Below are positions 1 through 64,000 of a stretch of DNA of 64,000 nucleotides, piece after piece. How positions within the stretch are numbered: the stretch's first letter is position 1; each line of letters begins with the position of its first letter. The stretch spans positions 62,001 through 126,000 of the forward strand of contig NZ_JAPONB010000003.1 in NCBI RefSeq assembly GCF_026676115.1, read 5' to 3'. The notes under the pieces were generated by a model, which had not been told where the DNA came from, did no database searches, and saw only the letters and a list, made by a program, of their open reading frames with translations. Made by a program: the position numbers and the translations under genes. Source of the stretch: Salinimicrobium sp. TH3 (GTDB taxonomy: Bacteria > Bacteroidota > Bacteroidia > Flavobacteriales > Flavobacteriaceae).

Positions 1-92
1 TCTTAAAAGGTGGAAGATGACTCATATCCTTTAGTATACTCACTTTAGACTTTCCTTAACTTAAGCTTTTAAGAAAAAATCGTTTTATTATC

Positions 93-100
93 TACCTTTG
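93..100 (+). promoter_or_regulatory. Probable -7 promoter box of the cupredoxin gene
   Basis: TACCTTTG matches the Bacteroidota -7 consensus TAnnTTTG exactly and lies 53 bases before the ATG at 154. I see no clear TTG at -33. The first 150 bases contain no other recognisable gene. Confidence 0.45.
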
Positions 101-153
101 ACTATTATCTCAAAGAATGAGATGAAATTATAAACCAAAAAACGATTAATAAA

Positions 154-711
154 ATGAAAGATCTTACGAGATTTCTTGCACTTTTTTTGACTATAGTTTT
201 AATAAGCTGTGGTGATGAAAAGAAGGAACAGGAAAGAATAACTATTGGAGAAGAAGGTAGTTTAGAAGAAGTTGAAACCACTGCAGAGACAACTACCGAA
301 GATGCTCAATCTGGAGAGGCTGTGATACGCCAGGATGGAGTAGTACAGGTGAACCTGACCGGTAACGACCAAATGCAGTACAACCTCAACGAAATAAAGG
401 TGAAGGCAGGAGAGAAAATACGCCTTACTCTTACTCATGTGGGACAACTGCCCGAAAATGCTATGGGGCACAATTTTGTGCTACTTAAGCAAGGAACAGA
501 TGTAGTGGATTTTGCTCAAAAAGCTGCTACCGCTTCAGGTAACGAATACATTCCTGAAGGAACAGACGCAGTAATTGTCCATACAGAGATGATTGGCGGT
601 GGAGAAGAGACTACTATTGAGTTTACTGCTCCAGAGGCAGGAACTTATGAATATATCTGTAGCTTCCCCGGCCATTATATCCAAATGCGCGGGAATTTTA
701 TTGTAGAATAA
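154..711 (+). CDS. Azurin-like cupredoxin lipoprotein
   Basis: A small type 1 blue-copper electron carrier, probably anchored in the cell envelope. The 185-residue protein starts with a lipoprotein signal ending LISC (Cys19), followed by an acidic linker to about residue 60. The azurin fold follows. The copper ligands are visible: His106 in MGHN, then Cys169, His174 and Met178 in the segment CSFPGHYIQM. Bacteroidota azurin lipoproteins are thought to pass electrons to or from cytochrome c-type partners; none is adjacent. The acidic residues just after the lipid-bearing Cys could act as a surface-export signal, which is inference. The gene stands alone between a promoter and a terminator. Confidence 0.93.
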   Translation: MKDLTRFLALFLTIVLISCGDEKKEQERITIGEEGSLEEVETTAETTTEDAQSGEAVIRQDGVVQVNLTGNDQMQYNLNEIKVKAGEKIRLTLTHVGQLPENAMGHNFVLLKQGTDVVDFAQKAATASGNEYIPEGTDAVIVHTEMIGGGEETTIEFTAPEAGTYEYICSFPGHYIQMRGNFIVE

Positions 712-732
712 ATTTCATTCCTCAAAATGTAT

Positions 733-762
733 AAGGCTTTCCTCACAGGAAGCCTTTTTTTA
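733..762. terminator. Bidirectional intrinsic terminator
   Basis: AAGGCTTTCCT, loop CAC and AGGAAGCCTT form a stem with one bulged T, followed by a run of T. It ends the cupredoxin gene and also covers the stop codon of the convergent mlaD gene. Confidence 0.8.
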
Positions 763-1758
763 TTCATCGGGTTTTGCTTCTTCCCTTTGTTTTATTCTCG
801 CCTGCTTCTCAAAATACCTTCTTAATAAAATATTGTGCTGCAGCGCTTCCATGCTTTCATCGAATTTTTTAGTGGCTTTTGCAATATTCTCCAGGGTTGC
901 ATCGAGTTTGTCTACGGCCCCGGGATCATTGAGCAAATAGTCAAGAGTACCTTCACCTTTCCTTATATCATACGATACCTGCTCGAGATTAGTGGTCATG
1001 TTGCTTATTTGCAGAGCAGAAATTTCCAGGTTGGTAATGATCCCCTCAATTTGTTTGGCAGCTGTGGTATCGCTAAGTAATACCCCTGCAACACTCTCTT
1101 TATAACTCACTTCATTAATAATAGCATTGATACGGTTGACCATCGCTGAAACATTTTGAGTGGTTTGCCGCAAACCTTCTATGCTCTTTTTAAAGTTGCC
1201 CGCCATCTCCTCATCCTTAATTAGAGCCCCGAGTGTGCCTTCACCCTTGTTTATACTATTTGTGATCTTTAAAAGGTCGGCAGTTAGGAGCGCCGCGTTT
1301 TCATTTGTGGTATTTAAAGTGGTAAGCATGTCGGCAGTGGCAATTTTACTTATAGAAGCAATAGTATCCCCAAACTTTACCGGAGGCGCCAGGCCCGAAT
1401 TATTTTCCCCCGGCAGGAGATTAACCACCATACTGCCCACCAATCCATCGGAACTTATGGTGGCAAGAGAGTTCTTTCTAATGAGGTTCATGGTGCGTTC
1501 ATCAACCCTCATACTCACTGCTATGCTGGTATCATTGATTATTTGGATATCCTTTACTGTTCCCACGTTGACTCCGGCAAAACGCACGTTGTTCCCACGT
1601 TGCAGGCCACTTACATCCTTAAAGACCGAAATGATGATACTATTATCTCCAAACAGGTTCTGGCGGTTACCAATAAAATAAACCGCTAAAACAAAGATGG
1701 TGATTCCAAGGATCACAAAGATTCCCAATCTCAGGTTTTGTGTATTTGAATTTTTCAT
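760..1758 (-). CDS. mlaD: MlaD-family MCE-domain lipid transport protein
   Basis: Substrate-binding component of an Mla-type ABC system that moves phospholipids between the inner and outer membranes. One N-terminal membrane helix (about residues 12-30) is followed by a single MCE domain (about 40-115) with the typical DVSGLQRGNNVRFAGVNVG segment. A long helical C-terminal region (about 120-310) resembles the tube-forming part of MCE proteins. At 332 residues it is longer than E. coli MlaD (183), as is usual in Bacteroidota. It is the last gene of mlaE-mlaF-mlaD, six bases after mlaF. No mlaB, mlaC or mlaA homologue is nearby. Confidence 0.92.
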   Translation of the reverse strand: MKNSNTQNLRLGIFVILGITIFVLAVYFIGNRQNLFGDNSIIISVFKDVSGLQRGNNVRFAGVNVGTVKDIQIINDTSIAVSMRVDERTMNLIRKNSLATISSDGLVGSMVVNLLPGENNSGLAPPVKFGDTIASISKIATADMLTTLNTTNENAALLTADLLKITNSINKGEGTLGALIKDEEMAGNFKKSIEGLRQTTQNVSAMVNRINAIINEVSYKESVAGVLLSDTTAAKQIEGIITNLEISALQISNMTTNLEQVSYDIRKGEGTLDYLLNDPGAVDKLDATLENIAKATKKFDESMEALQHNILLRRYFEKQARIKQREEAKPDE

Positions 1759-1764
1759 CTTTTT

Positions 1765-2529
1765 TCATTTAAAGAAGGCCTGAATTTTCGGGTCTTCAGA
1801 AGTTGATAGTTCCTTAAAAGTTCCTTCTGCGTAATTGGTTCCCTCCAGTAACAGTATCATTCGGTCTGAGATCACCCTGGCGCAGTCCACATCATGAGTA
1901 ATGATCAAGGATGAAGTCTTGTATTTTTTCTGAATATCCATCATCAATTTAATAATTTCTTTTGCGGTTATAGGATCCAGCCCTGTTGTAGGCTCATCAT
2001 ATAAAATTATCCTGGGTTTAAGAATAAGGGCACGTGCCAGGGCGATCCTTCGTTGCATTCCGCCGGAAAGCTCTTCGGGCATGAGATCGATTGTCTTAGC
2101 CAATCCCACATTATTTAACGCTTCCAGTACAAGTTCCTCAGTATTTTCAATATTCATTCTCTTAGTGTGACGTCTTAGCGGAAATTCCAGGTTTTCTCTC
2201 ACGGTCATGGAATCATATAATGCGCTCCCCTGAAACAAAAATCCTATCTCCGCCCGTAACTCATCCATTTTGGTTTGGTCCAGCTTGCTGATATCCTCGC
2301 CCAAGACTTCTATTGTGCCGCTATCTGGTTCCATTAAACCTATAAGGCATTTGATCATAACCGATTTTCCGGAACCTGATTTCCCCATAAGAACCAGGTT
2401 TTCATTTTCATACATTTCCAGATTAAAATTGTTTAAAACAACCTGATCTCCAAATTGCTTCTGCAGGTTATGAATTTGTATTACCGGCTTTCCTTTATGA
2501 GAGGAGGAATATGTATTTTCTTCCTTCAT
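1765..2529 (-). CDS. mlaF: MlaF-type ABC transporter ATPase
   Basis: ATPase that powers the MlaE permease. The 254-residue protein is a single ABC domain: Walker A GKSGSGKS at residues 49-56, Q-loop in GFLFQGSALYDSMTV, signature LSGGMQRR, Walker B IILYDEPTTGLDP and the switch His in IITHD. SALYDSMTV after the Q-loop is characteristic of the Mla/Ttg2/Mkl group. It lies one base downstream of mlaE and six bases before mlaD, so the three genes are one transcript. Confidence 0.94.
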   Translation of the reverse strand: MKEENTYSSSHKGKPVIQIHNLQKQFGDQVVLNNFNLEMYENENLVLMGKSGSGKSVMIKCLIGLMEPDSGTIEVLGEDISKLDQTKMDELRAEIGFLFQGSALYDSMTVRENLEFPLRRHTKRMNIENTEELVLEALNNVGLAKTIDLMPEELSGGMQRRIALARALILKPRIILYDEPTTGLDPITAKEIIKLMMDIQKKYKTSSLIITHDVDCARVISDRMILLLEGTNYAEGTFKELSTSEDPKIQAFFK

Positions 2530-2530
2530 A

Positions 2531-3310
2531 TTATCCGTATATAAGGTCTGTGAGAAAAACTGCTATAAAGTCAATAATGAAAAGCAGCATACTTGTATAT
2601 ACCACAGCCGAATTAGAAGCCCGGCCCACGCCGGCTGTTCCTTTACTGCTGTTGTAGCCTTTAAAACATCCTACCAATCCAATCGCAAAACCAAAAAAGA
2701 AAGATTTGGCAGTTGCCGGAAGGAGGTCGCTAAAAGCCAGGGCCTCAAAAACCTGATTAAAGTACAGGGTGAAAGACACCTGTCCCTTTACATTTTCCAC
2801 AATGGCCGAACCTATAAGTGCAACAAAATCTCCAAAAAGTATGAGCAGGGGCAGCATGAGTGTTGCTGCAAGAATACGTGTTACAACCAGGAATTTAAAA
2901 GGATTGGTTCCCGAAACTTCCATGGCGTCTATCTGCTCGGTAACTTTCATAGAACCCAGTTCAGCACCTATACTTGAACCTATACGTCCTGCACAAATAA
3001 GAGCAATGATCACTGGTCCTATTTCCCGAACAATTGAAATACTTATCATGTTGGGAATCCAGGAGGAGGCCCCAAATTCTTCAAGGGTAGGCCGGGATTG
3101 CAGGGTGAAAACAAGTCCTAGTATGAAGCCTGTAACTGCAACCAATAGAAGGGATTTATTGCCCATTTGGTAACACTGTCTCAAGAATTCCCGGAATTCA
3201 ATGGGAGGACTAACCAATTCCTTAAAAAACCGGCCTGCAAAACGTGCCAATGCTCCTGTTTCCGTAAAAAAGGAGGAAAGGTTAGCGACCATGGGAAAAT
3301 TTCGGGTCAT
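2531..3310 (-). CDS. mlaE: MlaE-type ABC transporter permease
   Basis: Membrane permease of the phospholipid transporter, 259 residues, with about five hydrophobic segments. The family-typical block SISIVREIGPVIIALICAGR precedes a GSSIGAELGSMKVTEQIDAM loop, the hallmark of the MlaE/Ttg2B family. The ATG at 3310 gives a normal N-terminus; a second Met seven codons in is also possible. First gene of the minus-strand operon. Confidence 0.94.
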   Translation of the reverse strand: MTRNFPMVANLSSFFTETGALARFAGRFFKELVSPPIEFREFLRQCYQMGNKSLLLVAVTGFILGLVFTLQSRPTLEEFGASSWIPNMISISIVREIGPVIIALICAGRIGSSIGAELGSMKVTEQIDAMEVSGTNPFKFLVVTRILAATLMLPLLILFGDFVALIGSAIVENVKGQVSFTLYFNQVFEALAFSDLLPATAKSFFFGFAIGLVGCFKGYNSSKGTAGVGRASNSAVVYTSMLLFIIDFIAVFLTDLIYG

Positions 3311-3530
3311 ACCACAAAATTTCTAAGTTAAAACTACTTCAGATTTACTAAGATAACTATGATATCTCTCAGGTTTCTGCAGAAACGCTGAGTTCATAAA
3401 TGATCCTTTTACAACCCGTACGAATAATGTAATATACAAATATTCATTTTTGGAAACATGTGAAACTGATTATTGTCATTAATTAAAATCTTTTATATCA
3501 GTAAATTGTAAGAAGATATGGTAGCCCGCT

Positions 3531-4142
3531 ATGGAAACTATAGACAAAAATAAATATACTTCTCTCGATCTTTCAACTGCTGTGTGGGACCGGATATTTA
3601 TGGTCGCGCCTCTTATTGTTGTGGGAACCCGTGAAGGTACAGAATATGATATGGCACCCAAGCACATGGCCTTTCCCGCAGGGTTTAATAATTATTATGG
3701 TTTTGTGTGTACTCCCAATCATGGGACTTATCAAAACATTAAGGCAACAGGCGAATTCACAGTGAGTTTTCCCTTGCCCGATGATGTCATTCCGGTAGCT
3801 CTTAGTGCCACATCAAGAGAGGAAATTTTATCAAAATATCACGAGGTGGTAAGCAATCTGCCTGTAGTAAGCGCCGAAACAATGGATTTGCCCGTGCTTC
3901 GTGATGCTTACCTCATATTCGAATGTTTGGCATATAAGATTGTGGATGGCTTTGGAGAGAATAGTATCATCACCGGCGAGATAAAAGCTGCTTTTGTAAA
4001 AAAGAATTATAGAAGGGTTTCAGATTGTGATGCCCAAAACCAGCTGGTAGAACATAATCTACTGTCATTTATAGCTCCCGACCGCTTCGCCCGGATAAGT
4101 GAAACCTACCAATTCCCTTATCCTAAAAATTTCAGAAAATGA
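3531..4142 (+). CDS. Flavin-reductase-like (FMN-binding split-barrel) protein
   Basis: A 203-residue protein of the flavin reductase-like family, predicted to bind FMN. The fold is suggested by MVAPLIVVGTREGTEYDMAP near the N-terminus, a conserved CTPNHGTYQNIKATGEFTVS block, and a C-terminal stretch with a conserved-looking Glu-His pair. It belongs to the DIM6/NTAB group, whose members include flavin reductases and proteins of unknown substrate. It overlaps the following M20 peptidase by the four bases ATGA, so the two are translationally coupled. Substrate cannot be read from the sequence. Confidence 0.82.
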   Translation: METIDKNKYTSLDLSTAVWDRIFMVAPLIVVGTREGTEYDMAPKHMAFPAGFNNYYGFVCTPNHGTYQNIKATGEFTVSFPLPDDVIPVALSATSREEILSKYHEVVSNLPVVSAETMDLPVLRDAYLIFECLAYKIVDGFGENSIITGEIKAAFVKKNYRRVSDCDAQNQLVEHNLLSFIAPDRFARISETYQFPYPKNFRK

Positions 4143-5305
4143 CAACTACCTCCCATACAGCAAAAGAGATAAGGGATCATTTGGAGTCTGAAGCAGGACC
4201 AATGAAAGAATTTCTCAGGGAGCTGGTAAGCATGGAATCCCCCTCGCGGGATCTAAAGGCATTGGAGAAAATAATGCATTTCCTCGAGTCAGCTTTCATT
4301 AAGCTGGGGTTTTACACGTTTCGGGTTCCTGGAAGGGAAACAGGAGGTTACCTGTATGCGAGGCCGAACAACCGCCAAAAGCATGCTCCCATACAATTGG
4401 TAATAGGTCATTGTGATACCGTTTGGGAGCTCGATAGTTTGAAGAAAATGCCGGTGCATGAAGAAGATGAAAAATTTATGGGGCCGGGAATTTATGATAT
4501 GAAGGCCGGACTTACACAAATATATTTTGCCCTTCAATGCATCAGGGATCTTGGGCTTTCCTATAAGGTAATGCCTGCGGTACTTATCAATGCCGATGAG
4601 GAGATTGGAAGCCTGGAATCTACTCCTGCTATCGCCCGTTTGGCTGCCATTGCGAACCGGGCATTTATTCTTGAACCTCCACTCGGGTTGCAAGGGAAAT
4701 TAAAGACTGCAAGAAAAGGAATCGGGAAGTTTACAATTAAAGTTCAGGGACGTGCAGCACATGCCGGTCTGGATCCCGAAAAAGGGGTTAGCGCCATTGC
4801 AGAACTCTCCAAACAGGTACAGAAGTTATATGAAATGAACGATCCCGATAAAGGAATAACTATAAATGTAGGAAAGATCGAAGGAGGGACCTCAGCCAAT
4901 GTAGTAGCTTCTGAAAGTAGCGCCGTCGTAGATGTACGGGTGTACAACCAGGAAGATGCCGATTACATATCCCAAAAGATCTTATCCCTTAAGCCTTCCC
5001 ATAAGGAGGTAGTGATGAAGATCGAGGGAGGGATAAGACGTTTACCTATGGAAAAGACCCAAAGAAACCGGGTTCTTTGGGATCGTGCAAAGGCGGGAGG
5101 TAAACTCCTCGATCTAAAGCTGGAGGAGGCAACTGCCGGTGGAGGATCTGATGGAAATACAACCAGCCTCTATACTGCTACCCTGGATGGTTTGGGAACA
5201 ACCGGGGATGGTGCGCATGCACAACATGAATTCATCTTTACCAAACACCTTCCCGAGCGTACCGCGCTGCTTACAGTGCTGTTGCTGGAGGAACCTTTAA
5301 CCTGA
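4139..5305 (+). CDS. M20-family metallopeptidase (carboxypeptidase G2-like)
   Basis: A 388-residue di-zinc hydrolase of the M20 family (ArgE / glutamate carboxypeptidase group). Visible metal and catalytic motifs are GHCDTVW, GPGIYDMKAG, the catalytic pair in NADEEIGS, and a C-terminal His in GDGAHAQHEF. A dimerisation domain containing GRAAHAGLDPEKG separates the two halves. Members remove acyl groups or C-terminal Glu/amino acids from N-acyl or peptide substrates. It is coupled to the flavin-reductase-fold gene by ATGA and is 12 bases before the DUF1611 gene. Together with that DgcN-like partner, an N-acyl amino acid or acyl-glutamate substrate is plausible, but this is inference. Confidence 0.9.
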   Translation: MTTTSHTAKEIRDHLESEAGPMKEFLRELVSMESPSRDLKALEKIMHFLESAFIKLGFYTFRVPGRETGGYLYARPNNRQKHAPIQLVIGHCDTVWELDSLKKMPVHEEDEKFMGPGIYDMKAGLTQIYFALQCIRDLGLSYKVMPAVLINADEEIGSLESTPAIARLAAIANRAFILEPPLGLQGKLKTARKGIGKFTIKVQGRAAHAGLDPEKGVSAIAELSKQVQKLYEMNDPDKGITINVGKIEGGTSANVVASESSAVVDVRVYNQEDADYISQKILSLKPSHKEVVMKIEGGIRRLPMEKTQRNRVLWDRAKAGGKLLDLKLEEATAGGGSDGNTTSLYTATLDGLGTTGDGAHAQHEFIFTKHLPERTALLTVLLLEEPLT

Positions 5306-5317
5306 AAAACTAAAAAA

Positions 5318-6337
5318 ATGGATTATAAATATATTTATACGGCCCTTACCCGAACTTCAGATCTTGCAGATAATCCATTTGAGGTTAAAAAATTAGATAA
5401 AGAGAATTGGGCCACGGGAGACTATGTGGTCTGTAAATTGACAGATGTAGGCACTAATGATGCAAAACTTGAACTCACCAATGGCAGGTTACGCGGTGTA
5501 ATGGAAGGGGATATACTGGTAGGAGCTTTGGGAATAAGACATGCCACCCTGGAGGCTACCGGAACATGGAAAGAGGTGGGCGAGGATGGAATACTTCATG
5601 TTCTAAGCTGGGGAGGTTTATTGGGTAAACTCACCTCCAGGTCGATATTCATGCCCAGGTTTATGGAAATACGGTATTTGGGTCATGCCTGCAGAGCTGG
5701 AAAAAAGCTAACCATGGAGGATTTTGTAAAACCTGCAGAACACAAAAAGTTTGAAACTCCCGTGATATTGTTTATTGGCACTTCCATGTCCTCCGGCAAG
5801 ACTACCAGTGCTCGAATAGTAACAGGGATACTTAAAGCGGCAGGATTAAAGGTTGTAGGTGCAAAAATTACCGGAACTGGAAGACAAAAAGATATCCTGG
5901 CAGTTAAGGATGTAGGAGCCGATGCTGTCTTCGATTTCGTGGATGCAGGACTGCCATCTTCGATTTGTCCTCCCGAAGAATATTCAAAAAAACTTGAGTA
6001 CATGCTGGACAGGATAAGTGCAGAGGCTCCAGATGTTGCTGTGATCGAAATTGGCGCCTCTCCGCTGGAGCCCTACAATGGGGAACTTGCATATAAGGGA
6101 ATAAAAGACCAGGTAAAATGTGTTGTCCTGAGTGCGTCAGATCCCTATGCTGTTATGGGAATAATGGATGCATTTCATCTAAAACCAGATATAGTTACCG
6201 GGATCTCTTCAAATACTCTTGGAGGTAGGGAGCTGGTAGAAAAACTTTGTGGTGTTCCCGCATTAAACCTGCTTGATGTGGAGAGTATCCCACGGGTAAA
6301 GAGCATTTTGAGACAACGCCTGGGTAAGGATATTTGA
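5318..6337 (+). CDS. DUF1611 family P-loop protein (DgcN-like)
   Basis: A 339-residue protein with a small N-terminal domain (to about residue 140) and a C-terminal P-loop NTPase-like domain containing GTSMSSGKTTSA near residue 155. The segment VVGAKITGTGRQKDILAVKD follows. This is the DUF1611 family; the characterised member DgcN acetylates D-glutamate (using acetyl-CoA) in a D-Glu to L-Glu conversion route with the enolase-family partner DgcA. No DgcA homologue is adjacent; the enolase-family gene in the window (50989) sits in a menaquinone cluster and is better called MenC. The neighbouring M20 peptidase could provide deacylation. Function in this organism is inferred only. Confidence 0.82.
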   Translation: MDYKYIYTALTRTSDLADNPFEVKKLDKENWATGDYVVCKLTDVGTNDAKLELTNGRLRGVMEGDILVGALGIRHATLEATGTWKEVGEDGILHVLSWGGLLGKLTSRSIFMPRFMEIRYLGHACRAGKKLTMEDFVKPAEHKKFETPVILFIGTSMSSGKTTSARIVTGILKAAGLKVVGAKITGTGRQKDILAVKDVGADAVFDFVDAGLPSSICPPEEYSKKLEYMLDRISAEAPDVAVIEIGASPLEPYNGELAYKGIKDQVKCVVLSASDPYAVMGIMDAFHLKPDIVTGISSNTLGGRELVEKLCGVPALNLLDVESIPRVKSILRQRLGKDI

Positions 6338-6449
6338 TGAACGTTCTGAAAAGGGAGAACATTAATGGAATAAAATACGGTTTCAATTTAACCAGATTCC
6401 TCTTCAGTTGAAAAGCAAAAGATCCCAAATTCCGGCCGAGTTAGGAACT

Positions 6450-6470
6450 TTCTATTTGAAAAAAATAGAA
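6450..6470. repeat. Inverted repeat upstream of the pfkB operon
   Basis: TTCTATTT (6450-6457) and AAATAGAA (6463-6470) are perfect inverted copies around a five-base spacer, about 130 bases before the pfkB start. There is no T-run after it on either strand, so it may be an operator rather than a terminator. No regulator is assigned. Confidence 0.35.
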
Positions 6471-6597
6471 GCTATAAAAGCATCTGTTTGCTCTTATATT
6501 AGTTCTTGAAATTGACAGTAATTATGGTAATTTCTATACAGATGTAAAACTAATCAGTAAATTAGAGAGAATGTTTTATTAATTTATTTAACCAGCA

Positions 6598-7545
6598 ATG
6601 ATCATCACTCTAACCGTTAATCCTGCTCTTGATATATATTCGACAACAGAGAAATTTGAGCCAAATGAAAAACTCCGTTGCAAAAAACCACTTATTGATC
6701 CGGGAGGAGGCGGAGTGAATGTTTCCCGGGTCATCAAAAGACTGGGAGGGGAATCAATAGCTGTTTATTCCAAAGGCGGACATACAGGCAAACTTTTCTC
6801 CGATTTGCTAAAAAAAGAGGGGGTAAATGAGGATTCCGTAAAGGTGAAGAATGACCTGAGACAGAACTTTGCCATTACCGAAACTTCCACTGGAAATCTT
6901 TACCGTTTCGGTTTTCCCGGAGCCGAACTGGAGAATTCTGAATATGAAGCTTTACTGGAAAAAGTAGATAAATGCGAAAAAGGATCATTCCTTGTTGCAA
7001 GCGGAAGCCTTCCACCCGGTGCACCATCTGATTTCTACGCCAGGGCAGCGGCAAGAGCAAATAACTGCGGACTTCAATTTGTGCTTGATACTTCCGGAAA
7101 ATCTTATAAGGGCGTACTGGAGCAGGGAGCTTTCCTTTTAAAACCTAATAAAAATGAACTTAAGGATATCACGGGGGAAGCAGTAGAGAGCTTAGAACAA
7201 CAAAAAAATGCTTTACTGCACATCCTTAACGAATACTCCGTGGAGATCGTTGTTCTCTCTTTGGGAGGAGAAGGAGCACTTTTGGCTACAAAGGGAGAGG
7301 TGTGGCATTATCCTGCACCAAAGGTAGAGCATGTAAGTTCCATTGGGGCAGGAGACAGTATGGTTGCTGGGATCGTCTATAGCCTGGCGGAAGGACATCC
7401 CGTAGAAACAGCTATTTTATATGGTTTAGCCTGTGGTAGTGCTACTATAAAATCTCCGGGTACCGAGTTACTTCAGAAAAAAGATGTGGAGTTTCTTTAT
7501 GAGAAGCTGCTTAAACAAACTATGGGAAAGGGTAAAAAGATCTGA
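6598..7545 (+). CDS. pfkB: PfkB-family phosphofructokinase
   Basis: A 315-residue ribokinase-fold sugar-phosphate kinase of the PfkB / 1-phosphofructokinase / tagatose-6-phosphate kinase subgroup. The N-terminus MIITLTVNPALDIYS and the glycine-rich DPGGGGVNVSRVIKRLGG are characteristic. The C-terminal signature SIGAGDSMVAG places the catalytic Asp at residue 253. It would phosphorylate fructose-6-phosphate, or fructose-1-phosphate, at the entry to lower glycolysis. It is the first gene of a four-gene cluster with a P-type ATPase, a HAD/TPP fusion and a GH65 phosphorylase. The last three are separated by about ten bases; the gap from pfkB to the ATPase is 46 bases. A homologue (Rv2029c) is a DosR dormancy gene in M. 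tuberculosis. Confidence 0.9.
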   Translation: MIITLTVNPALDIYSTTEKFEPNEKLRCKKPLIDPGGGGVNVSRVIKRLGGESIAVYSKGGHTGKLFSDLLKKEGVNEDSVKVKNDLRQNFAITETSTGNLYRFGFPGAELENSEYEALLEKVDKCEKGSFLVASGSLPPGAPSDFYARAAARANNCGLQFVLDTSGKSYKGVLEQGAFLLKPNKNELKDITGEAVESLEQQKNALLHILNEYSVEIVVLSLGGEGALLATKGEVWHYPAPKVEHVSSIGAGDSMVAGIVYSLAEGHPVETAILYGLACGSATIKSPGTELLQKKDVEFLYEKLLKQTMGKGKKI

Positions 7546-7591
7546 AATATAAAAACTTTCCGCTTTGAGAAAAAATTTAAAAAAATAGATC

Positions 7592-10402
7592 ATGGAAGAA
7601 AGTACAGACCGGAATCATAAAATCAAAGACGCTTACCGAAAAACGGGGGATAAAGTGGCTGGCGAACTTTCATCACACCTTGAAAAAGGCTTAACAGAAG
7701 AGGAAGCGGAAAAGCGGCTGAAAAATCATGGTCTGAACAAATTAAAGGAGGGGGAGGAGCGCAGTATCTGGGACCTTATTCTGTCACAAATCAACAATCC
7801 GGTAATTTACCTGCTCTTTGCAGCCGCTGCCCTCGCGCTTATTTTTGGGGATATTCCCGAGGGTATTGCAATTTTTATAGTGCTTCTCGTCAATACAATC
7901 ATAGGTTTCTGGATGGAATTTCAGGCACAAAAGTCTATGAAGGCGCTTAAGAAACTCGATAAGATTATGGCCACGGTTATCAGGAATTCTGAAGAGAAGG
8001 AAATCAATGCAGAAAAAATAGCGCCAGGGGATATTATTAAAATAGAAGCCGGAGATCTCATTCCCGCAGATGCCAGGATTCTTGAAGCTACAGAGCTAAA
8101 GGTAGACGAATCCCCATTAACCGGAGAATCTGTTCCAGTAGAGAAAAATCCGGAAGTAATTGAGGAGGAACTGCAGGTTGCCGATCGCCTGAACATACTT
8201 TACAAAGGTACTGCCGTCACTGCAGGAACGGCAATCGCTCTTGTCTTTGCTACCGGTATGGATACCCAGGTTGGTAACATTTCTTCCCTGGTAGAGGAGC
8301 AGGACAAGGAAGAGACGCCGCTTAACAGCAAACTGAACAAACTCACCAAAAGGCTCATTTGGGTAATCCTTGCTATGGCAGCCGCTTTTTTCTTCTTTGG
8401 CTGGCTCGCAGGGAAAGACCTGTATCAACTGGTACAAACTTCTATTGCCTGGTCTATTGCTGCGATTCCTGAAGGTTTGCCAATAGTCGCAAGTATCGCC
8501 CTGGCCCGGGGAATGGTAAGGCTTTCCAAAAAGAGCGTTTTAATAAAGAGCCTTGGCGCTGTTGAAACGCTGGGAGAGACCACGGTGATCTTTACAGATA
8601 AAACGGGAACTCTTACTAAGAATGAACTCACCGTCCATAGCTTTTGCCTGCCTCAGGAAAAGCTGTTGAAGGTTGACTGGCACGGGAATAAACCTCAACT
8701 GGATGGCGAGAAGCAACAAAGCAGCGAAACCAATTTTAAGGAGATGCTAAAAATTGCTGTTTTGGCCAATGATGCCTCCCTCAAGGAACCGGAAAACAAT
8801 ACTTCGGAAAAGGCTGAAGTTAAAGAGAAGTCGGAGGTGAACCGTAATCCTGAAGCTTCCGAAGGTTCAGATGATCAACCCGAAGCGGAGGACGGGGAAA
8901 TATCTGCCAAAGGAGATCCCCTGGAGATTGCCCTGCTTGATTTTGTAAGCAAATTTGATCCGGAAGTATATGGGGAACTGCAACAATTGCAGCGGGAACT
9001 ACACGATCCTTTTGATTCAGAATCTATGGTCATGGGAACTATTTATAGAGATGACGGGGATTTATACGTTGCCGGAAAAGGGTCTACAGATGCTATTTTG
9101 GCCCGTTCCAAAAAGATTCTAAAAAATGGAAAACCCGAAGAATTGAATGAAGAGGAAAAAGAGGCATGGAAGAACAGGAATAATGAAATGGCAGAAGATG
9201 GTCTGCGGGTGCTGGGCTTTGCCTACAAAAAAATAAATGATCTGCCCACCGGGGAAGAGGCTGAAGATTTTTTACATGAACTGGTATTTGTTGGACTACT
9301 GGGGTTCCTGGATCCTCCCCGTAAAGAAGTTACGGCGGCCATAGAAACCTGTAAAGCTGCCGGCATAAAGGTGGTGATGGTAACCGGAGATCATCCAGGA
9401 ACAGCCACAAACGTGGGGCGGGAGGTAAAGATCTTTTCAAAAAAAGAAGAAAAACAAGGGGAAGCCGTTCTTCATGGGAAGGATCTGAATAAAGAATTTG
9501 AGAGGGAGAACCCGGAAAAACTGGTAAATACCCCGATATTTTCACGCGTGGACCCAGAGCAAAAGTTAAACTTAATAAGCCATTTTCAGGAACTGGGGGA
9601 AATAGTGGCCATGACGGGAGACGGTGTCAACGACGCCCCGGCTCTCAAAAAAGCGAATATTGGGATCGCTATGGGAAAACGAGGCACACAGGTGGCCCAG
9701 GAAGTGGCAGATGTGGTGCTAAAAGATGATTCGTTTAATTCTATTGTCACAGCTGTCGAGCAGGGGCGTATCATATTTGGAAATATAAGAAGGTTTGTTC
9801 TTTATCAACTTTCCTATCACCTGGCCGAAATCATCCTTATTGCTCTTGTAAGTTTCTCTTTATTCATTCTGCCTATCCTGCCTTTGCAGTTGCTTTTCCT
9901 TAACCTGCTTTCAGATGTTTTTCCGGCACTGGCTCTTGGAATTGGGGAAGGGACCCATAACGTTATGAAGATGCCACCAAAAGATCCCAAAGAACCTATT
10001 ATCACCCGAAAGAACTGGCTGCAAATTGTTGTGTACGGAGTGATTATAGCCATAAGTGTTACAGGTGCTTATTTTTATTCCCACTTTTATTGGGATGAGA
10101 CAGAAGGGATCAACAATAATATTGCTTTTCTAAGTCTGGCTTTTTCTCAGTTTCTGCACGTTTTGAATATGCGCGAGGGTTGGGAACCGGTTTTCAATAA
10201 CCAGGTTACGCGTAACAAGTATGTATGGATGGCGGTGATCTTTTGTATAGCTGCTGTTTTTACAGCCTACTTCATTCCCGTAGTGGCCGAGGTTCTTAAT
10301 TTACAGCCTTTACAGCCAAGACATTGGGGTCTAATCGCCATTGCCAGTATTTTACCCACCCTGGTCATTCAAACAATTAAACACATTAAAAAAGATTTTT
10401 AA
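7592..10402 (+). CDS. P2-type cation-transporting ATPase (CtpF / Ca-ATPase-like)
   Basis: A 936-residue P-type ATPase. Order: actuator domain with TGES at 177-180, M4 with PEGLP at 293-297, phosphorylation motif DKTGTLT with Asp336, nucleotide-binding domain, hinge TGDGVNDAPA near residue 680, and a four- to six-helix C-terminal membrane part. M6 reads NLLSDVFPALALG and M5 has a Glu in SYHLAEI, so Glu in M4 and Asn/Asp in M6 match site II of Ca-ATPases, while the Asn of site I in M5 is replaced by His. This suggests one main ion site. Residues about 397-438 form an acidic Glu/Ser-rich insert absent from textbook members. The mycobacterial relative CtpF is in the DosR regulon. The ion (Ca, Mn or other) cannot be fixed by reading. 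Confidence 0.9.
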   Translation: MEESTDRNHKIKDAYRKTGDKVAGELSSHLEKGLTEEEAEKRLKNHGLNKLKEGEERSIWDLILSQINNPVIYLLFAAAALALIFGDIPEGIAIFIVLLVNTIIGFWMEFQAQKSMKALKKLDKIMATVIRNSEEKEINAEKIAPGDIIKIEAGDLIPADARILEATELKVDESPLTGESVPVEKNPEVIEEELQVADRLNILYKGTAVTAGTAIALVFATGMDTQVGNISSLVEEQDKEETPLNSKLNKLTKRLIWVILAMAAAFFFFGWLAGKDLYQLVQTSIAWSIAAIPEGLPIVASIALARGMVRLSKKSVLIKSLGAVETLGETTVIFTDKTGTLTKNELTVHSFCLPQEKLLKVDWHGNKPQLDGEKQQSSETNFKEMLKIAVLANDASLKEPENNTSEKAEVKEKSEVNRNPEASEGSDDQPEAEDGEISAKGDPLEIALLDFVSKFDPEVYGELQQLQRELHDPFDSESMVMGTIYRDDGDLYVAGKGSTDAILARSKKILKNGKPEELNEEEKEAWKNRNNEMAEDGLRVLGFAYKKINDLPTGEEAEDFLHELVFVGLLGFLDPPRKEVTAAIETCKAAGIKVVMVTGDHPGTATNVGREVKIFSKKEEKQGEAVLHGKDLNKEFERENPEKLVNTPIFSRVDPEQKLNLISHFQELGEIVAMTGDGVNDAPALKKANIGIAMGKRGTQVAQEVADVVLKDDSFNSIVTAVEQGRIIFGNIRRFVLYQLSYHLAEIILIALVSFSLFILPILPLQLLFLNLLSDVFPALALGIGEGTHNVMKMPPKDPKEPIITRKNWLQIVVYGVIIAISVTGAYFYSHFYWDETEGINNNIAFLSLAFSQFLHVLNMREGWEPVFNNQVTRNKYVWMAVIFCIAAVFTAYFIPVVAEVLNLQPLQPRHWGLIAIASILPTLVIQTIKHIKKDF

Positions 10403-10411
10403 ATAATTGAT

Positions 10412-11935
10412 ATGAAATACTACCTAAAAGCGATAATAACAGATCTTGACGGCGTGATCACAAGTACCGCCCGGCAACATGAAAAAGCCTGGAGAAAAAC
10501 ATTTGATGATTACAATGAGCGGAGGAAGAGAGAATGGAAAAAAGAATTTCTTCCTTTTTCTGAAAATGATTATGCCCGATATATAAATGGAATACCGCGT
10601 TACGACGGAGTAAATAATTTCCTTGTTTCAAGAGGGCTGGAACTACCTTTTGGCTCTCCCGAAGATGCCGCTGGATTCCAAACCGTCTGCGGGCTTGGAA
10701 ATCTTAAAAACCAGAATTTTAGACAGGTTATCGAGGAAGAAGGAGTTGATATATTTGAAAAAAACGTTCAGCAATTAAGGGACTGGAAAAAACAGGGGCT
10801 TAAAATAGGACTCATTTCTGCCAGTAGGAACTGCAGGGAGATCCTGAAACTTGCGGGTCTTCAAAATGACCTTTTTGACACTGTAGTAGATGGCATTACT
10901 TCTGCAGAAAGGAACATTGAGGGGAAACCGGCACCCGGTATTTTCCTGGAAGCAGCAAAAGAGTTGGGTGTTAAACCCGACCTCGCCATGATCATTGAAG
11001 ATGCACAGGCTGGAGTAGAAGCAGGAAGAAATGGAAACTTCAGGTTGATAATAGGAATTGAAAATGCTTCTTCCAAAGAGGAATTACTGGAACATGGTGC
11101 ACATTTGGCAGTGAAGAATCTTCAGGAATTAGATCTGGAGTTTAAAAAAGGCCGTGAACCAAAAGAACTACCGTCGGCAATTGAGAATTTTCCAGAGATA
11201 AAGGAAAAATATCTGCAGAAAAAACCTTTGCTGTTTCTCGACTTTGATGGAACACTCGCACCTATAGTAGAACATCATGCAGACGCAGCAATTTCTGAAG
11301 AAATGAGGGAACTGGTGAGGAAACTGGCAGAAGTTTATCCGGTGGCGGTGATAAGCGGTCGGGGAATGGGTGATGTTAAGCAGCGGGTCAACCTTCCAGG
11401 ACTTTATTATGCCGGGAGTCACGGCTATGAGATCTCCGGTCCAGACGGTTTTTTTAAAGAAAATGAAGAAGCTCAAAAGGTCCTTCCGCTTTTCGACGAA
11501 ATTGAACCCATTCTTAGGGAGCAGCTTCAGGGTATTAAGGGAGTGGATTTTGAGCGAAAGAAGTTTACCCTTGCCATTCACTATCGCCAGGTAAAGCCCG
11601 AATTTGAGCAGGAAGTTCATGACAGGGTGAATGGAGTACTTAGAGACTACCCCGAACTTACCGCAGCCGGGGGCAAGAAAGTAATTGAAATAAGACCCAA
11701 TATTGACTGGCACAAAGGAAGAGCAGTTGAATTCCTGAAGCGGGAACTTTCAAATCAAGAGAATCCTTTTTCTATCTATGTGGGTGACGATGTCACAGAT
11801 GAAGATGCCTTTAGGGAAGTGGATCATAGCCTGGGAATTCTTGTGGGAGACCACGACCAGGATACTTTCGCCGATTATTCTCTGCAGGACCTGGAGGAAG
11901 TAAAAACCTTTTTTAGAAACCTTATTAAAACCTGA
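10412..11935 (+). CDS. Fused HAD phosphatase/mutase and trehalose-6-phosphate phosphatase
   Basis: A 507-residue two-domain protein. Residues about 1-245 form a HAD domain of the beta-phosphoglucomutase group, with the nucleophile motif ITDLDGV near residue 10 and an EDAQAGVEAGRNGNF motif. Residues about 268-500 are a trehalose-6-phosphate phosphatase (OtsB) domain with LFLDFDGTLAPI at about 271-282, VISGRGM, AGSHGYE and GDDVTDEDAF. The two activities would release trehalose from trehalose-6-phosphate and interconvert beta-glucose-1-phosphate and glucose-6-phosphate. No OtsA synthase is present. Together with the next gene it reproduces, as two proteins, the domain order of M. tuberculosis Rv2006 (OtsB1). 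Stop and next start are ten bases apart. Confidence 0.9.
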   Translation: MKYYLKAIITDLDGVITSTARQHEKAWRKTFDDYNERRKREWKKEFLPFSENDYARYINGIPRYDGVNNFLVSRGLELPFGSPEDAAGFQTVCGLGNLKNQNFRQVIEEEGVDIFEKNVQQLRDWKKQGLKIGLISASRNCREILKLAGLQNDLFDTVVDGITSAERNIEGKPAPGIFLEAAKELGVKPDLAMIIEDAQAGVEAGRNGNFRLIIGIENASSKEELLEHGAHLAVKNLQELDLEFKKGREPKELPSAIENFPEIKEKYLQKKPLLFLDFDGTLAPIVEHHADAAISEEMRELVRKLAEVYPVAVISGRGMGDVKQRVNLPGLYYAGSHGYEISGPDGFFKENEEAQKVLPLFDEIEPILREQLQGIKGVDFERKKFTLAIHYRQVKPEFEQEVHDRVNGVLRDYPELTAAGGKKVIEIRPNIDWHKGRAVEFLKRELSNQENPFSIYVGDDVTDEDAFREVDHSLGILVGDHDQDTFADYSLQDLEEVKTFFRNLIKT

Positions 11936-11945
11936 GGTGTGAAAA

Positions 11946-14363
11946 ATGAAAGACTGGATCTTAAAATATGATAATTACTCCCCACAGGAGGAGTTGCTGC
12001 GAGAATCGCTTTGCACTCTGGGTAACGGGTATTTTGCTACCCGGGCAGCTGCAGAGGGGTCTGTAGCTGGAGAAAACCATTATCCCGGCACATATCTCGC
12101 CGGGGGATACAACCGTCTTGAAACTACCATAGCCGGACGGGTCATTGAAAATGAGGACCTTGTGAACTGGCCAGACTGGACGCTGCTAAGGTTTAGACTG
12201 GAAAATGGCGACTGGTTCAATATAGATGCTGTTGAGATCCTTGAGTTTGAACAGTCTCTTAACCTTCGCGAAGCGATCCTGGAGCGTAGAATGAAATTTA
12301 GGGACAAAGAGAACAGGGAAACACAGCTTTGCAGTCGCAGGGTTGTAAGTATGTCAAAGATGCATCTGGCAGCAATAGAGTGGGAATTGAGGCCTTTAAA
12401 TTGGCAAGGTTCAATAACCATTCATTCCGCCTTAAATGGAAAAGTTTCCAATACAGGAGTTGCCAGGTATAGAGCCCTTAATGGTCAACATCTTGTCCCG
12501 CTCGATACGGGGAGTTTTGAAGAAGACGGTATTTATCTAAAGGTGAGAAGCAGCCAGTCTGAAATTGTAATGGTCCAGGCCTGTAAAACCAGGGTAAGCT
12601 TTGAACTTTATGAACCTTCCGTGGAGAGGAGAAGTATCATCGAAAAGGATTACGTGGCCCAGGAACTCATTTTTGAAGCCCGGGAAAACAAGGCCATAAC
12701 TGTTGAAAAGCTGGTAGCAGTGTATACTTCCAGGGACATGGCCATTGCCGATCCTCTGTGCGAGGCAAAGAAGCTGGTAACACGAATTCCGGGATTTGGC
12801 GAGCTTCTGCGGTTTCACAAAATGGCCTGGGAGGAACTTTGGGGGCAGAGTGATATCCTTTTAAAAGCTGATGGGAATAATGATCAATTGTTGCTAAGGC
12901 TGCACATTTTCCATCTTTTCCAAACCTTTAGCTTGAAAACCATTGATGAAGATGTAGGTATACCCGCAAGAGGATGGCATGGCGAAGCCTATCGCGGGCA
13001 TGTATTCTGGGATGAGCTTTTTATATTTCCTTTCTACAACATCACTATTCCCGAACTCACCCGGGCATTGCTCATGTACCGTTACAGGAGATTACCCGAG
13101 GCACGGTTTGCAGCCAGTAGCGAAGGCTACAAAGGTGCTATGTTTCCCTGGCAGAGTGGGAGCAACGGGAGGGAAGAAACACAAATTATTCACCTTAACC
13201 CCGAATCGGGGAACTGGCTGCCAGATAATACTCATTTACAGCGGCATGTGAATGCAGCTATAGCCTATAATGTGTGGCAGTATTTTCAGGTGAGTGGTGA
13301 CCTGCAGTTCCTGGCATTTTATGGTGCCGAATTGCTCCTGGATATTGCAAAATTCTGGGCCAGCAAAGTGAAGTACAATGAGGAGAGAGGAAAATATGAG
13401 ATACATGAAGTAGTTGGCCCCGATGAGTACCATACCTCCTATCCCAATTCTTCAGAGCCCGGTCTTCGAAACAATGCCTATACAAATATAATGGCTGTAT
13501 GGACGCTGAAACACGCACTCCTCACCATTCAAAAACTAAATAATCGGAGAGCAAGTGACCTGTTGAGGTTAATGGAAATAGATGATGAAGAACTTTCCCG
13601 CTGGCAGAACATTTGTGAAAATATGTTCGTTCCGTTTCTGGAGGATGGAAAGATAATCGAACAATTTGAAGGTTTTGATAAGCTGAAGGATTTAGATTGG
13701 AAATGGTACCACGAAAAATATGGAGAGACCATGAGACTGGACCGTATCCTTGAGAAGGAGGGAGACGATGTCAAAAATTACAAGGCGGTAAAACAACCTG
13801 ACGTTTTAATGCTCTTTTTTCTTTTTTCTTCCGAAGAGCTCAAAGAACTTTTCGATCTAATGAAATACCCCTTTGACCCCAAAGAGCAAATTCCTGCAAA
13901 TATTGATTATTACGAGGCGATCACCTCTCATGGTTCTACCTTGAGTAAAGTTGTTTATTCCTGGGTTTATGCCAGGTCTCACAGGGAGCAATCCTGGCAT
14001 GATTTTAAAGAAGCTCTAATTAGTGATTTTTCAGACGTGCAGGGAGGGACTACTGCCGAGGGTGTACATATGGGAGCCATGGCGGGTACTGTAGATCTAA
14101 TTCACCGCTGCTACACGGGAATAGAATTTAAAAAAGAAAGCCTATACTTCAATCCGGGATTACCTCAAAATGTTGAAGAAATAAGTTTTAGATGTAGGTA
14201 CCGGCGGCATTGGCTGGAGGTAAAACTCACACAGGACGTTCTATTTCTTAAAAGCCATGGTGGCTGGCAGGACCTTATTAAAATTGTGGTAAATGAAGAG
14301 GAGTTTGTCATGAGAAAAGGGGAGGAGAGAAGCTTTACCTACCGGAAGAAAGAAGCCCAGTAA
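11946..14363 (+). CDS. Glycoside hydrolase family 65 disaccharide phosphorylase
   Basis: An 805-residue GH65 protein: N-terminal beta-sandwich (to about 270), helical linker, (alpha/alpha)6 barrel and small C-terminal sheet domain. The catalytic acid is Glu494 in VVGPDEYH. A phosphate-binding-type loop HGSTLS and the conserved SDVQGGTTAEGVHMGAMAGT stretch are visible. Family members phosphorolyse trehalose, maltose or kojibiose to beta-glucose-1-phosphate and a sugar. Linkage to a phosphoglucomutase-like and a trehalose-6-phosphate phosphatase domain points to trehalose, but the substrate is inference. It is the last gene of the pfkB cluster; a different operon begins 78 bases later. Confidence 0.92.
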   Translation: MKDWILKYDNYSPQEELLRESLCTLGNGYFATRAAAEGSVAGENHYPGTYLAGGYNRLETTIAGRVIENEDLVNWPDWTLLRFRLENGDWFNIDAVEILEFEQSLNLREAILERRMKFRDKENRETQLCSRRVVSMSKMHLAAIEWELRPLNWQGSITIHSALNGKVSNTGVARYRALNGQHLVPLDTGSFEEDGIYLKVRSSQSEIVMVQACKTRVSFELYEPSVERRSIIEKDYVAQELIFEARENKAITVEKLVAVYTSRDMAIADPLCEAKKLVTRIPGFGELLRFHKMAWEELWGQSDILLKADGNNDQLLLRLHIFHLFQTFSLKTIDEDVGIPARGWHGEAYRGHVFWDELFIFPFYNITIPELTRALLMYRYRRLPEARFAASSEGYKGAMFPWQSGSNGREETQIIHLNPESGNWLPDNTHLQRHVNAAIAYNVWQYFQVSGDLQFLAFYGAELLLDIAKFWASKVKYNEERGKYEIHEVVGPDEYHTSYPNSSEPGLRNNAYTNIMAVWTLKHALLTIQKLNNRRASDLLRLMEIDDEELSRWQNICENMFVPFLEDGKIIEQFEGFDKLKDLDWKWYHEKYGETMRLDRILEKEGDDVKNYKAVKQPDVLMLFFLFSSEELKELFDLMKYPFDPKEQIPANIDYYEAITSHGSTLSKVVYSWVYARSHREQSWHDFKEALISDFSDVQGGTTAEGVHMGAMAGTVDLIHRCYTGIEFKKESLYFNPGLPQNVEEISFRCRYRRHWLEVKLTQDVLFLKSHGGWQDLIKIVVNEEEFVMRKGEERSFTYRKKEAQ

Positions 14364-14441
14364 ATTACCGGTTCTTATGACCTGATGAATATCATTCACA
14401 GGATCGGGGTTTTCAGCTAAATTTGGTTAAAAGTATTACCC

Positions 14442-15527
14442 ATGTTGAAATATTTTTTACCGGCTGTAGCTCTTTTCAGTCTTATTTCCTGTGACCAGCA
14501 GGAAAATTCGGTATTTCCGGTGGAGACCTCGATCACCGAAGCTGTTTATGCTTCTGTCACTGTGCAGCCCGATAGTCTTTATCAGGCATTTGCAGTGGTA
14601 AATGGTCTTGTGGATGAGAACCTTGTGGAGGAGGGGGATGTGGTACAAAAAGGCGATGTGCTGGTACAGATTATTAAAACCAATCCAGAATTGGCTTCAA
14701 AAAACGCATTTTTGGCCCTGCAGCTGGCACGGGAAAACTTTGAAGGAGGCGCAGCAATCCTTTCGGACCTGGAGGAAGAAATTAAAGCGGCAAAACTTCA
14801 GTTTCTTAATGACTCCGTCAACTATAGAAGGCAGGAGCGGCTTTGGGAGCAGCAAATTGGTTCCCGGTCCACCCTGGAAAGTAGAAAACTCGCTTTTGAA
14901 AAATCTGAAGCCGCCCTTGAAATACTTCAAAACAGATACCAACGCACCCAAAAGGAGTTGGAAACCCAGCTAAAACAGGCAGAGAATACTTATAGATCCT
15001 CTTTAATTAATACTACCGATTTTTCTGTTACCAGTAAGATAAACGGAAAAGTTTATGCCATTCATAAAGAGCCGGGGGAGATAGTCAATGCTTCCCAGCC
15101 ACTGGTAACTTTAGGTAGTGCAGATAGATTTATTGTGGAGATGCTTGTAGATGAGGAGGATATCGTAAGAGTAAGAAAGGGATTGACTGTTTACTTAACT
15201 CTTGATGCCTATCCTAAAAAAATCTTTAGAGCTAAAGTTGATAAGGTGTATCCCAAGAAGGATGAAAGGAATCAGACTTTTTTAGTGGAAGCTCTCTTTA
15301 CAGATGCGCCAGAAGTACTCCTGCCGGGGCTTTCTGGAGAAGGAAACATTGTGGTGGCACAACGGGAAAAAGCACTCGTTATTCCCCGGAAATTTTTGAT
15401 CGGAAATAACCGTGTAAGAACAGAAGATGGTATCGTTGAGGTTACCACCGGCCTGGAGAGTATTGATTCCGTTGAGGTTAAAGAAGGAATTACAGCAAAT
15501 ACAAAATTATTTCCACCAGAGGAATGA
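14442..15527 (+). CDS. HlyD/MacA-family periplasmic adaptor lipoprotein
   Basis: Membrane-fusion subunit of a tripartite exporter, 361 residues. It begins with a lipoprotein signal ending LISC (Cys17), so it is anchored by lipid rather than by a helix. A biotinyl-lipoyl half-motif (VVNGLVDENLVEEGDVVQKG) is followed by a helical hairpin (about 85-185), the second lipoyl half and a beta-barrel domain. Its last four bases ATGA overlap the start of the permease. The order adaptor-permease-ATPase resembles DevBCA. Confidence 0.87.
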   Translation: MLKYFLPAVALFSLISCDQQENSVFPVETSITEAVYASVTVQPDSLYQAFAVVNGLVDENLVEEGDVVQKGDVLVQIIKTNPELASKNAFLALQLARENFEGGAAILSDLEEEIKAAKLQFLNDSVNYRRQERLWEQQIGSRSTLESRKLAFEKSEAALEILQNRYQRTQKELETQLKQAENTYRSSLINTTDFSVTSKINGKVYAIHKEPGEIVNASQPLVTLGSADRFIVEMLVDEEDIVRVRKGLTVYLTLDAYPKKIFRAKVDKVYPKKDERNQTFLVEALFTDAPEVLLPGLSGEGNIVVAQREKALVIPRKFLIGNNRVRTEDGIVEVTTGLESIDSVEVKEGITANTKLFPPEE

Positions 15528-16786
15528 GAAACTATCGGGTAATATTGAGTATTGCAAAAACACACCTGGTAAGCAAACTGCGGCAAACCCTTATTGCTGC
15601 TCTCGGGGTTACTTTTGGGATAGGTTCATATATTACTCTTGTAAGCTTTATGACGGGCCTTAACCAGATGCTGGATGATCTCATTTTAAATCAAACTCCT
15701 CATGTTCATATCTTCAATGAGATCAAGCCTACCCGGGACCAGCCTGCAACCCTTTATGAGGGCATGGATGAATCCTTAACGGTAATACATTCGGTTAGGC
15801 CCCAGCTTACTCAAAAGAAGATCCATAATGCACAACCTTTAATGGAGTACCTTGAGGAGGATCCCCGGGTAAGAGGAGCTATTCCGCAGGTGAAGACACA
15901 GGTTTTTTACATTTCAGGTTCTATAGAGCTGGGAGGAAATCTTTTGGGAGTAGAGATATTGAAAGAAGAAGAGCTTTTTAATCTTGGAGATTATATAGTA
16001 GAGGGAAGCGCCAGGGATCTTCATAACACCTCCAACGGAATTATTCTTGGGGCAGGGGTGGCAGATAAATTGTCTTTGGAAGTAGGAGATCGCGTGCAGG
16101 TAACCACTGTAAAAGGGGATGTTTTTCCATTAAAGATCGTGGGGATATATCAAAGCGGGATCGTAGAAATAGATAATGTTCAAAGCTTTACAAATCTTCA
16201 CACAGTCCAACGTATCCTTGGAGAACCCGGAAGCTACATCACAGATATAAACGTAAAGTTGAATGATATTGAAGAGGCAGTTTCTATAGCAGAATTTATT
16301 GAGGAGCAGTTCGATCTTACTGCAATTGATGTAAGAACAGCAAATGCCCAGTTTGAGACGGGAACCACTGTTCGAAATCTTATTACCTATGCCGTTTCAG
16401 TTACGCTGCTGGTAGTGGCCGGTTTCGGCATCTACAACATTCTCAACATGTTGATCTATGAAAAGATGAACGATATTGCCATTTTAAAAGCAACGGGTTT
16501 TTCGGGCAGGGACGTACAGCTCATTTTTATGAGTCAGGCGCTAATTATAGGATTTTTAGGTGGGATTTTAGGACTTTTGCTTGGGTACGGCCTTTCAGTT
16601 TTAATAAGTCATACTCCCTTTAATACCGAGGCATTGCCAACAGTAGAAACCTATCCTGTAAATTTTGATATCCGCTTTTACATATTTGGGATTAGTTTCG
16701 CAATGCTTTTTACTTTTCTGGCGGGCTATCTCCCTTCGCGTAAAGCCAAAAAAATCGATCCTGTGAAGATCATAACAGGTATATAG
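15524..16786 (+). CDS. FtsX-like ABC transporter permease (MacB/DevC type)
   Basis: A 420-residue permease with the MacB layout: first membrane helix near the N-terminus, a large periplasmic domain (about 50-270), then three helices at the C-terminus. The helix around VVAGFGIYNILNMLIYEKMNDIAILKATG is the conserved FtsX-family block. It lacks an ATPase domain, which the next gene supplies two bases downstream. The MacB-like mechanotransmission systems use such proteins for export of lipids, peptides or drugs. Substrate unknown. Confidence 0.88.
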   Translation: MRNYRVILSIAKTHLVSKLRQTLIAALGVTFGIGSYITLVSFMTGLNQMLDDLILNQTPHVHIFNEIKPTRDQPATLYEGMDESLTVIHSVRPQLTQKKIHNAQPLMEYLEEDPRVRGAIPQVKTQVFYISGSIELGGNLLGVEILKEEELFNLGDYIVEGSARDLHNTSNGIILGAGVADKLSLEVGDRVQVTTVKGDVFPLKIVGIYQSGIVEIDNVQSFTNLHTVQRILGEPGSYITDINVKLNDIEEAVSIAEFIEEQFDLTAIDVRTANAQFETGTTVRNLITYAVSVTLLVVAGFGIYNILNMLIYEKMNDIAILKATGFSGRDVQLIFMSQALIIGFLGGILGLLLGYGLSVLISHTPFNTEALPTVETYPVNFDIRFYIFGISFAMLFTFLAGYLPSRKAKKIDPVKIITGI

Positions 16787-16788
16787 GT

Positions 16789-17478
16789 ATGAAGCCAATT
16801 CTCGAAGCCAGTCATATTGATAAACATTTTTGGAAACCGGTAGAATTTCATGTGCTTAAGGATATAAACTTTAGCGTAAACTCGGGAGAATTTGTTTCCA
16901 TCATGGGAAAGTCGGGCTGCGGTAAATCTACCCTTCTCTACATCTTATCAACAATGGACCGGGATTATGACGGGAAGCTTTTTCTTAACGGAGATTTGCT
17001 TACCGGGCAACATCCCAATAAGCTGGCTTATGTAAGAAATAAATATATTGGCTTCGTATTCCAGTTCCATTACCTCCTGCCCGAATTTACCGTACTTGAA
17101 AACGTGATGCTTCCTGCCCGAAAGCTTGGAGAACGATCTACTGAAGAGATTAGGAAAAATGCCCTCTACAAGCTCGACATGCTTGGCATTGAAAATCTCG
17201 CAGTTAAAAAAGCATCTCAAATCTCGGGTGGAGAGAAACAGCGGGTTGCTATCGCCAGGGCTCTCATAAATGATCCTGCAATTATCATGGGGGATGAACC
17301 CACCGGGAATCTCGATAGTCACAATTCAGAAAATGTGCTTAGAATTTTCAGGCAATTGAGTGATGAACAGGGGCTGTCTTTATTAATAGTTACCCATGAT
17401 AGTGATTTTGCAAAGCGTACAGATAGAATTATAACAATGGAAGACGGCAGGATCATAAATCATAATGCGGAAAATTAA
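16789..17478 (+). CDS. LolD/MacB-type ABC transporter ATPase
   Basis: A 229-residue ATPase partner of the preceding permease. Walker A is GKSGCGKS near residue 40, followed by YVRNKYIGFVFQFHYLLPEF, which is typical of LolD/MacB, then ISGGEKQRVAIARAL, Walker B IIMGDEPTGNLD and switch His in IVTHDSD. Only two bases separate it from the permease. Confidence 0.92.
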   Translation: MKPILEASHIDKHFWKPVEFHVLKDINFSVNSGEFVSIMGKSGCGKSTLLYILSTMDRDYDGKLFLNGDLLTGQHPNKLAYVRNKYIGFVFQFHYLLPEFTVLENVMLPARKLGERSTEEIRKNALYKLDMLGIENLAVKKASQISGGEKQRVAIARALINDPAIIMGDEPTGNLDSHNSENVLRIFRQLSDEQGLSLLIVTHDSDFAKRTDRIITMEDGRIINHNAEN

Positions 17479-17610
17479 ACTCTTTTAAGGTGTAAAGTCC
17501 CGATGCTTCAGTAAATACTTCTGGTCTTTTTAACTTCAGCAGGAGAATTAAGAAAACCACTAGATTATCGTGAAGAATAATTTTCTAATTTGTGACAAAA
17601 TCTGGAAAGT

Positions 17611-18450
17611 ATGAAATGGAGGGGGCGCAGAAAGAGTGATAATGTAGAAGATCGAAGAGGTAGTTCTAAAGGTAAAATTGCAGCCGGGGGAGGAATCATT
17701 GCCATTATTTTTATTGCAATTCAGCTTTTTTCAGGTGGTGATGCTATGGAGATCTTCAACCAGCTCCAGGAGCAGGTGCCCGCAGGGGAGACCCGGGAAC
17801 TTTCGGTAGAAGAAAAGGAGCTTGGAGACTATGCGGGAGTAGTATTGGCCGACACAGAGAATGTATGGAATGCCCTTTTTGAGCAGAATGGATCCTCCTA
17901 TCCCGAACCTGGCCTGGTGCTTTTTAGTAATGCCGTGCAAACTGCATGTGGAGGAGCCTCAGCTGCTTCAGGGCCATTTTATTGTCCTGCAGATCAAAAG
18001 ATATATATAGACCTGCGATTCTTTGAAGAACTACGTACCCGTTTTGGGGCGAAAGAAGGCAATTTCGCTATAGCCTATGTTATTGCTCATGAGGTGGGGC
18101 ATCACGTTCAAACTGTTTTAGGTACTTCGGGGAAAGTGCGGCAATTACAACAGGGAATGGATCAAACCGAAGCTAATGAACTCTCTGTAGCTCTTGAATT
18201 ACAAGCCGATTTTTATGCCGGAATATGGGCGCATTACAACAGGGAATACCTCGAGCAGGGAGACATAGAGATAGCCCTGAGTGCTGCGAGTGCTGTTGGG
18301 GACGACGCAATTCAGAAACGAACATCTGGCCGTGTGGTGCCCGATGCTTTTACTCACGGAACCTCCAAACAGCGCATGGAGTGGTTTTCAAAAGGATTTC
18401 AAACCGGCGATCTATCAATGGGAAAAACCTTTGAAGCCCTTATCCCATAA
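17611..18450 (+). CDS. YpfJ-family neutral zinc metallopeptidase
   Basis: A 279-residue membrane-anchored protein of the putative neutral zinc metallopeptidase family. A basic N-terminus is followed by one hydrophobic helix (about residues 22-40), and the remainder should face the periplasm. The zinc motif HEVGH is at residues 160-164, with a downstream acidic ELQADFYAGIWAHYN segment supplying the third ligand. A conserved CGGASAASGPFYCPADQKIY segment holds a possible disulfide. Substrate unknown. Solitary gene. Confidence 0.88.
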   Translation: MKWRGRRKSDNVEDRRGSSKGKIAAGGGIIAIIFIAIQLFSGGDAMEIFNQLQEQVPAGETRELSVEEKELGDYAGVVLADTENVWNALFEQNGSSYPEPGLVLFSNAVQTACGGASAASGPFYCPADQKIYIDLRFFEELRTRFGAKEGNFAIAYVIAHEVGHHVQTVLGTSGKVRQLQQGMDQTEANELSVALELQADFYAGIWAHYNREYLEQGDIEIALSAASAVGDDAIQKRTSGRVVPDAFTHGTSKQRMEWFSKGFQTGDLSMGKTFEALIP

Positions 18451-18771
18451 CTAAGTTAAAGCGGGAAAGCTTACCGCCAGGATTAACAGGTTTATTATTG
18501 TGCCATATTTTGCATCTTCCCAGTTAAGGGTAATTAAAAACTGCGAAAGCAAAGCTCCACTTATAGATAAAACTGGCCAGAAGGGGTAGGCGTTGAGGAA
18601 ATAAACATTAGCTAAAACCAGAAGTACAGTGCATGCGAACCAAAGAGCCCCTTCAGAGATGCTAATCTTTCTGGAAATCGTGGGAAGAAAGTCTGTATAA
18701 AAAGCTTTGACAAGCCCCATAAGGTGTAGAATAGCATGTAATAATAATAAGAGTGAGATTAGAACTTTCAT
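18451..18771 (-). CDS. Small four-helix membrane protein, unknown function
   Basis: I do not recognise a characterised family. The 106-residue protein has about four hydrophobic segments; the first contains LLLLHAILHLMGLVKAF with two His and a Gly, a pattern seen in several small flavobacterial membrane proteins. Its start overlaps the stop of the universal stress protein gene by four bases (ATGA), so the two are co-translated and may work together. Confidence 0.7.
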   Translation of the reverse strand: MKVLISLLLLLHAILHLMGLVKAFYTDFLPTISRKISISEGALWFACTVLLVLANVYFLNAYPFWPVLSISGALLSQFLITLNWEDAKYGTIINLLILAVSFPALT

Positions 18772-19625
18772 TGAACTGTAGCAGTTTTATTCCTGGTTCT
18801 TTTGGGGCTTCTAAATGGTATTTGCTGCTCTTGTGGGATTCCCTGTAAAATCATTACAGGAATTTTACTGTCGGCTATTGCATTCACGATGCGAGAGGTA
18901 GTTGGCCCTGCAGGAAAAATTGATTGAGAAAGAGGTACTATATGCAAATCATAATTGTCCTTCTGCATAGTTCTACCTAAATGGCTTGCAACGTGATCTG
19001 TAATCAATGTTCCGACTTTAGGATGGTAAACTTCAAACAATTGATTTAGTTCATATTCATCTCTTGCTACCTGGGAATGATTTATTTTGCCTGAATACAT
19101 TTTGATAATTTCCACATCCAGGTCATGGTTTCCAAAAAGCCTTTTAAAGGGAGTTAGAGTGGCCTGTTTTATTTCCACATGAGGTTGTAGTGTTATCAGA
19201 ATCCTTTTAGGTAGGGTGAACTTTTTCTCCTTTGGAATAAAAAGTAGAGGTGATTTTGAATTCCGGAAAAACTCATAAGGCAACTGCAATGTTTTTTCCA
19301 ATACTGCTGTACTTCCAATAATAAGTGAGTTGGGATCTACCTGCTCTTCCAGGGCTTTTCCGGGAAAAAGAAGTTGTATATTAATCTTTTTGGAAGGGTA
19401 GATCTTTGCAATTTCTTTCTGAAGTTTTTGAAGTCTTTGACCGGCCTCATTCTGGATACAGTTGATCCATTCTTTATCCTCAAATTTTGTAGAGCTATAA
19501 GCGGCAGCTTCAGGAAGATTCAACATGAAGAATGTGCATTCCTCTTCTCTCATCAAACCAAGTGCATAAAGGATCACCCGGGTAGATGATGAAGAAAAAT
19601 CCATTGGAATAATCACATTTTTCAT
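18768..19625 (-). CDS. Tandem universal stress protein (UspA family)
   Basis: A 285-residue protein with two Usp domains. The first starts at the N-terminus with KNVIIPMDFSSSSTRVILYA; the second starts near residue 140 with KRILITLQPH. The ATP-binding GxxG(x9)G(S/T) motif is degenerate in both halves, so nucleotide binding is doubtful. Double-domain Usp proteins are common in Bacteroidota beside genes for low-oxygen or stationary-phase life. It is about 4 kb from the pfkB/P-type ATPase module. It is co-translated with a small membrane protein. Confidence 0.85.
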   Translation of the reverse strand: MKNVIIPMDFSSSSTRVILYALGLMREEECTFFMLNLPEAAAYSSTKFEDKEWINCIQNEAGQRLQKLQKEIAKIYPSKKINIQLLFPGKALEEQVDPNSLIIGSTAVLEKTLQLPYEFFRNSKSPLLFIPKEKKFTLPKRILITLQPHVEIKQATLTPFKRLFGNHDLDVEIIKMYSGKINHSQVARDEYELNQLFEVYHPKVGTLITDHVASHLGRTMQKDNYDLHIVPLSQSIFPAGPTTSRIVNAIADSKIPVMILQGIPQEQQIPFRSPKRTRNKTATVQ

Positions 19626-19691
19626 GGCCCAATATTTTCCACTGTTAAGTTACGAAAAATACCCCTTGGAAAGATGAAAATTGTGATTTGT

Positions 19692-20264
19692 TCAACACTT
19701 AAAACTGGCCACTTCCTGTACCTCTCCCGGCTGCATATTTTTTAAATATTCCTCTCCTATTCTTACCCTTACTAACCTTAGGGTGGGAAATCCTACTGCT
19801 GCAGTCATTTTTTTAACCTGGCGGAACTTTCCTTCTGTGAGCGTCACCGAGATCCAGCTTGTAGGCCCATGCCTGGCGTCTCTTATAGGTCTTGAACGTG
19901 GCGAAAAGGCTGGAGGAGCTAACAGGATTTTAGCCTCACAAGGTTGGGTGAGGTATTTATTGCCGTTTATTCCTATTTCCACTCCCTCTCTCATTCTTTC
20001 AATGGCACTACTGTCTATTTCCCCATCCACCTGTACATAGTATTCTTTTTCTACACTATTTCCGGTAATTTCTGCACTAATCTTACCATCTGTGGTTAAT
20101 AATAGAAGCCCTTCGGAATCTTCATCAAGGCGACCAATAGACATAGTGTTTTGCGGGAATTCATAAAGTTCACCAAGCATTCTTTTATTCCTGCGGGTTC
20201 GCTGGTTGGTAATAAACTGACTTAGAAATCCATAAGGTTTATATATCCTGAAGTGTCTGTGCAT
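19692..20264 (-). CDS. RluE/RsuA-family pseudouridine synthase
   Basis: A 190-residue RNA-modifying enzyme that isomerises a uridine in ribosomal RNA. The catalytic Asp is in GRLDEDSEGLLLLT, and the C-terminal KFRQVKKMTAAVGFPTLRLVR block is family-typical. There is no N-terminal S4 domain, and the length matches RluE (23S U2457) better than RsuA or RluB. A promoter-like box lies ten bases before the start. Confidence 0.88.
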   Translation of the reverse strand: MHRHFRIYKPYGFLSQFITNQRTRRNKRMLGELYEFPQNTMSIGRLDEDSEGLLLLTTDGKISAEITGNSVEKEYYVQVDGEIDSSAIERMREGVEIGINGNKYLTQPCEAKILLAPPAFSPRSRPIRDARHGPTSWISVTLTEGKFRQVKKMTAAVGFPTLRLVRVRIGEEYLKNMQPGEVQEVASFKC

Positions 20265-20273
20265 AATATGTTA

Positions 20274-20281
20274 CAAAGATA
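20274..20281 (-). promoter_or_regulatory. Probable -7 box of the pseudouridine synthase gene
   Basis: CAAAGATA on the plus strand reads TATCTTTG on the minus strand, an exact TAnnTTTG match. It is ten bases from the ATG, so the transcript would have a very short leader. Confidence 0.45.
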
Positions 20282-20441
20282 AAACTTAGGTGTTCGAGAA
20301 GGAAAATAAATGTTGTCCCTTTTTTATAGATTAATCAAAAAATCCCCAAAAGTGGGTATTGGAGGAAGTATTAGGAACGTTTATTTTTACGCTATGAAAT
20401 TGTATTGCAATTAATTCTGAAATGAATTAGATACAATGAGT

Positions 20442-20478
20442 AAAAAATCGGGGAAGTAGGGGGCCCCGATTTTTTTTT
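20442..20478 (-). terminator. Intrinsic terminator of the PAS-LuxR gene
   Basis: AAAAAATCGGGG and CCCCGATTTTTT form a GC-capped stem with T-runs on both strands. It lies directly after the stop codon of the minus-strand regulator and can work in either direction. Confidence 0.8.
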
Positions 20479-20482
20479 GTCT

Positions 20483-21151
20483 TTATATGAGGTCATAGGC
20501 TCTGGCGTATTCTGTAAACTCAAAACTGGAAGAGATCTCCAGTTTCTTTTTGATGTTCTTGCGATGGGTATGCACGGTATCTATGGAAATACTAAGTTCC
20601 TCGGCTATTTCGGCTGAACTCTTTCCAAGCGCAACCAATCGTAAAACTTCTTTTGCCCTTTTCCCAAGGCAAAGGTACTTAGAGAGATTTTCCTTGAAGA
20701 ACATATTTTCCTTAAGAAGGCGCTCTGCTTTATTCTCTATATGTTTCATCCTGTTAATAGGAATGGCGGCTGTGACAATGTGAGTTGGAGTTCCATCTGG
20801 AGCCTGGTGGAAAATACGAACAGATGCAATGTGCCACACCCAGTCTTTCCTATCTTTAAACCTCACTTGCTGGAAAAATGTAAAAGTCTCATCAGGATCT
20901 TTTTTTTCAAGCAGTTTTCTCAATTTTACCATGAAGTCCTCCATGTCTTCATTATTGAAAAATCTTTCATGATATTCGGGTCCCATGCCCGAAAGTTCCT
21001 GCAAACTTAATCCCAATTGATCAAGACCTCGCGAACTCATAAAGACTACTTTAAAATCTTTTTTTCTCAGTTCATGAATAACGATGACACATGGCATAAA
21101 TTCGGCACAAGCAGAAAATATTTCCAGCTTTTGTTCAAAAGTTTTTTCCAA
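20483..21151 (-). CDS. PAS-domain LuxR-family transcriptional regulator
   Basis: A 222-residue DNA-binding regulator. Residues about 15-125 form a PAS-like sensor ending in RKDWVWHIASVRIF, a PAC-like strand pair. Residues about 155-220 are a LuxR/GerE helix-turn-helix with REV-type helix LGKRAKEVLRLVALG and recognition region SISIDTVHTHRKNIKKKL. No receiver domain, so the signal is probably sensed directly. The start is TTG: the reading frame has a stop four codons upstream and no ATG between. The promoter 30 bases away supports this start. Neighbouring target may be the DJ-1-like gene, but this is inference. Confidence 0.87.
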   Translation of the reverse strand: MEKTFEQKLEIFSACAEFMPCVIVIHELRKKDFKVVFMSSRGLDQLGLSLQELSGMGPEYHERFFNNEDMEDFMVKLRKLLEKKDPDETFTFFQQVRFKDRKDWVWHIASVRIFHQAPDGTPTHIVTAAIPINRMKHIENKAERLLKENMFFKENLSKYLCLGKRAKEVLRLVALGKSSAEIAEELSISIDTVHTHRKNIKKKLEISSSFEFTEYARAYDLI

Positions 21152-21180
21152 ATCCTTTGTTTATTTTCAATAAAACTAAT

Positions 21181-21213
21181 CAAATCTAACGTTTTTAATG
21201 AAAAATGCTCCAA
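21181..21213 (-). promoter_or_regulatory. Promoter of the PAS-LuxR gene
   Basis: CAAATCTA at 21181-21188 reads TAGATTTG on the minus strand, matching TAnnTTTG. CAA at 21211-21213 gives the -33 TTG with a 22-base spacer. Placed 30 bases before the TTG start codon. Confidence 0.5.
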
Positions 21214-21271
21214 TAAATCGATGAAAGGATAAAAGTTTCGACCTTTATCTTTAAGTATAAGATATGATTAG

Positions 21272-21300
21272 AAAAGCCGGAAATTTTTTAATTCCCGGCT
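21272..21300 (-). terminator. Terminator of the DJ-1/PfpI gene
   Basis: AGCCGGAAATT and AATTCCCGGCT pair with one mismatch around a T4 loop. On the minus strand the stem is followed by TTTTC, and it lies 75 bases after the DJ-1-like stop codon. Confidence 0.65.
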
Positions 21301-21374
21301 CTTATAACCAATCGGTTTTTTGGATCTTTCCTGTCTGGCAATTATTGAAATATTGGCTCAACGAGGAATGAAAA

Positions 21375-22055
21375 CTATTCCAACAGTTTGATCAACTCCT
21401 TTGCTGTTTTTTCTGCCGAAGCGGGGTTCTGCCCTGTCACCAGTTTACCCGAAACTTTTACCCTGGAGGTAAATGGTAATGTAGCCGAACTGTATTTAGC
21501 ACCCAAAGTCTTTAAGCGGTCCTCAAGGCTAAAAGGAATATTGTCCCGGAGACCTACCAGCTTTTCTTCGTTATTTGAAAAAGCGGTAACTTCTTTTCCC
21601 TGTAACAGTTCCGGTTCTTCAATAGCAGCAGTAAGTAATGCTGCGGGGCCGTGGCACACCGCGGCAATAGGTTTGTCTTGTTTATAGAATTCTATGACAA
21701 GGCGGGAAGTATCTTTGTCTGTGGCGAGATCTCCCATGGGGCCGTGGCCACCCGGGAAAAATACCGCGTCAAAATTATCGGCTGTAATCTCCGAAAGCTT
21801 CTGTGTGAATTCAAAATCTTTTTGCGCCTTTTCATCCTTTTTAAAACGGCGGTTGGAAGAGGTAATATTTTCCGTTAACTGGCTTCTGGGGTCTATGGGC
21901 GGTTTACCTCCTTTTGGACTTGCCAGGGTAACATCATAACCTTTATCAATGAATTCGTAATAAGGATCTGTGAATTCCCCAAGCCAAACACCGGTATGGG
22001 AATCTGTATCGAGCAGGTCACTATTTGAGGTAAGGATAACTAGTATCTTTTTCAT
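21375..22055 (-). CDS. DJ-1/PfpI-family (Hsp31-like) protein
   Basis: A 226-residue class I glutamine amidotransferase-like protein of the HchA/Hsp31 branch. The nucleophilic elbow is AVCHGPAALL with the reactive Cys, and an early conserved Glu is in VWLGEFTDPYYEF. FFPGGHGPMGDL completes the site. Relatives act as glyoxalase III, deglycase-type or chaperone proteins in carbonyl stress. The gene is free-standing between its own terminator and sbcC. Confidence 0.9.
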   Translation of the reverse strand: MKKILVILTSNSDLLDTDSHTGVWLGEFTDPYYEFIDKGYDVTLASPKGGKPPIDPRSQLTENITSSNRRFKKDEKAQKDFEFTQKLSEITADNFDAVFFPGGHGPMGDLATDKDTSRLVIEFYKQDKPIAAVCHGPAALLTAAIEEPELLQGKEVTAFSNNEEKLVGLRDNIPFSLEDRLKTLGAKYSSATLPFTSRVKVSGKLVTGQNPASAEKTAKELIKLLE

Positions 22056-22143
22056 AAAATTTTATTTTTCTTATAATGAAGTTTACCAAATCCTCCCGAA
22101 GCAGCCAAATCTTTATCTTTTAATTAATATTTACTGCCAATAC

Positions 22144-25100
22144 CTAACCCTTTATTTCCAGGGAGCTGTATCCCTGTCCATTCCTGCTAAGTTGTATTTG
22201 AGTTGCGATCCTTTCCTTAAGGGAATCAACGTGACTAATTATACCAATTGTTTTAGAAGATTCTGCCTGTAATTTTTCCAGTGTATCCAGGGTTTGGTCC
22301 AGGGTCTCAGGATCCAGCGTCCCAAAGCCTTCATCAATGAAGAGGGAGTTGATTTCCACATTTTTGGAGGCCAGGTCGCTTAATGCAAGGGCCATGGATA
22401 AACTCAGCAGGAAAGTTTCCCCGCCCGATAAAGTTTTGACAGATCGTCGCTGCCCGCCCATGTGTTCATCTATTGCCACCAGGCTGTCATCCTCCTCATC
22501 CATAGGTTTGTCTATGCGATAACGGTCACTAAGATCAATAAGTCGCCTGTTAGCCAGCACAAGAAGCTGAGACAGGCTTAGGTCCTGCGCAAAATCATTG
22601 AATTTTTTCCCCGTGGCATCGCCTATCAAATTGTTGAGTAACTCCCATCTTTTGATTCGGGCCTTGGTGGACTTGAGGAGGGCTTCAATGTTGTCGATCT
22701 TTTCCCTGCGCTCCTTGTCATTTCGCTGCTTTCTTCTAAGCTCCTCGCATTGTTCATTAAGTAAGCTGCGCTGTGAATTCACTTCCTTTAATCTATCTTT
22801 AAGTACTGCTAAAGGTTCCGGAACATCCTTTTGCTGTAGCTGCCCCAGCTGTTCCCTTAGAGTTTTTAAAGAGGCTTCAATTTTTGCTTTTTCTGAAGTT
22901 AATTCGTCCCGCTTCTTTCGAAGCTGTAAATATTCGTTTTCCGAAAGTAATCTTTGCAGAGCTTCTTTGATCTCACGGCAATTCGCTTCGGTGATTTTCG
23001 GTTGCAGGCTTTGTTCAAGCTTCTCAAGCGCAATAGTTCTCTCATCCATCTTTTGGTTGAGCTCTTTTCCCTGCCGGGTCATAGTTGCTTTCTCATGCTG
23101 CAGTTTTGTCCATATATTTTGCAGTTCAAGGCAGTCGGTTTCAATGTCATTACCGGTGTACAGGCTGTCCAGTTCTTCTTTAATTTGTCTCCCCTGTACA
23201 AGAACAGCTTTAATTTCAGAAATTATTGGAAGTCCCGCCAAGACAGCACTCAGTTTCCGTTTTTCCTGCTCAAACCTTTCAAGCAGGTCAAGCTTTTCCT
23301 CCCTGCTGCTACAAAATTCTTCCCAATTTTCACCCGATGGATTGATCGCTAAATATTCCTCTTCAAAATGCCTTTTTTGAAGCTCCAGTCTCCTGTTGTT
23401 TTCCTGGATAAGCAGTTGAAGTTCTAAAAGCCTTTTTTGGTGATGGGCAAGGCTGGTGTCCCGGGTCATGATCTGTCTTTCAAGTTCAGAAACTTCTTTT
23501 TTCAGCTTTAAAATTGCCTCCTGTAAATTGTCATTTTTGAAAGGTAAGTCGCTCGCATAAGGATGTTCTGTGCTGCCACAAAGAGGGCAGGGCTGACCGT
23601 CTACAAGATTGTGCCGGTGTTCTTCCAGGCTGGCTTTGAGAAGTTCGTTTTCCCTTTTTAGTTGCAGGTTCTCGACATCCTTCTGAAGGATTTGCATTTC
23701 TTTTTTTGCTGAAGATATCTCCTGCGGCAGCACTTCTATCTGCGGAAGAAGTTCTTTTTCCTCTTTTGTTGCCTTTTCAACTTCTGCGGAAAGATTTGTG
23801 ATCGCCACCCATTCCTGTTGTGCTTTTCGTCCCTGCTGAAGCATCTGCTTTAACCGTGCTTTTTCGGTTTCAGGTTTTTCCAGGTTTACCTGCTTCAGGT
23901 TCTGCTTTAATGCCACCAGGTTGTTCTCTCCGGCAGCTTTTAATTCCTTCAGTTTTAATTCTTCAGCTTCCAGGTTGCCAATCAGCTGGAATGGTACTTC
24001 CCGTAATTCTGAGTTAAACTGTTTCTCCAGATGCCGGTACTGGGTAAGTTTTTCATCCCGTTGCTGCTGCAGCTTCCTTACATTTTTAGAAAAGGTCTGT
24101 AAGTGAGTTTCAATTTCCCCGGTTTCGGGTTCAGATTTGAGAAAGTTTTTAATCTTGGCCAGGCAGGTGGAAATGTTTTGAGTATTTTCCTTTTCGCCCC
24201 GCTTATGGGTGGCAAGTTCCTGTTTAAGTTCTGTGCAGGTTTTATCCAGGTGCTGCCAGGCGCGAAGGTCTTCGGCAAAAACCTGAACCTCCTCATGTTG
24301 CTTTAATTTAAGGCCATTTATTTCTTCAAAAAGAGAGATGTTTTCTACAGCTACATTCTTTAATTTTTCCTGTGTAAGGATCTGTGCCTCCTGTTCAGAA
24401 ATATTTTTCTTTAGCTGAATAAGCCTGTCCAGCTGCTGAATTTCCTTTTCCAAAGGTTCACAGATCTTTGTTTTTTCTGCTAAAGTTGATTTTAGCTCCT
24501 TCAAAACTTCCTCTTCTAAAAGGTCATTTTTGAGCAGGTTTATTTCCCGTTGCCTTTCCTCAATTTCGGCATTTTCGCTTTTGAACTTTTGGTATGCCTT
24601 TACCCCTACCTGCCTGTAAATCCCCGTGCCTGTAATTTTTTCCAGTAACTCTCCGCGTTCGTCCTTTTTAGCTTTTAAAAATTGAGCAAAATCCCCTTGG
24701 GCTAAAAGCACAGATTTTATGAACTGATTGTAATTAAGCCCGATGAGCTCTTCATTTTTGGAAGGCACATCAGATTTTTTATAGTCCAGCGGCTTTTCTG
24801 TAGCCATATCGTAGATGAACATTTCATAATCGCGCAGGTTGTTGTTACGGTTCGTAGAAATGCTCCATTCTGAAGCGAAAATCCCTTTTTTTGCCTGATA
24901 AGTTACCCTGGCACTTGCCTCTTTTTGGTTGCGGGTAAGAAGAGCTCCTTTGTTGATAATATCATTCTTACTTATTTTCCCGAGACGGGGGACCATATTA
25001 AAAAGGGCGAGGGAAATCACATCCAGGATCGTGCTCTTGCCGCTTCCTGTGGGACCGGTGATCGCAAAAAGGGAACTTACGGTAAAAGGGGCTTTTGTGA

Positions 25101-25164
25101 AGTCTATCTCGTGCCTTCCCTTTAAGGAATTTATATTTTCAAATTCAATTTTTAAGATCTTCAT
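22144..25164 (-). CDS. sbcC: Exonuclease SbcC subunit (SMC-like ATPase)
   Basis: ATPase of the SbcCD double-strand nuclease that opens hairpins and trims DNA ends. The 1006-residue protein has Walker A GPTGSGKS at 37-44, two long coiled coils and a zinc hook CPLC near residue 527. The C-terminal half-site has LSGGETFLLSLSMALAL, then Walker B SLFIDEGFGTLD. Its start overlaps the sbcD stop by four bases (ATGA). Length is normal for the family. Confidence 0.96.
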   Translation of the reverse strand: MKILKIEFENINSLKGRHEIDFTKAPFTVSSLFAITGPTGSGKSTILDVISLALFNMVPRLGKISKNDIINKGALLTRNQKEASARVTYQAKKGIFASEWSISTNRNNNLRDYEMFIYDMATEKPLDYKKSDVPSKNEELIGLNYNQFIKSVLLAQGDFAQFLKAKKDERGELLEKITGTGIYRQVGVKAYQKFKSENAEIEERQREINLLKNDLLEEEVLKELKSTLAEKTKICEPLEKEIQQLDRLIQLKKNISEQEAQILTQEKLKNVAVENISLFEEINGLKLKQHEEVQVFAEDLRAWQHLDKTCTELKQELATHKRGEKENTQNISTCLAKIKNFLKSEPETGEIETHLQTFSKNVRKLQQQRDEKLTQYRHLEKQFNSELREVPFQLIGNLEAEELKLKELKAAGENNLVALKQNLKQVNLEKPETEKARLKQMLQQGRKAQQEWVAITNLSAEVEKATKEEKELLPQIEVLPQEISSAKKEMQILQKDVENLQLKRENELLKASLEEHRHNLVDGQPCPLCGSTEHPYASDLPFKNDNLQEAILKLKKEVSELERQIMTRDTSLAHHQKRLLELQLLIQENNRRLELQKRHFEEEYLAINPSGENWEEFCSSREEKLDLLERFEQEKRKLSAVLAGLPIISEIKAVLVQGRQIKEELDSLYTGNDIETDCLELQNIWTKLQHEKATMTRQGKELNQKMDERTIALEKLEQSLQPKITEANCREIKEALQRLLSENEYLQLRKKRDELTSEKAKIEASLKTLREQLGQLQQKDVPEPLAVLKDRLKEVNSQRSLLNEQCEELRRKQRNDKERREKIDNIEALLKSTKARIKRWELLNNLIGDATGKKFNDFAQDLSLSQLLVLANRRLIDLSDRYRIDKPMDEEDDSLVAIDEHMGGQRRSVKTLSGGETFLLSLSMALALSDLASKNVEINSLFIDEGFGTLDPETLDQTLDTLEKLQAESSKTIGIISHVDSLKERIATQIQLSRNGQGYSSLEIKG

Positions 25165-26384
25165 ATTTCTGCATTTTCGTCCCTGTGCAACTCCTCTAAA
25201 ATTTCGTCAAAGGCTGCTAATATTTCCTGCCTTGTTTCTTCGTCGTATTCATGTTTTGCGATGAGCTCCAGGAACACATCTTTAGGCTGCAGGTCCTGCA
25301 ACTGCTGTTCACCTCCAAAAGCCTGGGCAGCGCCCTTGATTTGATTTTGAAAACTTGCACGATGCTTTACAATCCTGTAGCCCTGCTTTTGGAAATTTGA
25401 TACTAACTCATCCAGGGCATAGATCTTTAAAGCATCATATTGCTCCTCCTTAAGCTCTACCTCTATAAGACTTTCGAGTTGTTTTTTCTCCTGTAGTTCC
25501 TGTAATTTAAAGGTTAGCTCCTCAAGGTCGCCACTTATTTTGAGTAAGGAGCGAAAAACAGGTACAGGAAGACTGCGGGGTTCCCAGCCTGTATTGGTGT
25601 CAATTATTAATACCCTTTTTTCATCCTTGCGTTCACTAAAGGAAAGAGGCAGGGGAGAGCCGCTGTAAAATGCCGGCACAGCTGCTGCAACCCGTTGTGG
25701 CTTATGGATGTGGCCAAGGGCAATGTATTTGAAATACTCTCCAAACCTCGAAGCTTCAAAAGCTGCCAGGTTCCCTATTTGAATTTCCCTTTCACTTTCT
25801 GAAGTTTCGATTCCCGCGGTGAACAGGTGTCCAAGGGCAATGGCAGGAATTCCTTTATATTTTGAAGCACAAATTTCTGAAGCCTCAAAAAAGGTGTTCT
25901 GGATACCATTTTTTAGGGCTTCGAGTCGGTCGTCGTAGGTGGTCCCATCTCCTGATTTTCGAAGGTCGGCATCTCTTAGAAATGGTATAGCAGCGATCAC
26001 CAGGCCGGGATCACCGTTGCTGTTGTGAACGGGAATAATTAATTCTTCCAGATTAGACGGCATCCCGCCAATGATGTCGATATCCAGCTCCTTCAGGATC
26101 TCTTTGGGAGCTTCAAGCATGGAAGGGGAATCATGATTTCCACCGGTGAGGATGATCTTGCAGTCAAAGCGGTTCATCTTGACCAGGGCGCGGTAATATT
26201 GCCGGCGTGCTTCAGATGACGGATTGGCAAGGTCAAAAATATCCCCCGAAACCAGCAATAGATCAATTTCTTCCTCTTCAATGATCTTGCAAAGCCAGTC
26301 AATAAAGAGGTCGAAATCTTCGGCCAGTTCGGTTTTGTGTAGCTTCTTTCCAATATGCCAGTCGGCCGTATGCAGGATCTTCAT
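25161..26384 (-). CDS. sbcD: Exonuclease SbcD subunit
   Basis: Mn-dependent nuclease partner of SbcC. Calcineurin-like motifs are ILHTADWHIGK, VSGDIFD, GGNHD, ALGHLF and ALGHIH. I place the start at the ATG at 26384 (MKILHTADWH), which is the usual N-terminus. A TTG three codons upstream (26393) is possible but adds only three residues. A promoter-like box lies 50 bases upstream. Confidence 0.95.
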   Translation of the reverse strand: MKILHTADWHIGKKLHKTELAEDFDLFIDWLCKIIEEEEIDLLLVSGDIFDLANPSSEARRQYYRALVKMNRFDCKIILTGGNHDSPSMLEAPKEILKELDIDIIGGMPSNLEELIIPVHNSNGDPGLVIAAIPFLRDADLRKSGDGTTYDDRLEALKNGIQNTFFEASEICASKYKGIPAIALGHLFTAGIETSESEREIQIGNLAAFEASRFGEYFKYIALGHIHKPQRVAAAVPAFYSGSPLPLSFSERKDEKRVLIIDTNTGWEPRSLPVPVFRSLLKISGDLEELTFKLQELQEKKQLESLIEVELKEEQYDALKIYALDELVSNFQKQGYRIVKHRASFQNQIKGAAQAFGGEQQLQDLQPKDVFLELIAKHEYDEETRQEILAAFDEILEELHRDENAEI

Positions 26385-26433
26385 TAGGTTCAATTTTTCA
26401 GCTTCCGAAGGTAAAGGAAAGCTTAATGTCCTG

Positions 26434-26467
26434 CAAAGTTAATCACTCCTGCGACAAAACATGTCGC
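26434..26467 (-). promoter_or_regulatory. Promoter box and inverted repeat before sbcDC
   Basis: CAAAGTTA at 26434-26441 is TAACTTTG on the minus strand (TAnnTTTG). Ten bases farther upstream GCGACA (26451-26456) and TGTCGC (26462-26467) are perfect inverted copies with a five-base loop, covering the -33 region. This looks like an operator; the regulator is unknown. Confidence 0.4.
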
Positions 26468-26481
26468 AAGTAAATTACCTG

Positions 26482-26500
26482 TCAAAAATGGCATTTTTCA
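26482..26500 (-). terminator. Weak hairpin after the CarboxypepD_reg gene
   Basis: AAAAATG and CATTTTT (26484-26490 and 26492-26498) form an AT-rich palindrome 24 bases after the minus-strand stop codon at 26524. Weak as a terminator because the stem has little GC. The same palindrome recurs at 37606 and 62482. Confidence 0.35.
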
Positions 26501-26523
26501 GAAGTAAGTAAAAGGAAACTGTT

Positions 26524-27792
26524 CTAATTGTTCTCCAGCTTGTCCCGTATCTTATCAATTGCACTTTCTATGGATTCATCGGGTTCAATGATGTTGTTCT
26601 CTCCCCAAAAGGTAAGATCGGCAAAGCCGGTAACATCATCATTCATGATTACTCTTCGGCTCAAAAAACTGTCGTCTTTTTTAACTTTCTCTTTGGTGAT
26701 CTCCCAATTTGTTACTGCAAGTTCGCTATCAACCTTATAACGGGAATTAAAAAGTTTGCGTTTCCAGTTCACAACAAATTCCAGTTGAGTATGTCCATAC
26801 CCAAAATACCAGCGACCATCCTTTTGCCTGTAGGTAATGTCATAATTGACTTCAACAGGATAAACTTTCGTTCCACCCGGTTTTTTCTTTACAAAAAGAT
26901 CTGTAGCGGCCGAGCGGTTGTCGACATTAAGATTGAAGGAGGCTTTCACCAGGGAGAAAGTGTTGGCATCAATAAACAGTTTTCCGTAATACCAGGGCAT
27001 TTGTTTGTTTAATTCTTCAAAGTCAACCACGTACAGGTATTGATCATCAATTTTGGTGGGATCATCAAAGGTGAATTTGAAGTTGGATAGATCCATTTCA
27101 TTGAAGATATGAGTGGGATTTTTCATGAGGTCAATACTCAAAGGGTTGTAAGGACCACCCCGAAGTTTTAAGGCTACAGTGTCCAGCCGGTCATAATCGG
27201 CCGTTTTACGTGCTTTTACAAGAGCGATATCATCATCGGCGTTAGAATCATAGGGTTGTTTGTGGATCTTTACCACCGCTTCAGAAAGAGAAACATTTTT
27301 TCGTCCTCTTTTAATAGCTTCCCTGTAAAAGGCCGTCATGGTAGTACGATCTGTGAAATAATTACTACCCCGGTTATCCAGCATATTTCGAACCAGAGCT
27401 TTAGGATCTGTGTAGGTGAAGATACTTACCTCTTCAAGCTCTTCCAGAGATTCTTTAAGTTCAATGACCACATTTCCTTTTTGGAAAAACTCTAAGGGAA
27501 GTGTGCGACTTTGAAAGCCGAGGTAAGACACCAGAACATTCACATTTTCCAGGTCCTGCGGAATCTTTAGGGAGAATTCTCCATCATTGTTTGTCACCGT
27601 TGAAATATTGGTGTTTTGAACAGAAAGATAAGCCCCGGCCAGGGGATCCTGATTCCGGCTGTTCACTACCTGTCCTTTATATTCGGTATACCTGTCTGTG
27701 GTTTGTTGAAGTGCGGCCAAAACTTCAAATGACAGGCTAAAAAATAACAGGATTATAAGGGGCCTTGCGAAAAATGAAATTTGATTTCTCAT
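26524..27792 (-). CDS. Carboxypeptidase-regulatory-like domain protein
   Basis: A 422-residue exported protein. The signal peptide ends near AALQQ (about residue 28). Residues about 38-115 are a CarboxypepD_reg-like beta-sandwich (YKGQVVNSRNQDPLAGAYLS with VTNNDGEFSLKIP), as found at the N-terminus of TonB-dependent receptors. The remaining 300 residues carry no TonB plug or barrel; they resemble the mixed domain of other Bacteroidota carboxypeptidase-like regulatory proteins of unknown role. Outer-membrane or periplasmic location is likely. Confidence 0.78.
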   Translation of the reverse strand: MRNQISFFARPLIILLFFSLSFEVLAALQQTTDRYTEYKGQVVNSRNQDPLAGAYLSVQNTNISTVTNNDGEFSLKIPQDLENVNVLVSYLGFQSRTLPLEFFQKGNVVIELKESLEELEEVSIFTYTDPKALVRNMLDNRGSNYFTDRTTMTAFYREAIKRGRKNVSLSEAVVKIHKQPYDSNADDDIALVKARKTADYDRLDTVALKLRGGPYNPLSIDLMKNPTHIFNEMDLSNFKFTFDDPTKIDDQYLYVVDFEELNKQMPWYYGKLFIDANTFSLVKASFNLNVDNRSAATDLFVKKKPGGTKVYPVEVNYDITYRQKDGRWYFGYGHTQLEFVVNWKRKLFNSRYKVDSELAVTNWEITKEKVKKDDSFLSRRVIMNDDVTGFADLTFWGENNIIEPDESIESAIDKIRDKLENN

Positions 27793-27980
27793 GGCGCATA
27801 TTTTTTAAGAGATTACTCTTTCTAAGATACTGAATTTTAATTAATTGTTAAGATAGAGTTTAAAAATTTTAAGAGTAGATATGGGGGAAATTCCCAGGGA
27901 AAATTTTTTCATTTTTTCACTAAGTTCTTTATATTTATTAGTCTAAAAATCAACCAATTATATAATTTGTTGGTTTTACA

Positions 27981-28050
27981 GGAAGAGGGTCAGGTATAGC
28001 AAACCTTATATAGGGGAAGAAGGTTTGTTAATCTCTCTCTTCCTTTTTTT
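27981..28050 (+). ncRNA. Candidate small structured RNA with intrinsic terminator
   Basis: Outer stem GGAAGAG (27981-27987) pairs with CTCTTCC (28037-28043), immediately followed by seven T. Inside it CAAACCTT (28000-28007) pairs with AAGGTTTG (28020-28027). TATAAT lies just upstream at 27961-27966. No plus-strand gene precedes it, so a terminator here needs a short transcript that starts in the gap. Family not recognised. Confidence 0.4.
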
Positions 28051-28270
28051 GAGTGGTTTTCCTACAAATTGGCCCCTACTACACATACAATAGTGCTATA
28101 ACAATTGTTTTAGCTTAAAATCCCTCAAATAATATCAAATGAGGTAACATTTGTTTTATCTCGAATAGTTACTTAACAGATCGTTAACATTAATAAATCC
28201 TGCTAAGAAGTAATTTTACGCTGAATAATTTCAAGAATTGGCTATTTTGAACTTCCTGCTCTCAAGGAGT

Positions 28271-28310
28271 AGGATTTCCTGTGACTATTTAATAGTGACA
28301 GGTCCTTTTA
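28271..28310 (+). promoter_or_regulatory. Leader hairpin before the CheB-CheR kinase gene
   Basis: AGGA, CCTGT and ACTATT pair with AATAGT, ACAGG and TCCT (28271-28306), interrupted by a G-G mismatch, and are followed by TTTTA. It ends 19 bases before the ATG, so it may attenuate transcription or shape ribosome access. Confidence 0.4.
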
Positions 28311-28328
28311 AGAGCCTCCTTTTCCGCT

Positions 28329-31300
28329 ATGAGTAAGAAGATAAATACCTCTCCGACTATACAAAATCCTAATAATTCCAGTATTTCCGAAAAAGCAAGA
28401 ATCGTTGCGGTAGGTACGAGTGCTGGAGGACTGGAAGCTCTTAAAGCTTTTTTTGAAAATGTTCCTGAGGATACACAAAACTCCTTTGTAATTATTCAAC
28501 ATCTTTCTCCAGACTACAAGAGCATGATGGGAGAACTTCTTTCCCGAAGTACCGGCTTACCTATTGTTGAGGTGCAGGATGGAATGGAGATTTTGCAGAG
28601 ACATATTTACATAATTCCCCCGGTTAGCAATCTTATAATAAAGAATCATTGTTTGTATCTTCTGGATAAGCCTAAAACCCAGACGCTAAACCTGCCTATA
28701 GACATGTTTTTTGAGTCTTTGGCCAGGGAGCACAGGGATATGGCTATTGGGGTTATTCTTAGTGGTACGGGAAGTGACGGGACCAGAGGTGCACGTGCGA
28801 TAAAAGAGAATGATGGGATGATCATGGTACAGGAACCGGACGAAGCACAATTTGACGGTATGCCTAAAAGTGCCATCAATACCGGACTGGTAGACTATGT
28901 TCTTCCTGTTAAGGAGATGGGGAACGAATTGAAAAACTTCCTTTCGGCTCCTTCCATATTCCATTTCAAGGATGGGGATGTGGCTAATGACCAGTCAGAA
29001 CTTATGAAGATCCTTAACTATGTCAACGAACAGGCTGGATTGGATTTTAGGGAGTACAAAAGAGCAACACTTGCCCGAAGGGTAGCCCGAAGGGTTAGTG
29101 TGTGTAAGTGCCGTTCCCTTGCCGAATATTTTACCTATCTCACCTCTACAGAGAAAGAAGTTGATATTCTTTACCGGGAATTCCTCATTGGGGTAACAAA
29201 ATTTTTTAGGGACAGTAAAGTATGGGACGAATTACGTCATAAGATCATTCCTGCCCTGGTTAGGGAACGAAAGGACGGCGATGTAATAAAGATATGGGAT
29301 GTGGCCTGTAGTACGGGTGAAGAAGCCTATTCTTATGCTATGTGCTTCCTGGAAGAAATTGAAAATCAGGGGAAAAATATTGAATTAAAAATATTTGCTA
29401 CAGACATTGCAGAAAAACACCTGCAAATAGGCAGTAAAGGTTTTTATCCCGAAAGTATTGCTGCAGATGTTCCTGCGGAATTTCTTATAAAATATTTCGT
29501 GAGTAAACCTCAAAAATATGAAGTAGTTGAGAATTTAAGAAGGGCGGTGATCTTTTCAAAACATAACGTGATCAAGAATCCGCCTTTTAGCAACATGGAT
29601 CTTGTTTCCTGTCGTAACCTTCTTATTTATTTTCAACATGCAATACAAACTAAAGCTTTAAAGGTTCTTCATTACAGCCTTAAAAAGGATGGTATTTTGG
29701 TGTTGGGGACCAGTGAAAGTGTCTACACACAACAGGATAATTTCAAGGAAATTAGCCGCAAGTGGAAAATCTACCAGAATATTCGGGCAAATAAGAGGCT
29801 TGAGCCGGGATTTTCCCATACCCCCCCTTCCAAGGGAAGACCGCTTGCAAACAAAACGGTAAAAGAGCGGCTTTTGAACAGGGAACCCGTTACCTCAAAT
29901 TTCACGAAACTCACCAGTGACTTTAATGAAACCGTCCTGGATCATTTTAGAGCTGCAAGCGTTTACGTAGATCAAAATTATAACATCCTCGAGGCAATAG
30001 GGGAATTCAGGAAATATGCCAGTCTTCCGGTGAGCGGGTTCTCTACGAATCTACTTGACATGTTGGGCACAGATTTAAAATACCTGGTGCAGAACAGTCT
30101 CAAAAAGGCAAAAAAGCTTCAGCAAAAAGTTTATTATAAAGATGCCATTTTTGAGCTTCATGGAGAGAAAAAAGCTGTTGATTTATTGGTTAAACCTCTT
30201 TCTATGGAGGGCGTGGACCTGGGGAGTACTTTTATGATCACTTTCCTTGAAAAGGAACTAAATCTTGAGAATGTAGAGACAGTAGATAATGTCACTCTCA
30301 CCACCCGCACACAGGAATATGTATCTAATCTCGAAGAGGAGCTTAAGCAAACAAAGGAAGAACTCAATTCTTCTCTTGAAGAAATAGAGACCAGTAATGA
30401 AGAATTACAGGCAGCCAATGAGGAACTGCTGGCCTCTAACGAGGAGCTGCAAAGCACCAATGAGGAATTGCAGAGTGTGAATGAGGAGATCAATACCGTA
30501 AATGCAGAGAACCTTCAAAAAATGGATGATCTCGCAGCGCTTAATGCCGATATTAATAACCTCCTGGAAAGCACACAGATAGGTACAATATTTTTAGACT
30601 CAGGATTAAAAATTCGAAAATTCACTCCTGCGATCCAGAAACACCTTAGCTTTTTAAATTCCGATATTGGAAGACCAATTAGCCATTTCACAGGTAATAT
30701 GGGAAAAAGCAATTTGGTAGAAAGATGTAAAAAGGTCTTAAGAACCGGAATTACACTTGAAAAGTCTATAACTTCCAAAGATGGCGTTCATTATCTAAGA
30801 AGGATCTCCCCCTATATTAATTCCCATGAAAAGGTGGAAGGGGTTGTGATTACTTTCATTGATATTGAAAACCTTCAAAAATCCAAAGAGAAACTCCAGG
30901 CGAGTGAAAAGAGGTTTAAAAGTTTTTATGAAGAAGATCCTGTGATGCACATTAGTGTACATCCACGGACTTTTAAAATTATTCACTGTAATAAGATGAC
31001 AGTGAAGCAGCTAAAATATGATTCCAAAGAAGAGTTAGTAGGAAAGTCTATTTACGACCTTTATAATGAAGAAGCTCAGGTAGAAGCCCTCAAATCGAGT
31101 AAAGCTTTTACAGATAATGGGGTGCTGGTAAACCAGGAGCAGAATATTCTTACCAAAACAGGAGAAACCCTGCCGGTGATCCTCAATGCAATTTCTGAAA
31201 AAGATGAAGATGACAACATCCTCACTATTCGCTATACGTTCGTGGAAATTGCAGCACTTAAAATGGCCGAAGATCAGCTTCGGGAACAGAAAGCCGATCT

Positions 31301-31973
31301 TGAAAGGGCCAATCGGGATTTGGAGCAGTTCGTTTCTATTTGCTCTCACGACCTGCAGGAGCCACTTTCAACCATTAAGTTTGGAATTGATATCCTCGGA
31401 AAGATCTATGCTCCTAAGCTGGATGAAAAGGGACAGAACTATGTCACTTACATCAAACAGGCTTCCACACGTCTTTCAGAACAAATTCGTGCGTTGCTGG
31501 AACACTCCCGAATAGGCAGGAACGGAAAGAAGAAATTAGTCAATACCAAAGAAATTGTAGAGGTGGTAAAATATGATCTTGGCAAAAGGATCAAAGACAC
31601 CAATGCAAAGGTACACAGCGGAGAATTGCCAAAGATCATGGGCTATGAAGTGGAATTAAGACTTCTCTTCCAGAACCTTATCTCCAATGCCATTAAATAT
31701 ACGCCAAAAGAGCGATCTCCCGAAGTAAGGATCTCTGCTTACAAGGAAGGAAAATACTGGGTTTTCTCCATAGTTGATAATGGGATAGGAATTTCCAAAG
31801 AAGATCAGGCTCATATTTTCACTATATTTAACAGGGTGAAAAATCAGGATAATGAGGGCACAGGCGTTGGTCTGGCCCATGTGGAAAAGATTGTTCTTCT
31901 TCACAACGGTACTATCTGGGTGGATTCACAGGAAGGAGTAGGAAGTTCTTTCTACTTTAAATTAAAAGCATAA
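28329..31973 (+). CDS. CheB-CheR-PAS hybrid sensor histidine kinase
   Basis: A 1214-residue multidomain signalling protein. Domain order: CheB-type methylesterase (about 23-200, with catalytic Ser31 in GTSAGG, His58 and Asp150 in GTGSDGTRG), CheR-type methyltransferase (about 225-490, SAM site WDVACSTGEEAYS near 323, SCRNLLIYF), a linker, a Glu/Asn-rich coiled coil with repeated NEEL units (about 663-735), two PAS domains (about 740-985), then HisKA with phospho-His1007 in CSHDLQEP and an HATPase with NLISNAIKY and GTGVGL. No receptors, CheA or CheW are present, so classical chemotaxis is unlikely. Two bases separate it from the phytochrome gene. Confidence 0.92.
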   Translation: MSKKINTSPTIQNPNNSSISEKARIVAVGTSAGGLEALKAFFENVPEDTQNSFVIIQHLSPDYKSMMGELLSRSTGLPIVEVQDGMEILQRHIYIIPPVSNLIIKNHCLYLLDKPKTQTLNLPIDMFFESLAREHRDMAIGVILSGTGSDGTRGARAIKENDGMIMVQEPDEAQFDGMPKSAINTGLVDYVLPVKEMGNELKNFLSAPSIFHFKDGDVANDQSELMKILNYVNEQAGLDFREYKRATLARRVARRVSVCKCRSLAEYFTYLTSTEKEVDILYREFLIGVTKFFRDSKVWDELRHKIIPALVRERKDGDVIKIWDVACSTGEEAYSYAMCFLEEIENQGKNIELKIFATDIAEKHLQIGSKGFYPESIAADVPAEFLIKYFVSKPQKYEVVENLRRAVIFSKHNVIKNPPFSNMDLVSCRNLLIYFQHAIQTKALKVLHYSLKKDGILVLGTSESVYTQQDNFKEISRKWKIYQNIRANKRLEPGFSHTPPSKGRPLANKTVKERLLNREPVTSNFTKLTSDFNETVLDHFRAASVYVDQNYNILEAIGEFRKYASLPVSGFSTNLLDMLGTDLKYLVQNSLKKAKKLQQKVYYKDAIFELHGEKKAVDLLVKPLSMEGVDLGSTFMITFLEKELNLENVETVDNVTLTTRTQEYVSNLEEELKQTKEELNSSLEEIETSNEELQAANEELLASNEELQSTNEELQSVNEEINTVNAENLQKMDDLAALNADINNLLESTQIGTIFLDSGLKIRKFTPAIQKHLSFLNSDIGRPISHFTGNMGKSNLVERCKKVLRTGITLEKSITSKDGVHYLRRISPYINSHEKVEGVVITFIDIENLQKSKEKLQASEKRFKSFYEEDPVMHISVHPRTFKIIHCNKMTVKQLKYDSKEELVGKSIYDLYNEEAQVEALKSSKAFTDNGVLVNQEQNILTKTGETLPVILNAISEKDEDDNILTIRYTFVEIAALKMAEDQLREQKADLERANRDLEQFVSICSHDLQEPLSTIKFGIDILGKIYAPKLDEKGQNYVTYIKQASTRLSEQIRALLEHSRIGRNGKKKLVNTKEIVEVVKYDLGKRIKDTNAKVHSGELPKIMGYEVELRLLFQNLISNAIKYTPKERSPEVRISAYKEGKYWVFSIVDNGIGISKEDQAHIFTIFNRVKNQDNEGTGVGLAHVEKIVLLHNGTIWVDSQEGVGSSFYFKLKA

Positions 31974-31975
31974 AT

Positions 31976-34189
31976 ATGACCCACATCTCTGAGTATCCAG
32001 GCAAGTTAGATTTAGATAACTGTGCCCGGGAGCCAATTCATATTATTGGCAAAACTCAGGCCCATGGAGTACTTGTATCCGTTGATCCTGAAAATTTTAT
32101 AATTACTCAGGTGGGGGAGAATGCGACCCAGTTTTTTGGGGAGGCATTTGATAGTTTTTTAGGGAAAGATCTCACTTATCTTCTGGGAGAGGAACAAATG
32201 ACAGGAGTTGTGGAGTTGCTAAACTCCGAAGAAATTTCAGTTCCACGTGAGGTTTGGATCAACAACATTAAATTTTTGATGCTGGCCCATAATTCAGGAC
32301 TCAATCTTATTCTTGACTTTGAACCCCTGCAGGAGGTGGATAGCTCCTATCATTTTCAAAGACAATTAACAAGGGTTCTCAATAAATTTAAAGCTTCAAA
32401 ATCTGTTGATCAATTGTGCAATGCCGCGACTATTCTTACCAAAGAAATGTTTGGGTACGACAGGGTTATGATCTATAGATTTGATGAGGAATGGAATGGG
32501 GAAGTAATTGCCGAAATTAAAGAGGAAGATATGGGTTCATGGCTGGGTTTACATTATCCCGCTACAGATATCCCTGCGCAATCCCGGGAGCTTTTTCTAA
32601 AGCATCAGGTACGGGTGATTTCCAATGTTCATTACACTCCGGTTCCAATTACGCCCGAAATATCTCCTCTTAATGAAGAGCCTCTTGATATTTCCCGATC
32701 CGGCCTAAGAGCAGTATCACCAATTCATATTGAATACCTCAAAAATATGGAGGTTGGCGCTTCTCTTTCGGCTGCGATTATTGTAAAGGGCAAACTCTGG
32801 GGATTGATTGCCTGTCACCATAAAGCGGCAAAATACCTGGATTTTTACCAGCGGGAAAGTTGTCGGTTTCTAGCACAAATGTTCTCTACAGAGCTTACTC
32901 TACAGGAAAACACAGCTTTGATTAGTAGGGCAAAACTTTCTGAGAATATTAGGCGGCAACTGGTGGTGCAAATGAAGGAGGAAAATGATGTGGTAACGGC
33001 ACTTTCTGAAGGGAATGTAAAATTCACTCAAATTATTTCCTGCGGTGGGGGTGCCATTTTCATTAAAGATCAATGGAAACTTATAGGAAATACTCCTGAA
33101 ACAAAGCAACTGGAAAGCCTGCTCAACTTTATAAAAAAGCAGCCAAAAAACCTATTTTGGACCAGTAAGCTATCTACATTATTTCCTGAAGCAAATGCTT
33201 ATAAAGAAGTAGCATCGGGGGTTTTATGTTTAAAGATCGCTGATTATAAATATATTTTCTGGTTTAGGCCCGAACAGATCCAGGAGGTGAATTGGGGAGG
33301 GAACCCACAGGCCAAGGCCTTTTACAATGAAAAAGAAGATCGGCTTAGTCCACGTAAGTCATTTGAAAAATGGTCTGAAAAACTTACAGGGATTTCTGAA
33401 GCCTGGCAGGAAAATGACAGGGATGTAGCGCGGGCTTTAAGAGAGAATATCAGTTATACTTTACTGGCGCAACAGCAAAAGGAGATCGAGGCTTTAAATA
33501 CTCAATTAATGGAGGCCAATGAAGAACTGAAATTATTCAGCTATGGGCTTTCACATGATCTAAGGGCTCCGGTGAGAGGTATGGAAGGAATTCTTGCCAT
33601 TCTGGACGAAGATCACAGGAAAGAGTTAAGTGAAGATGGCCAGGCGTTGCTTCAAATGAGCAGGGATCTCAATGAAAAAATGAATGATCTCATTGATAAT
33701 ATTCTTGAATATTCGCAGCTTAATCATGCGGATGGACTTAAAGTAGAAACTGTTAATACTTCAGAATTAATAGGGGAGGTGCTTAAGTTCGTGAATGTAG
33801 AGGGGAGTTATCCAAAAACAACGGTAAAAATTCTGCCGGAGTTACCCTCTATGGAGGGCGATCGCGGTATGCTTTTTCAACTATGGTCTAATCTATTAAA
33901 CAATGCCATTAAATATTCTTCAGAAGAAGAAAATCCCTTTGTTGAAATAGGTACAGAACAGTTAAAAGGCCGGGAAGTTTTCTATGTTAAGGATAATGGA
34001 ATTGGGGTTCCGAAGAAAATGAAAAAGAAGATTTTCGAAACTTTTCAGAGAGGAGTCGGGAGCAGGTTCAAAGGCACCGGAATTGGTCTGGCAATCGTCA
34101 AAAGGATAATTGAAAAACACCATGGGGAAGTTTGGCTTAAAAGCGAGGAGGGGAAGGGTTCCATATTTTATTTTTATATTGAAATTTAA
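31976..34189 (+). CDS. bphP: Bacteriophytochrome sensor histidine kinase
   Basis: A 737-residue red/far-red light receptor. Order: PAS (about 10-110), GAF (about 130-310), PHY (about 320-500) and histidine kinase (505-737). Cys16 in LDNCAREPIH is at the biliverdin-attachment position of bacterial phytochromes. The GAF has PATDIPAQSRELF (the PASDIP motif) and SPIHIEYLKNM with the chromophore-contacting His. The kinase has His527 in GLSHDLRAPV, NAIKYSSEE and GTGIGLAIV. No receiver is attached; the next gene provides one. A heme oxygenase downstream supplies the chromophore. Confidence 0.94.
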   Translation: MTHISEYPGKLDLDNCAREPIHIIGKTQAHGVLVSVDPENFIITQVGENATQFFGEAFDSFLGKDLTYLLGEEQMTGVVELLNSEEISVPREVWINNIKFLMLAHNSGLNLILDFEPLQEVDSSYHFQRQLTRVLNKFKASKSVDQLCNAATILTKEMFGYDRVMIYRFDEEWNGEVIAEIKEEDMGSWLGLHYPATDIPAQSRELFLKHQVRVISNVHYTPVPITPEISPLNEEPLDISRSGLRAVSPIHIEYLKNMEVGASLSAAIIVKGKLWGLIACHHKAAKYLDFYQRESCRFLAQMFSTELTLQENTALISRAKLSENIRRQLVVQMKEENDVVTALSEGNVKFTQIISCGGGAIFIKDQWKLIGNTPETKQLESLLNFIKKQPKNLFWTSKLSTLFPEANAYKEVASGVLCLKIADYKYIFWFRPEQIQEVNWGGNPQAKAFYNEKEDRLSPRKSFEKWSEKLTGISEAWQENDRDVARALRENISYTLLAQQQKEIEALNTQLMEANEELKLFSYGLSHDLRAPVRGMEGILAILDEDHRKELSEDGQALLQMSRDLNEKMNDLIDNILEYSQLNHADGLKVETVNTSELIGEVLKFVNVEGSYPKTTVKILPELPSMEGDRGMLFQLWSNLLNNAIKYSSEEENPFVEIGTEQLKGREVFYVKDNGIGVPKKMKKKIFETFQRGVGSRFKGTGIGLAIVKRIIEKHHGEVWLKSEEGKGSIFYFYIEI

Positions 34190-34203
34190 TTTAAGAGCAT
34201 CTA

Positions 34204-34773
34204 ATGATCACGATCCCTTTGAGAATTTTGCTGGTGGAGGATAATGAAGCCGATGTGCTTATAACCCGGCGTACTTTACAAAAACTTATTGAAAGTCCCG
34301 AAATAGAAGTGGTAGAAGATCTTTCTTCCTGCAGAGAAAAAATGAATAGTTTTATCCCCGACGTGGTGATCTCAGATTATAATCTTCCTACTTGCACAGG
34401 ATTTGAGATTTTACAGTTGGTGCATGAAAAAAATCCTGCCCTGCCATTTATTTTCCTCACAGGGACTATGCATGATGAAGAGCTCGCTGCAAACACCATT
34501 TTAGCCGGGGCTTCGGGCTTTATACTCAAGAAACATATGAATACTCTGGAGGAAAAACTGGGGCCGTTACTAAAAAAGGTGGTTTTTCAACTTTCAGAAA
34601 AGGAAGGAGTAAGGGAACGGCTTAGGAACAACAAAATTGCGGTTAACCAGATCTATGACTACCTTGATAACCTTAATGCCGATAATCGCGAACAAAAGCA
34701 AAATATTAGCAAAATAAAAGAGACTATTAAGAAAAATAATTTGTGGAGTAATGAAGATGATAGAAAAGCTTAA
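34204..34773 (+). CDS. Stand-alone response regulator (receiver only)
   Basis: A 189-residue protein with one receiver domain (about 6-130): acidic pair in VEDNEAD, phospho-acceptor Asp58 in VISDYNLP, Thr in LTGTMHD and Lys in FILKKH. The last 60 residues are charged and probably helical; no DNA-binding or enzymatic output is seen. Such receivers follow bacteriophytochromes and serve as phospho-relay partners. It overlaps the heme oxygenase start by 23 bases. Confidence 0.92.
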   Translation: MITIPLRILLVEDNEADVLITRRTLQKLIESPEIEVVEDLSSCREKMNSFIPDVVISDYNLPTCTGFEILQLVHEKNPALPFIFLTGTMHDEELAANTILAGASGFILKKHMNTLEEKLGPLLKKVVFQLSEKEGVRERLRNNKIAVNQIYDYLDNLNADNREQKQNISKIKETIKKNNLWSNEDDRKA

Positions 34774-35311
34774 GAAGGAAACGCGGGAATTGCATGAGCA
34801 AATCGAAGAAAAGAATCTCGCAAAACATATAATTGATCACAATATTGATCTGGAGACATACAAGCTGTTGTTGATTCAGAATTACCGCGCATACAGCAAC
34901 ACCGAATCTGAGATCAAGAAGTTCCTGCCGCTTTACCCGGCAAAAAAACACCTGGAGTTGCAAAAGGACCTGGAACAGTTAGGTGTACCTGTAGAAAATC
35001 CTTTCAAAAGTGACACTTTTAGATGTCATTCTACCGCTGAAGCTCTGGGGGCTGCATATGTGGTGGAAGGATCTGCCCTGGGCGGAATGGTCCTGGCAAA
35101 GAACCTCGAAAAATGTACCGCCCTACAGGAAATTAACCGGCACTATTTCTTTAGTGGTGATAAGGAGAATCTTCTGGAATGGAAGAATTTTAAGCAAGAG
35201 CTGGAGGAATATGACTTTTCAGAAATTGAAGAACAGGAAGCTATTGAAAAAGCAAAAGATACGTTCAGATTCTTTTCAGCGGTTTTCGAAAAGGAATATC
35301 AGGTAAGTTAG
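34751..35311 (+). CDS. Heme oxygenase (BphO-like)
   Basis: A 186-residue helical protein that would cleave heme to biliverdin, the bacteriophytochrome chromophore. The proximal His is His15 in TRELHEQIE, and a distal-helix Gly-rich segment VVEGSALGGMVLA is present. The ATG at 34751 lies inside the end of the receiver gene; a second Met two codons in is equally possible. Context (BphP, receiver, HO in one operon) is the best support for function. Its stop overlaps the convergent methyltransferase by four bases. Confidence 0.9.
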   Translation: MKMIEKLKKETRELHEQIEEKNLAKHIIDHNIDLETYKLLLIQNYRAYSNTESEIKKFLPLYPAKKHLELQKDLEQLGVPVENPFKSDTFRCHSTAEALGAAYVVEGSALGGMVLAKNLEKCTALQEINRHYFFSGDKENLLEWKNFKQELEEYDFSEIEEQEAIEKAKDTFRFFSAVFEKEYQVS

Positions 35312-35958
35312 ATTCCACTTTCGAAGACCAAAGATAGCAGGCGGGGCACGTTTTTAGAGTCATCATCATCAAAATGCTCGTTGAGATCCAGTAAATTAAA
35401 TTTATTTTCTTTGGCAGCATTTAGAAAGTCGGAGAGATGATGGATAAAGGCAGGTGGTGTTTGAATTCCCTGCCCGGTTTCAAATTTGGCCCTGCTACCG
35501 GCGTACTGTTTCCCGGGATGAAGCTCACACATATAGAATTTCCCATTTCTTTTTAATGCTCTTGCGGCTTCAGCAAATATAAAATTAAGGTCCTCGACAT
35601 GTTCGAGCACAAGGCTGCAGGTGATAAGGTTTGCCCAACCCGGTTTTACAGGCCAGTCAAGTGTAATGTCGGCTTCAATAAATTCTACGTTTTCTGCCTT
35701 TACTTTTTCTTTAGCTTTGGCGATCATTTTAGCAGATAGATCTATTGCTTTAACAAAATCGGCTTTTTTTGAAAGCCAGCCGGTGTTCTTTCCTGTGCCA
35801 CAACTCAGCTCCAGAATGTTACCGTAGTGCGGATTTAAAAAAGTATTGCGCAGTACATCTCCCTCCAGGTCTCGGGTTTTATTTTCCATAGAGTCATATG
35901 ATGCTGCCCAGGTGTTATAAGAGTCGCCGGTGATTATTCTTCTATCTTCTTGATCCAA
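35308..35958 (-). CDS. Class I SAM-dependent methyltransferase
   Basis: A 216-residue methyltransferase with motif I ILELSCGTGKNTGWL, acidic AIDLSAKM and motif IV LITCSLVLEHVEDL. Substrate unknown. The start is TTG (TTG GAT CAA GAA); the next Met lies 24 codons in, inside the fold. It overlaps the preceding STAS-like gene by 25 bases, so the two are linked. Confidence 0.85.
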   Translation of the reverse strand: MDQEDRRIITGDSYNTWAASYDSMENKTRDLEGDVLRNTFLNPHYGNILELSCGTGKNTGWLSKKADFVKAIDLSAKMIAKAKEKVKAENVEFIEADITLDWPVKPGWANLITCSLVLEHVEDLNFIFAEAARALKRNGKFYMCELHPGKQYAGSRAKFETGQGIQTPPAFIHHLSDFLNAAKENKFNLLDLNEHFDDDDSKNVPRLLSLVFESGI

Positions 35959-36293
35959 TTTTTAGCCTCGTCTTTTTCTGTTAAACTAAAATATTTGATG
36001 GTAGCCTTTGTAAATGGTTTCATTAATTGAGTTAGTTCTTTTTCCCATTTTTCATCCCCTACCATGGCAATACGTTCCATGTTCTCCAGGTTATTAAAAT
36101 CAAACTTTATATCCCGCCACATAGCACTAAGACTCCAGCCTTCAAATTCTTTCATTTCAAAGTACCATCTAATAGTTCCGAAGCTTCTTACTTTCTCCTG
36201 CAACAATGGGATAAGACGTTCGTAATCTTCATTGGTTAATTTTCCCTCTGCAACAGTATAAACAATATTGTTTTCAATTTGAATGGAGATCAT
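35934..36293 (-). CDS. STAS/SpoIIAA-like (DUF3478-type) protein
   Basis: A 119-residue small alpha/beta protein of the SpoIIAA-like superfamily: VYTVAEGKLTNEDYERLIPL, then WYFEMKEFEGWSL and RIAMVGDEKWEKEL. Members are lipid-binding or regulatory, function unclear. I use the ATG at 36293, whose N-terminus MISIQIEN fits the family; a TTG eight codons upstream (36317) is the alternative. Confidence 0.8.
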   Translation of the reverse strand: MISIQIENNIVYTVAEGKLTNEDYERLIPLLQEKVRSFGTIRWYFEMKEFEGWSLSAMWRDIKFDFNNLENMERIAMVGDEKWEKELTQLMKPFTKATIKYFSLTEKDEAKNWIKKIEE

Positions 36294-36489
36294 ACCGGAG
36301 TTTTTGACAATTTCCAAAGAAAAGTAGATTTTGCCAACTGCTGAAGGTGTACCGTTGGTTAAGTTATTGTTAATCTGCTCTTAAAGATTCTTAAGAAGCC
36401 TTTTGATCCGGCAGATTACCGATCCATTTTTTTATCCAATTTAATCTCCCCATTTCCAACTCTCAATTTTTTCAAAAGATTATTTCAAT

Positions 36490-37419
36490 TTATTTGAAAT
36501 TCCTGCTAATCACTTCCCTAATGCCCATTTTATAGGAAGTAGGTTTTATGTTATAGCTCTTTTCAAACTTGCTGCTGTCAAAAACATAATTCCGGTCATA
36601 CTGGTACATCATTTCCACGGTTTCTTTCATAATGGGCATAAGCCAGCCCATGATCCATACCATCCATTTTGGCACCACCCGGTATTTTGATTTCATATTC
36701 AACTCGGTGGCGATCATTGCCACCCATTCCTTTCCTGCGGGAGGGTTGGCGGCAGTTGGCAAATGCCATATCTGCCCGAAGGCCTCATTAGAATTTCCAA
36801 GTAAGGCAGTGGCTTTGGCGGCATCGGGTATGTAGGTGAAGGAGTGAGGTTTGTCGGCTTTTCCCAGCCAGTTTGCTTTCTTGCCTTTTGAGAGAGGTTT
36901 AAATACTGTTTCCATCAATATACTATTGTCGGCACTTTCCGGACCATAAAAATCGGCTGAGCGGGCAATGAGTGCTTTCAACTTTCCGGCTTGTACCCTC
37001 TGCATTAATTTTGCTGCAATTTCTGCACGTATCTTTCCTTTTTTTGAAGGAGGATCTATCTGTGATTCTTCTGTCATGTGCGGGATCTCCTTTTTATCAT
37101 ACATATAGACATTATCGAAAAATACCAGTTTAGCATTGTAATTCTCGCAGGCCTTTATCACATTTTCCATAATTACCGGCCAGTCTCTTCGCCATATCTT
37201 ATGATCATAGAGTAAACCGGCGGTGAGAAAAACGACTTCAGAGCCTTCAACGGCCTTCATAACTTCTCCCGGTTTTAATAGATTGGCCTTAACCAGGTCA
37301 TCACCTGGATTGACTTTTTTAGGACTTCGGCTTACCAGCCTTATTTCTGCTGTATAATTTTTTAATTCCCGGGCCAGGGCATTCGCCACCGGACCTCCGG
37401 CTCCTAAAATTGTTTGCAT
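36490..37419 (-). CDS. NAD-dependent epimerase/dehydratase family protein
   Basis: A 309-residue Rossmann-fold (extended SDR-like) protein. The nucleotide-binding GAGGPVANALARELK is at residues 6-20, and later VFFDNVYMYDKK stands where the usual YxxxK catalytic segment occurs, so the canonical motif is weak. ARSADFYGP is typical of this family. Substrate unknown. Isolated gene. Confidence 0.8.
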   Translation of the reverse strand: MQTILGAGGPVANALARELKNYTAEIRLVSRSPKKVNPGDDLVKANLLKPGEVMKAVEGSEVVFLTAGLLYDHKIWRRDWPVIMENVIKACENYNAKLVFFDNVYMYDKKEIPHMTEESQIDPPSKKGKIRAEIAAKLMQRVQAGKLKALIARSADFYGPESADNSILMETVFKPLSKGKKANWLGKADKPHSFTYIPDAAKATALLGNSNEAFGQIWHLPTAANPPAGKEWVAMIATELNMKSKYRVVPKWMVWIMGWLMPIMKETVEMMYQYDRNYVFDSSKFEKSYNIKPTSYKMGIREVISRNFK

Positions 37420-37698
37420 AATGAAGAAGTTGATTAATATGAATTTATTCTAATTCGGGAAGATATTCAGAAAGCTAACAGAAATTTATTTTTAAGAGGG
37501 AGCAGAAGTTTTTTTAAGCTTAACTTAAGCGTATATCTTCTTATTCCTTGAATTTCAGGCAAAAGCACCAGTAATAGGAACAAATTTTCTTCAGAAATAG
37601 CTTTTAAAAATGCCATTTTTGATAGATCTTTAAAATTCAGGAAGTGAAGAGCGGTTGAGAAATTTTTGTTCCCGGTTTATCTGAATAAAAAAAGGTTG

Positions 37699-38196
37699 AT
37701 GGCAGCAAATGAGAAATATAGAGTACCTGAGAAAACTAGAATTGGTCACGTCCACTTAAAGGTTTCAGATCTGGAACGAGCTTTGTCATTCTACAATGGG
37801 ATTTTAGGATTTGAGGTAACACAAAGGATAGGCGATTCGGCAGCATTTTTATCGGCCGGGGGGTATCACCATCACATAGGACTTAATACCTGGCACAGCA
37901 AAGGAGCTCCCGAAGCTGTAAAGAGTGGCGTAGGGCTCTATCACACAGCTATTGTTTATGAAACACGAAAAGAGTTGGCAGAGGTCCTGCAGCGGCTTCT
38001 TAATGCCGAATATCCATTAACGGGTGCTGCAGATCATGGGGTCTCGGAAGCACTTTACCTCAATGATCCCGATGGGAATGGAGTAGAGCTTTATTATGAC
38101 CGCCCTAAAGAAGAATGGCCCCGAAAAAGGGATGGCTCACTGGAAATGTTTTCCAAAGCCCTGCACTTAGATAAACTACTGGCAGAGCTTCAATAG
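37699..38196 (+). CDS. VOC-family (glyoxalase/extradiol dioxygenase-like) protein
   Basis: A metal-dependent VOC protein of 165 residues from the ATG at 37699. RIGHVHLKVSDLERALSFYNGILGFEV opens the first module (His ligand), GLYHTAIVYETRKEL the second (His ligand), and DPDGNGVELYYDRP supplies the Glu ligand. It resembles catechol 2,3-dioxygenase-type domains. A TTG at 37666 in frame would add 11 residues with little family character, so I prefer the ATG. Confidence 0.85.
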   Translation: MAANEKYRVPEKTRIGHVHLKVSDLERALSFYNGILGFEVTQRIGDSAAFLSAGGYHHHIGLNTWHSKGAPEAVKSGVGLYHTAIVYETRKELAEVLQRLLNAEYPLTGAADHGVSEALYLNDPDGNGVELYYDRPKEEWPRKRDGSLEMFSKALHLDKLLAELQ

Positions 38197-38700
38197 TTAA
38201 TTCGCAACCGGATAACCTTTATCTATCCAGTCTACCTTTATATTATCGCGCAGGTTGAGCAGTTGATGGTTAGTAAACTGCATTTCGTTAAGCAGAGTAA
38301 AAGCAGGACGTACATTGGGACAGTTATTAAAAGGACAACAGCCACAATAGATCACAATATCGGAATCCTTCGGAAGTTTTTCCAGTTCCTGCCTCAGGTT
38401 GTTAAGGCTCTGTTCTTCTCCGGATGGACCGGTGTCTTTTGACCCCGGAATTATACCGCCCGCACCAAGGCTAAAGATCACCAGACTATCCTGGGAGTTC
38501 CCCACGATTTGTGCAAGATCCCTTGGTTCCAGTAGTTGCTGCTCGGACCATGGTTCCTGTCGAGCATTTGTTTTGGTAGTCTTCTCTTGTTTTTCAACAA
38601 CCTTTTTTTTGGAAACAGAGGGCTCACCCGCTTCATTTTTACACGCTCCAAAAATTATAAAGAGAATGCAGACAACTGAATAGAAGAATTTATTCATCAT
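38197..38700 (-). CDS. Rhodanese-like lipoprotein with Cys-rich active loop
   Basis: A 167-residue exported lipoprotein; signal ends FGAC (Cys20). The rhodanese-like domain (about 55-165) has an active-site loop IVIYCGCCPFNNCPNVRPAF with four Cys instead of one. This loop type occurs in a Bacteroidota/Acidobacteria group with unknown sulfur or thiol chemistry. It converges with the VOC gene with no gap. A promoter box is 12 bases upstream. Confidence 0.84.
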   Translation of the reverse strand: MMNKFFYSVVCILFIIFGACKNEAGEPSVSKKKVVEKQEKTTKTNARQEPWSEQQLLEPRDLAQIVGNSQDSLVIFSLGAGGIIPGSKDTGPSGEEQSLNNLRQELEKLPKDSDIVIYCGCCPFNNCPNVRPAFTLLNEMQFTNHQLLNLRDNIKVDWIDKGYPVAN

Positions 38701-38711
38701 ATTAATTTTTG

Positions 38712-38719
38712 CAAAAGTA
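38712..38719 (-). promoter_or_regulatory. Probable -7 box of the rhodanese lipoprotein gene
   Basis: CAAAAGTA reads TACTTTTG on the minus strand, an exact TAnnTTTG match 11 bases before the ATG. Confidence 0.4.
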
Positions 38720-38749
38720 AGTTTTTATGAAAATGTAAACCCACCGGAA

Positions 38750-39271
38750 TCACCAAAGATTCTTTACTTCCTTTTTAATAAAAGAAAGACCGGTTTCGCT
38801 GGGTGGCTGTTGATCAATGAGAGAACTCACAATTTGCTGTCTTAGCTCGTTTGCAGTAGTAATTTCCTCGCGAGCCGAAGTTTTCCTAATATTGGTGATC
38901 GTTGCATTTTTAGATGCTTTTATTACGTTCCAACACTCATCACTTATATAGATTTGTTGAGCAAGGTTGTGTTCAAATTCCTGCTCAATAGCTTTTATAA
39001 GAAGGTTTAAATAGGCTTCTTTATCACTTCCGGAAGGTTTGATCCTCACCAGTAAATTACCCGGCGCGATGCGCTCCAGAAAAAGAGCCATTCTTTCATA
39101 GGCCTGCAATCTCAAAGGCAATGCATGTTTTTGAGTTTCTTTGTGAAGCAGGAAACGCCTGCGCTGTTCCTCATTACGGGTGTGGAGGTTGAAAAAATAG
39201 AAAGCGATAACGCCAACAACAACTGCCGGTAAAAGATAGAACAGCAATTGTAAAATTGAATCTTCTGTCAT
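38750..39271 (-). CDS. Conserved Bacteroidota membrane-anchored protein (DUF7935-like)
   Basis: A 173-residue protein with one N-terminal helix (about 8-28), then a soluble part with LRLQAYERMALFLERIAPGNLLVRI, a segment shared by a conserved flavobacterial family of unknown function. It follows the FMN glutamate-synthase-like gene by seven bases, so they are one operon, but no functional link is known. Confidence 0.75.
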   Translation of the reverse strand: MTEDSILQLLFYLLPAVVVGVIAFYFFNLHTRNEEQRRRFLLHKETQKHALPLRLQAYERMALFLERIAPGNLLVRIKPSGSDKEAYLNLLIKAIEQEFEHNLAQQIYISDECWNVIKASKNATITNIRKTSAREEITTANELRQQIVSSLIDQQPPSETGLSFIKKEVKNLW

Positions 39272-39278
39272 AGGTCTA

Positions 39279-40907
39279 CTATTGATCTGCTACCGAGGTG
39301 TCTTCAGTTTCTACTTCCTTCACATCGGTTTCTTTGCCTTTTCGGTACGAGCCGCCTAAGTTAGGACATCCTGCCAAAGTAGCAACAGAATCAAACGGAA
39401 CTTTTGTTTTGTTATACATGAAAGTTTCTGCAAGTGTTTTGGCAATGAACCTGTCGCCTAAGTTGATCTCCACATCATCCATGGTAAATTCGCAAGGATG
39501 TTCATATCCGCAGGCGTGGGTGATTTCGAGTAGTTCCTTCCTAAAATTATTGAAATAATAATTAACACGTTCTGCTTTGTCCTTGACATTTATACCTGCC
39601 TGTAACCAGCGGTTCTGCGTTGCCACACCTGTGGGGCAGGTATTGGTGTGACAGGATTGAGCCTGTATACAACCAACACTTAACATGGCTTCCCGGGCCA
39701 CATTGATACAATCGGCTCCCATGGCAAAGGCCATGGCTGCTTTTGCGGGAAAACCAAGTTTGCCACTACCTATAAAAACTATGTGGTTGGTAAGATCCCT
39801 TGCCTGGAAGATCTTGTAAATATCTGTAAATCCATAGATCCAGGGCAGGGCAACATGATCTGCAAAACTGGGAGGGGCAGCCCCGGTTCCTCCTTCTCCT
39901 CCATCAATGGAAATGAAATCTGGTCCCCGGTTGGTCTCGGCCATAATGCTTGCCAGTTCCCGCCATTCATCCAGTTTTCCAATCGCTGCTTTTATGCCTA
40001 CGGGTAAGCCTGTGTGTTCGGCAATTTCTTCTATCCAGTCTACCAATCCCTGCATATCATTGAAGGTACTATGTGCTGGTGGTGAAAGGACATCTTTTCC
40101 CAAGGGTATATGCCTTATTTCAGAAATTTCCTGAGTGATCTTCGAAGCAGGAAGCACTCCACCTTTTCCCGGTTTCGCCCCCTGGGAAAGTTTAATTTCA
40201 ATAGCCCTCACGCTGGGGTATTCCTCTACCATTTCTACAAGTTTTTCCATTGAAAAACTGCCGTCTTCATTGCGAATACCAAAGTACCCTGTTCCAATCT
40301 GGAAAACCACATCTGCTCCTTTTTTGTGGTAAGGTGATAGCCCGCCCTCTCCAGTGTTGTGAAAAGCATAGGATTTTTTGCAGCCTCTGTTTAAAGATTC
40401 AATTGCCCGGGCAGAAAGGGAGCCAAAACTCATCGCTGAAACGTTGATAACCGATGCAGGACGAAAGGGCCGGCGGCGTTTGTGAAACTCTCCCATTACT
40501 TTTGCGCATGCTACAAAGTATGGATCTTCCCTGTTAATGTGTTTTTCGGGCATGTAATAAGAGATGACTGCATTATTGATGAAGATGTAATTTACATCAT
40601 AGATATCCTGATCTGTCCCGAATCCCTCATAGTTATTCTCATTTTTGGAAGATGCATAGACCCAGCTTCGTTCTATACGGTTAAAGGGCAGTTCCTCCCG
40701 GTTTCCGGCCACGATGTACTGCCTTAATTCGGGTCCAATGCTTTCGAGCATATAACGAAAATGACCAACCAGAGGGAAGTTATGGAGGATGGTGTGTTTC
40801 TTGTTTATAAAGATGTCATAAATAACAACTAGCCCAATAAAAATAAGAAGCCACATCCACCAGGAGATATCTCCCAAAAATTCCAAAACATTATCCATAA
40901 ACCACAT
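39279..40907 (-). CDS. Membrane-anchored FMN-binding glutamate synthase-like protein
   Basis: A 542-residue protein: one N-terminal helix (about 15-35), then a glutamate-synthase (GltB) FMN barrel. Motifs include INVSAMSFGSLSARAIESLNRG, HNTGEGGLSPYHKKGADVVF, GGEGGTGAAPPSF and a Cys cluster CIQAQSCHTNTCPTGVATQN like the 3Fe-4S region. It has neither the amidotransferase nor the GltD subunit nearby, so glutamate synthesis is not assured. The ATG at 40907 (MWFMDN) is preferred to a TTG three codons upstream; ATG at 40898 also possible. Confidence 0.88.
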   Translation of the reverse strand: MWFMDNVLEFLGDISWWMWLLIFIGLVVIYDIFINKKHTILHNFPLVGHFRYMLESIGPELRQYIVAGNREELPFNRIERSWVYASSKNENNYEGFGTDQDIYDVNYIFINNAVISYYMPEKHINREDPYFVACAKVMGEFHKRRRPFRPASVINVSAMSFGSLSARAIESLNRGCKKSYAFHNTGEGGLSPYHKKGADVVFQIGTGYFGIRNEDGSFSMEKLVEMVEEYPSVRAIEIKLSQGAKPGKGGVLPASKITQEISEIRHIPLGKDVLSPPAHSTFNDMQGLVDWIEEIAEHTGLPVGIKAAIGKLDEWRELASIMAETNRGPDFISIDGGEGGTGAAPPSFADHVALPWIYGFTDIYKIFQARDLTNHIVFIGSGKLGFPAKAAMAFAMGADCINVAREAMLSVGCIQAQSCHTNTCPTGVATQNRWLQAGINVKDKAERVNYYFNNFRKELLEITHACGYEHPCEFTMDDVEINLGDRFIAKTLAETFMYNKTKVPFDSVATLAGCPNLGGSYRKGKETDVKEVETEDTSVADQ

Positions 40908-41077
40908 TTTTGACAAAAAATAAAAGTTACTCCATATAGCTGCACCTCCAAAATATATTTATTTAAAAAAAATGTAAAATGGGAAAATCAATCGATGAGA
41001 AATCTTAAAAAGATATGAGTTGACGGCTTAATTTTTGCCTCATTTTAATTATTTTCACCCCTTAAAAGAAGTTAGAA

Positions 41078-43402
41078 TTGGAAAAATATTTAGCCGAGTT
41101 AAATGATGCTCAGCGGGCCCCTGTTTTGCAGAAGGATGGGGCGATGATCGTGATTGCAGGTGCGGGATCGGGGAAGACCCGGGTGCTTACTTACAGGATT
41201 GCATACCTCATGAGCAAGGGGGTGGATGCTTTTAATATTCTTGCCTTAACATTTACTAACAAGGCGGCACGGGAAATGAAGACGCGAATCGCTAAAATTG
41301 TAGGTAACAGTGAGGCGAAAAACCTTTGGATGGGAACATTTCACTCCATCTTTGCAAAGATGCTAAGGTTTGAAGCCGATAAATTGGGTTACCCTTCCAA
41401 TTTTACCATATATGATACTCAGGATTCCCAGCGCCTTATCTCCGCAATTATTAAGGAAATGGGACTGGATAAAGATGTTTATAAATATAAACAGGTCTAT
41501 TCCCGTATCTCCTCTTATAAAAACAGCCTGATCACTGTTAAGGCATATTTTCAAAATCCCGAATTAATGGAAGCCGATGCCATGTCAAAAAAGCCAAGGC
41601 TGGGTGAAATTTACAGGGAGTATGTGGACAGGTGTTTTAAGGCAGGAGCTATGGATTTTGATGACCTGCTATTGAAAACCAATGAATTACTTAACAGGTT
41701 TCCCGATGTACTTCACAAATACCAGAACCGCTTCAGGTATATTCTGGTAGATGAGTACCAGGATACCAACCACTCCCAATATCTTATCGTAAAAGCCCTT
41801 TCAGATAAATTTCAGAATATATGTGTGGTGGGTGACGATGCACAAAGTATTTATGCCTTTCGTGGGGCGAACATCAACAATATTCTCAACTTTCAGAAGG
41901 ATTATGATGACGTACAAATGTATCGTCTTGAGCAGAACTACCGTTCCTCAAAAAATATAGTTGAAGCCGCCAACTCCATTATTGAAAAGAATAAGACCAG
42001 GCTTGAAAAGGTAGTATGGACAGCCAATGATGACGGTCCAAAGATCGTGGTGAACCGTTTGCTTACAGATGGGGAAGAAGGAAGGTTTGTTGCAGGATCT
42101 ATTTTTGAAACCCGAATGGAGAACCAGATGAACAATGGTGACTTTGCCATTCTTTATCGAACCAATGCACAAAGTAGAGCCATGGAAGACGCTCTGCGGA
42201 AAAAAGACATTCCATACCGAATTTATGGTGGTCTCTCCTTTTATCAACGGAAAGAGATAAAGGATGTGCTTTCTTACTTAAGGCTGGTGATCAATCCCAA
42301 AGATGAGGAAGCCCTTAAACGGGTGATCAATTTTCCTGCCCGCGGAATTGGGCAGACCACGGTAGACAGGCTTACCATTGCGGCAAACCACTATAAAAGG
42401 TCCATTTATGAGGTGATTGAGAACCTCGATAAAATTGACCTGAAGATCAACAAAGGCACGAAAAATAAACTGGAGAACTTTATCAATATGGTAAAAAGCT
42501 TCCAGATCATGAATGAAACTGCCGATGCTTTTACTCTTGCTGAAACCGTTGCTAAAAAAACCGGACTTCTTCAGGAATTAAAAAAGGATGGTACACCCGA
42601 AGGTATTGCCAAGATAGAGAACATAGAGGAACTGCTTAACGGGATACGGGATTTTGTGGAAGGCCAGAAAGAGATAGCCGATGCTACAGGCTCCCTTACC
42701 GAATTCCTGGAAGATGTAGCTCTGGCTACAGATATGGATAAGGACTCCGGGGATGATGACCGTGTTGCTCTTATGACCATACATCTCGCTAAAGGCCTGG
42801 AATTTCCTTATGTGTATATCGTGGGAATGGAGGAGGATCTTTTTCCTTCGGCCATGAGTATGAATACAAGATCTGAACTTGAAGAGGAACGTCGTTTGTT
42901 TTATGTGGCTCTCACCCGGGCCGAGAAAAAAGCTTTTCTCACCTATACACAATCGAGATATCGATGGGGAAAACTGGTGGATGCCGAGCCCAGTCGTTTT
43001 ATTGAGGAAATTGATGAAAAGTTCCTCGATTTTTTGATTCCGCAGGATGACTACAAGTACAAGCCGCTTATCGATACCGATATATTTGGTGAGGTAGACA
43101 AGAGCAAGTTCCGCCAAAACAAACCAGTCAAAGGAACTCCGCCGCCGTCGCATAAACCTACGGATGAGCAGCTGCGAAAGTTAAGAAAGCTGCGTCCTGC
43201 CACCACGCCAGAGACTTCGGCTCCTTCTGCAGAGGTCATAAAACTGGAAGCCGGCAATGAAGTGGAGCATATGCGCTTTGGGAAAGGAAAGGTTTTAAGT
43301 ATTGAAGGCGTGGGCCAGGATAAAAAGGCCGAAATCGACTTTGAGACAGGTGGAATCAAGAAACTGCTCCTAAAATTTGCAAAACTGAAAATGCTGTCCT
43401 GA
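41078..43402 (+). CDS. pcrA: UvrD/PcrA-family DNA helicase
   Basis: ATP-dependent 3'-5' helicase in repair and replication restart, 774 residues. Motifs in order: IAGAGSGKTRVLTYR (Walker A), TFTNKAAREMK, VDEYQDTNHSQ (Walker B), VGDDAQSIYAFRGA, EQNYRSSKNIVEAAN, MTIHLAKGLEFPYVYIVG and VALTRAEKKAFLTY. The C-terminal 50 residues hold a Tudor-like segment EHMRFGKGKVLSIEG. The start is TTG (TTG GAA AAA TAT), matching the flavobacterial family N-terminus MEKYL. Confidence 0.94.
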   Translation: MEKYLAELNDAQRAPVLQKDGAMIVIAGAGSGKTRVLTYRIAYLMSKGVDAFNILALTFTNKAAREMKTRIAKIVGNSEAKNLWMGTFHSIFAKMLRFEADKLGYPSNFTIYDTQDSQRLISAIIKEMGLDKDVYKYKQVYSRISSYKNSLITVKAYFQNPELMEADAMSKKPRLGEIYREYVDRCFKAGAMDFDDLLLKTNELLNRFPDVLHKYQNRFRYILVDEYQDTNHSQYLIVKALSDKFQNICVVGDDAQSIYAFRGANINNILNFQKDYDDVQMYRLEQNYRSSKNIVEAANSIIEKNKTRLEKVVWTANDDGPKIVVNRLLTDGEEGRFVAGSIFETRMENQMNNGDFAILYRTNAQSRAMEDALRKKDIPYRIYGGLSFYQRKEIKDVLSYLRLVINPKDEEALKRVINFPARGIGQTTVDRLTIAANHYKRSIYEVIENLDKIDLKINKGTKNKLENFINMVKSFQIMNETADAFTLAETVAKKTGLLQELKKDGTPEGIAKIENIEELLNGIRDFVEGQKEIADATGSLTEFLEDVALATDMDKDSGDDDRVALMTIHLAKGLEFPYVYIVGMEEDLFPSAMSMNTRSELEEERRLFYVALTRAEKKAFLTYTQSRYRWGKLVDAEPSRFIEEIDEKFLDFLIPQDDYKYKPLIDTDIFGEVDKSKFRQNKPVKGTPPPSHKPTDEQLRKLRKLRPATTPETSAPSAEVIKLEAGNEVEHMRFGKGKVLSIEGVGQDKKAEIDFETGGIKKLLLKFAKLKMLS

Positions 43403-43462
43403 GGTTAAGTAATTGTTATTCTTTAGGTTAGATGCTTTTGTGTTTTTATATTTAAAATAAAA

Positions 43463-43675
43463 ATGATTAGAGAAGGCACAGCAGTAAAATGGAAGTGGGG
43501 CAAAGGGGTTGCACATGGAAAGGTAAAGAACACTTTTGATCACGAAATTACTCACACTATTAAAGGGACGAAGGTTACCCGCAAGGGAAAGCCAGACAAT
43601 AAAGCTCTGTTCATTCAGCAGGAAAACGGTAATGAAGTTCTCAAACTTGAGAGCGAGGTGGAGAGGAATGATTAA
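43463..43675 (+). CDS. Small Tudor-like protein (HVA1/DUF2945 family)
   Basis: A 70-residue protein of the hypervirulence-associated TUDOR-domain family (DUF2945): FxxGTAVKWKWGKGVAHGKV type opening, then THTIKGTKVTRKGKPDNKA and a conserved last strand. Small basic-acidic barrel, function unclear; the family occurs in many bacteria and fungi. It follows the helicase by 60 bases. Confidence 0.85.
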   Translation: MIREGTAVKWKWGKGVAHGKVKNTFDHEITHTIKGTKVTRKGKPDNKALFIQQENGNEVLKLESEVERND

Positions 43676-43746
43676 TTTTCTGTGAAACCATTATTAAATG
43701 GTACCGAATTTTCGTAATTTTTGGAGGCATTTAAACTAAACTAATT

Positions 43747-44367
43747 ATGGCAGAATTAATCAGGATCTATGAAGAGAACCCAAATCCGAGAGAAATAAAA
43801 AGAGTTGTAGAAGCTTTGAAAGATGGTGCCCTTATCATTTACCCCACAGATACGGTTTACGGACTTGGATGTGATATAACAAATAATGCGGCTTTAGAAC
43901 GCATAGCACAGCTTAGGGGTGTAAAACTTGAAAAGGCAAATTTCTCTTTTATCTGTGAAAATTTGAGTAATCTTTCCGATTATGTGAGGCAAATAGATAA
44001 TCGGACCTTTAAGATCCTGAAAAGGAACCTGCCTGGGCCGTATACATTTATTCTTCCCGGAAATAGCAATTTACCAGCAGTTTTTAGAAAGAAGAAAACA
44101 GTAGGAATTCGTATTCCCGATAATAATATTTGCCGGGCACTTGTAAGCGGACTCGGTAATCCAATTGTTTCCACTTCCATTCGTGATGATGATGAGGTGT
44201 TGGAATACACCACAGATCCCGAACTCATTCTTGAAAAATGGGATAACCTGGTAGAAATCGTCATTGATGGCGGTTATGGGGACAATATTCCCTCTACAGT
44301 AATAGATCTTACCACCACCGAACCTGAAGTTATACGGGAAGGGAAAGGTAGTATTGAAATCCTTTAG
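43747..44367 (+). CDS. YrdC/Sua5-family protein (YciO type)
   Basis: A 206-residue YrdC-fold protein with DGALIIYPTDTVYGLGCDI, RNLPGPYTFILPG-like segment and IVSTSIRDDDE. Length and sequence pattern fit the E. coli YciO branch (206 residues) more than TsaC, so a role in threonylcarbamoyl-adenosine tRNA modification is likely but not certain; YciO enzymes are poor TsaC substitutes. Confidence 0.88.
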   Translation: MAELIRIYEENPNPREIKRVVEALKDGALIIYPTDTVYGLGCDITNNAALERIAQLRGVKLEKANFSFICENLSNLSDYVRQIDNRTFKILKRNLPGPYTFILPGNSNLPAVFRKKKTVGIRIPDNNICRALVSGLGNPIVSTSIRDDDEVLEYTTDPELILEKWDNLVEIVIDGGYGDNIPSTVIDLTTTEPEVIREGKGSIEIL

Positions 44368-44495
44368 GTTCTGTATCAATTAGGATATAACGTGCTTTGA
44401 GAAAAACTTTATTACTGCAAAATAGCAGGCACCTTTTCCAGAACAGGCTAATGAATTATAGGCTGAAGGAAGTATTGAAATAGAAAACAAAACAA

Positions 44496-44519
44496 AAAGC
44501 CCGGCAACTGCCGGGCTTT
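44496..44519. terminator. Intrinsic terminator, copy 1 of an identical pair
   Basis: AAAGCCCGGCA and TGCCGGGCTTT form a perfect 11-base stem with flanking A and T runs. It lies after the Sua5/YciO stop codon at 44367 and beyond the minus-strand metallopeptidase stop at 44541, so it can end both. The core is identical to the hairpin at 45779. Confidence 0.85.
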
Positions 44520-44540
44520 AATACTGTATAAATAAAAATA

Positions 44541-45689
44541 TTATTTTGTAACAAATTCCGGTCCTACTTCTGGAGCTACAACAGCATCAATAACCTCAGA
44601 AACAAAAATTTCGTGTAATTCCTGTTCGGTTAAAATATGTCCCTGCTTTTGAGCATCGTTAGCCAATTCATATCCTAAACGCGCGGCTTCCATTCTTTGC
44701 TGTGGTGTCCCGTGGTGACCGTTGCTCTTGAAGCTACAGTCTCCAATGTTGAAAAATAATTCGAAGAACTGCTCTACTCTTTTCCAGTTATAAGTCGCTC
44801 CTCTTTTATGAGTCATGTAGTAAGAGGCCATAAAGTCAGCTTCTAATTCCGTGTATCGGGTAGCTTCGGGTTGATTATCTGCAGCTCCTTCAGGATACCA
44901 TACTGAATAGTTGTCGAATTGTATTTGGTGAGCCCATTCATGAGCAAGAATACCAGTCCAGACAATACCCTCATCGATTCCGGTTCTGGAAAGAACAGAT
45001 GTTATACCATCACCTATTACAATAAGATTTCCTGCTGTGGCAAATCCGTCCATAGCAAAATATGGAGATTCCGGAAGTACAGGTGAGGCCTCGTTAACTG
45101 AGAGAAGAAAATCTGCATTAGCATAGGCCACTTCAGACGAAAGACCTACGAAAATATAGACACTAGCCAATTTATCACGATCGTTCAAACTTGCAGTGTG
45201 CTGGCCATTAACACGAATCTCATTAGGCATATCCCAAAATCTTTCAAGATCACGGACTCTTTTTGCCATGAAATTTGTGTACTCACCATTTTCGCCGAAA
45301 TATTGCTCAGAAGTATCGAGGTAAGATATGTAAAAATTTAAATCAAGATATAAATCAAAATAAGTTAGAGCTAAAGGGTCTGAGAAGAACGGTTGGATAA
45401 CTTTGTTGATTTCGCTGTTAAACGCCGTTGGGCTACAATCAGTAGGTTCTACAGCATTCTTTTTAAAAACATCATTTCTAAGATTGTGACCATCATAGGT
45501 AACGGGATTAACAGTCAAATCAGGGTTGATTGCGGCCTTCGCATCTACATTTAATGTAGAATGAGATGCATTCATAACGGGAGATCCAGAAACCATCACT
45601 TCTTCCACTTCTGTATCTTTTTCACAGGAAACACTAATGATGCCTACGCACAAAGAGAACAGAGCAATTTTGTTGAAACTTTTTAACAT
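44541..45689 (-). CDS. Putative zinc metallopeptidase lipoprotein
   Basis: A 382-residue lipoprotein, signal ending SVSC (Cys22), followed by an acidic stretch that may serve as a surface-export signal. The zinc motif HEWAHQ is near residue 250, and TELEADFMASYYMTHKR may provide the third ligand. A Cys in GDCSFKSNGHHGTP follows. Relatives are Bacteroidota lipoproteins of unknown substrate. It is a solitary gene bracketed by two identical hairpins. Confidence 0.82.
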   Translation of the reverse strand: MLKSFNKIALFSLCVGIISVSCEKDTEVEEVMVSGSPVMNASHSTLNVDAKAAINPDLTVNPVTYDGHNLRNDVFKKNAVEPTDCSPTAFNSEINKVIQPFFSDPLALTYFDLYLDLNFYISYLDTSEQYFGENGEYTNFMAKRVRDLERFWDMPNEIRVNGQHTASLNDRDKLASVYIFVGLSSEVAYANADFLLSVNEASPVLPESPYFAMDGFATAGNLIVIGDGITSVLSRTGIDEGIVWTGILAHEWAHQIQFDNYSVWYPEGAADNQPEATRYTELEADFMASYYMTHKRGATYNWKRVEQFFELFFNIGDCSFKSNGHHGTPQQRMEAARLGYELANDAQKQGHILTEQELHEIFVSEVIDAVVAPEVGPEFVTK

Positions 45690-45778
45690 AATAAACTTTA
45701 GTTGATTAATAAAGTGTCGAATCTAACTAAAAAAATCTTAAAAAATGGAATCGCCTGAAAATTAATATGTTAAAATAA

Positions 45779-45803
45779 AAGCCCGGCAACTGCCGGGCTT
45801 TTA
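45779..45803. terminator. Intrinsic terminator, copy 2 of an identical pair
   Basis: AAGCCCGGCAACTGCCGGGCTTT repeats the hairpin at 44496 base for base, with flanking A and T runs. It lies downstream of the OmpA gene (minus strand, stop at 45826). Confidence 0.85.
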
Positions 45804-45825
45804 TAAAGTATATAATGATTTCTGC

Positions 45826-46659
45826 TTACTTGGCAGTCTGCATACCTTCTTCAATAAGATTGTAGAACTGGTCAAGTTTTGGAAGGATCACAATACGTGT
45901 TCTCCTGTTCTTGGCTCTACCTTCTTCAGTTTCGTTAGTTGCAACCGGTACGTAGTAACTTCTTCCTGCAGCAGTCATTCTTTGTGGCTGAACACCAAAA
46001 TCTTCCTGCAATACACGAACTACAGAAGTTGCTCTCTTAACAGAAAGATCCCAGTTGTCCTGAAGCACTGCGTTTCTAATTGGCTTGTCATCTGTATGAC
46101 CTTCTACCATAAACTCGATGTCTGGACGGTTCTTCACTACTGTAGCAACTTTACCTAGTACTTCTTTAGCACGGTCGGATACATTGTATTTTCCGCTTTC
46201 GAAAAGTAGTTTATCAGAAATAGATACATAAACAACACCTTTTTCTACGTTGATCTGGATGTCCTCATCACTCATGTTTCCAAGCACACCTTTTAGGCTG
46301 GTTACCAAAGCAAGCGTTACTGAATCCTTCTTAGTAATAGCATCCTGCATACGCTGGATCTTCATATCTTTTTCCTTGATGCTTTCTAAAGAACGTTCAA
46401 GATTTTCAGCTTCTTTTTTAGATAAAGTAGCAAGATCTCCAACGTTGTTCAATAAAGCAGTATTTTGATTGCTCAGTTGTCCAATTTGTTGGTTTAGACG
46501 TTCTTTTTCGTCTAAACAGGAGTTAAGTTTAACGGTGGCAGTGTTTAGCTTGTCCTGTGTCTCCTGTTGTTGAGCTTCGAGCTCGGCATACTTCTTCGAT
46601 GAAACACATGAAGAAAAAAGGAGGGCAGCAGTTGCCGATAAAAGCATGAATTTTTTCAT
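45826..46659 (-). CDS. OmpA-family lipoprotein
   Basis: A 277-residue lipoprotein; signal ends FSSC (Cys18). A coiled-coil stalk (about 22-110) carries an OmpA peptidoglycan-binding domain (about 155-265) with EGHTDDKPIRNAVLQDNWDL and GRAKNRRTRIVILP. It ties the outer membrane to the cell wall. Minus-strand gene with a clear promoter upstream; expected to be well expressed. Confidence 0.9.
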   Translation of the reverse strand: MKKFMLLSATAALLFSSCVSSKKYAELEAQQQETQDKLNTATVKLNSCLDEKERLNQQIGQLSNQNTALLNNVGDLATLSKKEAENLERSLESIKEKDMKIQRMQDAITKKDSVTLALVTSLKGVLGNMSDEDIQINVEKGVVYVSISDKLLFESGKYNVSDRAKEVLGKVATVVKNRPDIEFMVEGHTDDKPIRNAVLQDNWDLSVKRATSVVRVLQEDFGVQPQRMTAAGRSYYVPVATNETEEGRAKNRRTRIVILPKLDQFYNLIEEGMQTAK

Positions 46660-46694
46660 AATTCTTAATTGTTGTGATTAAATGTTAAACGTGT

Positions 46695-46702
46695 CAAAAA
46701 TA
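46695..46702 (-). promoter_or_regulatory. Probable -7 box of the OmpA-family gene
   Basis: CAAAAATA reads TATTTTTG on the minus strand (TAnnTTTG), 36 bases before the ATG. Confidence 0.5.
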
Positions 46703-46742
46703 CAAATTCTGTTGGCACGGCGAAATTTAAAGAGTACTTAAT

Positions 46743-47744
46743 TCAAATATTTTCCATTTCTTTAAAAGTCTTCTTACCCTGCAGATAATATGCAAGTACA
46801 ACGGAGGAAGTGTGGTAATATTTTATGTTTTTGGAAGAAGAAATTCTTTTATTCCACATTTTTCGTAAATGCCTGTAAAAGTCCAAATGTGCTTTAAGCA
46901 CGGCAATAGTATGAGCGGGTTGGAGGGCGATTAAAAATTTTATTCCGGCAAGGCCATCGAGTATTAATCGAAGGAAAAGCAGCATAAAAACTTTTTTTTT
47001 GGGAGCATTTTTAAGAACCGTAAAAAGGCTGTTCCTGAAATTTAAAAAGGTTTTGCGGGGGTGCATAGAATTTAAGGTGCCGCCACCAAGATGGAAGACC
47101 CGGGATGCACCCACTGCTTTTACTTTTTTGCCTTTATTAAAAAGTCTCCAGCAAAGGTCAATTTCCTCCTGGTGAGCAAAGAAATCTTCATCAAACCCAC
47201 CTGCCTCAAAAAAGGCATTTCTTCTTATCATCATACAGGCCCCGGTGGCCCAGAAGATTTCTCGGATATCGTCATATTGCCCAAGGTCTTTTTCAAGAGT
47301 TTCAAAGATCCTGCCACGGCAGTATGGATATCCCAAAGCATCAATATAACCTCCCGCGGCACCTGCATATTCAAAAAAATCCTTTTTACGGTAGTTAAGG
47401 ATCTTTGGCTGGAGCGCCGCAACGGCTGGATCATTTTCCATTTCGGCAATTAATGGCGGGAGCCATGCCGGGGTGACTTCCACATCGCTGTTAAGGAGTA
47501 CGAAGAGATCTTCCTTAAGATCCCGTAGGGCGTCGTTATAACCTTTGGCAAATCCACCGTTGACCTTATTGAGAATGATCTTTACCTGCGGAAAATTCTT
47601 CTTCAGGAACGGGACAGAATCATCTGTTGAAGCATTGTCGGCTACGTAGACAGTGGCTTCAGAAGAATTATTAACTACCGATGGGAGGAACTGCTCAAGC
47701 AATGCTCTTCCGTTCCAGTTAAGAATGACTACTGCTATTTTCAC
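46743..47744 (-). CDS. Family 2 glycosyltransferase
   Basis: A 333-residue GT2 enzyme with VVILNWNGRALLEQFL, the nucleotide-binding VADNASTDDSV, FVLLNSDVEV (DXD-like metal site) and a C-terminal EEIDLCWRL motif. Likely works on surface polysaccharide or glycoconjugate at the inner-membrane face. The start is GTG (47744); no ATG is near. The gene is not in a polysaccharide locus. It precedes ompA on the minus strand but is 83 bases away. Confidence 0.88.
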   Translation of the reverse strand: MKIAVVILNWNGRALLEQFLPSVVNNSSEATVYVADNASTDDSVPFLKKNFPQVKIILNKVNGGFAKGYNDALRDLKEDLFVLLNSDVEVTPAWLPPLIAEMENDPAVAALQPKILNYRKKDFFEYAGAAGGYIDALGYPYCRGRIFETLEKDLGQYDDIREIFWATGACMMIRRNAFFEAGGFDEDFFAHQEEIDLCWRLFNKGKKVKAVGASRVFHLGGGTLNSMHPRKTFLNFRNSLFTVLKNAPKKKVFMLLFLRLILDGLAGIKFLIALQPAHTIAVLKAHLDFYRHLRKMWNKRISSSKNIKYYHTSSVVLAYYLQGKKTFKEMENI

Positions 47745-47813
47745 TGCTGCAAATTAAAGCAAAAATGAGAGATTTTAAGCTCTTCCATTACCGGGTGTCA
47801 AAAATGGGTGTTT

Positions 47814-48257
47814 TTAACTCCATTCTGGAAGATCGGGGAGGAAGTGATATTTTTCGGCCTCATAATCCAGTTGGCAAAAGTAGTGCTGCAGTCCGTTTGT
47901 AACCATAAGGTAAGTTGCCTGCAGTGCGAGATTGTACCGGGCGATCTGGTCAAAAGTTTCCTGGGTTACGGGAACAGAAGCTGCTTTACACTCCACCACC
48001 AGGTGAATGCTGCCATCGGGTCGGTAAGCCAGGACGTCGTACCTTTTAATGAGATCGTGGACCTTAAGTTGTTTCTCTACATTGAGCAGGCTTTTTGGAA
48101 ATTTCTTTTCCTGTATAAGAAATTGCACCACGTGTTGTCGCACCCATTCTTCGGGGGTAAGGAAAACAAATTTTTTCCGAAGCTCATCAAAAACAGCTAC
48201 TTTATTTTCGCTATTTTTGAACCGAAATGAGTACCGGGGGAAGTTAAGTGTATGCAT
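47814..48257 (-). CDS. Stand-alone HsdR_N-type (PD-(D/E)XK) protein
   Basis: A 147-residue protein with the type I restriction-enzyme R N-terminal fold: RYDVLAYRPDGSIHLVVECKA holds the conserved Asp and the Glu-x-Lys of a PD-(D/E)XK nuclease, and a preceding Gln-containing helix is visible. No HsdM, HsdS or helicase part is present. This gene sits beside holA in flavobacteria, so it is probably housekeeping rather than restriction. I use ATG 48257 instead of the TTG at 48263. Confidence 0.82.
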   Translation of the reverse strand: MHTLNFPRYSFRFKNSENKVAVFDELRKKFVFLTPEEWVRQHVVQFLIQEKKFPKSLLNVEKQLKVHDLIKRYDVLAYRPDGSIHLVVECKAASVPVTQETFDQIARYNLALQATYLMVTNGLQHYFCQLDYEAEKYHFLPDLPEWS

Positions 48258-48319
48258 GCTCAAAAGTAGAACTTTTCAGAAGAAAATTCTTTATATCCCC
48301 TCCCGAAAACCAGCTGTAA

Positions 48320-49324
48320 ATGGATGACGTAAAAAGTATTGTGACTGCCATTAAAAAAGGAGATATCAAACCTATCTATTTTTTAATGGGAGAGGAGCCG
48401 TATTTTATTGATAAAATTTCAGATTATATTGAAGATCACCTGTTGCAGGAAGAAGAAAAAGGTTTTAACCAGATGGTGCTTTACGGTCGCGATGTGACCG
48501 TAGATGAAATTGTTGGTAACGCCAAACGCTTTCCTATGATGGCCGAACGCCAGGTAATTATAGTAAAAGAAGCCCAGGATCTTTCCCGTACCATTGAACA
48601 ACTGGTAGCTTATGCAGAAAACCCGCAGCCCACGACTGTTTTGGTCTTTAATTATAAGTACAAAAAGCTGGATAAGCGAAAGAAACTGCACAAGGCCATT
48701 GCTAAAACGGGGGTTGTTTACGAAAACAAAAGGCTTTATGAGAACCAGGTAGTAGACTGGATACAGAAGGAGATGCATACCCGCGGATATCAAATGGCTC
48801 CCAAGGCGGCACAAATGCTCCTGGAGTTTTTAGGAAATCAACTTGACAAGATAGATAATGAGCTAAAGAAGCTTCAGCTTATTGCTCCAAAGGGAACTGC
48901 AATTACTCCCGAACTCATTGAGGAAAATATTGGTATAAGTAAAGATTTTAACGTTTTTGAACTACGAAAGGCGATTGGTAGTAAAGACAATTTTAAAGCC
49001 CACCGCATTATAAACTATTTTTCTCAAAATGAGAAAGACCATCCTATGGTGATGACTGTGGGTATGTTGTTTAGTTTCTTTGTTCAATTGCAGCAATATC
49101 ATGCTCTTAATGATAAATCTGAAGCCAATGTTGCTAAGGTCCTTAAGGTCAACCGTTTCTTTGTAAAAGACTACGTTTCTGCCGCGCGGAATTACAATAT
49201 GAAAAAGGTGAGTAGTATTATTTCCTTTTTGAGGGAAGCCGATATGAAGGGAAAAGGAGTAGGGGCTGCCAATGTGCCGCAGGGAGATCTTTTAAAAGAA
49301 CTGCTTGTAAAAATTTTTAATTAG
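48320..49324 (+). CDS. holA: DNA polymerase III delta subunit
   Basis: Clamp-loader delta subunit, 334 residues. The N-terminal AAA+-like fold opens with KPIYFLMGEEPYFIDKISDYIE, and FNVFELRKAIGSKD introduces the collar domain. It lacks a Walker A, as expected for delta. It is followed by menA after one base, a typical flavobacterial arrangement. Confidence 0.9.
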   Translation: MDDVKSIVTAIKKGDIKPIYFLMGEEPYFIDKISDYIEDHLLQEEEKGFNQMVLYGRDVTVDEIVGNAKRFPMMAERQVIIVKEAQDLSRTIEQLVAYAENPQPTTVLVFNYKYKKLDKRKKLHKAIAKTGVVYENKRLYENQVVDWIQKEMHTRGYQMAPKAAQMLLEFLGNQLDKIDNELKKLQLIAPKGTAITPELIEENIGISKDFNVFELRKAIGSKDNFKAHRIINYFSQNEKDHPMVMTVGMLFSFFVQLQQYHALNDKSEANVAKVLKVNRFFVKDYVSAARNYNMKKVSSIISFLREADMKGKGVGAANVPQGDLLKELLVKIFN

Positions 49325-49325
49325 T

Positions 49326-50228
49326 ATGGCAACAATAGATACCTGGGTAAGTGCTGCGAGATTAAGGACGCTTCCGCTTTCAGTTTCAGGAATTTTAGTG
49401 GGAAGTTCTATAGCCGTAGCTCACGATGTATTTAATACGGTGATCTTTGCCCTGGCCCTGGCCACTACACTTGGGCTACAAATCCTCTCGAATTTCGCCA
49501 ATGACTATGGAGACTTCGTGAAAGGTACAGACAATGAAGACAGGGTAGGACCCCTACGGGCACTTCAAAGCGGGATGATTACCAGGAAAGAAATGTTCTG
49601 GGGTATGCTGGGTACAGGAATAATTACTTTTTTCTTTGCGGTCGCCCTTATATACATAGCATTTGGAACGCGAAGTCTTTTCTATGGAATTGTGTTCTTA
49701 ATATTAGGAATAGCCGCCATAGCTGCAGCGGTTAAGTACACTGTAGGGGATTCGGCTTACGGTTACCGGGGACTGGGAGATGTTTTTGTCTTTTTGTTTT
49801 TTGGGATTGTAGCGGTCTACGGCAGCTACTTCCTCTATGCTCTTGAATGGGACTGGCGGGTATTTTTACCGGCTGCTACTTTTGGATTCCTTAGCTCGGG
49901 GGTGCTTAACCTTAATAATATGCGGGACAGGGCTGCCGATGCTAAAGCCGGCAAGAATACGCTCGTAGTAAAAATGGGGGCAGCTCGTGCAAAGCAATAT
50001 CATTACTTTCTCCTGCTGGCGGCTTTCTCCTGTATTATTCTTTATTCGGCGTTTTCTTTCACGGGATTGGATGATCTTTTGTATCTCATTGCCTTTGTTC
50101 CATTACTGCTTCACTTGAAAAGGGTTATGGAAAATTCCAATCCCGTTCTGCTGGATCCAGAACTTAAGACCCTGGCTTTAGGAACTTTCTTATTGGCTGT
50201 TCTGTTTGGAATAGGCCAAATATTATAG
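49326..50228 (+). CDS. menA: 1,4-dihydroxy-2-naphthoate polyprenyltransferase
   Basis: Integral membrane prenyltransferase of menaquinone synthesis, 300 residues with about nine helices. The two Asp-rich motifs are NFANDYGDFVKGTDNEDR and NLNNMRDRAADAKAGKNT. It attaches the polyprenyl chain to dihydroxynaphthoate. Start ATG is one base after holA. Confidence 0.93.
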   Translation: MATIDTWVSAARLRTLPLSVSGILVGSSIAVAHDVFNTVIFALALATTLGLQILSNFANDYGDFVKGTDNEDRVGPLRALQSGMITRKEMFWGMLGTGIITFFFAVALIYIAFGTRSLFYGIVFLILGIAAIAAAVKYTVGDSAYGYRGLGDVFVFLFFGIVAVYGSYFLYALEWDWRVFLPAATFGFLSSGVLNLNNMRDRAADAKAGKNTLVVKMGAARAKQYHYFLLLAAFSCIILYSAFSFTGLDDLLYLIAFVPLLLHLKRVMENSNPVLLDPELKTLALGTFLLAVLFGIGQIL

Positions 50229-50298
50229 GTTCCAAAAATGGCTTTTTCGGAAGGTCTTTCCGTCAGGATTTTGTAATTTGTTTGGAAAACATCACATC

Positions 50299-50979
50299 AT
50301 GAAAATCACTCATTACGCGCACAGCACATTTTCAATTGAAGTTAAGGGAATTCATCTTTTGGTCGACCCATTTATTTCGGGTAATGAAAAGGTAAAAGAC
50401 AAGATAAATATTAATGATCTTAAGGCAGATTATATTCTGCTAACGCACGCACATCAAGATCATACGCTCGATGCCGAAGCCATTGCCAAAAGAACGGGAG
50501 CTGTAATAATTAGCAATTTTGAAATCGCTACCCATTATGAGAATAAAGGCCTGGAAGTACATCCACTTAACCACGGCGGAAAATGGAGCTTTGAATTTGG
50601 CACTGTGAAGTACGTAAATGCGATTCACACCAGCTCCTTTCCAGATGGTAGTTACGGTGGCCAACCCGGCGGTTTTGTCATAGAGGGGGAACATAAGAAT
50701 ATTTATATCGCCGGTGATACCGCCCTCACTATGGATATGAAACTTATCCCAATGCACACCAAACTGGACCTTGCTATTCTTCCTATTGGTGACAACTTCA
50801 CAATGGGGGTTGAAGATGCAATTATTGCTAGTGATTTTGTGCAGTGCGATAAAGTTTTAGGTTGCCATTATGATACCTTTGGGTATATAGAGATTGATCA
50901 TGAGGAGGCAAAAAGAAAGTTTTACGAAAAAGGAAAAGACCTCATGTTGCTGGAGACAGGGGAAAGTATTGAGCTCTAA
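50299..50979 (+). CDS. UPF0173-family metal-dependent hydrolase
   Basis: A 226-residue metallo-beta-lactamase-fold hydrolase. Metal motifs THAHQDHTLD, then NAIHTSSFPDGSYGG, AGDTALTMDMK and the closing GCHYDT. A TTG seven codons upstream is possible, but ATG 50299 (MKITHYAH) is the standard N-terminus. It lies between menA and menC; a role in menaquinone synthesis is not established. Confidence 0.88.
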   Translation: MKITHYAHSTFSIEVKGIHLLVDPFISGNEKVKDKININDLKADYILLTHAHQDHTLDAEAIAKRTGAVIISNFEIATHYENKGLEVHPLNHGGKWSFEFGTVKYVNAIHTSSFPDGSYGGQPGGFVIEGEHKNIYIAGDTALTMDMKLIPMHTKLDLAILPIGDNFTMGVEDAIIASDFVQCDKVLGCHYDTFGYIEIDHEEAKRKFYEKGKDLMLLETGESIEL

Positions 50980-50988
50980 AATAAACCT

Positions 50989-52023
50989 GTGCAGGCAAAT
51001 TATCATAAATACATTCTAAATTTTAAACGCCCCAGTGGTACTTCCCGGGGCGTCCTTACACAAAAAGAGACCTGGTTCTTAATTCTGAATCAGGACGGTA
51101 AAACAGGAATAGGGGAGTGCGGAATTTTAAGAAGTCTTAGTTACGATGACCGCCCCGACTATGAGAAAAAGCTTAAATGGGTATGCGAAAATATTGATCT
51201 GGGGGAAGAAAGATTGTGGGAGGAGCTAAGGGAATTCCCCAGTATACAGTTTGGAGTAGAAATGGCTTTCAAGTCGCTGGCTGCTAAAGATCCTTTTCTA
51301 CTGTTTCCTTCAAACTTTACCCAGGGTAATGCCTCTATTCCTATCAATGGACTGGTTTGGATGGGAGAGGAGGAGTTCATGAAGCAACAAATTGTTGAGA
51401 AGATAGAAGATGGCTTCAGGTGTATAAAGCTGAAAATTGGCGCCATTGATTTCGAAACTGAAATTAAATTGCTGAAGTTCATAAGGCGTGAATTCACTTC
51501 GGAAGAAATAGAAATAAGGGTAGATGCCAACGGGGCTTTTGAGCCTTCTGAAGCCCTTGAAAAACTGAAGCGTCTTAGTGAACTGGAACTTCACAGTATT
51601 GAGCAGCCCATTAAACAAGGGCAACCGCATGAAATGGCAAAACTTTGTGAAGCCAGCCCGCTAGCCATAGCACTGGATGAGGAATTAATTGGAGTGACAG
51701 GTGTAACAGAAAAGAGGGAGCTTTTACAAACAATAAAACCACAGTATGTAATTTTTAAACCCAGTTTAATAGGTGGTATAAAAGGAACAAATGAGTGGAT
51801 AGAATTACTGGTCTCAAGGGAGACCGATTGGTGGATCACCAGTGCACTGGAGAGTAATGTAGGGTTAAATGCCATAGCACAATATACGTTCAAGCTAGAA
51901 AATCCAATGCCACAAGGCCTTGGTACAGGAGGTTTGTATACCAACAACTTTAGTTCTCCTCTTGAAGTGAGGAAAGGAAATTTGTGGTGCCAACCCTCCA
52001 ACAAATGGAATTTTAACCTATAG
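50989..52023 (+). CDS. menC: o-Succinylbenzoate synthase
   Basis: Enolase-superfamily dehydratase of menaquinone synthesis, 344 residues. The KxK motif CIKLKIG, metal Asp in RVDANGAF, Glu in SIEQPI, Asp in ALDEELIG and catalytic Lys in VIFKPSLIGG are all present. The start is GTG, nine bases after the UPF0173 stop. This superfamily also holds dipeptide epimerases; menA and menE neighbours decide for MenC. Confidence 0.9.
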   Translation: MQANYHKYILNFKRPSGTSRGVLTQKETWFLILNQDGKTGIGECGILRSLSYDDRPDYEKKLKWVCENIDLGEERLWEELREFPSIQFGVEMAFKSLAAKDPFLLFPSNFTQGNASIPINGLVWMGEEEFMKQQIVEKIEDGFRCIKLKIGAIDFETEIKLLKFIRREFTSEEIEIRVDANGAFEPSEALEKLKRLSELELHSIEQPIKQGQPHEMAKLCEASPLAIALDEELIGVTGVTEKRELLQTIKPQYVIFKPSLIGGIKGTNEWIELLVSRETDWWITSALESNVGLNAIAQYTFKLENPMPQGLGTGGLYTNNFSSPLEVRKGNLWCQPSNKWNFNL

Positions 52024-52031
52024 ATTTTATC

Positions 52032-52976
52032 ATGTTTATTAAATTAGCTTATAAAGCAAAAACCGAATGGTGGCGATATCTAATTGGTGTTATCATCATT
52101 TTTTTGGGGTGGCAGTTATTTGGGTTTTTACCGTGGTTGGGCCTTCTTGTTCTTGAGGCAGGACCCCAGGTGTTTACACTTACCCAGGGGGAAATGATGC
52201 AGGTCCTGGATTCAAATCTTACATTTTTCTTTTTGTTACTGTCCTTTGCTGTAGGCCTGGCAACACTTTTTTTCGTCGTTAAATTCCTGCATGAACAAAA
52301 GATCAAAGACGTTACCACTTCGCGAAAAAAAGTGGACTGGGGAAGGTTTTTCTTTGGATTTAGTATAGTTGCCGTTTTTTCACTTGTTACCACAATTGTT
52401 GATTATAACATGCAACCCGAGGATTATCTTTGGAATTTTAAAACGGTTCCCTTTCTTATTCTTGTAGCTATTGCTCTAATCATGGTCCCATTGCAAACCA
52501 GTTTTGAAGAATACCTTTTTAGAGGCTACCTTATGCAGGGAATAGGTGTTTTAGCCGGAAACAGGTGGTTGCCACTAGTGATAACTTCTGTGATCTTTGG
52601 AGGCATGCATATTTTCAATCCCGAGGTTGAGAAACTGGGATACATTATTATGGCATATTATATTGGTACCGGTTTTCTACTGGGCATAATGACACTTATG
52701 GACGAAGGGATGGAACTGGCCCTGGGTTTCCACGCAGGTAATAACCTTATTGGAGCACTATTAATTACGGCCGACTGGACTGCATTTCAAACTAATTCTG
52801 TATTAAAAGATGTTTCAGATCCTTCGGCGGGATGGGATATTCTTGTTCCACTTCTGGTTGTTTATCCTGTCTTTCTTTTTCTAATGGCAAGAACCTATAG
52901 GTGGAATAACTGGAAGGAAAGGATTTTTGGAAAGGTGAGTCCGCCGCAAACCATAAACTATCCTGAAGAGATTTAA
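52032..52976 (+). CDS. CPBP-family intramembrane metalloprotease
   Basis: A 314-residue membrane protein, with about eight helices, of the CPBP/Rce1-like family. The motifs are FEEYLFRGYLMQG (EExxxR), GGMHIFNPE and GFHAGNN. Substrates of bacterial members are mostly unknown. It lies eight bases after menC and 44 bases before menE. Confidence 0.9.
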   Translation: MFIKLAYKAKTEWWRYLIGVIIIFLGWQLFGFLPWLGLLVLEAGPQVFTLTQGEMMQVLDSNLTFFFLLLSFAVGLATLFFVVKFLHEQKIKDVTTSRKKVDWGRFFFGFSIVAVFSLVTTIVDYNMQPEDYLWNFKTVPFLILVAIALIMVPLQTSFEEYLFRGYLMQGIGVLAGNRWLPLVITSVIFGGMHIFNPEVEKLGYIIMAYYIGTGFLLGIMTLMDEGMELALGFHAGNNLIGALLITADWTAFQTNSVLKDVSDPSAGWDILVPLLVVYPVFLFLMARTYRWNNWKERIFGKVSPPQTINYPEEI

Positions 52977-53020
52977 TTTGTTCTGAACAATTCGTTAACT
53001 TTAGCATTTAAGCGTTAAAT

Positions 53021-54133
53021 ATGACTAGAGTTATGGAAACTAAATTCAGTTTACCGGAAACACATCCCCAGTTTAGGCTTAATGGTCTCTACTATACCAA
53101 TGAAGAACTGGCTGCGGTAGCCTATAGTCTTATTAAGGAAGGGGAACCATATGAAGGTCAGGCGGGAAATTTTCTGCTTGACTGGCTTAATGACAAAGAT
53201 TATATCGAGGTAAAAACTTCCGGTTCCACGGGGCCTCCCAAGGTGATTTCGATTAAGAAGCAGCAAATGGTCAACAGCGCAAGGTCAACCGGGAAGTTCT
53301 TTGATCTGGGGCCGGGTACTACTGCGCTACATTGCCTTCCCACAAATTTTATTGCCGGTAAAATGATGCTGGTACGGGCTATGCTTCTGGGTTGGAAGCT
53401 TGACCTGGAGCTACCCAAGGCTAATCCTCTTGACCGCATATTTAAAATATATGACTTTTGCGCCATGACCCCATTCCAGCTGGATAATTCCCTTAGCCGG
53501 CTACATCTTATTAAAAAACTAATAGTTGGAGGGGGAGCCGTTTCAAGTAATCTTCGCAATTTGGTACAGGGTATAAACACTAAGGTCTACGAAACTTACG
53601 GAATGACAGAAACTGTTTCTCATATTGCTGCCCGCAATGTGAATGCCAGGGGTAAGAAACTTGAAGAGCCATTGCCATTTACAACACTTCCAAATGTGAA
53701 GATCGATATTGATGAAAGGGATTGCCTTATCATTGAGGCACCACAGTTATCTGATAAAACGCTGATTACAAATGACGTGGTAGAGTTAATTTCTGAAAAT
53801 AAATTCATCTGGAAGGGGAGAATAGACAACCTGATAAATTCCGGAGGAGTGAAACTTTATCCTGAAGAGATCGAGGCAAAATTGGCACCTATCATTGCAC
53901 ACAGGTTCTTTGTGACCTCCCTGCCAGATCCTGCACTTGGGGAAAAACTGGTCTTGATGGTAGAAAGTGAATTTTCAGAAACTGCGTTGAACAATCTGGA
54001 AAGAGAGATCAAGGCCTGCCGCAAACTCGGAAAATTTGAAGTCCCTAAAAAGATTTACTTTGTAGAGAAATTTGAAGAAACTGCCAATGGCAAGATACAC
54101 CGCGCCAACACCCTTAAAAGCAGGATAACCTAG
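53021..54133 (+). CDS. menE: o-Succinylbenzoate-CoA ligase (short MenE)
   Basis: An AMP-forming acyl-CoA ligase of 370 residues, 80 fewer than E. coli MenE; the shortening is at the N-terminus, a common form in Bacteroidota. The phosphate loop is KTSGSTGPPKVISIKK, with YGMTETVSHI, GRIDNLINSGGVKLYPEEIE and catalytic Lys in ANGKIHRAN. It activates o-succinylbenzoate for naphthoate ring closure. Other men genes (D, F, B) are outside this window. Confidence 0.88.
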   Translation: MTRVMETKFSLPETHPQFRLNGLYYTNEELAAVAYSLIKEGEPYEGQAGNFLLDWLNDKDYIEVKTSGSTGPPKVISIKKQQMVNSARSTGKFFDLGPGTTALHCLPTNFIAGKMMLVRAMLLGWKLDLELPKANPLDRIFKIYDFCAMTPFQLDNSLSRLHLIKKLIVGGGAVSSNLRNLVQGINTKVYETYGMTETVSHIAARNVNARGKKLEEPLPFTTLPNVKIDIDERDCLIIEAPQLSDKTLITNDVVELISENKFIWKGRIDNLINSGGVKLYPEEIEAKLAPIIAHRFFVTSLPDPALGEKLVLMVESEFSETALNNLEREIKACRKLGKFEVPKKIYFVEKFEETANGKIHRANTLKSRIT

Positions 54134-54134
54134 G

Positions 54135-54557
54135 CTACATCTGCATTTTAAAATAGTAGTCTGCCGAGTGCTTGCCCGCACCATAGAAAATAAAAAATAT
54201 GGTTGCGGCAAATACCAATGTTGCCAGCAGTAAATTGGTCACCTCCATAATTCCCATAAAGTTAATTAACACAGCGCCAATGAGGATTGGTAATTGTGCT
54301 ACAAGAGCCCAGCGGGTAAGAAGTCCAAAAGCAATAAGAACACCACCTACCAGGTGAACGGGTGCGATATAATGTATAACCAGCATTACCCCGCCATATC
54401 CTTTTAATGGCTCAATAAGTTCGGTAAGCATGTGGGTTTGAGAAATAAATTGTATTCCTTTAAGGAAGAAAAAGATACCCAATGCTACTCTCAAAAGGTC
54501 AAGCGGATAATAAGTATGCGCATTGGCCCATTTGTTTAAAGATTTGATCGTCATCAT
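54135..54557 (-). CDS. DoxX-family membrane protein
   Basis: A 140-residue four-helix protein of the DoxX family: DLLRVALGIFFFLKGIQFI, a central GGVLIAFGLLTRWA and a final hydrophobic pair. Often linked to redox or thiosulfate/quinone metabolism. It converges with menE, one base apart. Confidence 0.82.
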   Translation of the reverse strand: MMTIKSLNKWANAHTYYPLDLLRVALGIFFFLKGIQFISQTHMLTELIEPLKGYGGVMLVIHYIAPVHLVGGVLIAFGLLTRWALVAQLPILIGAVLINFMGIMEVTNLLLATLVFAATIFFIFYGAGKHSADYYFKMQM

Positions 54558-54655
54558 AACCTCAGGATTTTGAAGTTATAATTTACTGAAAATTAGTTAT
54601 TTAAACTAAATTTTTTTGAGAAAGGAATTTGTAAGGGTGGCAAAAATATCATTTT

Positions 54656-56299
54656 TCAAACCTGTTTCAGGTTTTTTCTCTTGATGTAAAACTCTTTCTC
54701 TTTAACCTGTAATTCTTCTGGAGAATTTACCTGTTGCTCCATTTTTTGCCATTTTTGAGTCGGGTAAATCCGGGTCTCTTTCCCTTTGATCAAAATATCT
54801 ACAGGCATATCAAAGCCCTCAACATCGGCTTGCCATTTATAGAAAATCTCGCCTTCCTCTTTTTTAAATTGTAACTCGGGTATGGAGGCGTGTCTTAGAT
54901 ATTGATCGAATACCGGCTGCAGGTCGTAATCAATGGCAGCATTGAAAAAATCTTCGGTAGTTTGGGTGGTAATGATCTTGTGGCGATTGCTTTTTGTATA
55001 ATCTTTTAAGGTTTTCCACCACCATTCGTCATCATTGTAAATACTCCTTATGGTGTTCAAAAGGTTGGCTCCTTTATAATACATGTCCCCGGAGCCTTCA
55101 CTGTTCACTCCATAGGTGCCAATTATCTTTTTTGTGTTGCCAATATTGTTTCTTATGCCCTGTAGATATTCAAGAGCTTCCTCTTTTCCCCAGCGGCACT
55201 CTATGTAAACAGCTTCAGAATAGGAGGTGAAGCCTTCATGAATCCACATATCGGCAATATCTTTTGCTGTTATGCTGTTTCCAAACCACTCATGACCTGT
55301 TTCATGGATAATGATAAAATCCCATTTTAGGCCAATTCCTGTACCGCTCAGGTCGTTGCCCAGGTAGCCTAGTTTGTATTCATTCCCATAGGCCACTGCG
55401 CTTTGATGTTCCATCCCGAGGTAGGGAGTTTCCACAAGTTTAAACCCGTCCTCTTCAAAAGGGTAAGCCCCAAACTTTTCATAGAAGCAGTTCATCATGA
55501 ACTTTACTTCCTCAAATTGTTTTTTCGCCTTTTCCAGGTTGTAGGGAAGAACGTAATAGTCCAGGTCGAGGTGGCGAAACTTATCTTTAAAATGTACGTA
55601 ATTGCCTATATTCAGAACAATATTGTAATTATTGATGGGGTTGTTCACCTTCCAGTTCCAACGGGTGTAGCCGTTATCGAGAACCTCTTTCCCTAAAAAC
55701 CGGCCATTGGAAACATTCATGAGTTCATTGGGGACTGCAATTCCAATAAGCGCTTCTTCGGGTTCATCGCTCTGGTGATCTTTGTTGGGATACCAGAGAC
55801 TTGCCCCTGTACCCTGTACGGCAACTGCGATCCATGAGTTACCCTGTTGATCCTTTTCAAACACAAAACCCCCATCCCAGGGAGCATTTTTAGCAACTAT
55901 TGGATTTCCTGAATAGAAAAACTGAATAGAATCAATTTCACTTTTTTCCATTTTCGGCACCAGATCAATGAATACAGCATCATGCCTGCGCTCGTATTTC
56001 ATTTTTTTTCCGCGGAAAAGGATTGAATCCACCTTCATATTCCTGAAAAGATCCACCTGCATTAACGGCAAACTGTCTTCAGCTTTAAAGGTAATGCCGT
56101 TAAAGCCCGAAATGTACTTCTCTTCTGGAACAACTTTTACCTGCAGGTTGTACTTAAGGACGTCATAGTTCCTTTCGGCTCGTAGGGAACCCCGCAGTGT
56201 ATCTGCTTCAGTGAACTGGCTTTTGTTGGTGACAACCTGTGCCTGTATAGGAGCAGCTGCAAGAAATAAAATTAAAATAAAGGAGGTGAAAAATCGCAT
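54656..56299 (-). CDS. M1-family aminopeptidase
   Basis: A secreted 547-residue gluzincin; signal peptide ends near IQAQ. The exopeptidase recognition motif is YLGMEHQSAVAY (GxMEN-like, about 295) and the zinc site is HETGHEW with Glu in HEGF (about 331-355). It lacks the long C-terminal alpha-superhelical domain of PepN; this short form is typical of Bacteroidota. It is the third gene of a minus-strand cluster. Confidence 0.9.
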   Translation of the reverse strand: MRFFTSFILILFLAAAPIQAQVVTNKSQFTEADTLRGSLRAERNYDVLKYNLQVKVVPEEKYISGFNGITFKAEDSLPLMQVDLFRNMKVDSILFRGKKMKYERRHDAVFIDLVPKMEKSEIDSIQFFYSGNPIVAKNAPWDGGFVFEKDQQGNSWIAVAVQGTGASLWYPNKDHQSDEPEEALIGIAVPNELMNVSNGRFLGKEVLDNGYTRWNWKVNNPINNYNIVLNIGNYVHFKDKFRHLDLDYYVLPYNLEKAKKQFEEVKFMMNCFYEKFGAYPFEEDGFKLVETPYLGMEHQSAVAYGNEYKLGYLGNDLSGTGIGLKWDFIIIHETGHEWFGNSITAKDIADMWIHEGFTSYSEAVYIECRWGKEEALEYLQGIRNNIGNTKKIIGTYGVNSEGSGDMYYKGANLLNTIRSIYNDDEWWWKTLKDYTKSNRHKIITTQTTEDFFNAAIDYDLQPVFDQYLRHASIPELQFKKEEGEIFYKWQADVEGFDMPVDILIKGKETRIYPTQKWQKMEQQVNSPEELQVKEKEFYIKRKNLKQV

Positions 56300-56309
56300 T
56301 TTTGAAGGT

Positions 56310-57194
56310 TTAGTTTTGGTGCACTAAGAATATCTCTGCATCTGGATGTTCTTCAAGTGTTTTTCTTGAATCCCTATGGATCTTATCGAAAGACTCCATG
56401 TCAATTCCTTTGCACATTCCGTACGAATAGTGATATTTTAAGACATCAAGATCTTCGGAGAGCAGTTCCCGTTTTACAGGACAGCCTGAGAGATATCCTT
56501 TACATGGAATTTTTGGAGAGAAATGAAAGTAACCCAGGGCCTTAAAAAAATGATATTTTAAAAGGTCCAGCTGGTCTTTTTCCTGATAAACTTTATAAGC
56601 ATTGACCTTTATTACTCCTCGGTTGATCTGCTGTTTTCCATTCCAGCTTACATAGAAACCCGAATTCCTGTTGTTGCTTATGCGTTGCTCTTGATCAAAA
56701 TCTTCTTCTGAATTTCTGTAGAACACAAGAAAGTTTGATTTTGCCCTTTCCTGCACTTCAGTAACTCTAAGGGAATCTATTCCTGTAGCTACTTCTTCAG
56801 AAAACTGAAGTAATTCTTTCCTGTGAGCTTCAGGAACAGAAGGGTCAAAAAACAATTTTATGGGGTCTTTCCAGACTTTGATGGTAGATTTCTCCTGAAG
56901 TTCTTCCGTATGCCCAAATACCGCCGGTTTATATATTTTCAGAAATTCTTCATTCCGTGGCTCATAACGGACCTTGACCTTATTTAACCCTTCAGAAGGA
57001 AAATTTTCAACCGGTACAAGGGTGTCGTTTTTATGAAAAACCCAATTAAGGGAATCCTCTTTCGTTAATGCAATGCCGTGGCTTCTAAAATGGCTTATGC
57101 TCAATAACTTCCTGGTCTTATGTGTCACCAGAGTATCCTGGGCAAAACCCGAAAAAACTAAAAAAAAGCATATTACTGAAAGAAAATTCTTCAT
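56310..57194 (-). CDS. Exported protein, possible degenerate metzincin-like
   Basis: I recognise no named family. The 294-residue protein has a signal peptide (cut near SGFAQ). The stretch LKYHFFKALGYFH near residue 215 has the spacing of HExxHxxGxxH, but the Glu and two His are replaced (Tyr-His at the first two positions, Lys at the third ligand), while the last GxxH survives. Such decay suggests a pseudo-protease or chance resemblance. Ten bases separate it from the M1 peptidase and four from the carboxylase. Confidence 0.62.
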   Translation of the reverse strand: MKNFLSVICFFLVFSGFAQDTLVTHKTRKLLSISHFRSHGIALTKEDSLNWVFHKNDTLVPVENFPSEGLNKVKVRYEPRNEEFLKIYKPAVFGHTEELQEKSTIKVWKDPIKLFFDPSVPEAHRKELLQFSEEVATGIDSLRVTEVQERAKSNFLVFYRNSEEDFDQEQRISNNRNSGFYVSWNGKQQINRGVIKVNAYKVYQEKDQLDLLKYHFFKALGYFHFSPKIPCKGYLSGCPVKRELLSEDLDVLKYHYSYGMCKGIDMESFDKIHRDSRKTLEEHPDAEIFLVHQN

Positions 57195-57198
57195 GAAA

Positions 57199-58827
57199 TT
57201 ATGTTTGTATCACTCCCAGGTTAAAATCTTTTTCAATAGGCGCATGGTTTGCTGCTTCAATTCCCGTTGAGATCCATTTTCTTGTATCCAGGGGATCGAT
57301 CACAGCATCTGTCCATAAATGTGCGGCAGCGTAATATGCTGAAGTTTGCCTGTCGTATCTGGCCTTGATCTCCTCGAAGACTTTCTTCTCTTTCTCTGCA
57401 TCTACCTTTTCACCCTTCTTTTCCATCGCAGCAGTTTCTATTTGCGCAAGCACTTTTGCCGCCTGTGTACCACCCATAACGGCAAGTTCGGCACTTGGCC
57501 AGGCGAAAATAAGACGCGGGTCATAGGCTTTTCCACACATCGCGTAATTACCTGCTCCGTAGGAATTTCCAATAATTACAGTGAATTTGGGAACTACCGA
57601 ATTACTCACGGCATTCACCATTTTTGCTCCGTCTTTTATGATTCCGCCATGTTCACTCTTACTTCCCACCATAAACCCGGTGACATCCTGAAGAAACACC
57701 AGCGGAATTTTCTTTTGATTACAGTTTGCGATGAAGCGGGTAGCTTTATCGGCCGAGTCTGAATAGATCACTCCCCCAAACTGCATCTCTTTTTTAGCAC
57801 TTTTGACGATTTTGCGCTGGTTGGCAACTATACCAACAGCCCACCCGTCAATCCTGGCATAACCGGTGATGATTGTCTGGCCATACCCTTCTTTATATTC
57901 CTGAAATTCAGAATTATCTATAAGTCGCTCAATAATTTCCCGCATGTCATATTGCTCATTGCGCTGCTTTGGAAGTATCCCATAGATATCCTTTTGATCT
58001 TTTGCCGGTTTTACCGGTTTTTTACGGTTATATCCTGCTTTGTCGCTATCTCCAATCTTGTCAATTAAACCTTTAATGGTTTCTAGAGCATCTTTATCAT
58101 CTTTGGATTTATAATCTGTAACCCCGCTAATTTCACTGTGAGTAGTGGCCCCGCCAAGGGTTTCATTATCGATAGATTCACCAATGGCAGCCTTAACGAG
58201 GTAACTTCCTGCAAGGAAAATACTTCCGGTTTTCTCCACGATAAGAGCCTCATCACTCATAATTGGCAGGTATGCACCGCCCGCAACACAACTGCCCATA
58301 ACGGCAGAGATCTGGGTAATTCCCATGCTGCTCATTACGGCATTGTTCCTAAAAATCCTTCCAAAGTGTTCTTTGTCGGGAAAAATTTCATCCTGCATTG
58401 GCAGGTAAACTCCGGCAGAATCCACCAGGTAGATTATAGGCAGCCGGTTTTCTATGGAGATCTCCTGGGCTCTTAGGTTTTTCTTTGCGGTAATTGGGAA
58501 CCATGCACCTGCTTTCACAGTGGCGTCATTAGCAACAACAATACATTGTTTGCCCGATATTTTCCCAATCTTTACAATAACACCACCACTTGGGCAGCCG
58601 CCGTGCTCTTCATACATTCCTTCACCTACAAAAGCACCTATTTCTATGGCCTCTTTTGCATCATCGAGTAAATAATCCACCCTTTCCCGAGCAGTCATTT
58701 TTCCCTTGGCGTGATGTTTGGCGATTCGCTTTTCTCCACCTCCAAGTTTTACCTTCTTTAGGCGCTGATTAAGATCTGAAACTAATAATTTGTTGTGGTC
58801 TTCGTTCTTGTTGAATTCAATATCCAT
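57199..58827 (-). CDS. Acyl-CoA carboxylase, carboxyltransferase (beta) subunit
   Basis: A 542-residue biotin-dependent carboxyltransferase of the propionyl/methylcrotonyl-CoA carboxylase type. DYLLDDAKEAIEIGAFVGEG at the N-terminus and GGCPSGGVIVKIGKI with two oxyanion Gly blocks are typical. The biotin carboxylase/BCCP partner is not adjacent. Substrate (propionyl-, methylcrotonyl- or geranyl-CoA) is not fixed by reading. Confidence 0.9.
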   Translation of the reverse strand: MDIEFNKNEDHNKLLVSDLNQRLKKVKLGGGEKRIAKHHAKGKMTARERVDYLLDDAKEAIEIGAFVGEGMYEEHGGCPSGGVIVKIGKISGKQCIVVANDATVKAGAWFPITAKKNLRAQEISIENRLPIIYLVDSAGVYLPMQDEIFPDKEHFGRIFRNNAVMSSMGITQISAVMGSCVAGGAYLPIMSDEALIVEKTGSIFLAGSYLVKAAIGESIDNETLGGATTHSEISGVTDYKSKDDKDALETIKGLIDKIGDSDKAGYNRKKPVKPAKDQKDIYGILPKQRNEQYDMREIIERLIDNSEFQEYKEGYGQTIITGYARIDGWAVGIVANQRKIVKSAKKEMQFGGVIYSDSADKATRFIANCNQKKIPLVFLQDVTGFMVGSKSEHGGIIKDGAKMVNAVSNSVVPKFTVIIGNSYGAGNYAMCGKAYDPRLIFAWPSAELAVMGGTQAAKVLAQIETAAMEKKGEKVDAEKEKKVFEEIKARYDRQTSAYYAAAHLWTDAVIDPLDTRKWISTGIEAANHAPIEKDFNLGVIQT

Positions 58828-58998
58828 TTATAAGAGCTAATAGTCGGTTATCAGGTTTATCTTGCAAGGATTTGGCTAACTCCAAACACTGCAATTTTTT
58901 CAATGGATGCTAAAATACAAAAACCCTGCAACTAAAAATCTTTATAAAAAGATATAAAAACACGATATTTGTCATAGGAGAGCTTATTCCACAAATAT

Positions 58999-59006
58999 TA
59001 CTTTTG
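58999..59006 (+). promoter_or_regulatory. Probable -7 box of the 59-residue membrane protein gene
   Basis: TACTTTTG matches TAnnTTTG and lies 47 bases before the ATG at 59054. Confidence 0.45.
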
Positions 59007-59053
59007 CCTCCATTTGGTGAAGACTGCCATACAATTAACTACTTGCTGCTATT

Positions 59054-59233
59054 ATGGGAATGAATAAAAATACGATTTTTGGGTGGGCATCCTTTTGCAT
59101 GCTCCTGGTAGGAATAGCCCTTGTTTTACTGGGAGTTTTAAAATACAGGGACTATGCTATAGGTTTCTCCACAGCCGGAATAGGTTTCTTTATTGTGTCA
59201 TGGGCCTTCAATGCGCTTAAGGGGAGAGTGTAA
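59054..59233 (+). CDS. 59-residue membrane protein (CAL67264-like)
   Basis: Too short for many gene callers. ATG GGA ATG AAT AAA AAT encodes MGMNKN, then two hydrophobic helices separated by a short YRDYAIG turn, and the end AFNALKGRV before TAA. This matches my memory of the small CAL67264-type membrane protein conserved in flavobacteria; function unknown. A promoter box upstream and coding-like codon use support it. Confidence 0.75.
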   Translation: MGMNKNTIFGWASFCMLLVGIALVLLGVLKYRDYAIGFSTAGIGFFIVSWAFNALKGRV

Positions 59234-59270
59234 AATATTAATTTTCAATAGGTTTTTTGCTTCAGTAAAA

Positions 59271-59400
59271 GAGGCTGTCTGAAAAAGCCATTTTTCGTCA
59301 AGCTGAACTTGTTTCAGCTTCTAATTGATTGTGACTTTTTATTGGTTAAGATCCTGAAATAAATTCAGGATGACGTATTTCATGCTTTTCAGACAGCCTC
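59271..59400. repeat. Cloverleaf-like 130-base inverted repeat element
   Basis: Outer arms GAGGCTGTCTGAAAA(A)GC at 59271-59288 and GCTTTTCAGACAGCCTC at 59384-59400 pair with one bulge. Inside, CGTCA/TGACG (59296-59300 and 59371-59375) encloses hairpins AAGCTGAA/TTCAGCTT (59300-59307, 59313-59320) and ATCCTGAA/TTCAGGAT (59351-59358, 59364-59371). The right end runs into CTTTTTT, so it may terminate the plus-strand gene; it lies between convergent genes. Confidence 0.75.
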
Positions 59401-59418
59401 CTTTTTTGATGGCGGATA

Positions 59419-60087
59419 TCAAAAGGCGAAGCCAAATCCAATATTTGCTATAAGCCCGTTAAAGAGTATATCGGCAGATGCTAATTGCTCGCTAAAGTCG
59501 TAAATGTCTGTTTCGGTTGTTCCGTCAGGGTATTTAATCTGGTAATCGATTGTTTTGGGAAGAGAGGAGAAGGAGTAGCCAACTTCGGGACGAAAGTAAA
59601 AAAGGCCTCCAAGTTTAGCTCCCAGTTTAATATTGAAGGTATTGTGTTTGTAATCAATATTTCCCGTTCCCTGTTGGCCTTCACGGGTAACAACTGTTTC
59701 GCCGTCAAAATTTAACTGGTTATAACTCACCCCGGCGTACAAGCCTTTCCCTGCTTTAAAAAAGTAATAGTTGATACCTCCTTCCAGGTAAGAGTAATTG
59801 AGCTCTTTAGTTTCTGTGCCACTAGATTCTTCCTCAGAGAGAAACCAGTCAGATTTAATTGTGGAATAATCCAGACTTACTGCAAGTTTGTCGTTTAAAA
59901 GAGGCGTGACATATTCAACATTTCCTCCAACCATATTGGGAAATCCTAATTTAAGACCCAGGCGCACCGGTCTCACCTTATAATCCCTTTCTACAGGGGT
60001 ATCTGTTTGAGCCTGTGCAAAGTTGTACTGAAACAGCATGGCAGCCAGCAATAGATAACAAAATGAAGTAGTTCTAATTTTCCCCAT
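59419..60087 (-). CDS. Outer-membrane beta-barrel protein, unknown
   Basis: A 222-residue protein with a signal peptide ending QAQ and alternating hydrophobic strands ending in a C-terminal Phe (IGFGFAF), typical of outer-membrane barrels. Glycine-rich strands such as GLKLGFPNMVGGNVEYVTPL support this. No named family recognised. Confidence 0.7.
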   Translation of the reverse strand: MGKIRTTSFCYLLLAAMLFQYNFAQAQTDTPVERDYKVRPVRLGLKLGFPNMVGGNVEYVTPLLNDKLAVSLDYSTIKSDWFLSEEESSGTETKELNYSYLEGGINYYFFKAGKGLYAGVSYNQLNFDGETVVTREGQQGTGNIDYKHNTFNIKLGAKLGGLFYFRPEVGYSFSSLPKTIDYQIKYPDGTTETDIYDFSEQLASADILFNGLIANIGFGFAF

Positions 60088-60183
60088 GATGAATAATTTT
60101 AATTGAAAAGGAAATATATTTTATTATTAAAGAGGCTGCAATACCCATTAATGAGTAATTTGTAGAAAACAATTTGAATTTTT

Positions 60184-60663
60184 ATGGACTCAGAAGTTAA
60201 TATGAAGAAAATATTGCGGAAACATCTTCGTGGAGGTGAGGCTTTTATGCCTTTGGAGGAAATCTTTAAAAAGATCCCTTTTTCTGAACTCGGAAAGAGA
60301 CCGGCGGGACTTCCCTATTCATTTTACGAGATCTTTTACCATATAAAGTTCACTCAAAATGACATTTTAGAATACTGTAGAAGGGAAAATTACAAATCCC
60401 CCGATTGGCCCCTGGATTACTGGCCCGATCACCCGCAGCCAGAAAGTGAAAGCTCCTGGGATCAACTAAAATCGGAATATCTTAAAGATAGGGAGGAGTT
60501 GGAAGCTCTTGTACTTTCTAAAGAAACAGATCTTCTGGGAACTGTACCTTCAGGTGGTGACCATACCTTTATAAGGGAGATCTTATTGGTGATTGAGCAC
60601 ACGGCTTATCACAGCGGGCAGCTTTTAATTCTTCTAAGGCACCTGGGACTACATTCTTCCTGA
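60184..60663 (+). CDS. DinB-family protein
   Basis: A 159-residue four-helix-bundle protein of the DinB/YfiT family. The metal-binding His residues are in YHIKFTQND and HTAYHSGQL. Many members are thiol transferases, others unknown. Stand-alone gene. Confidence 0.85.
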   Translation: MDSEVNMKKILRKHLRGGEAFMPLEEIFKKIPFSELGKRPAGLPYSFYEIFYHIKFTQNDILEYCRRENYKSPDWPLDYWPDHPQPESESSWDQLKSEYLKDREELEALVLSKETDLLGTVPSGGDHTFIREILLVIEHTAYHSGQLLILLRHLGLHSS

Positions 60664-60776
60664 AATTATTCCGCGGCAGCCTTAAAATCAATTCTAAAAT
60701 TGTGATATTTGTCTGTTAATTAGAATTACAGGGAGGTTCATGAAACCTTCAGAAAACAATAAGAAAAACAAAATTT

Positions 60777-62465
60777 ATGGCAGATGATAAGAAAGTAATT
60801 TTCTCCATGTCGGGGTTAACAAAGACATACAAAGGAGAGAATACGCCGGTTTTAAAAAATATCTATTTGAGCTTCTTTTATGGAGCCAAAATAGGTATCC
60901 TAGGGCTAAACGGTTCAGGTAAATCCACCCTTCTAAATATCATAGCAGGAAAGGAAAAGAATTACCAGGGAGATGTTGTTTTTGCTCCTGGCTATACCGT
61001 GGGAATGCTGGAGCAGGAGCCCGAACTGGATGAGGATAAGACAGTACTTGAGGTGGTGAAGGAAGGTGCAGCCGAAACTGTTGCCATCCTGGAAGAATAT
61101 AATAAGATCAACGATATGTTTGGTCTACCTGAGGTGTATGAGGATCCCGATAAGATGCAGAAACTTATGGATAAGCAGGCTGCGCTGCAGGATCAAATTG
61201 ACGCCAGCAATGCCTGGGAGCTTGATACAAAGCTTGAAATCGCGATGGATGCATTGAGAACTCCCGACTCTGATAAAAAGATAGGAGTACTTTCAGGAGG
61301 GGAAAGAAGAAGGGTGGCGTTATGCCGACTTCTGCTTCAGGAGCCAGATGTGTTGCTGCTTGATGAGCCAACCAACCACCTGGATGCAGAATCTGTATTG
61401 TGGCTGGAACAACACCTTCAGCAATATAAAGGTACAGTGATTGCTGTAACTCACGACCGTTACTTCCTTGATAATGTTGCAGGATGGATCCTTGAGCTGG
61501 ACAGGGGAGAGGGTATCCCCTGGAAAGGAAACTACTCTTCGTGGTTAGACCAGAAAGCAAAACGTCTTGCACAGGAACAAAAACAGGCAAGTAAACGCCA
61601 AAAGACCCTGGAGCGAGAGCTTGAATGGTCGCGTATGGCGCCAAAGGGAAGGCAGGCAAAGCAAAAAGCCCGTCTAAACAACTATGATAAACTCCTTAGC
61701 CAGGATCAAAAGCAAATGGACGAGCAGTTGGAAATTTACATTCCAAATGGCCCGCGCCTGGGAACAAACGTGATCGAGGCCAAAGGTGTAAGTAAGGCGT
61801 TTGGTGACAAGCTGCTCTATGACGATCTAAACTTTAAGCTCCCTCAAGCGGGAATCGTGGGAATTATAGGGCCTAACGGTGCAGGTAAGACCACCATTTT
61901 CAAAATGATCATGGGAGAGGAAAAACCCGATAAGGGAACCTTTGAAGTGGGAGAGACAGCAAAAATAGCTTATGTAGATCAAAGCCATTCCAATATCGAT
62001 CCTGAAAAGACCATTTGGCAGAACTTTAGCGATGAGCAGGAGTTGATTATGATGGGTGGCCGCCAGGTAAATTCAAGAGCCTATTTAAGCAGGTTCAACT
62101 TTAGCGGAAGTGAACAAAATAAAAAAGTCAGTAAACTTTCCGGTGGGGAAAGAAACCGTCTTCACCTTGCAATGACGTTGAAGGAAGAAGGGAACGTGTT
62201 GCTTTTGGATGAGCCTACCAACGATCTTGACGTAAATACTTTGCGGGCCCTGGAAGAGGGATTGGAGAATTTCGCCGGTTGTGCGGTGATCATTTCCCAC
62301 GACCGTTGGTTTATGGACAGGGTGTGTACCCATATCCTGGCTTTTGAAGGAAACTCTGAGGTCTATTTCTTTGAAGGCAGTTTCTCTGAATATGAGGAGA
62401 ATAAAAAGAAACGCCTGGGAGATGTCACCCCAAAAAGAATTAAGTACAAAAAGCTGGTAAGATAG
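60777..62465 (+). CDS. ettA: Energy-dependent translational throttle protein EttA (ABC-F)
   Basis: A 562-residue ABC-F ribosome-binding ATPase. Two ABC domains: Walker A GLNGSGKSTLL and GPNGAGKTTIF, signatures LSGGERRRVALCRLL and LSGGERNRLHLAM, and Walker B LLLDEPTNHLD and LLLDEPTNDLD. The linker arm between them contains basic SRMAPKGRQAKQKARLNNYD. Near the E. coli EttA length (555). Ends in a very strong terminator. Confidence 0.94.
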   Translation: MADDKKVIFSMSGLTKTYKGENTPVLKNIYLSFFYGAKIGILGLNGSGKSTLLNIIAGKEKNYQGDVVFAPGYTVGMLEQEPELDEDKTVLEVVKEGAAETVAILEEYNKINDMFGLPEVYEDPDKMQKLMDKQAALQDQIDASNAWELDTKLEIAMDALRTPDSDKKIGVLSGGERRRVALCRLLLQEPDVLLLDEPTNHLDAESVLWLEQHLQQYKGTVIAVTHDRYFLDNVAGWILELDRGEGIPWKGNYSSWLDQKAKRLAQEQKQASKRQKTLERELEWSRMAPKGRQAKQKARLNNYDKLLSQDQKQMDEQLEIYIPNGPRLGTNVIEAKGVSKAFGDKLLYDDLNFKLPQAGIVGIIGPNGAGKTTIFKMIMGEEKPDKGTFEVGETAKIAYVDQSHSNIDPEKTIWQNFSDEQELIMMGGRQVNSRAYLSRFNFSGSEQNKKVSKLSGGERNRLHLAMTLKEEGNVLLLDEPTNDLDVNTLRALEEGLENFAGCAVIISHDRWFMDRVCTHILAFEGNSEVYFFEGSFSEYEENKKKRLGDVTPKRIKYKKLVR

Positions 62466-62466
62466 A

Positions 62467-62511
62467 AAAAACAAGAGCCTCAAAAATGCCATTTTTGAGG
62501 CTCTTGTTTTG
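62467..62511 (+). terminator. Very stable intrinsic terminator of ettA
   Basis: ACAAGAGCCTCAAAAATG and its complement form a perfect stem of 18 bases, extended by A/T to 21, with a one-base loop core; T-run TTTT follows. It contains the palindrome AAAAATGCCATTTTT seen elsewhere. Directly followed by the heptad repeats. Confidence 0.85.
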
Positions 62512-62662
62512 TTCAAGGTTCAAGGTTCAAGGTTCCAGGTTCCAGGTTCCAGGTTCCAGGTTCCAGGTTCAAGGTTTCAGGTTCAGGTTCCAGGTTTCAG
62601 GTTCCAGGTTCAAGGTTCAAGGTTTCAGGTTTGTCTGACGACTGAAGACTGACCACTGATCA
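62511..62662. repeat. Heptad minisatellite (GTTCCAG/GTTCAAG, then CTGAnnA)
   Basis: From 62511 to 62628 there are 17 tandem units of GTTCCAG, GTTCAAG or GTTTCAG (one six-base unit). After seven spacer bases a second seven-base array starts at 62635: CTGACGA, CTGAAGA, CTGACCA, CTGATCA, ending two bases before the stop codon of the MBL gene. No spacers, so not a CRISPR. Unit number may vary between strains. Confidence 0.9.
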
Positions 62663-62663
62663 C

Positions 62664-63458
62664 TTAATCCCCCGGATACCAGTTAGCTAATATTACTTCC
62701 ACATTGGGATTACCCTCGTTTACCAGTTTTTTAAATTGTTCCACATCTGCCTTGCCGTCCTTTCCTCGAAAGTGGTACGGATAAACTTTTTGGGGTGCGA
62801 ACTCAATGACAGCATCTGCTGCCGCATCCACTGGCATGGTGTATGGTAAATTCATTGGCACCAGGGCAATATCAATGTTTTCAAGATTTCTCATCTCCGG
62901 GATATCTTCGGTGTCACCGGCTATATAAAGTCTCTTGCCGTCTTTTTCAAGTAAATATCCATTTCCGCGTCCCTTTGGGTGAAATTGCTTTGCTTCCTCC
63001 CGCAGGTTGTACATAGGAATGGCCTCAATAGAGATACCCTTTTGATCTAAAGTCTCTCCATTGTTCATCACCGTAAGCTTAGTCCCTAAAGAATCGGGCA
63101 GCTCATCTTTTACGGCCTGGGGTGCAATGATGGGAACATTGGTTAAATTCAAGGCTGCCAGGGTTTCGGCATTCATATGATCGCTGTGGATATCGGTAAG
63201 GAGGACCATGTCGGCCTGGTCCATTCCGGCAAAAGCTTCAGCTCCTCCCACCGGGTCGAGGTAGATTGTCGTCTCTCCCCAATTTATCACAGCCGTCGCA
63301 TGAGAAATGGGATGAATATCTATTTGGTCCTCGTTAGTGTTTGCTGCAGTTTCGCCTTCCATTACCTCTTCTTCGGTAACAACAGGTTCTTCCCGGTTTT
63401 CATTTTTGCAGGAAAAAAGAAACACAGGGGCTATAAGTAAAATTAAAATTCGCTTCAT
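62664..63458 (-). CDS. MBL-fold lipoprotein hydrolase
   Basis: A 264-residue lipoprotein, signal ending LFSC (Cys17), then an acidic region (VTEEEVMEGE). The metallo-beta-lactamase-fold motif is LLTDIHSDHMN, with an AGDTEDIPEM block and a closing YPYHFRGKDG. Resembles UPF0173-type metal-dependent hydrolases exported to the envelope. Substrate unknown. Confidence 0.85.
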   Translation of the reverse strand: MKRILILLIAPVFLFSCKNENREEPVVTEEEVMEGETAANTNEDQIDIHPISHATAVINWGETTIYLDPVGGAEAFAGMDQADMVLLTDIHSDHMNAETLAALNLTNVPIIAPQAVKDELPDSLGTKLTVMNNGETLDQKGISIEAIPMYNLREEAKQFHPKGRGNGYLLEKDGKRLYIAGDTEDIPEMRNLENIDIALVPMNLPYTMPVDAAADAVIEFAPQKVYPYHFRGKDGKADVEQFKKLVNEGNPNVEVILANWYPGD

Positions 63459-63522
63459 AATTATATGGTTTTACATAAAACTACTTAAAAATGAAGCTTT
63501 TTGCCCCAGGTTTAATAGTACT

Positions 63523-63981
63523 TTAAGAAAGCGGAAGCTCCATTTTAATGTCACCCCGGGAATATGGATTGCCCTCTCCTAAGGGAATTTCCTTAAAACC
63601 GTATTTTTTGTAGATGTGAATTGCATTCTCCAGTTTACGGTTCGAATAAATGATGAGCTTTTTCCATCCCTTGCTACGTGCAAAATTGAGCGTATGCTCC
63701 ATGAGTTTTTGGCCAATACTTCTTCCCTGTGCAGCCGGTACCACAGCCATTTTTGTCAATTCAAATATCCCGTCCTCAATTTTCATAAGGGCCACTGTAC
63801 CAATAATTTTTTCCTCTTCACGAACAAAAAATATATTACCTCCGGGTTCTATGATATACTTTCCCGGTTTTCCTAAAACCTCTTGATCATGGGGTTCTAC
63901 CCAAAAATATTTTTCCAGCCACTCAATATTCAGCTGCCGGAAGTCTTCGGCGTACCGAGCTTCGTATGAAATGATCTCCAT
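63523..63981 (-). CDS. GNAT-family acetyltransferase
   Basis: A 152-residue N-acetyltransferase. The acetyl-CoA loop is VPAAQGRSIGQKLMEHTLNF (Q/RxxGxG/A), followed by IYKKYGFKEIPLG. Small-molecule or protein substrate unknown. The gene is complete; its ATG lies 19 bases from the window edge. Confidence 0.85.
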   Translation of the reverse strand: MEIISYEARYAEDFRQLNIEWLEKYFWVEPHDQEVLGKPGKYIIEPGGNIFFVREEEKIIGTVALMKIEDGIFELTKMAVVPAAQGRSIGQKLMEHTLNFARSKGWKKLIIYSNRKLENAIHIYKKYGFKEIPLGEGNPYSRGDIKMELPLS

Positions 63982-64000
63982 TAATTACCCTCCTATTTCT

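What the first reader, a model, noticed from the sequence alone, without database searches (positions are those of the whole stretch)
6598..14363. Flavobacterial operon that mirrors M. tuberculosis DosR dormancy genes
Seen: pfkB, a P2-type cation ATPase, a HAD/trehalose-6-phosphate phosphatase fusion and GH65 in a row, the last three about ten bases apart. Known: pfkB (Rv2029c), ctpF (Rv1997) and otsB1 (Rv2006) belong to the DosR hypoxia/dormancy regulon. Inference: the same toolkit (trehalose recycling, glycolytic entry, cation balance) forms a low-oxygen or persistence module here, possibly with the universal stress protein at 18768. This may be shared by ancestry or transfer.
Basis: partly seen in the sequence, partly recalled or inferred. 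Interest (0 to 1): 0.72.

Follow-up and report, generated by a model that had tools for sequence, protein, structure and literature searches.

The report
Trehalose-phosphate recycling operon beside stress genes
A marine-type bacterium carries four neighbouring genes that probably return a trehalose-making intermediate to energy metabolism; they use the same gene families that help the tuberculosis bacterium survive without oxygen, but the set looks assembled separately rather than copied as a block.

Summary
In detail: pfkB (6598-7545), a P2A cation ATPase (7592-10402), a beta-PGM-like HAD/T6P-phosphatase fusion (10412-11935) and GH65 (11946-14363) are intact and co-directional, with gaps of 46, 9 and 10 bases.
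Two corrections. (1) GH65 carries the residue pattern (DQGQDE) of trehalose-6-phosphate phosphorylases. OtsA, the maker of T6P, is in 28 of 28 handles (27 genomes) with the phosphatase locus against 31 of 198 Bacteroidota, and 0 of 27 have a glucose-family PTS. I read the module as a recovery shunt for self-made T6P: T6P to beta-G1P + G6P, then via PfkB into glycolysis, with the phosphatase as the other exit. (2) The DosR likeness is shared families, not a shared operon: Salinimicrobium GH65 and ATPase are rejected as sisters of Rhodococcus DosR-like-island homologues; PfkB is undecided. All four genes together were seen only in Salinimicrobium.
Low-oxygen induction is untested; no DosR- or FNR-like box was found upstream. 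Activity is inferred from sequence. The same GH65 type sits in OtsB1-like proteins of Rhodococcus, suggesting a testable function.

The parts
6598..7545 (+). PfkB-type hexose-phosphate kinase (6-phosphofructokinase II / 1-phosphofructokinase family); second isozyme beside PfkA at G000:C15:262050
   Evidence: Pfam PF00294 188 bits; TIGR03168 over cut-off; closest solved structure E. coli Pfk-2, 194 bits; PfkA in same genome
7592..10402 (+). P2A (Ca2+-type) cation-transporting ATPase; ion not established
   Evidence: Pfam; closest solved chains are the Listeria Ca2+ ATPase lmo0841, then human ATP2C1 and SERCA pumps
10412..11935 (+). fusion of a beta-phosphoglucomutase-like HAD (about residues 1-245) and trehalose-6-phosphate phosphatase (about 265-507); DxD and GDDxTDE motifs intact
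   Evidence: Pfam/NCBIfam; solved relatives beta-PGM 8h5s and T6P phosphatase 5gvx; alignment of 10 relatives
11946..14363 (+). GH65 phosphorylase with trehalose-6-phosphate phosphorylase pattern D71 Q403 G405 Q413 D427 E605; general acid E494, phosphate-site S664 T665 H708
   Evidence: Pfam, motif extraction against PMC8537180, alignment to CsKP, invariant columns, closest fold 9lb6
6550..6565 (.). palindrome CTAATCAGTAAATTAG beginning 48 bases before the pfkB start (45 in S. nanhaiense), kept in 4 of 4 Salinimicrobium loci; possible operator
   Evidence: genome-wide 4 sites, as many as the reversed control pattern, so the base pattern alone is not rarer or commoner than chance
18768..19625 (-). 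divergent tandem-domain universal stress protein
1..153 (.). edge nearest to the stress genes just outside the window: USPx3, Hsp20, response regulator-Crp at G000:C15:57192-61601 (window begins at 62001)

Best explanation
The operon is a trehalose-6-phosphate (T6P) branch-point module. OtsA (encoded elsewhere as an OtsA-OtsB fusion) makes T6P from UDP-glucose and G6P. The GH65 enzyme splits T6P with phosphate into beta-G1P and G6P; the beta-PGM-like half of the fusion turns beta-G1P into G6P; PfkB feeds the fructose-6-phosphate derived from it into glycolysis. The phosphatase half is the alternative exit to trehalose. Phosphorolysis keeps one phosphate bond, which pays when ATP is short, and either exit keeps T6P low. 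The P2A ATPase probably exports Ca2+ or another cation under the same condition. Shown: gene order, domain make-up, conserved catalytic residues, co-occurrence with OtsA, absence of a glucose-family PTS, nearness to stress genes. Inferred: T6P as substrate, direction, joint expression, low-energy or low-oxygen trigger. The likeness to the DosR regulon is repeated use of the same families in stress islands, not a transferred operon.
Against: No activity, expression or metabolite data. Phosphatase and phosphorylase compete for T6P, which is odd for a pure salvage route. One f18 row (L006, genome G145) has DQGQD as far as it is held and groups with T6P-pattern enzymes, yet G145 has no OtsA: the pattern can occur without OtsA. 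Within the held flanks S. nanhaiense and Zunongwangia keep the phosphatase without GH65, so salvage is dispensable there. Only OtsB2, not OtsB1, is reported to have T6P phosphatase activity in M. tuberculosis, and an otsB1 deletion had no obvious phenotype (PMC11046441 passage); another paper says the claim of no activity came without data (PMC12090744 passage). The GH65 specificity loops are low-confidence in the model (residues 53-71, 404-428). No FNR- or DosR-like box before pfkB; the conserved palindrome is absent from the USP/Hsp20 region.
Confidence: 0.55

Rival explanations
1. Reverse direction: beta-PGM makes beta-G1P from G6P, GH65 joins beta-G1P and G6P to T6P, and the phosphatase pulls the reaction to trehalose. 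The module then makes trehalose from two G6P without UDP-glucose.
For: All three enzyme activities point one way, and a phosphatase gene or domain stands beside this GH65 type even where the HAD is missing (Rubrobacter; L046). T6P synthesis from beta-G1P and G6P by a subgroup-22 enzyme was shown in vitro (PMC8537180 section 2).
Against: OtsA is present in every genome with the locus that was tried, so a second route is not needed; PfkB, PGI and aldolase neighbours fit breakdown better.
Confidence: 0.15
2. Osmotic or desiccation module: trehalose turnover and cation export serve salt stress in a halotolerant genus, with no link to oxygen.
For: Trehalose is a compatible solute (established knowledge); the two best plasmid hits of the ATPase are haloarchaeal; genus names such as Salinimicrobium and Litoribacter point to saline habitats (inference).
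Against: The lxa and DosR precedents for these families are oxygen- or starvation-linked; PfkB and T6P phosphorolysis do not serve solute build-up.
Confidence: 0.2
3. One reading: a DosR-like dormancy module shared with Actinobacteria by transfer of the gene block.
For: Same four families in Rhodococcus islands; Salinimicrobium PfkB + Rhodococcus PfkB is not rejected and fits slightly better than the free tree; all Bacteroidota GH65 + Rhodococcus GH65 is not rejected either (p-AU 0.31).
Against: Direct sister relation of Salinimicrobium with Rhodococcus rejected for GH65 and ATPase; gene order differs; the HAD half of the one Rhodococcus protein aligned is degenerate.
Confidence: 0.07

Closest known systems
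Lactococcus lactis trehalose-6-phosphate phosphorylase / beta-phosphoglucomutase pathway (Andersson 2001; seen only as cited in PMC8537180, PMC10969515 and PMC12125463)
   Same: GH65 T6P phosphorylase pattern with a beta-PGM-like partner that sends T6P to G6P
   Different: There T6P comes from PTS uptake (recalled); here no glucose-family PTS (0 of 27), OtsA is present in all genomes tried, and a T6P phosphatase, PfkB and an ATPase are attached
OtsB1 (Rv2006) of the DosR regulon and OtsB1-like proteins of Rhodococcus
   Same: Phosphatase and GH65 of the same kind in Rhodococcus, SQGQDE in 3 of 3 copies; OtsB1 is DosR-regulated (PMC12090744 passage), 1327 residues, function unknown (PMC11046441 passage)
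   Different: Here HAD-phosphatase and GH65 are two genes and the HAD half keeps its motifs; in the Rhodococcus protein it is reduced. The M. tuberculosis sequence was not examined; its HAD-phosphatase-GH65 make-up is recalled
lxa low-oxygen-activated locus of Burkholderia cenocepacia
   Same: USPs, alpha-crystallin, phosphofructokinase and a metallo-beta-lactamase-fold protein in one island (PMC6127331 passages); the same kinds lie here within about 27 kb
   Different: The words trehalose and ATPase do not occur in that paper's main text; expression is measured there and unknown here
Kojibiose and maltose phosphorylases of GH65
   Same: Fold, general acid, phosphate site
   Different: Specificity residues differ; the genome's second GH65 (C15:254859) with its own HAD of beta-PGM type is the maltose-phosphorylase-like one

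Membership tests
Trehalose-6-phosphate phosphorylase (GH65 subgroup 22) | GH65 fold with general acid Glu and phosphorylase-type phosphate site | tested here: met
   E494, S664-T665, H708; Foldseek/VIA to GH65 phosphorylases. The serine pair is Ser-Thr, as in 9lb6
Trehalose-6-phosphate phosphorylase (GH65 subgroup 22) | Motif DQGQDE at CsKP positions 64, 392, 394, 402, 416, 585 | tested here: met
   D71, Q403, G405, Q413, E605 by the CsKP alignment; D427 for position 416 is by choice of gap, HMMER drew W424 there (motif from PMC8537180)
Trehalose-6-phosphate phosphorylase (GH65 subgroup 22) | Phosphorolysis of T6P | not testable with these tools
   needs enzyme assay
T6P phosphatase | DxDGT and GDDxTDE catalytic motifs, TIGR00685 over cut-off | tested here: met
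beta-phosphoglucomutase | NCBIfam beta-PGM subfamily or equivalog over cut-off | tested here: not met
   TIGR02009 146 bits (cut-off 153), TIGR01990 103 (cut-off 189); hence called beta-PGM-like, although 8h5s aligns over 5-240 at 186 bits
DosR regulon / DosR-type island | Same gene families present in one region | tested here: met
   PfkB, P2 ATPase, phosphatase-GH65, USPs, Hsp20
DosR regulon / DosR-type island | DosR-type box upstream | tested here: not met
   Recalled box GGGACTNNNNAGTCCC, up to 3 mismatches: 15 sites in the window against 18.1 expected, none between 6338 and 6597
DosR regulon / DosR-type island | Neighbouring response regulator with GAF histidine kinase | tested here: inconclusive
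   A response regulator-Crp fusion and a PAS-LuxR protein were found; not every gene of the region was annotated
DosR regulon / DosR-type island | Shared descent of the block with the actinobacterial one | tested here: not met
   Direct sister relation rejected for GH65 and ATPase, PfkB undecided; Rhodococcus used as stand-in
DosR regulon / DosR-type island | Induction by low oxygen | not testable with these tools
   no expression data

The most novel reading that the evidence does not exclude
OtsB1-type modules, the orphan dormancy proteins of Actinobacteria included, are T6P phosphorylase-phosphatase machines working on self-made T6P; run backwards with beta-PGM they would make trehalose from two G6P without any nucleotide sugar.
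Probability: 0.15. Interest if true: 0.75.

Novelty: new variant of a known kind. Interest (0 to 1): 0.48.

Why it matters
It gives a concrete, cheap test of function for a group of proteins whose best-known member, OtsB1, is described as of unknown function although it belongs to the dormancy regulon. It also extends T6P phosphorolysis, described for PTS importers, to bacteria that make their own T6P, and it separates two ideas easily merged: stress islands of distant phyla can reuse the same families without sharing an operon by descent.

Tried and rejected
Operon transfer from Actinobacteria: direct sister relation rejected for GH65 and ATPase, open for PfkB. The first PfkB tree set Salinimicrobium apart from Pontibacter and Rhodococcus; the AU tests do not back that, so I make no claim from it.

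OtsA-free trehalose synthesis as the main reading: I expected OtsA to be missing; it is in 28 of 28 handles, so this became a rival. Searches were given 26 of the 31 retrieved loci; L046, L049, L057, L061 and L062 were not given.

OtsA as a clean marker of the GH65 pattern: mixed. 24 of 26 f18 rows have DQA[QP]D, one is truncated, one (L006, G145) has DQGQD; all 30 f18 genomes tried, G145 among them, lack OtsA (30 of the 82 f18 genomes matched).

Regulatory sites: FNR-type TTGATNNNNATCAA with one mismatch gave 5 sites in the window against 5.0 expected and none before pfkB, 3 against 1.8 in the left flank. The palindrome CTAAT-N6-ATTAG is kept before pfkB in 4 of 4 Salinimicrobium but occurs 4 times in the genome, equal to the reversed control, and not in the left flank with up to one mismatch; in 14 loci of other genera the best upstream match had 1 to 4 mismatches. 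Sigma-70-like sites did not exceed shuffles beyond their spread, terminator-like ones were fewer. Rfam: no match at gathering thresholds.

Dropped rows: in the GH65 tree the f18 fusions (L005-L032) were thinned to four, L002 and L003 (copies of the window) skipped; Kitasatospora, Citricoccus and a second Rhodococcus GH65 (L159, L161, L164) are not in it, I think because my ORF caller missed them; L072 and L004, duplicates, were removed. In the PfkB trees L075-L103 (short copies of L104-L131) and rows under 120 bits were dropped, and duplicates L135, L133 and L074 as well. In one search the rows L074, L118, L067, L126 and L145 were left out. L046, L049, L055, L059, L063, L039 and L042 are cut near a contig end, so absence of a neighbour there is weak (Nafulsella L055 above all); in L052 the phosphatase half was missed by my ORF caller though the tblastn match covers residues 5-470.

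A search for papers joining Rv2006 with 'glycosyl hydrolase family 65' found none, and the listings showed no title or abstract start that gives OtsB1 a T6P phosphorylase role; these cover only the held open-access library, and I read listings, not the papers, apart from the passages cited.
Full report
WHAT IS THERE. The window is G000:C15:62001-126000 of a 3.69 Mb genome; its nearest relatives, 92% and 77% identical in the fusion protein, are Salinimicrobium species, so I call it Salinimicrobium, an inference. After 78 bases follow a HlyD/MacA-like adaptor, a LolCE/FtsX-like permease and an ABC ATPase, also on the + strand. The USP at 18768 is a divergent one.

WHAT LIES OUTSIDE THE WINDOW. 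The 19 kb fetched around the left edge (L071) hold, at C15:57192-61601, three tandem USPs (Pfam 73-93 bits), an Hsp20 and a response regulator fused to a Crp-type domain, preceded by a beta-CASP RNase and an ATP-cone/Mrr protein. S. nanhaiense has an Hsp20 and a response regulator-Crp in the same place (L040). The whole span from the RNase to the USP at 18768 is about 27 kb.

WHO HAS IT. A search of 395 Bacteroidota found the full fusion in only 2 (the window's genome and G273, which appears to be the Litoribacter ruber genome also reached as G397, since its GT20 coordinates are the same); of the 88 matching genomes 82, all of family f18, match over the HAD half and 4 over the phosphatase half. 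The genome-contig scan gave 31 loci: Salinimicrobium, Litoribacter, Pontibacter, Zunongwangia, Nafulsella, Sunxiuqinia, Thermophagus, several MAGs, Syntrophaceae and Alphaproteobacteria. Of these 31, GH65 adjoins in 22, a PfkB lies in the held flanks in 14, and an ATPase of the window's lineage in 5. All four genes together: the window, L033 and L034, all Salinimicrobium. So the four-gene operon is, as far as seen, a genus-level assembly out of parts that associate widely. The close ATPase type (53% identity or more) was found in 6 of 27 genomes and in each within 10 kb of the phosphatase. PfkB occurs in 29 of 296 Bacteroidota; in the 28 such regions other than the window no phosphatase or GH65 gene was labelled nearby (three regions are short), so PfkB has other homes too.

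WHAT THE ENZYMES PROBABLY DO. De Beul and colleagues (PMC8537180; results section and legends read) showed that six positions foretell GH65 specificity; a T6P phosphorylase with DQGQDE, a trehalose phosphorylase with TRIGPP and a kojibiose phosphorylase with EEAPWS were among four predictions confirmed by assay. Mapped through the alignment to the kojibiose phosphorylase, the window's GH65 has D71, Q403, G405, Q413 and E605; position 416 is D427 if one gap is placed as in its relatives, W424 as HMMER drew it. My script read position 585 from E603; E603 and E605 are both invariant in the 16 rows, as are Q403, Q413 and D427, while G405 is not and D71 nearly so. In 22 retrieved loci the pattern is DQGQDE in 17, DQSQDE in 4, AQGQDE in 1; three Rhodococcus OtsB1-like proteins have SQGQDE; the second GH65 of this genome does not fit and looks like a maltose phosphorylase with its own beta-PGM-like HAD. 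The closest solved structure by sequence and by fold is 9lb6, named a trehalose-6-phosphate hydrolase in one list and a trehalose 6-phosphate phosphatase in the other; it shares the pattern by eye in the alignment. The predicted model is good overall (pLDDT 79.9) but poor exactly at the specificity loops, so it adds little on substrate.

WHERE T6P COMES FROM. GT20 (OtsA) is in 28 of 28 handles (27 genomes; 26 of the 31 loci were given) with the phosphatase locus and over cut-off in 31 of 198 Bacteroidota. This is partly expected for any phosphatase locus, and the genomes are related; counted by Bacteroidota genus or MAG it is 7 of 7 against 28 of 103. No glucose-family PTS EIIB was found in 27 (the same search rang in 5 of 14 controls), so import as T6P by that route is unlikely; other PTS families were not searched. 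As a contrast, 30 of 30 genomes of family f18, which carry HAD-GH65 fusions mostly of another pattern (DQA[QP]D in 24 of 26 rows), have no OtsA. One of them, G145, spoils the contrast: its L006 has DQGQD as far as held and groups with the Nitrobacter and Caballeronia enzymes, so such an enzyme can exist without OtsA. A trehalase-like GH15 N-domain is present in 16 of 27, next to OtsAB in this genome. Hence the reading that GH65 here works on T6P made by the cell. Both exits would also prevent T6P build-up; T6P accumulates in otsB mutants of some bacteria and a cited title calls it toxic (PMC12125463, passages).

CONTEXT ELSEWHERE. Pontibacter places PGI, HAD, phosphatase, GH65, PfkB and class II aldolase together in 8 of 9 loci, the outer two on the other strand. 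Croceicoccus and Indioceanicola plasmids have the fusion and GH65 within about 15 kb of PEP synthase, and Croceicoccus also near pfkB, enolase, GAPDH and PGK. Four Syntrophaceae or Deltaproteobacteria loci have it near molybdopterin-oxidoreductase genes that look formate-dehydrogenase-like (my label). Rhodococcus plasmids have DosR-like islands by gene content. Of the five ATPase relatives on plasmids that I opened, four lie near USPs (L138, L140, L141, L142) and one does not (L139).

SHARED DESCENT OR NOT. GH65: 17 Bacteroidota rows form one clade (support 100); Salinimicrobium + Rhodococcus is rejected, p-AU 7.3e-05; all Bacteroidota + Rhodococcus is not rejected, p-AU 0.31. ATPase: kinship with the two Rhodococcus island pumps rejected, p-AU 6.8e-07 and 1.5e-04; nearest are one S. 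nanhaiense paralogue and pumps of a haloarchaeon and Alphaproteobacteria, three of those four beside USPs. PfkB: neither Salinimicrobium + Rhodococcus (p-AU 0.58, likelihood slightly better than the free tree) nor + Pontibacter/Nafulsella (0.25) is rejected. In the plasmid search the Rhodococcus DK17 island PfkB was the best hit, 42%. These are quick trees with long branches.

REGULATION. No DosR-type or FNR-type box precedes pfkB. A palindrome CTAAT-N6-ATTAG begins 48 bases (45 in S. nanhaiense) before pfkB in 4 of 4 Salinimicrobium loci, also in S. nanhaiense where the upstream gene differs; it is not before the USP/Hsp20 genes. It may be an operator; its frequency in the genome equals the control.

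VERDICT. The useful new point is the T6P phosphorylase reading and its reach to OtsB1-like proteins. OtsB1 is said to be of unknown function, with phosphatase activity assigned to OtsB2 only and no obvious deletion phenotype (PMC11046441 passage); PMC12090744 (passages) notes it has not been characterised biochemically and that the claim of no activity came without data. All of it awaits assay.

Noticed in passing
L040:9617-11347 (Salinimicrobium nanhaiense): In-frame PfkB-T6P phosphatase fusion of 576 residues; ATPase, HAD half, GH65 and the flanking genes seen in its congeners are absent from the locus.
   Followed up: partly
f18 genomes; L005-L032: HAD-GH65 fusions of about 1060 residues, mostly with pattern DQA[QP]D, abound in one Bacteroidota family; 30 of 30 genomes tried lack OtsA: perhaps a different substrate.
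   Followed up: partly
L006 (G145:C51:56443-57156): An f18 HAD-GH65 with the DQGQD pattern that groups with Nitrobacter and Caballeronia plasmid enzymes, in a genome without OtsA: looks like a lone acquisition with an unknown T6P source.
   Followed up: no
L071:10970-17601 (G000:C15:54970-61601): beta-CASP RNase, ATP-cone/Mrr protein, three USPs, Hsp20 and a response regulator-Crp fusion just left of the window; homologues of the RNase/ATP-cone pair also stand near pfkB in G130 and G234.
   Followed up: partly
G000:C15:254859-255959 (L072): Second GH65 with its own beta-PGM-like HAD, maltose-phosphorylase-like.
   Followed up: partly
L141 (Salinigranum marinum plasmid): A haloarchaeal P2 ATPase, 41% identical to the window's, directly beside a USP: the USP-ATPase pairing crosses domains.
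   Followed up: no
L064:18741-22376: Rhodococcus OtsB1-like protein has a shortened HAD half that lacks the usual glycine and cap region, while phosphatase and GH65 look complete.
   Followed up: no
window 760-3310: MlaD, ABC ATPase and MlaE-type genes (lipid transport) on the - strand upstream.
   Followed up: no
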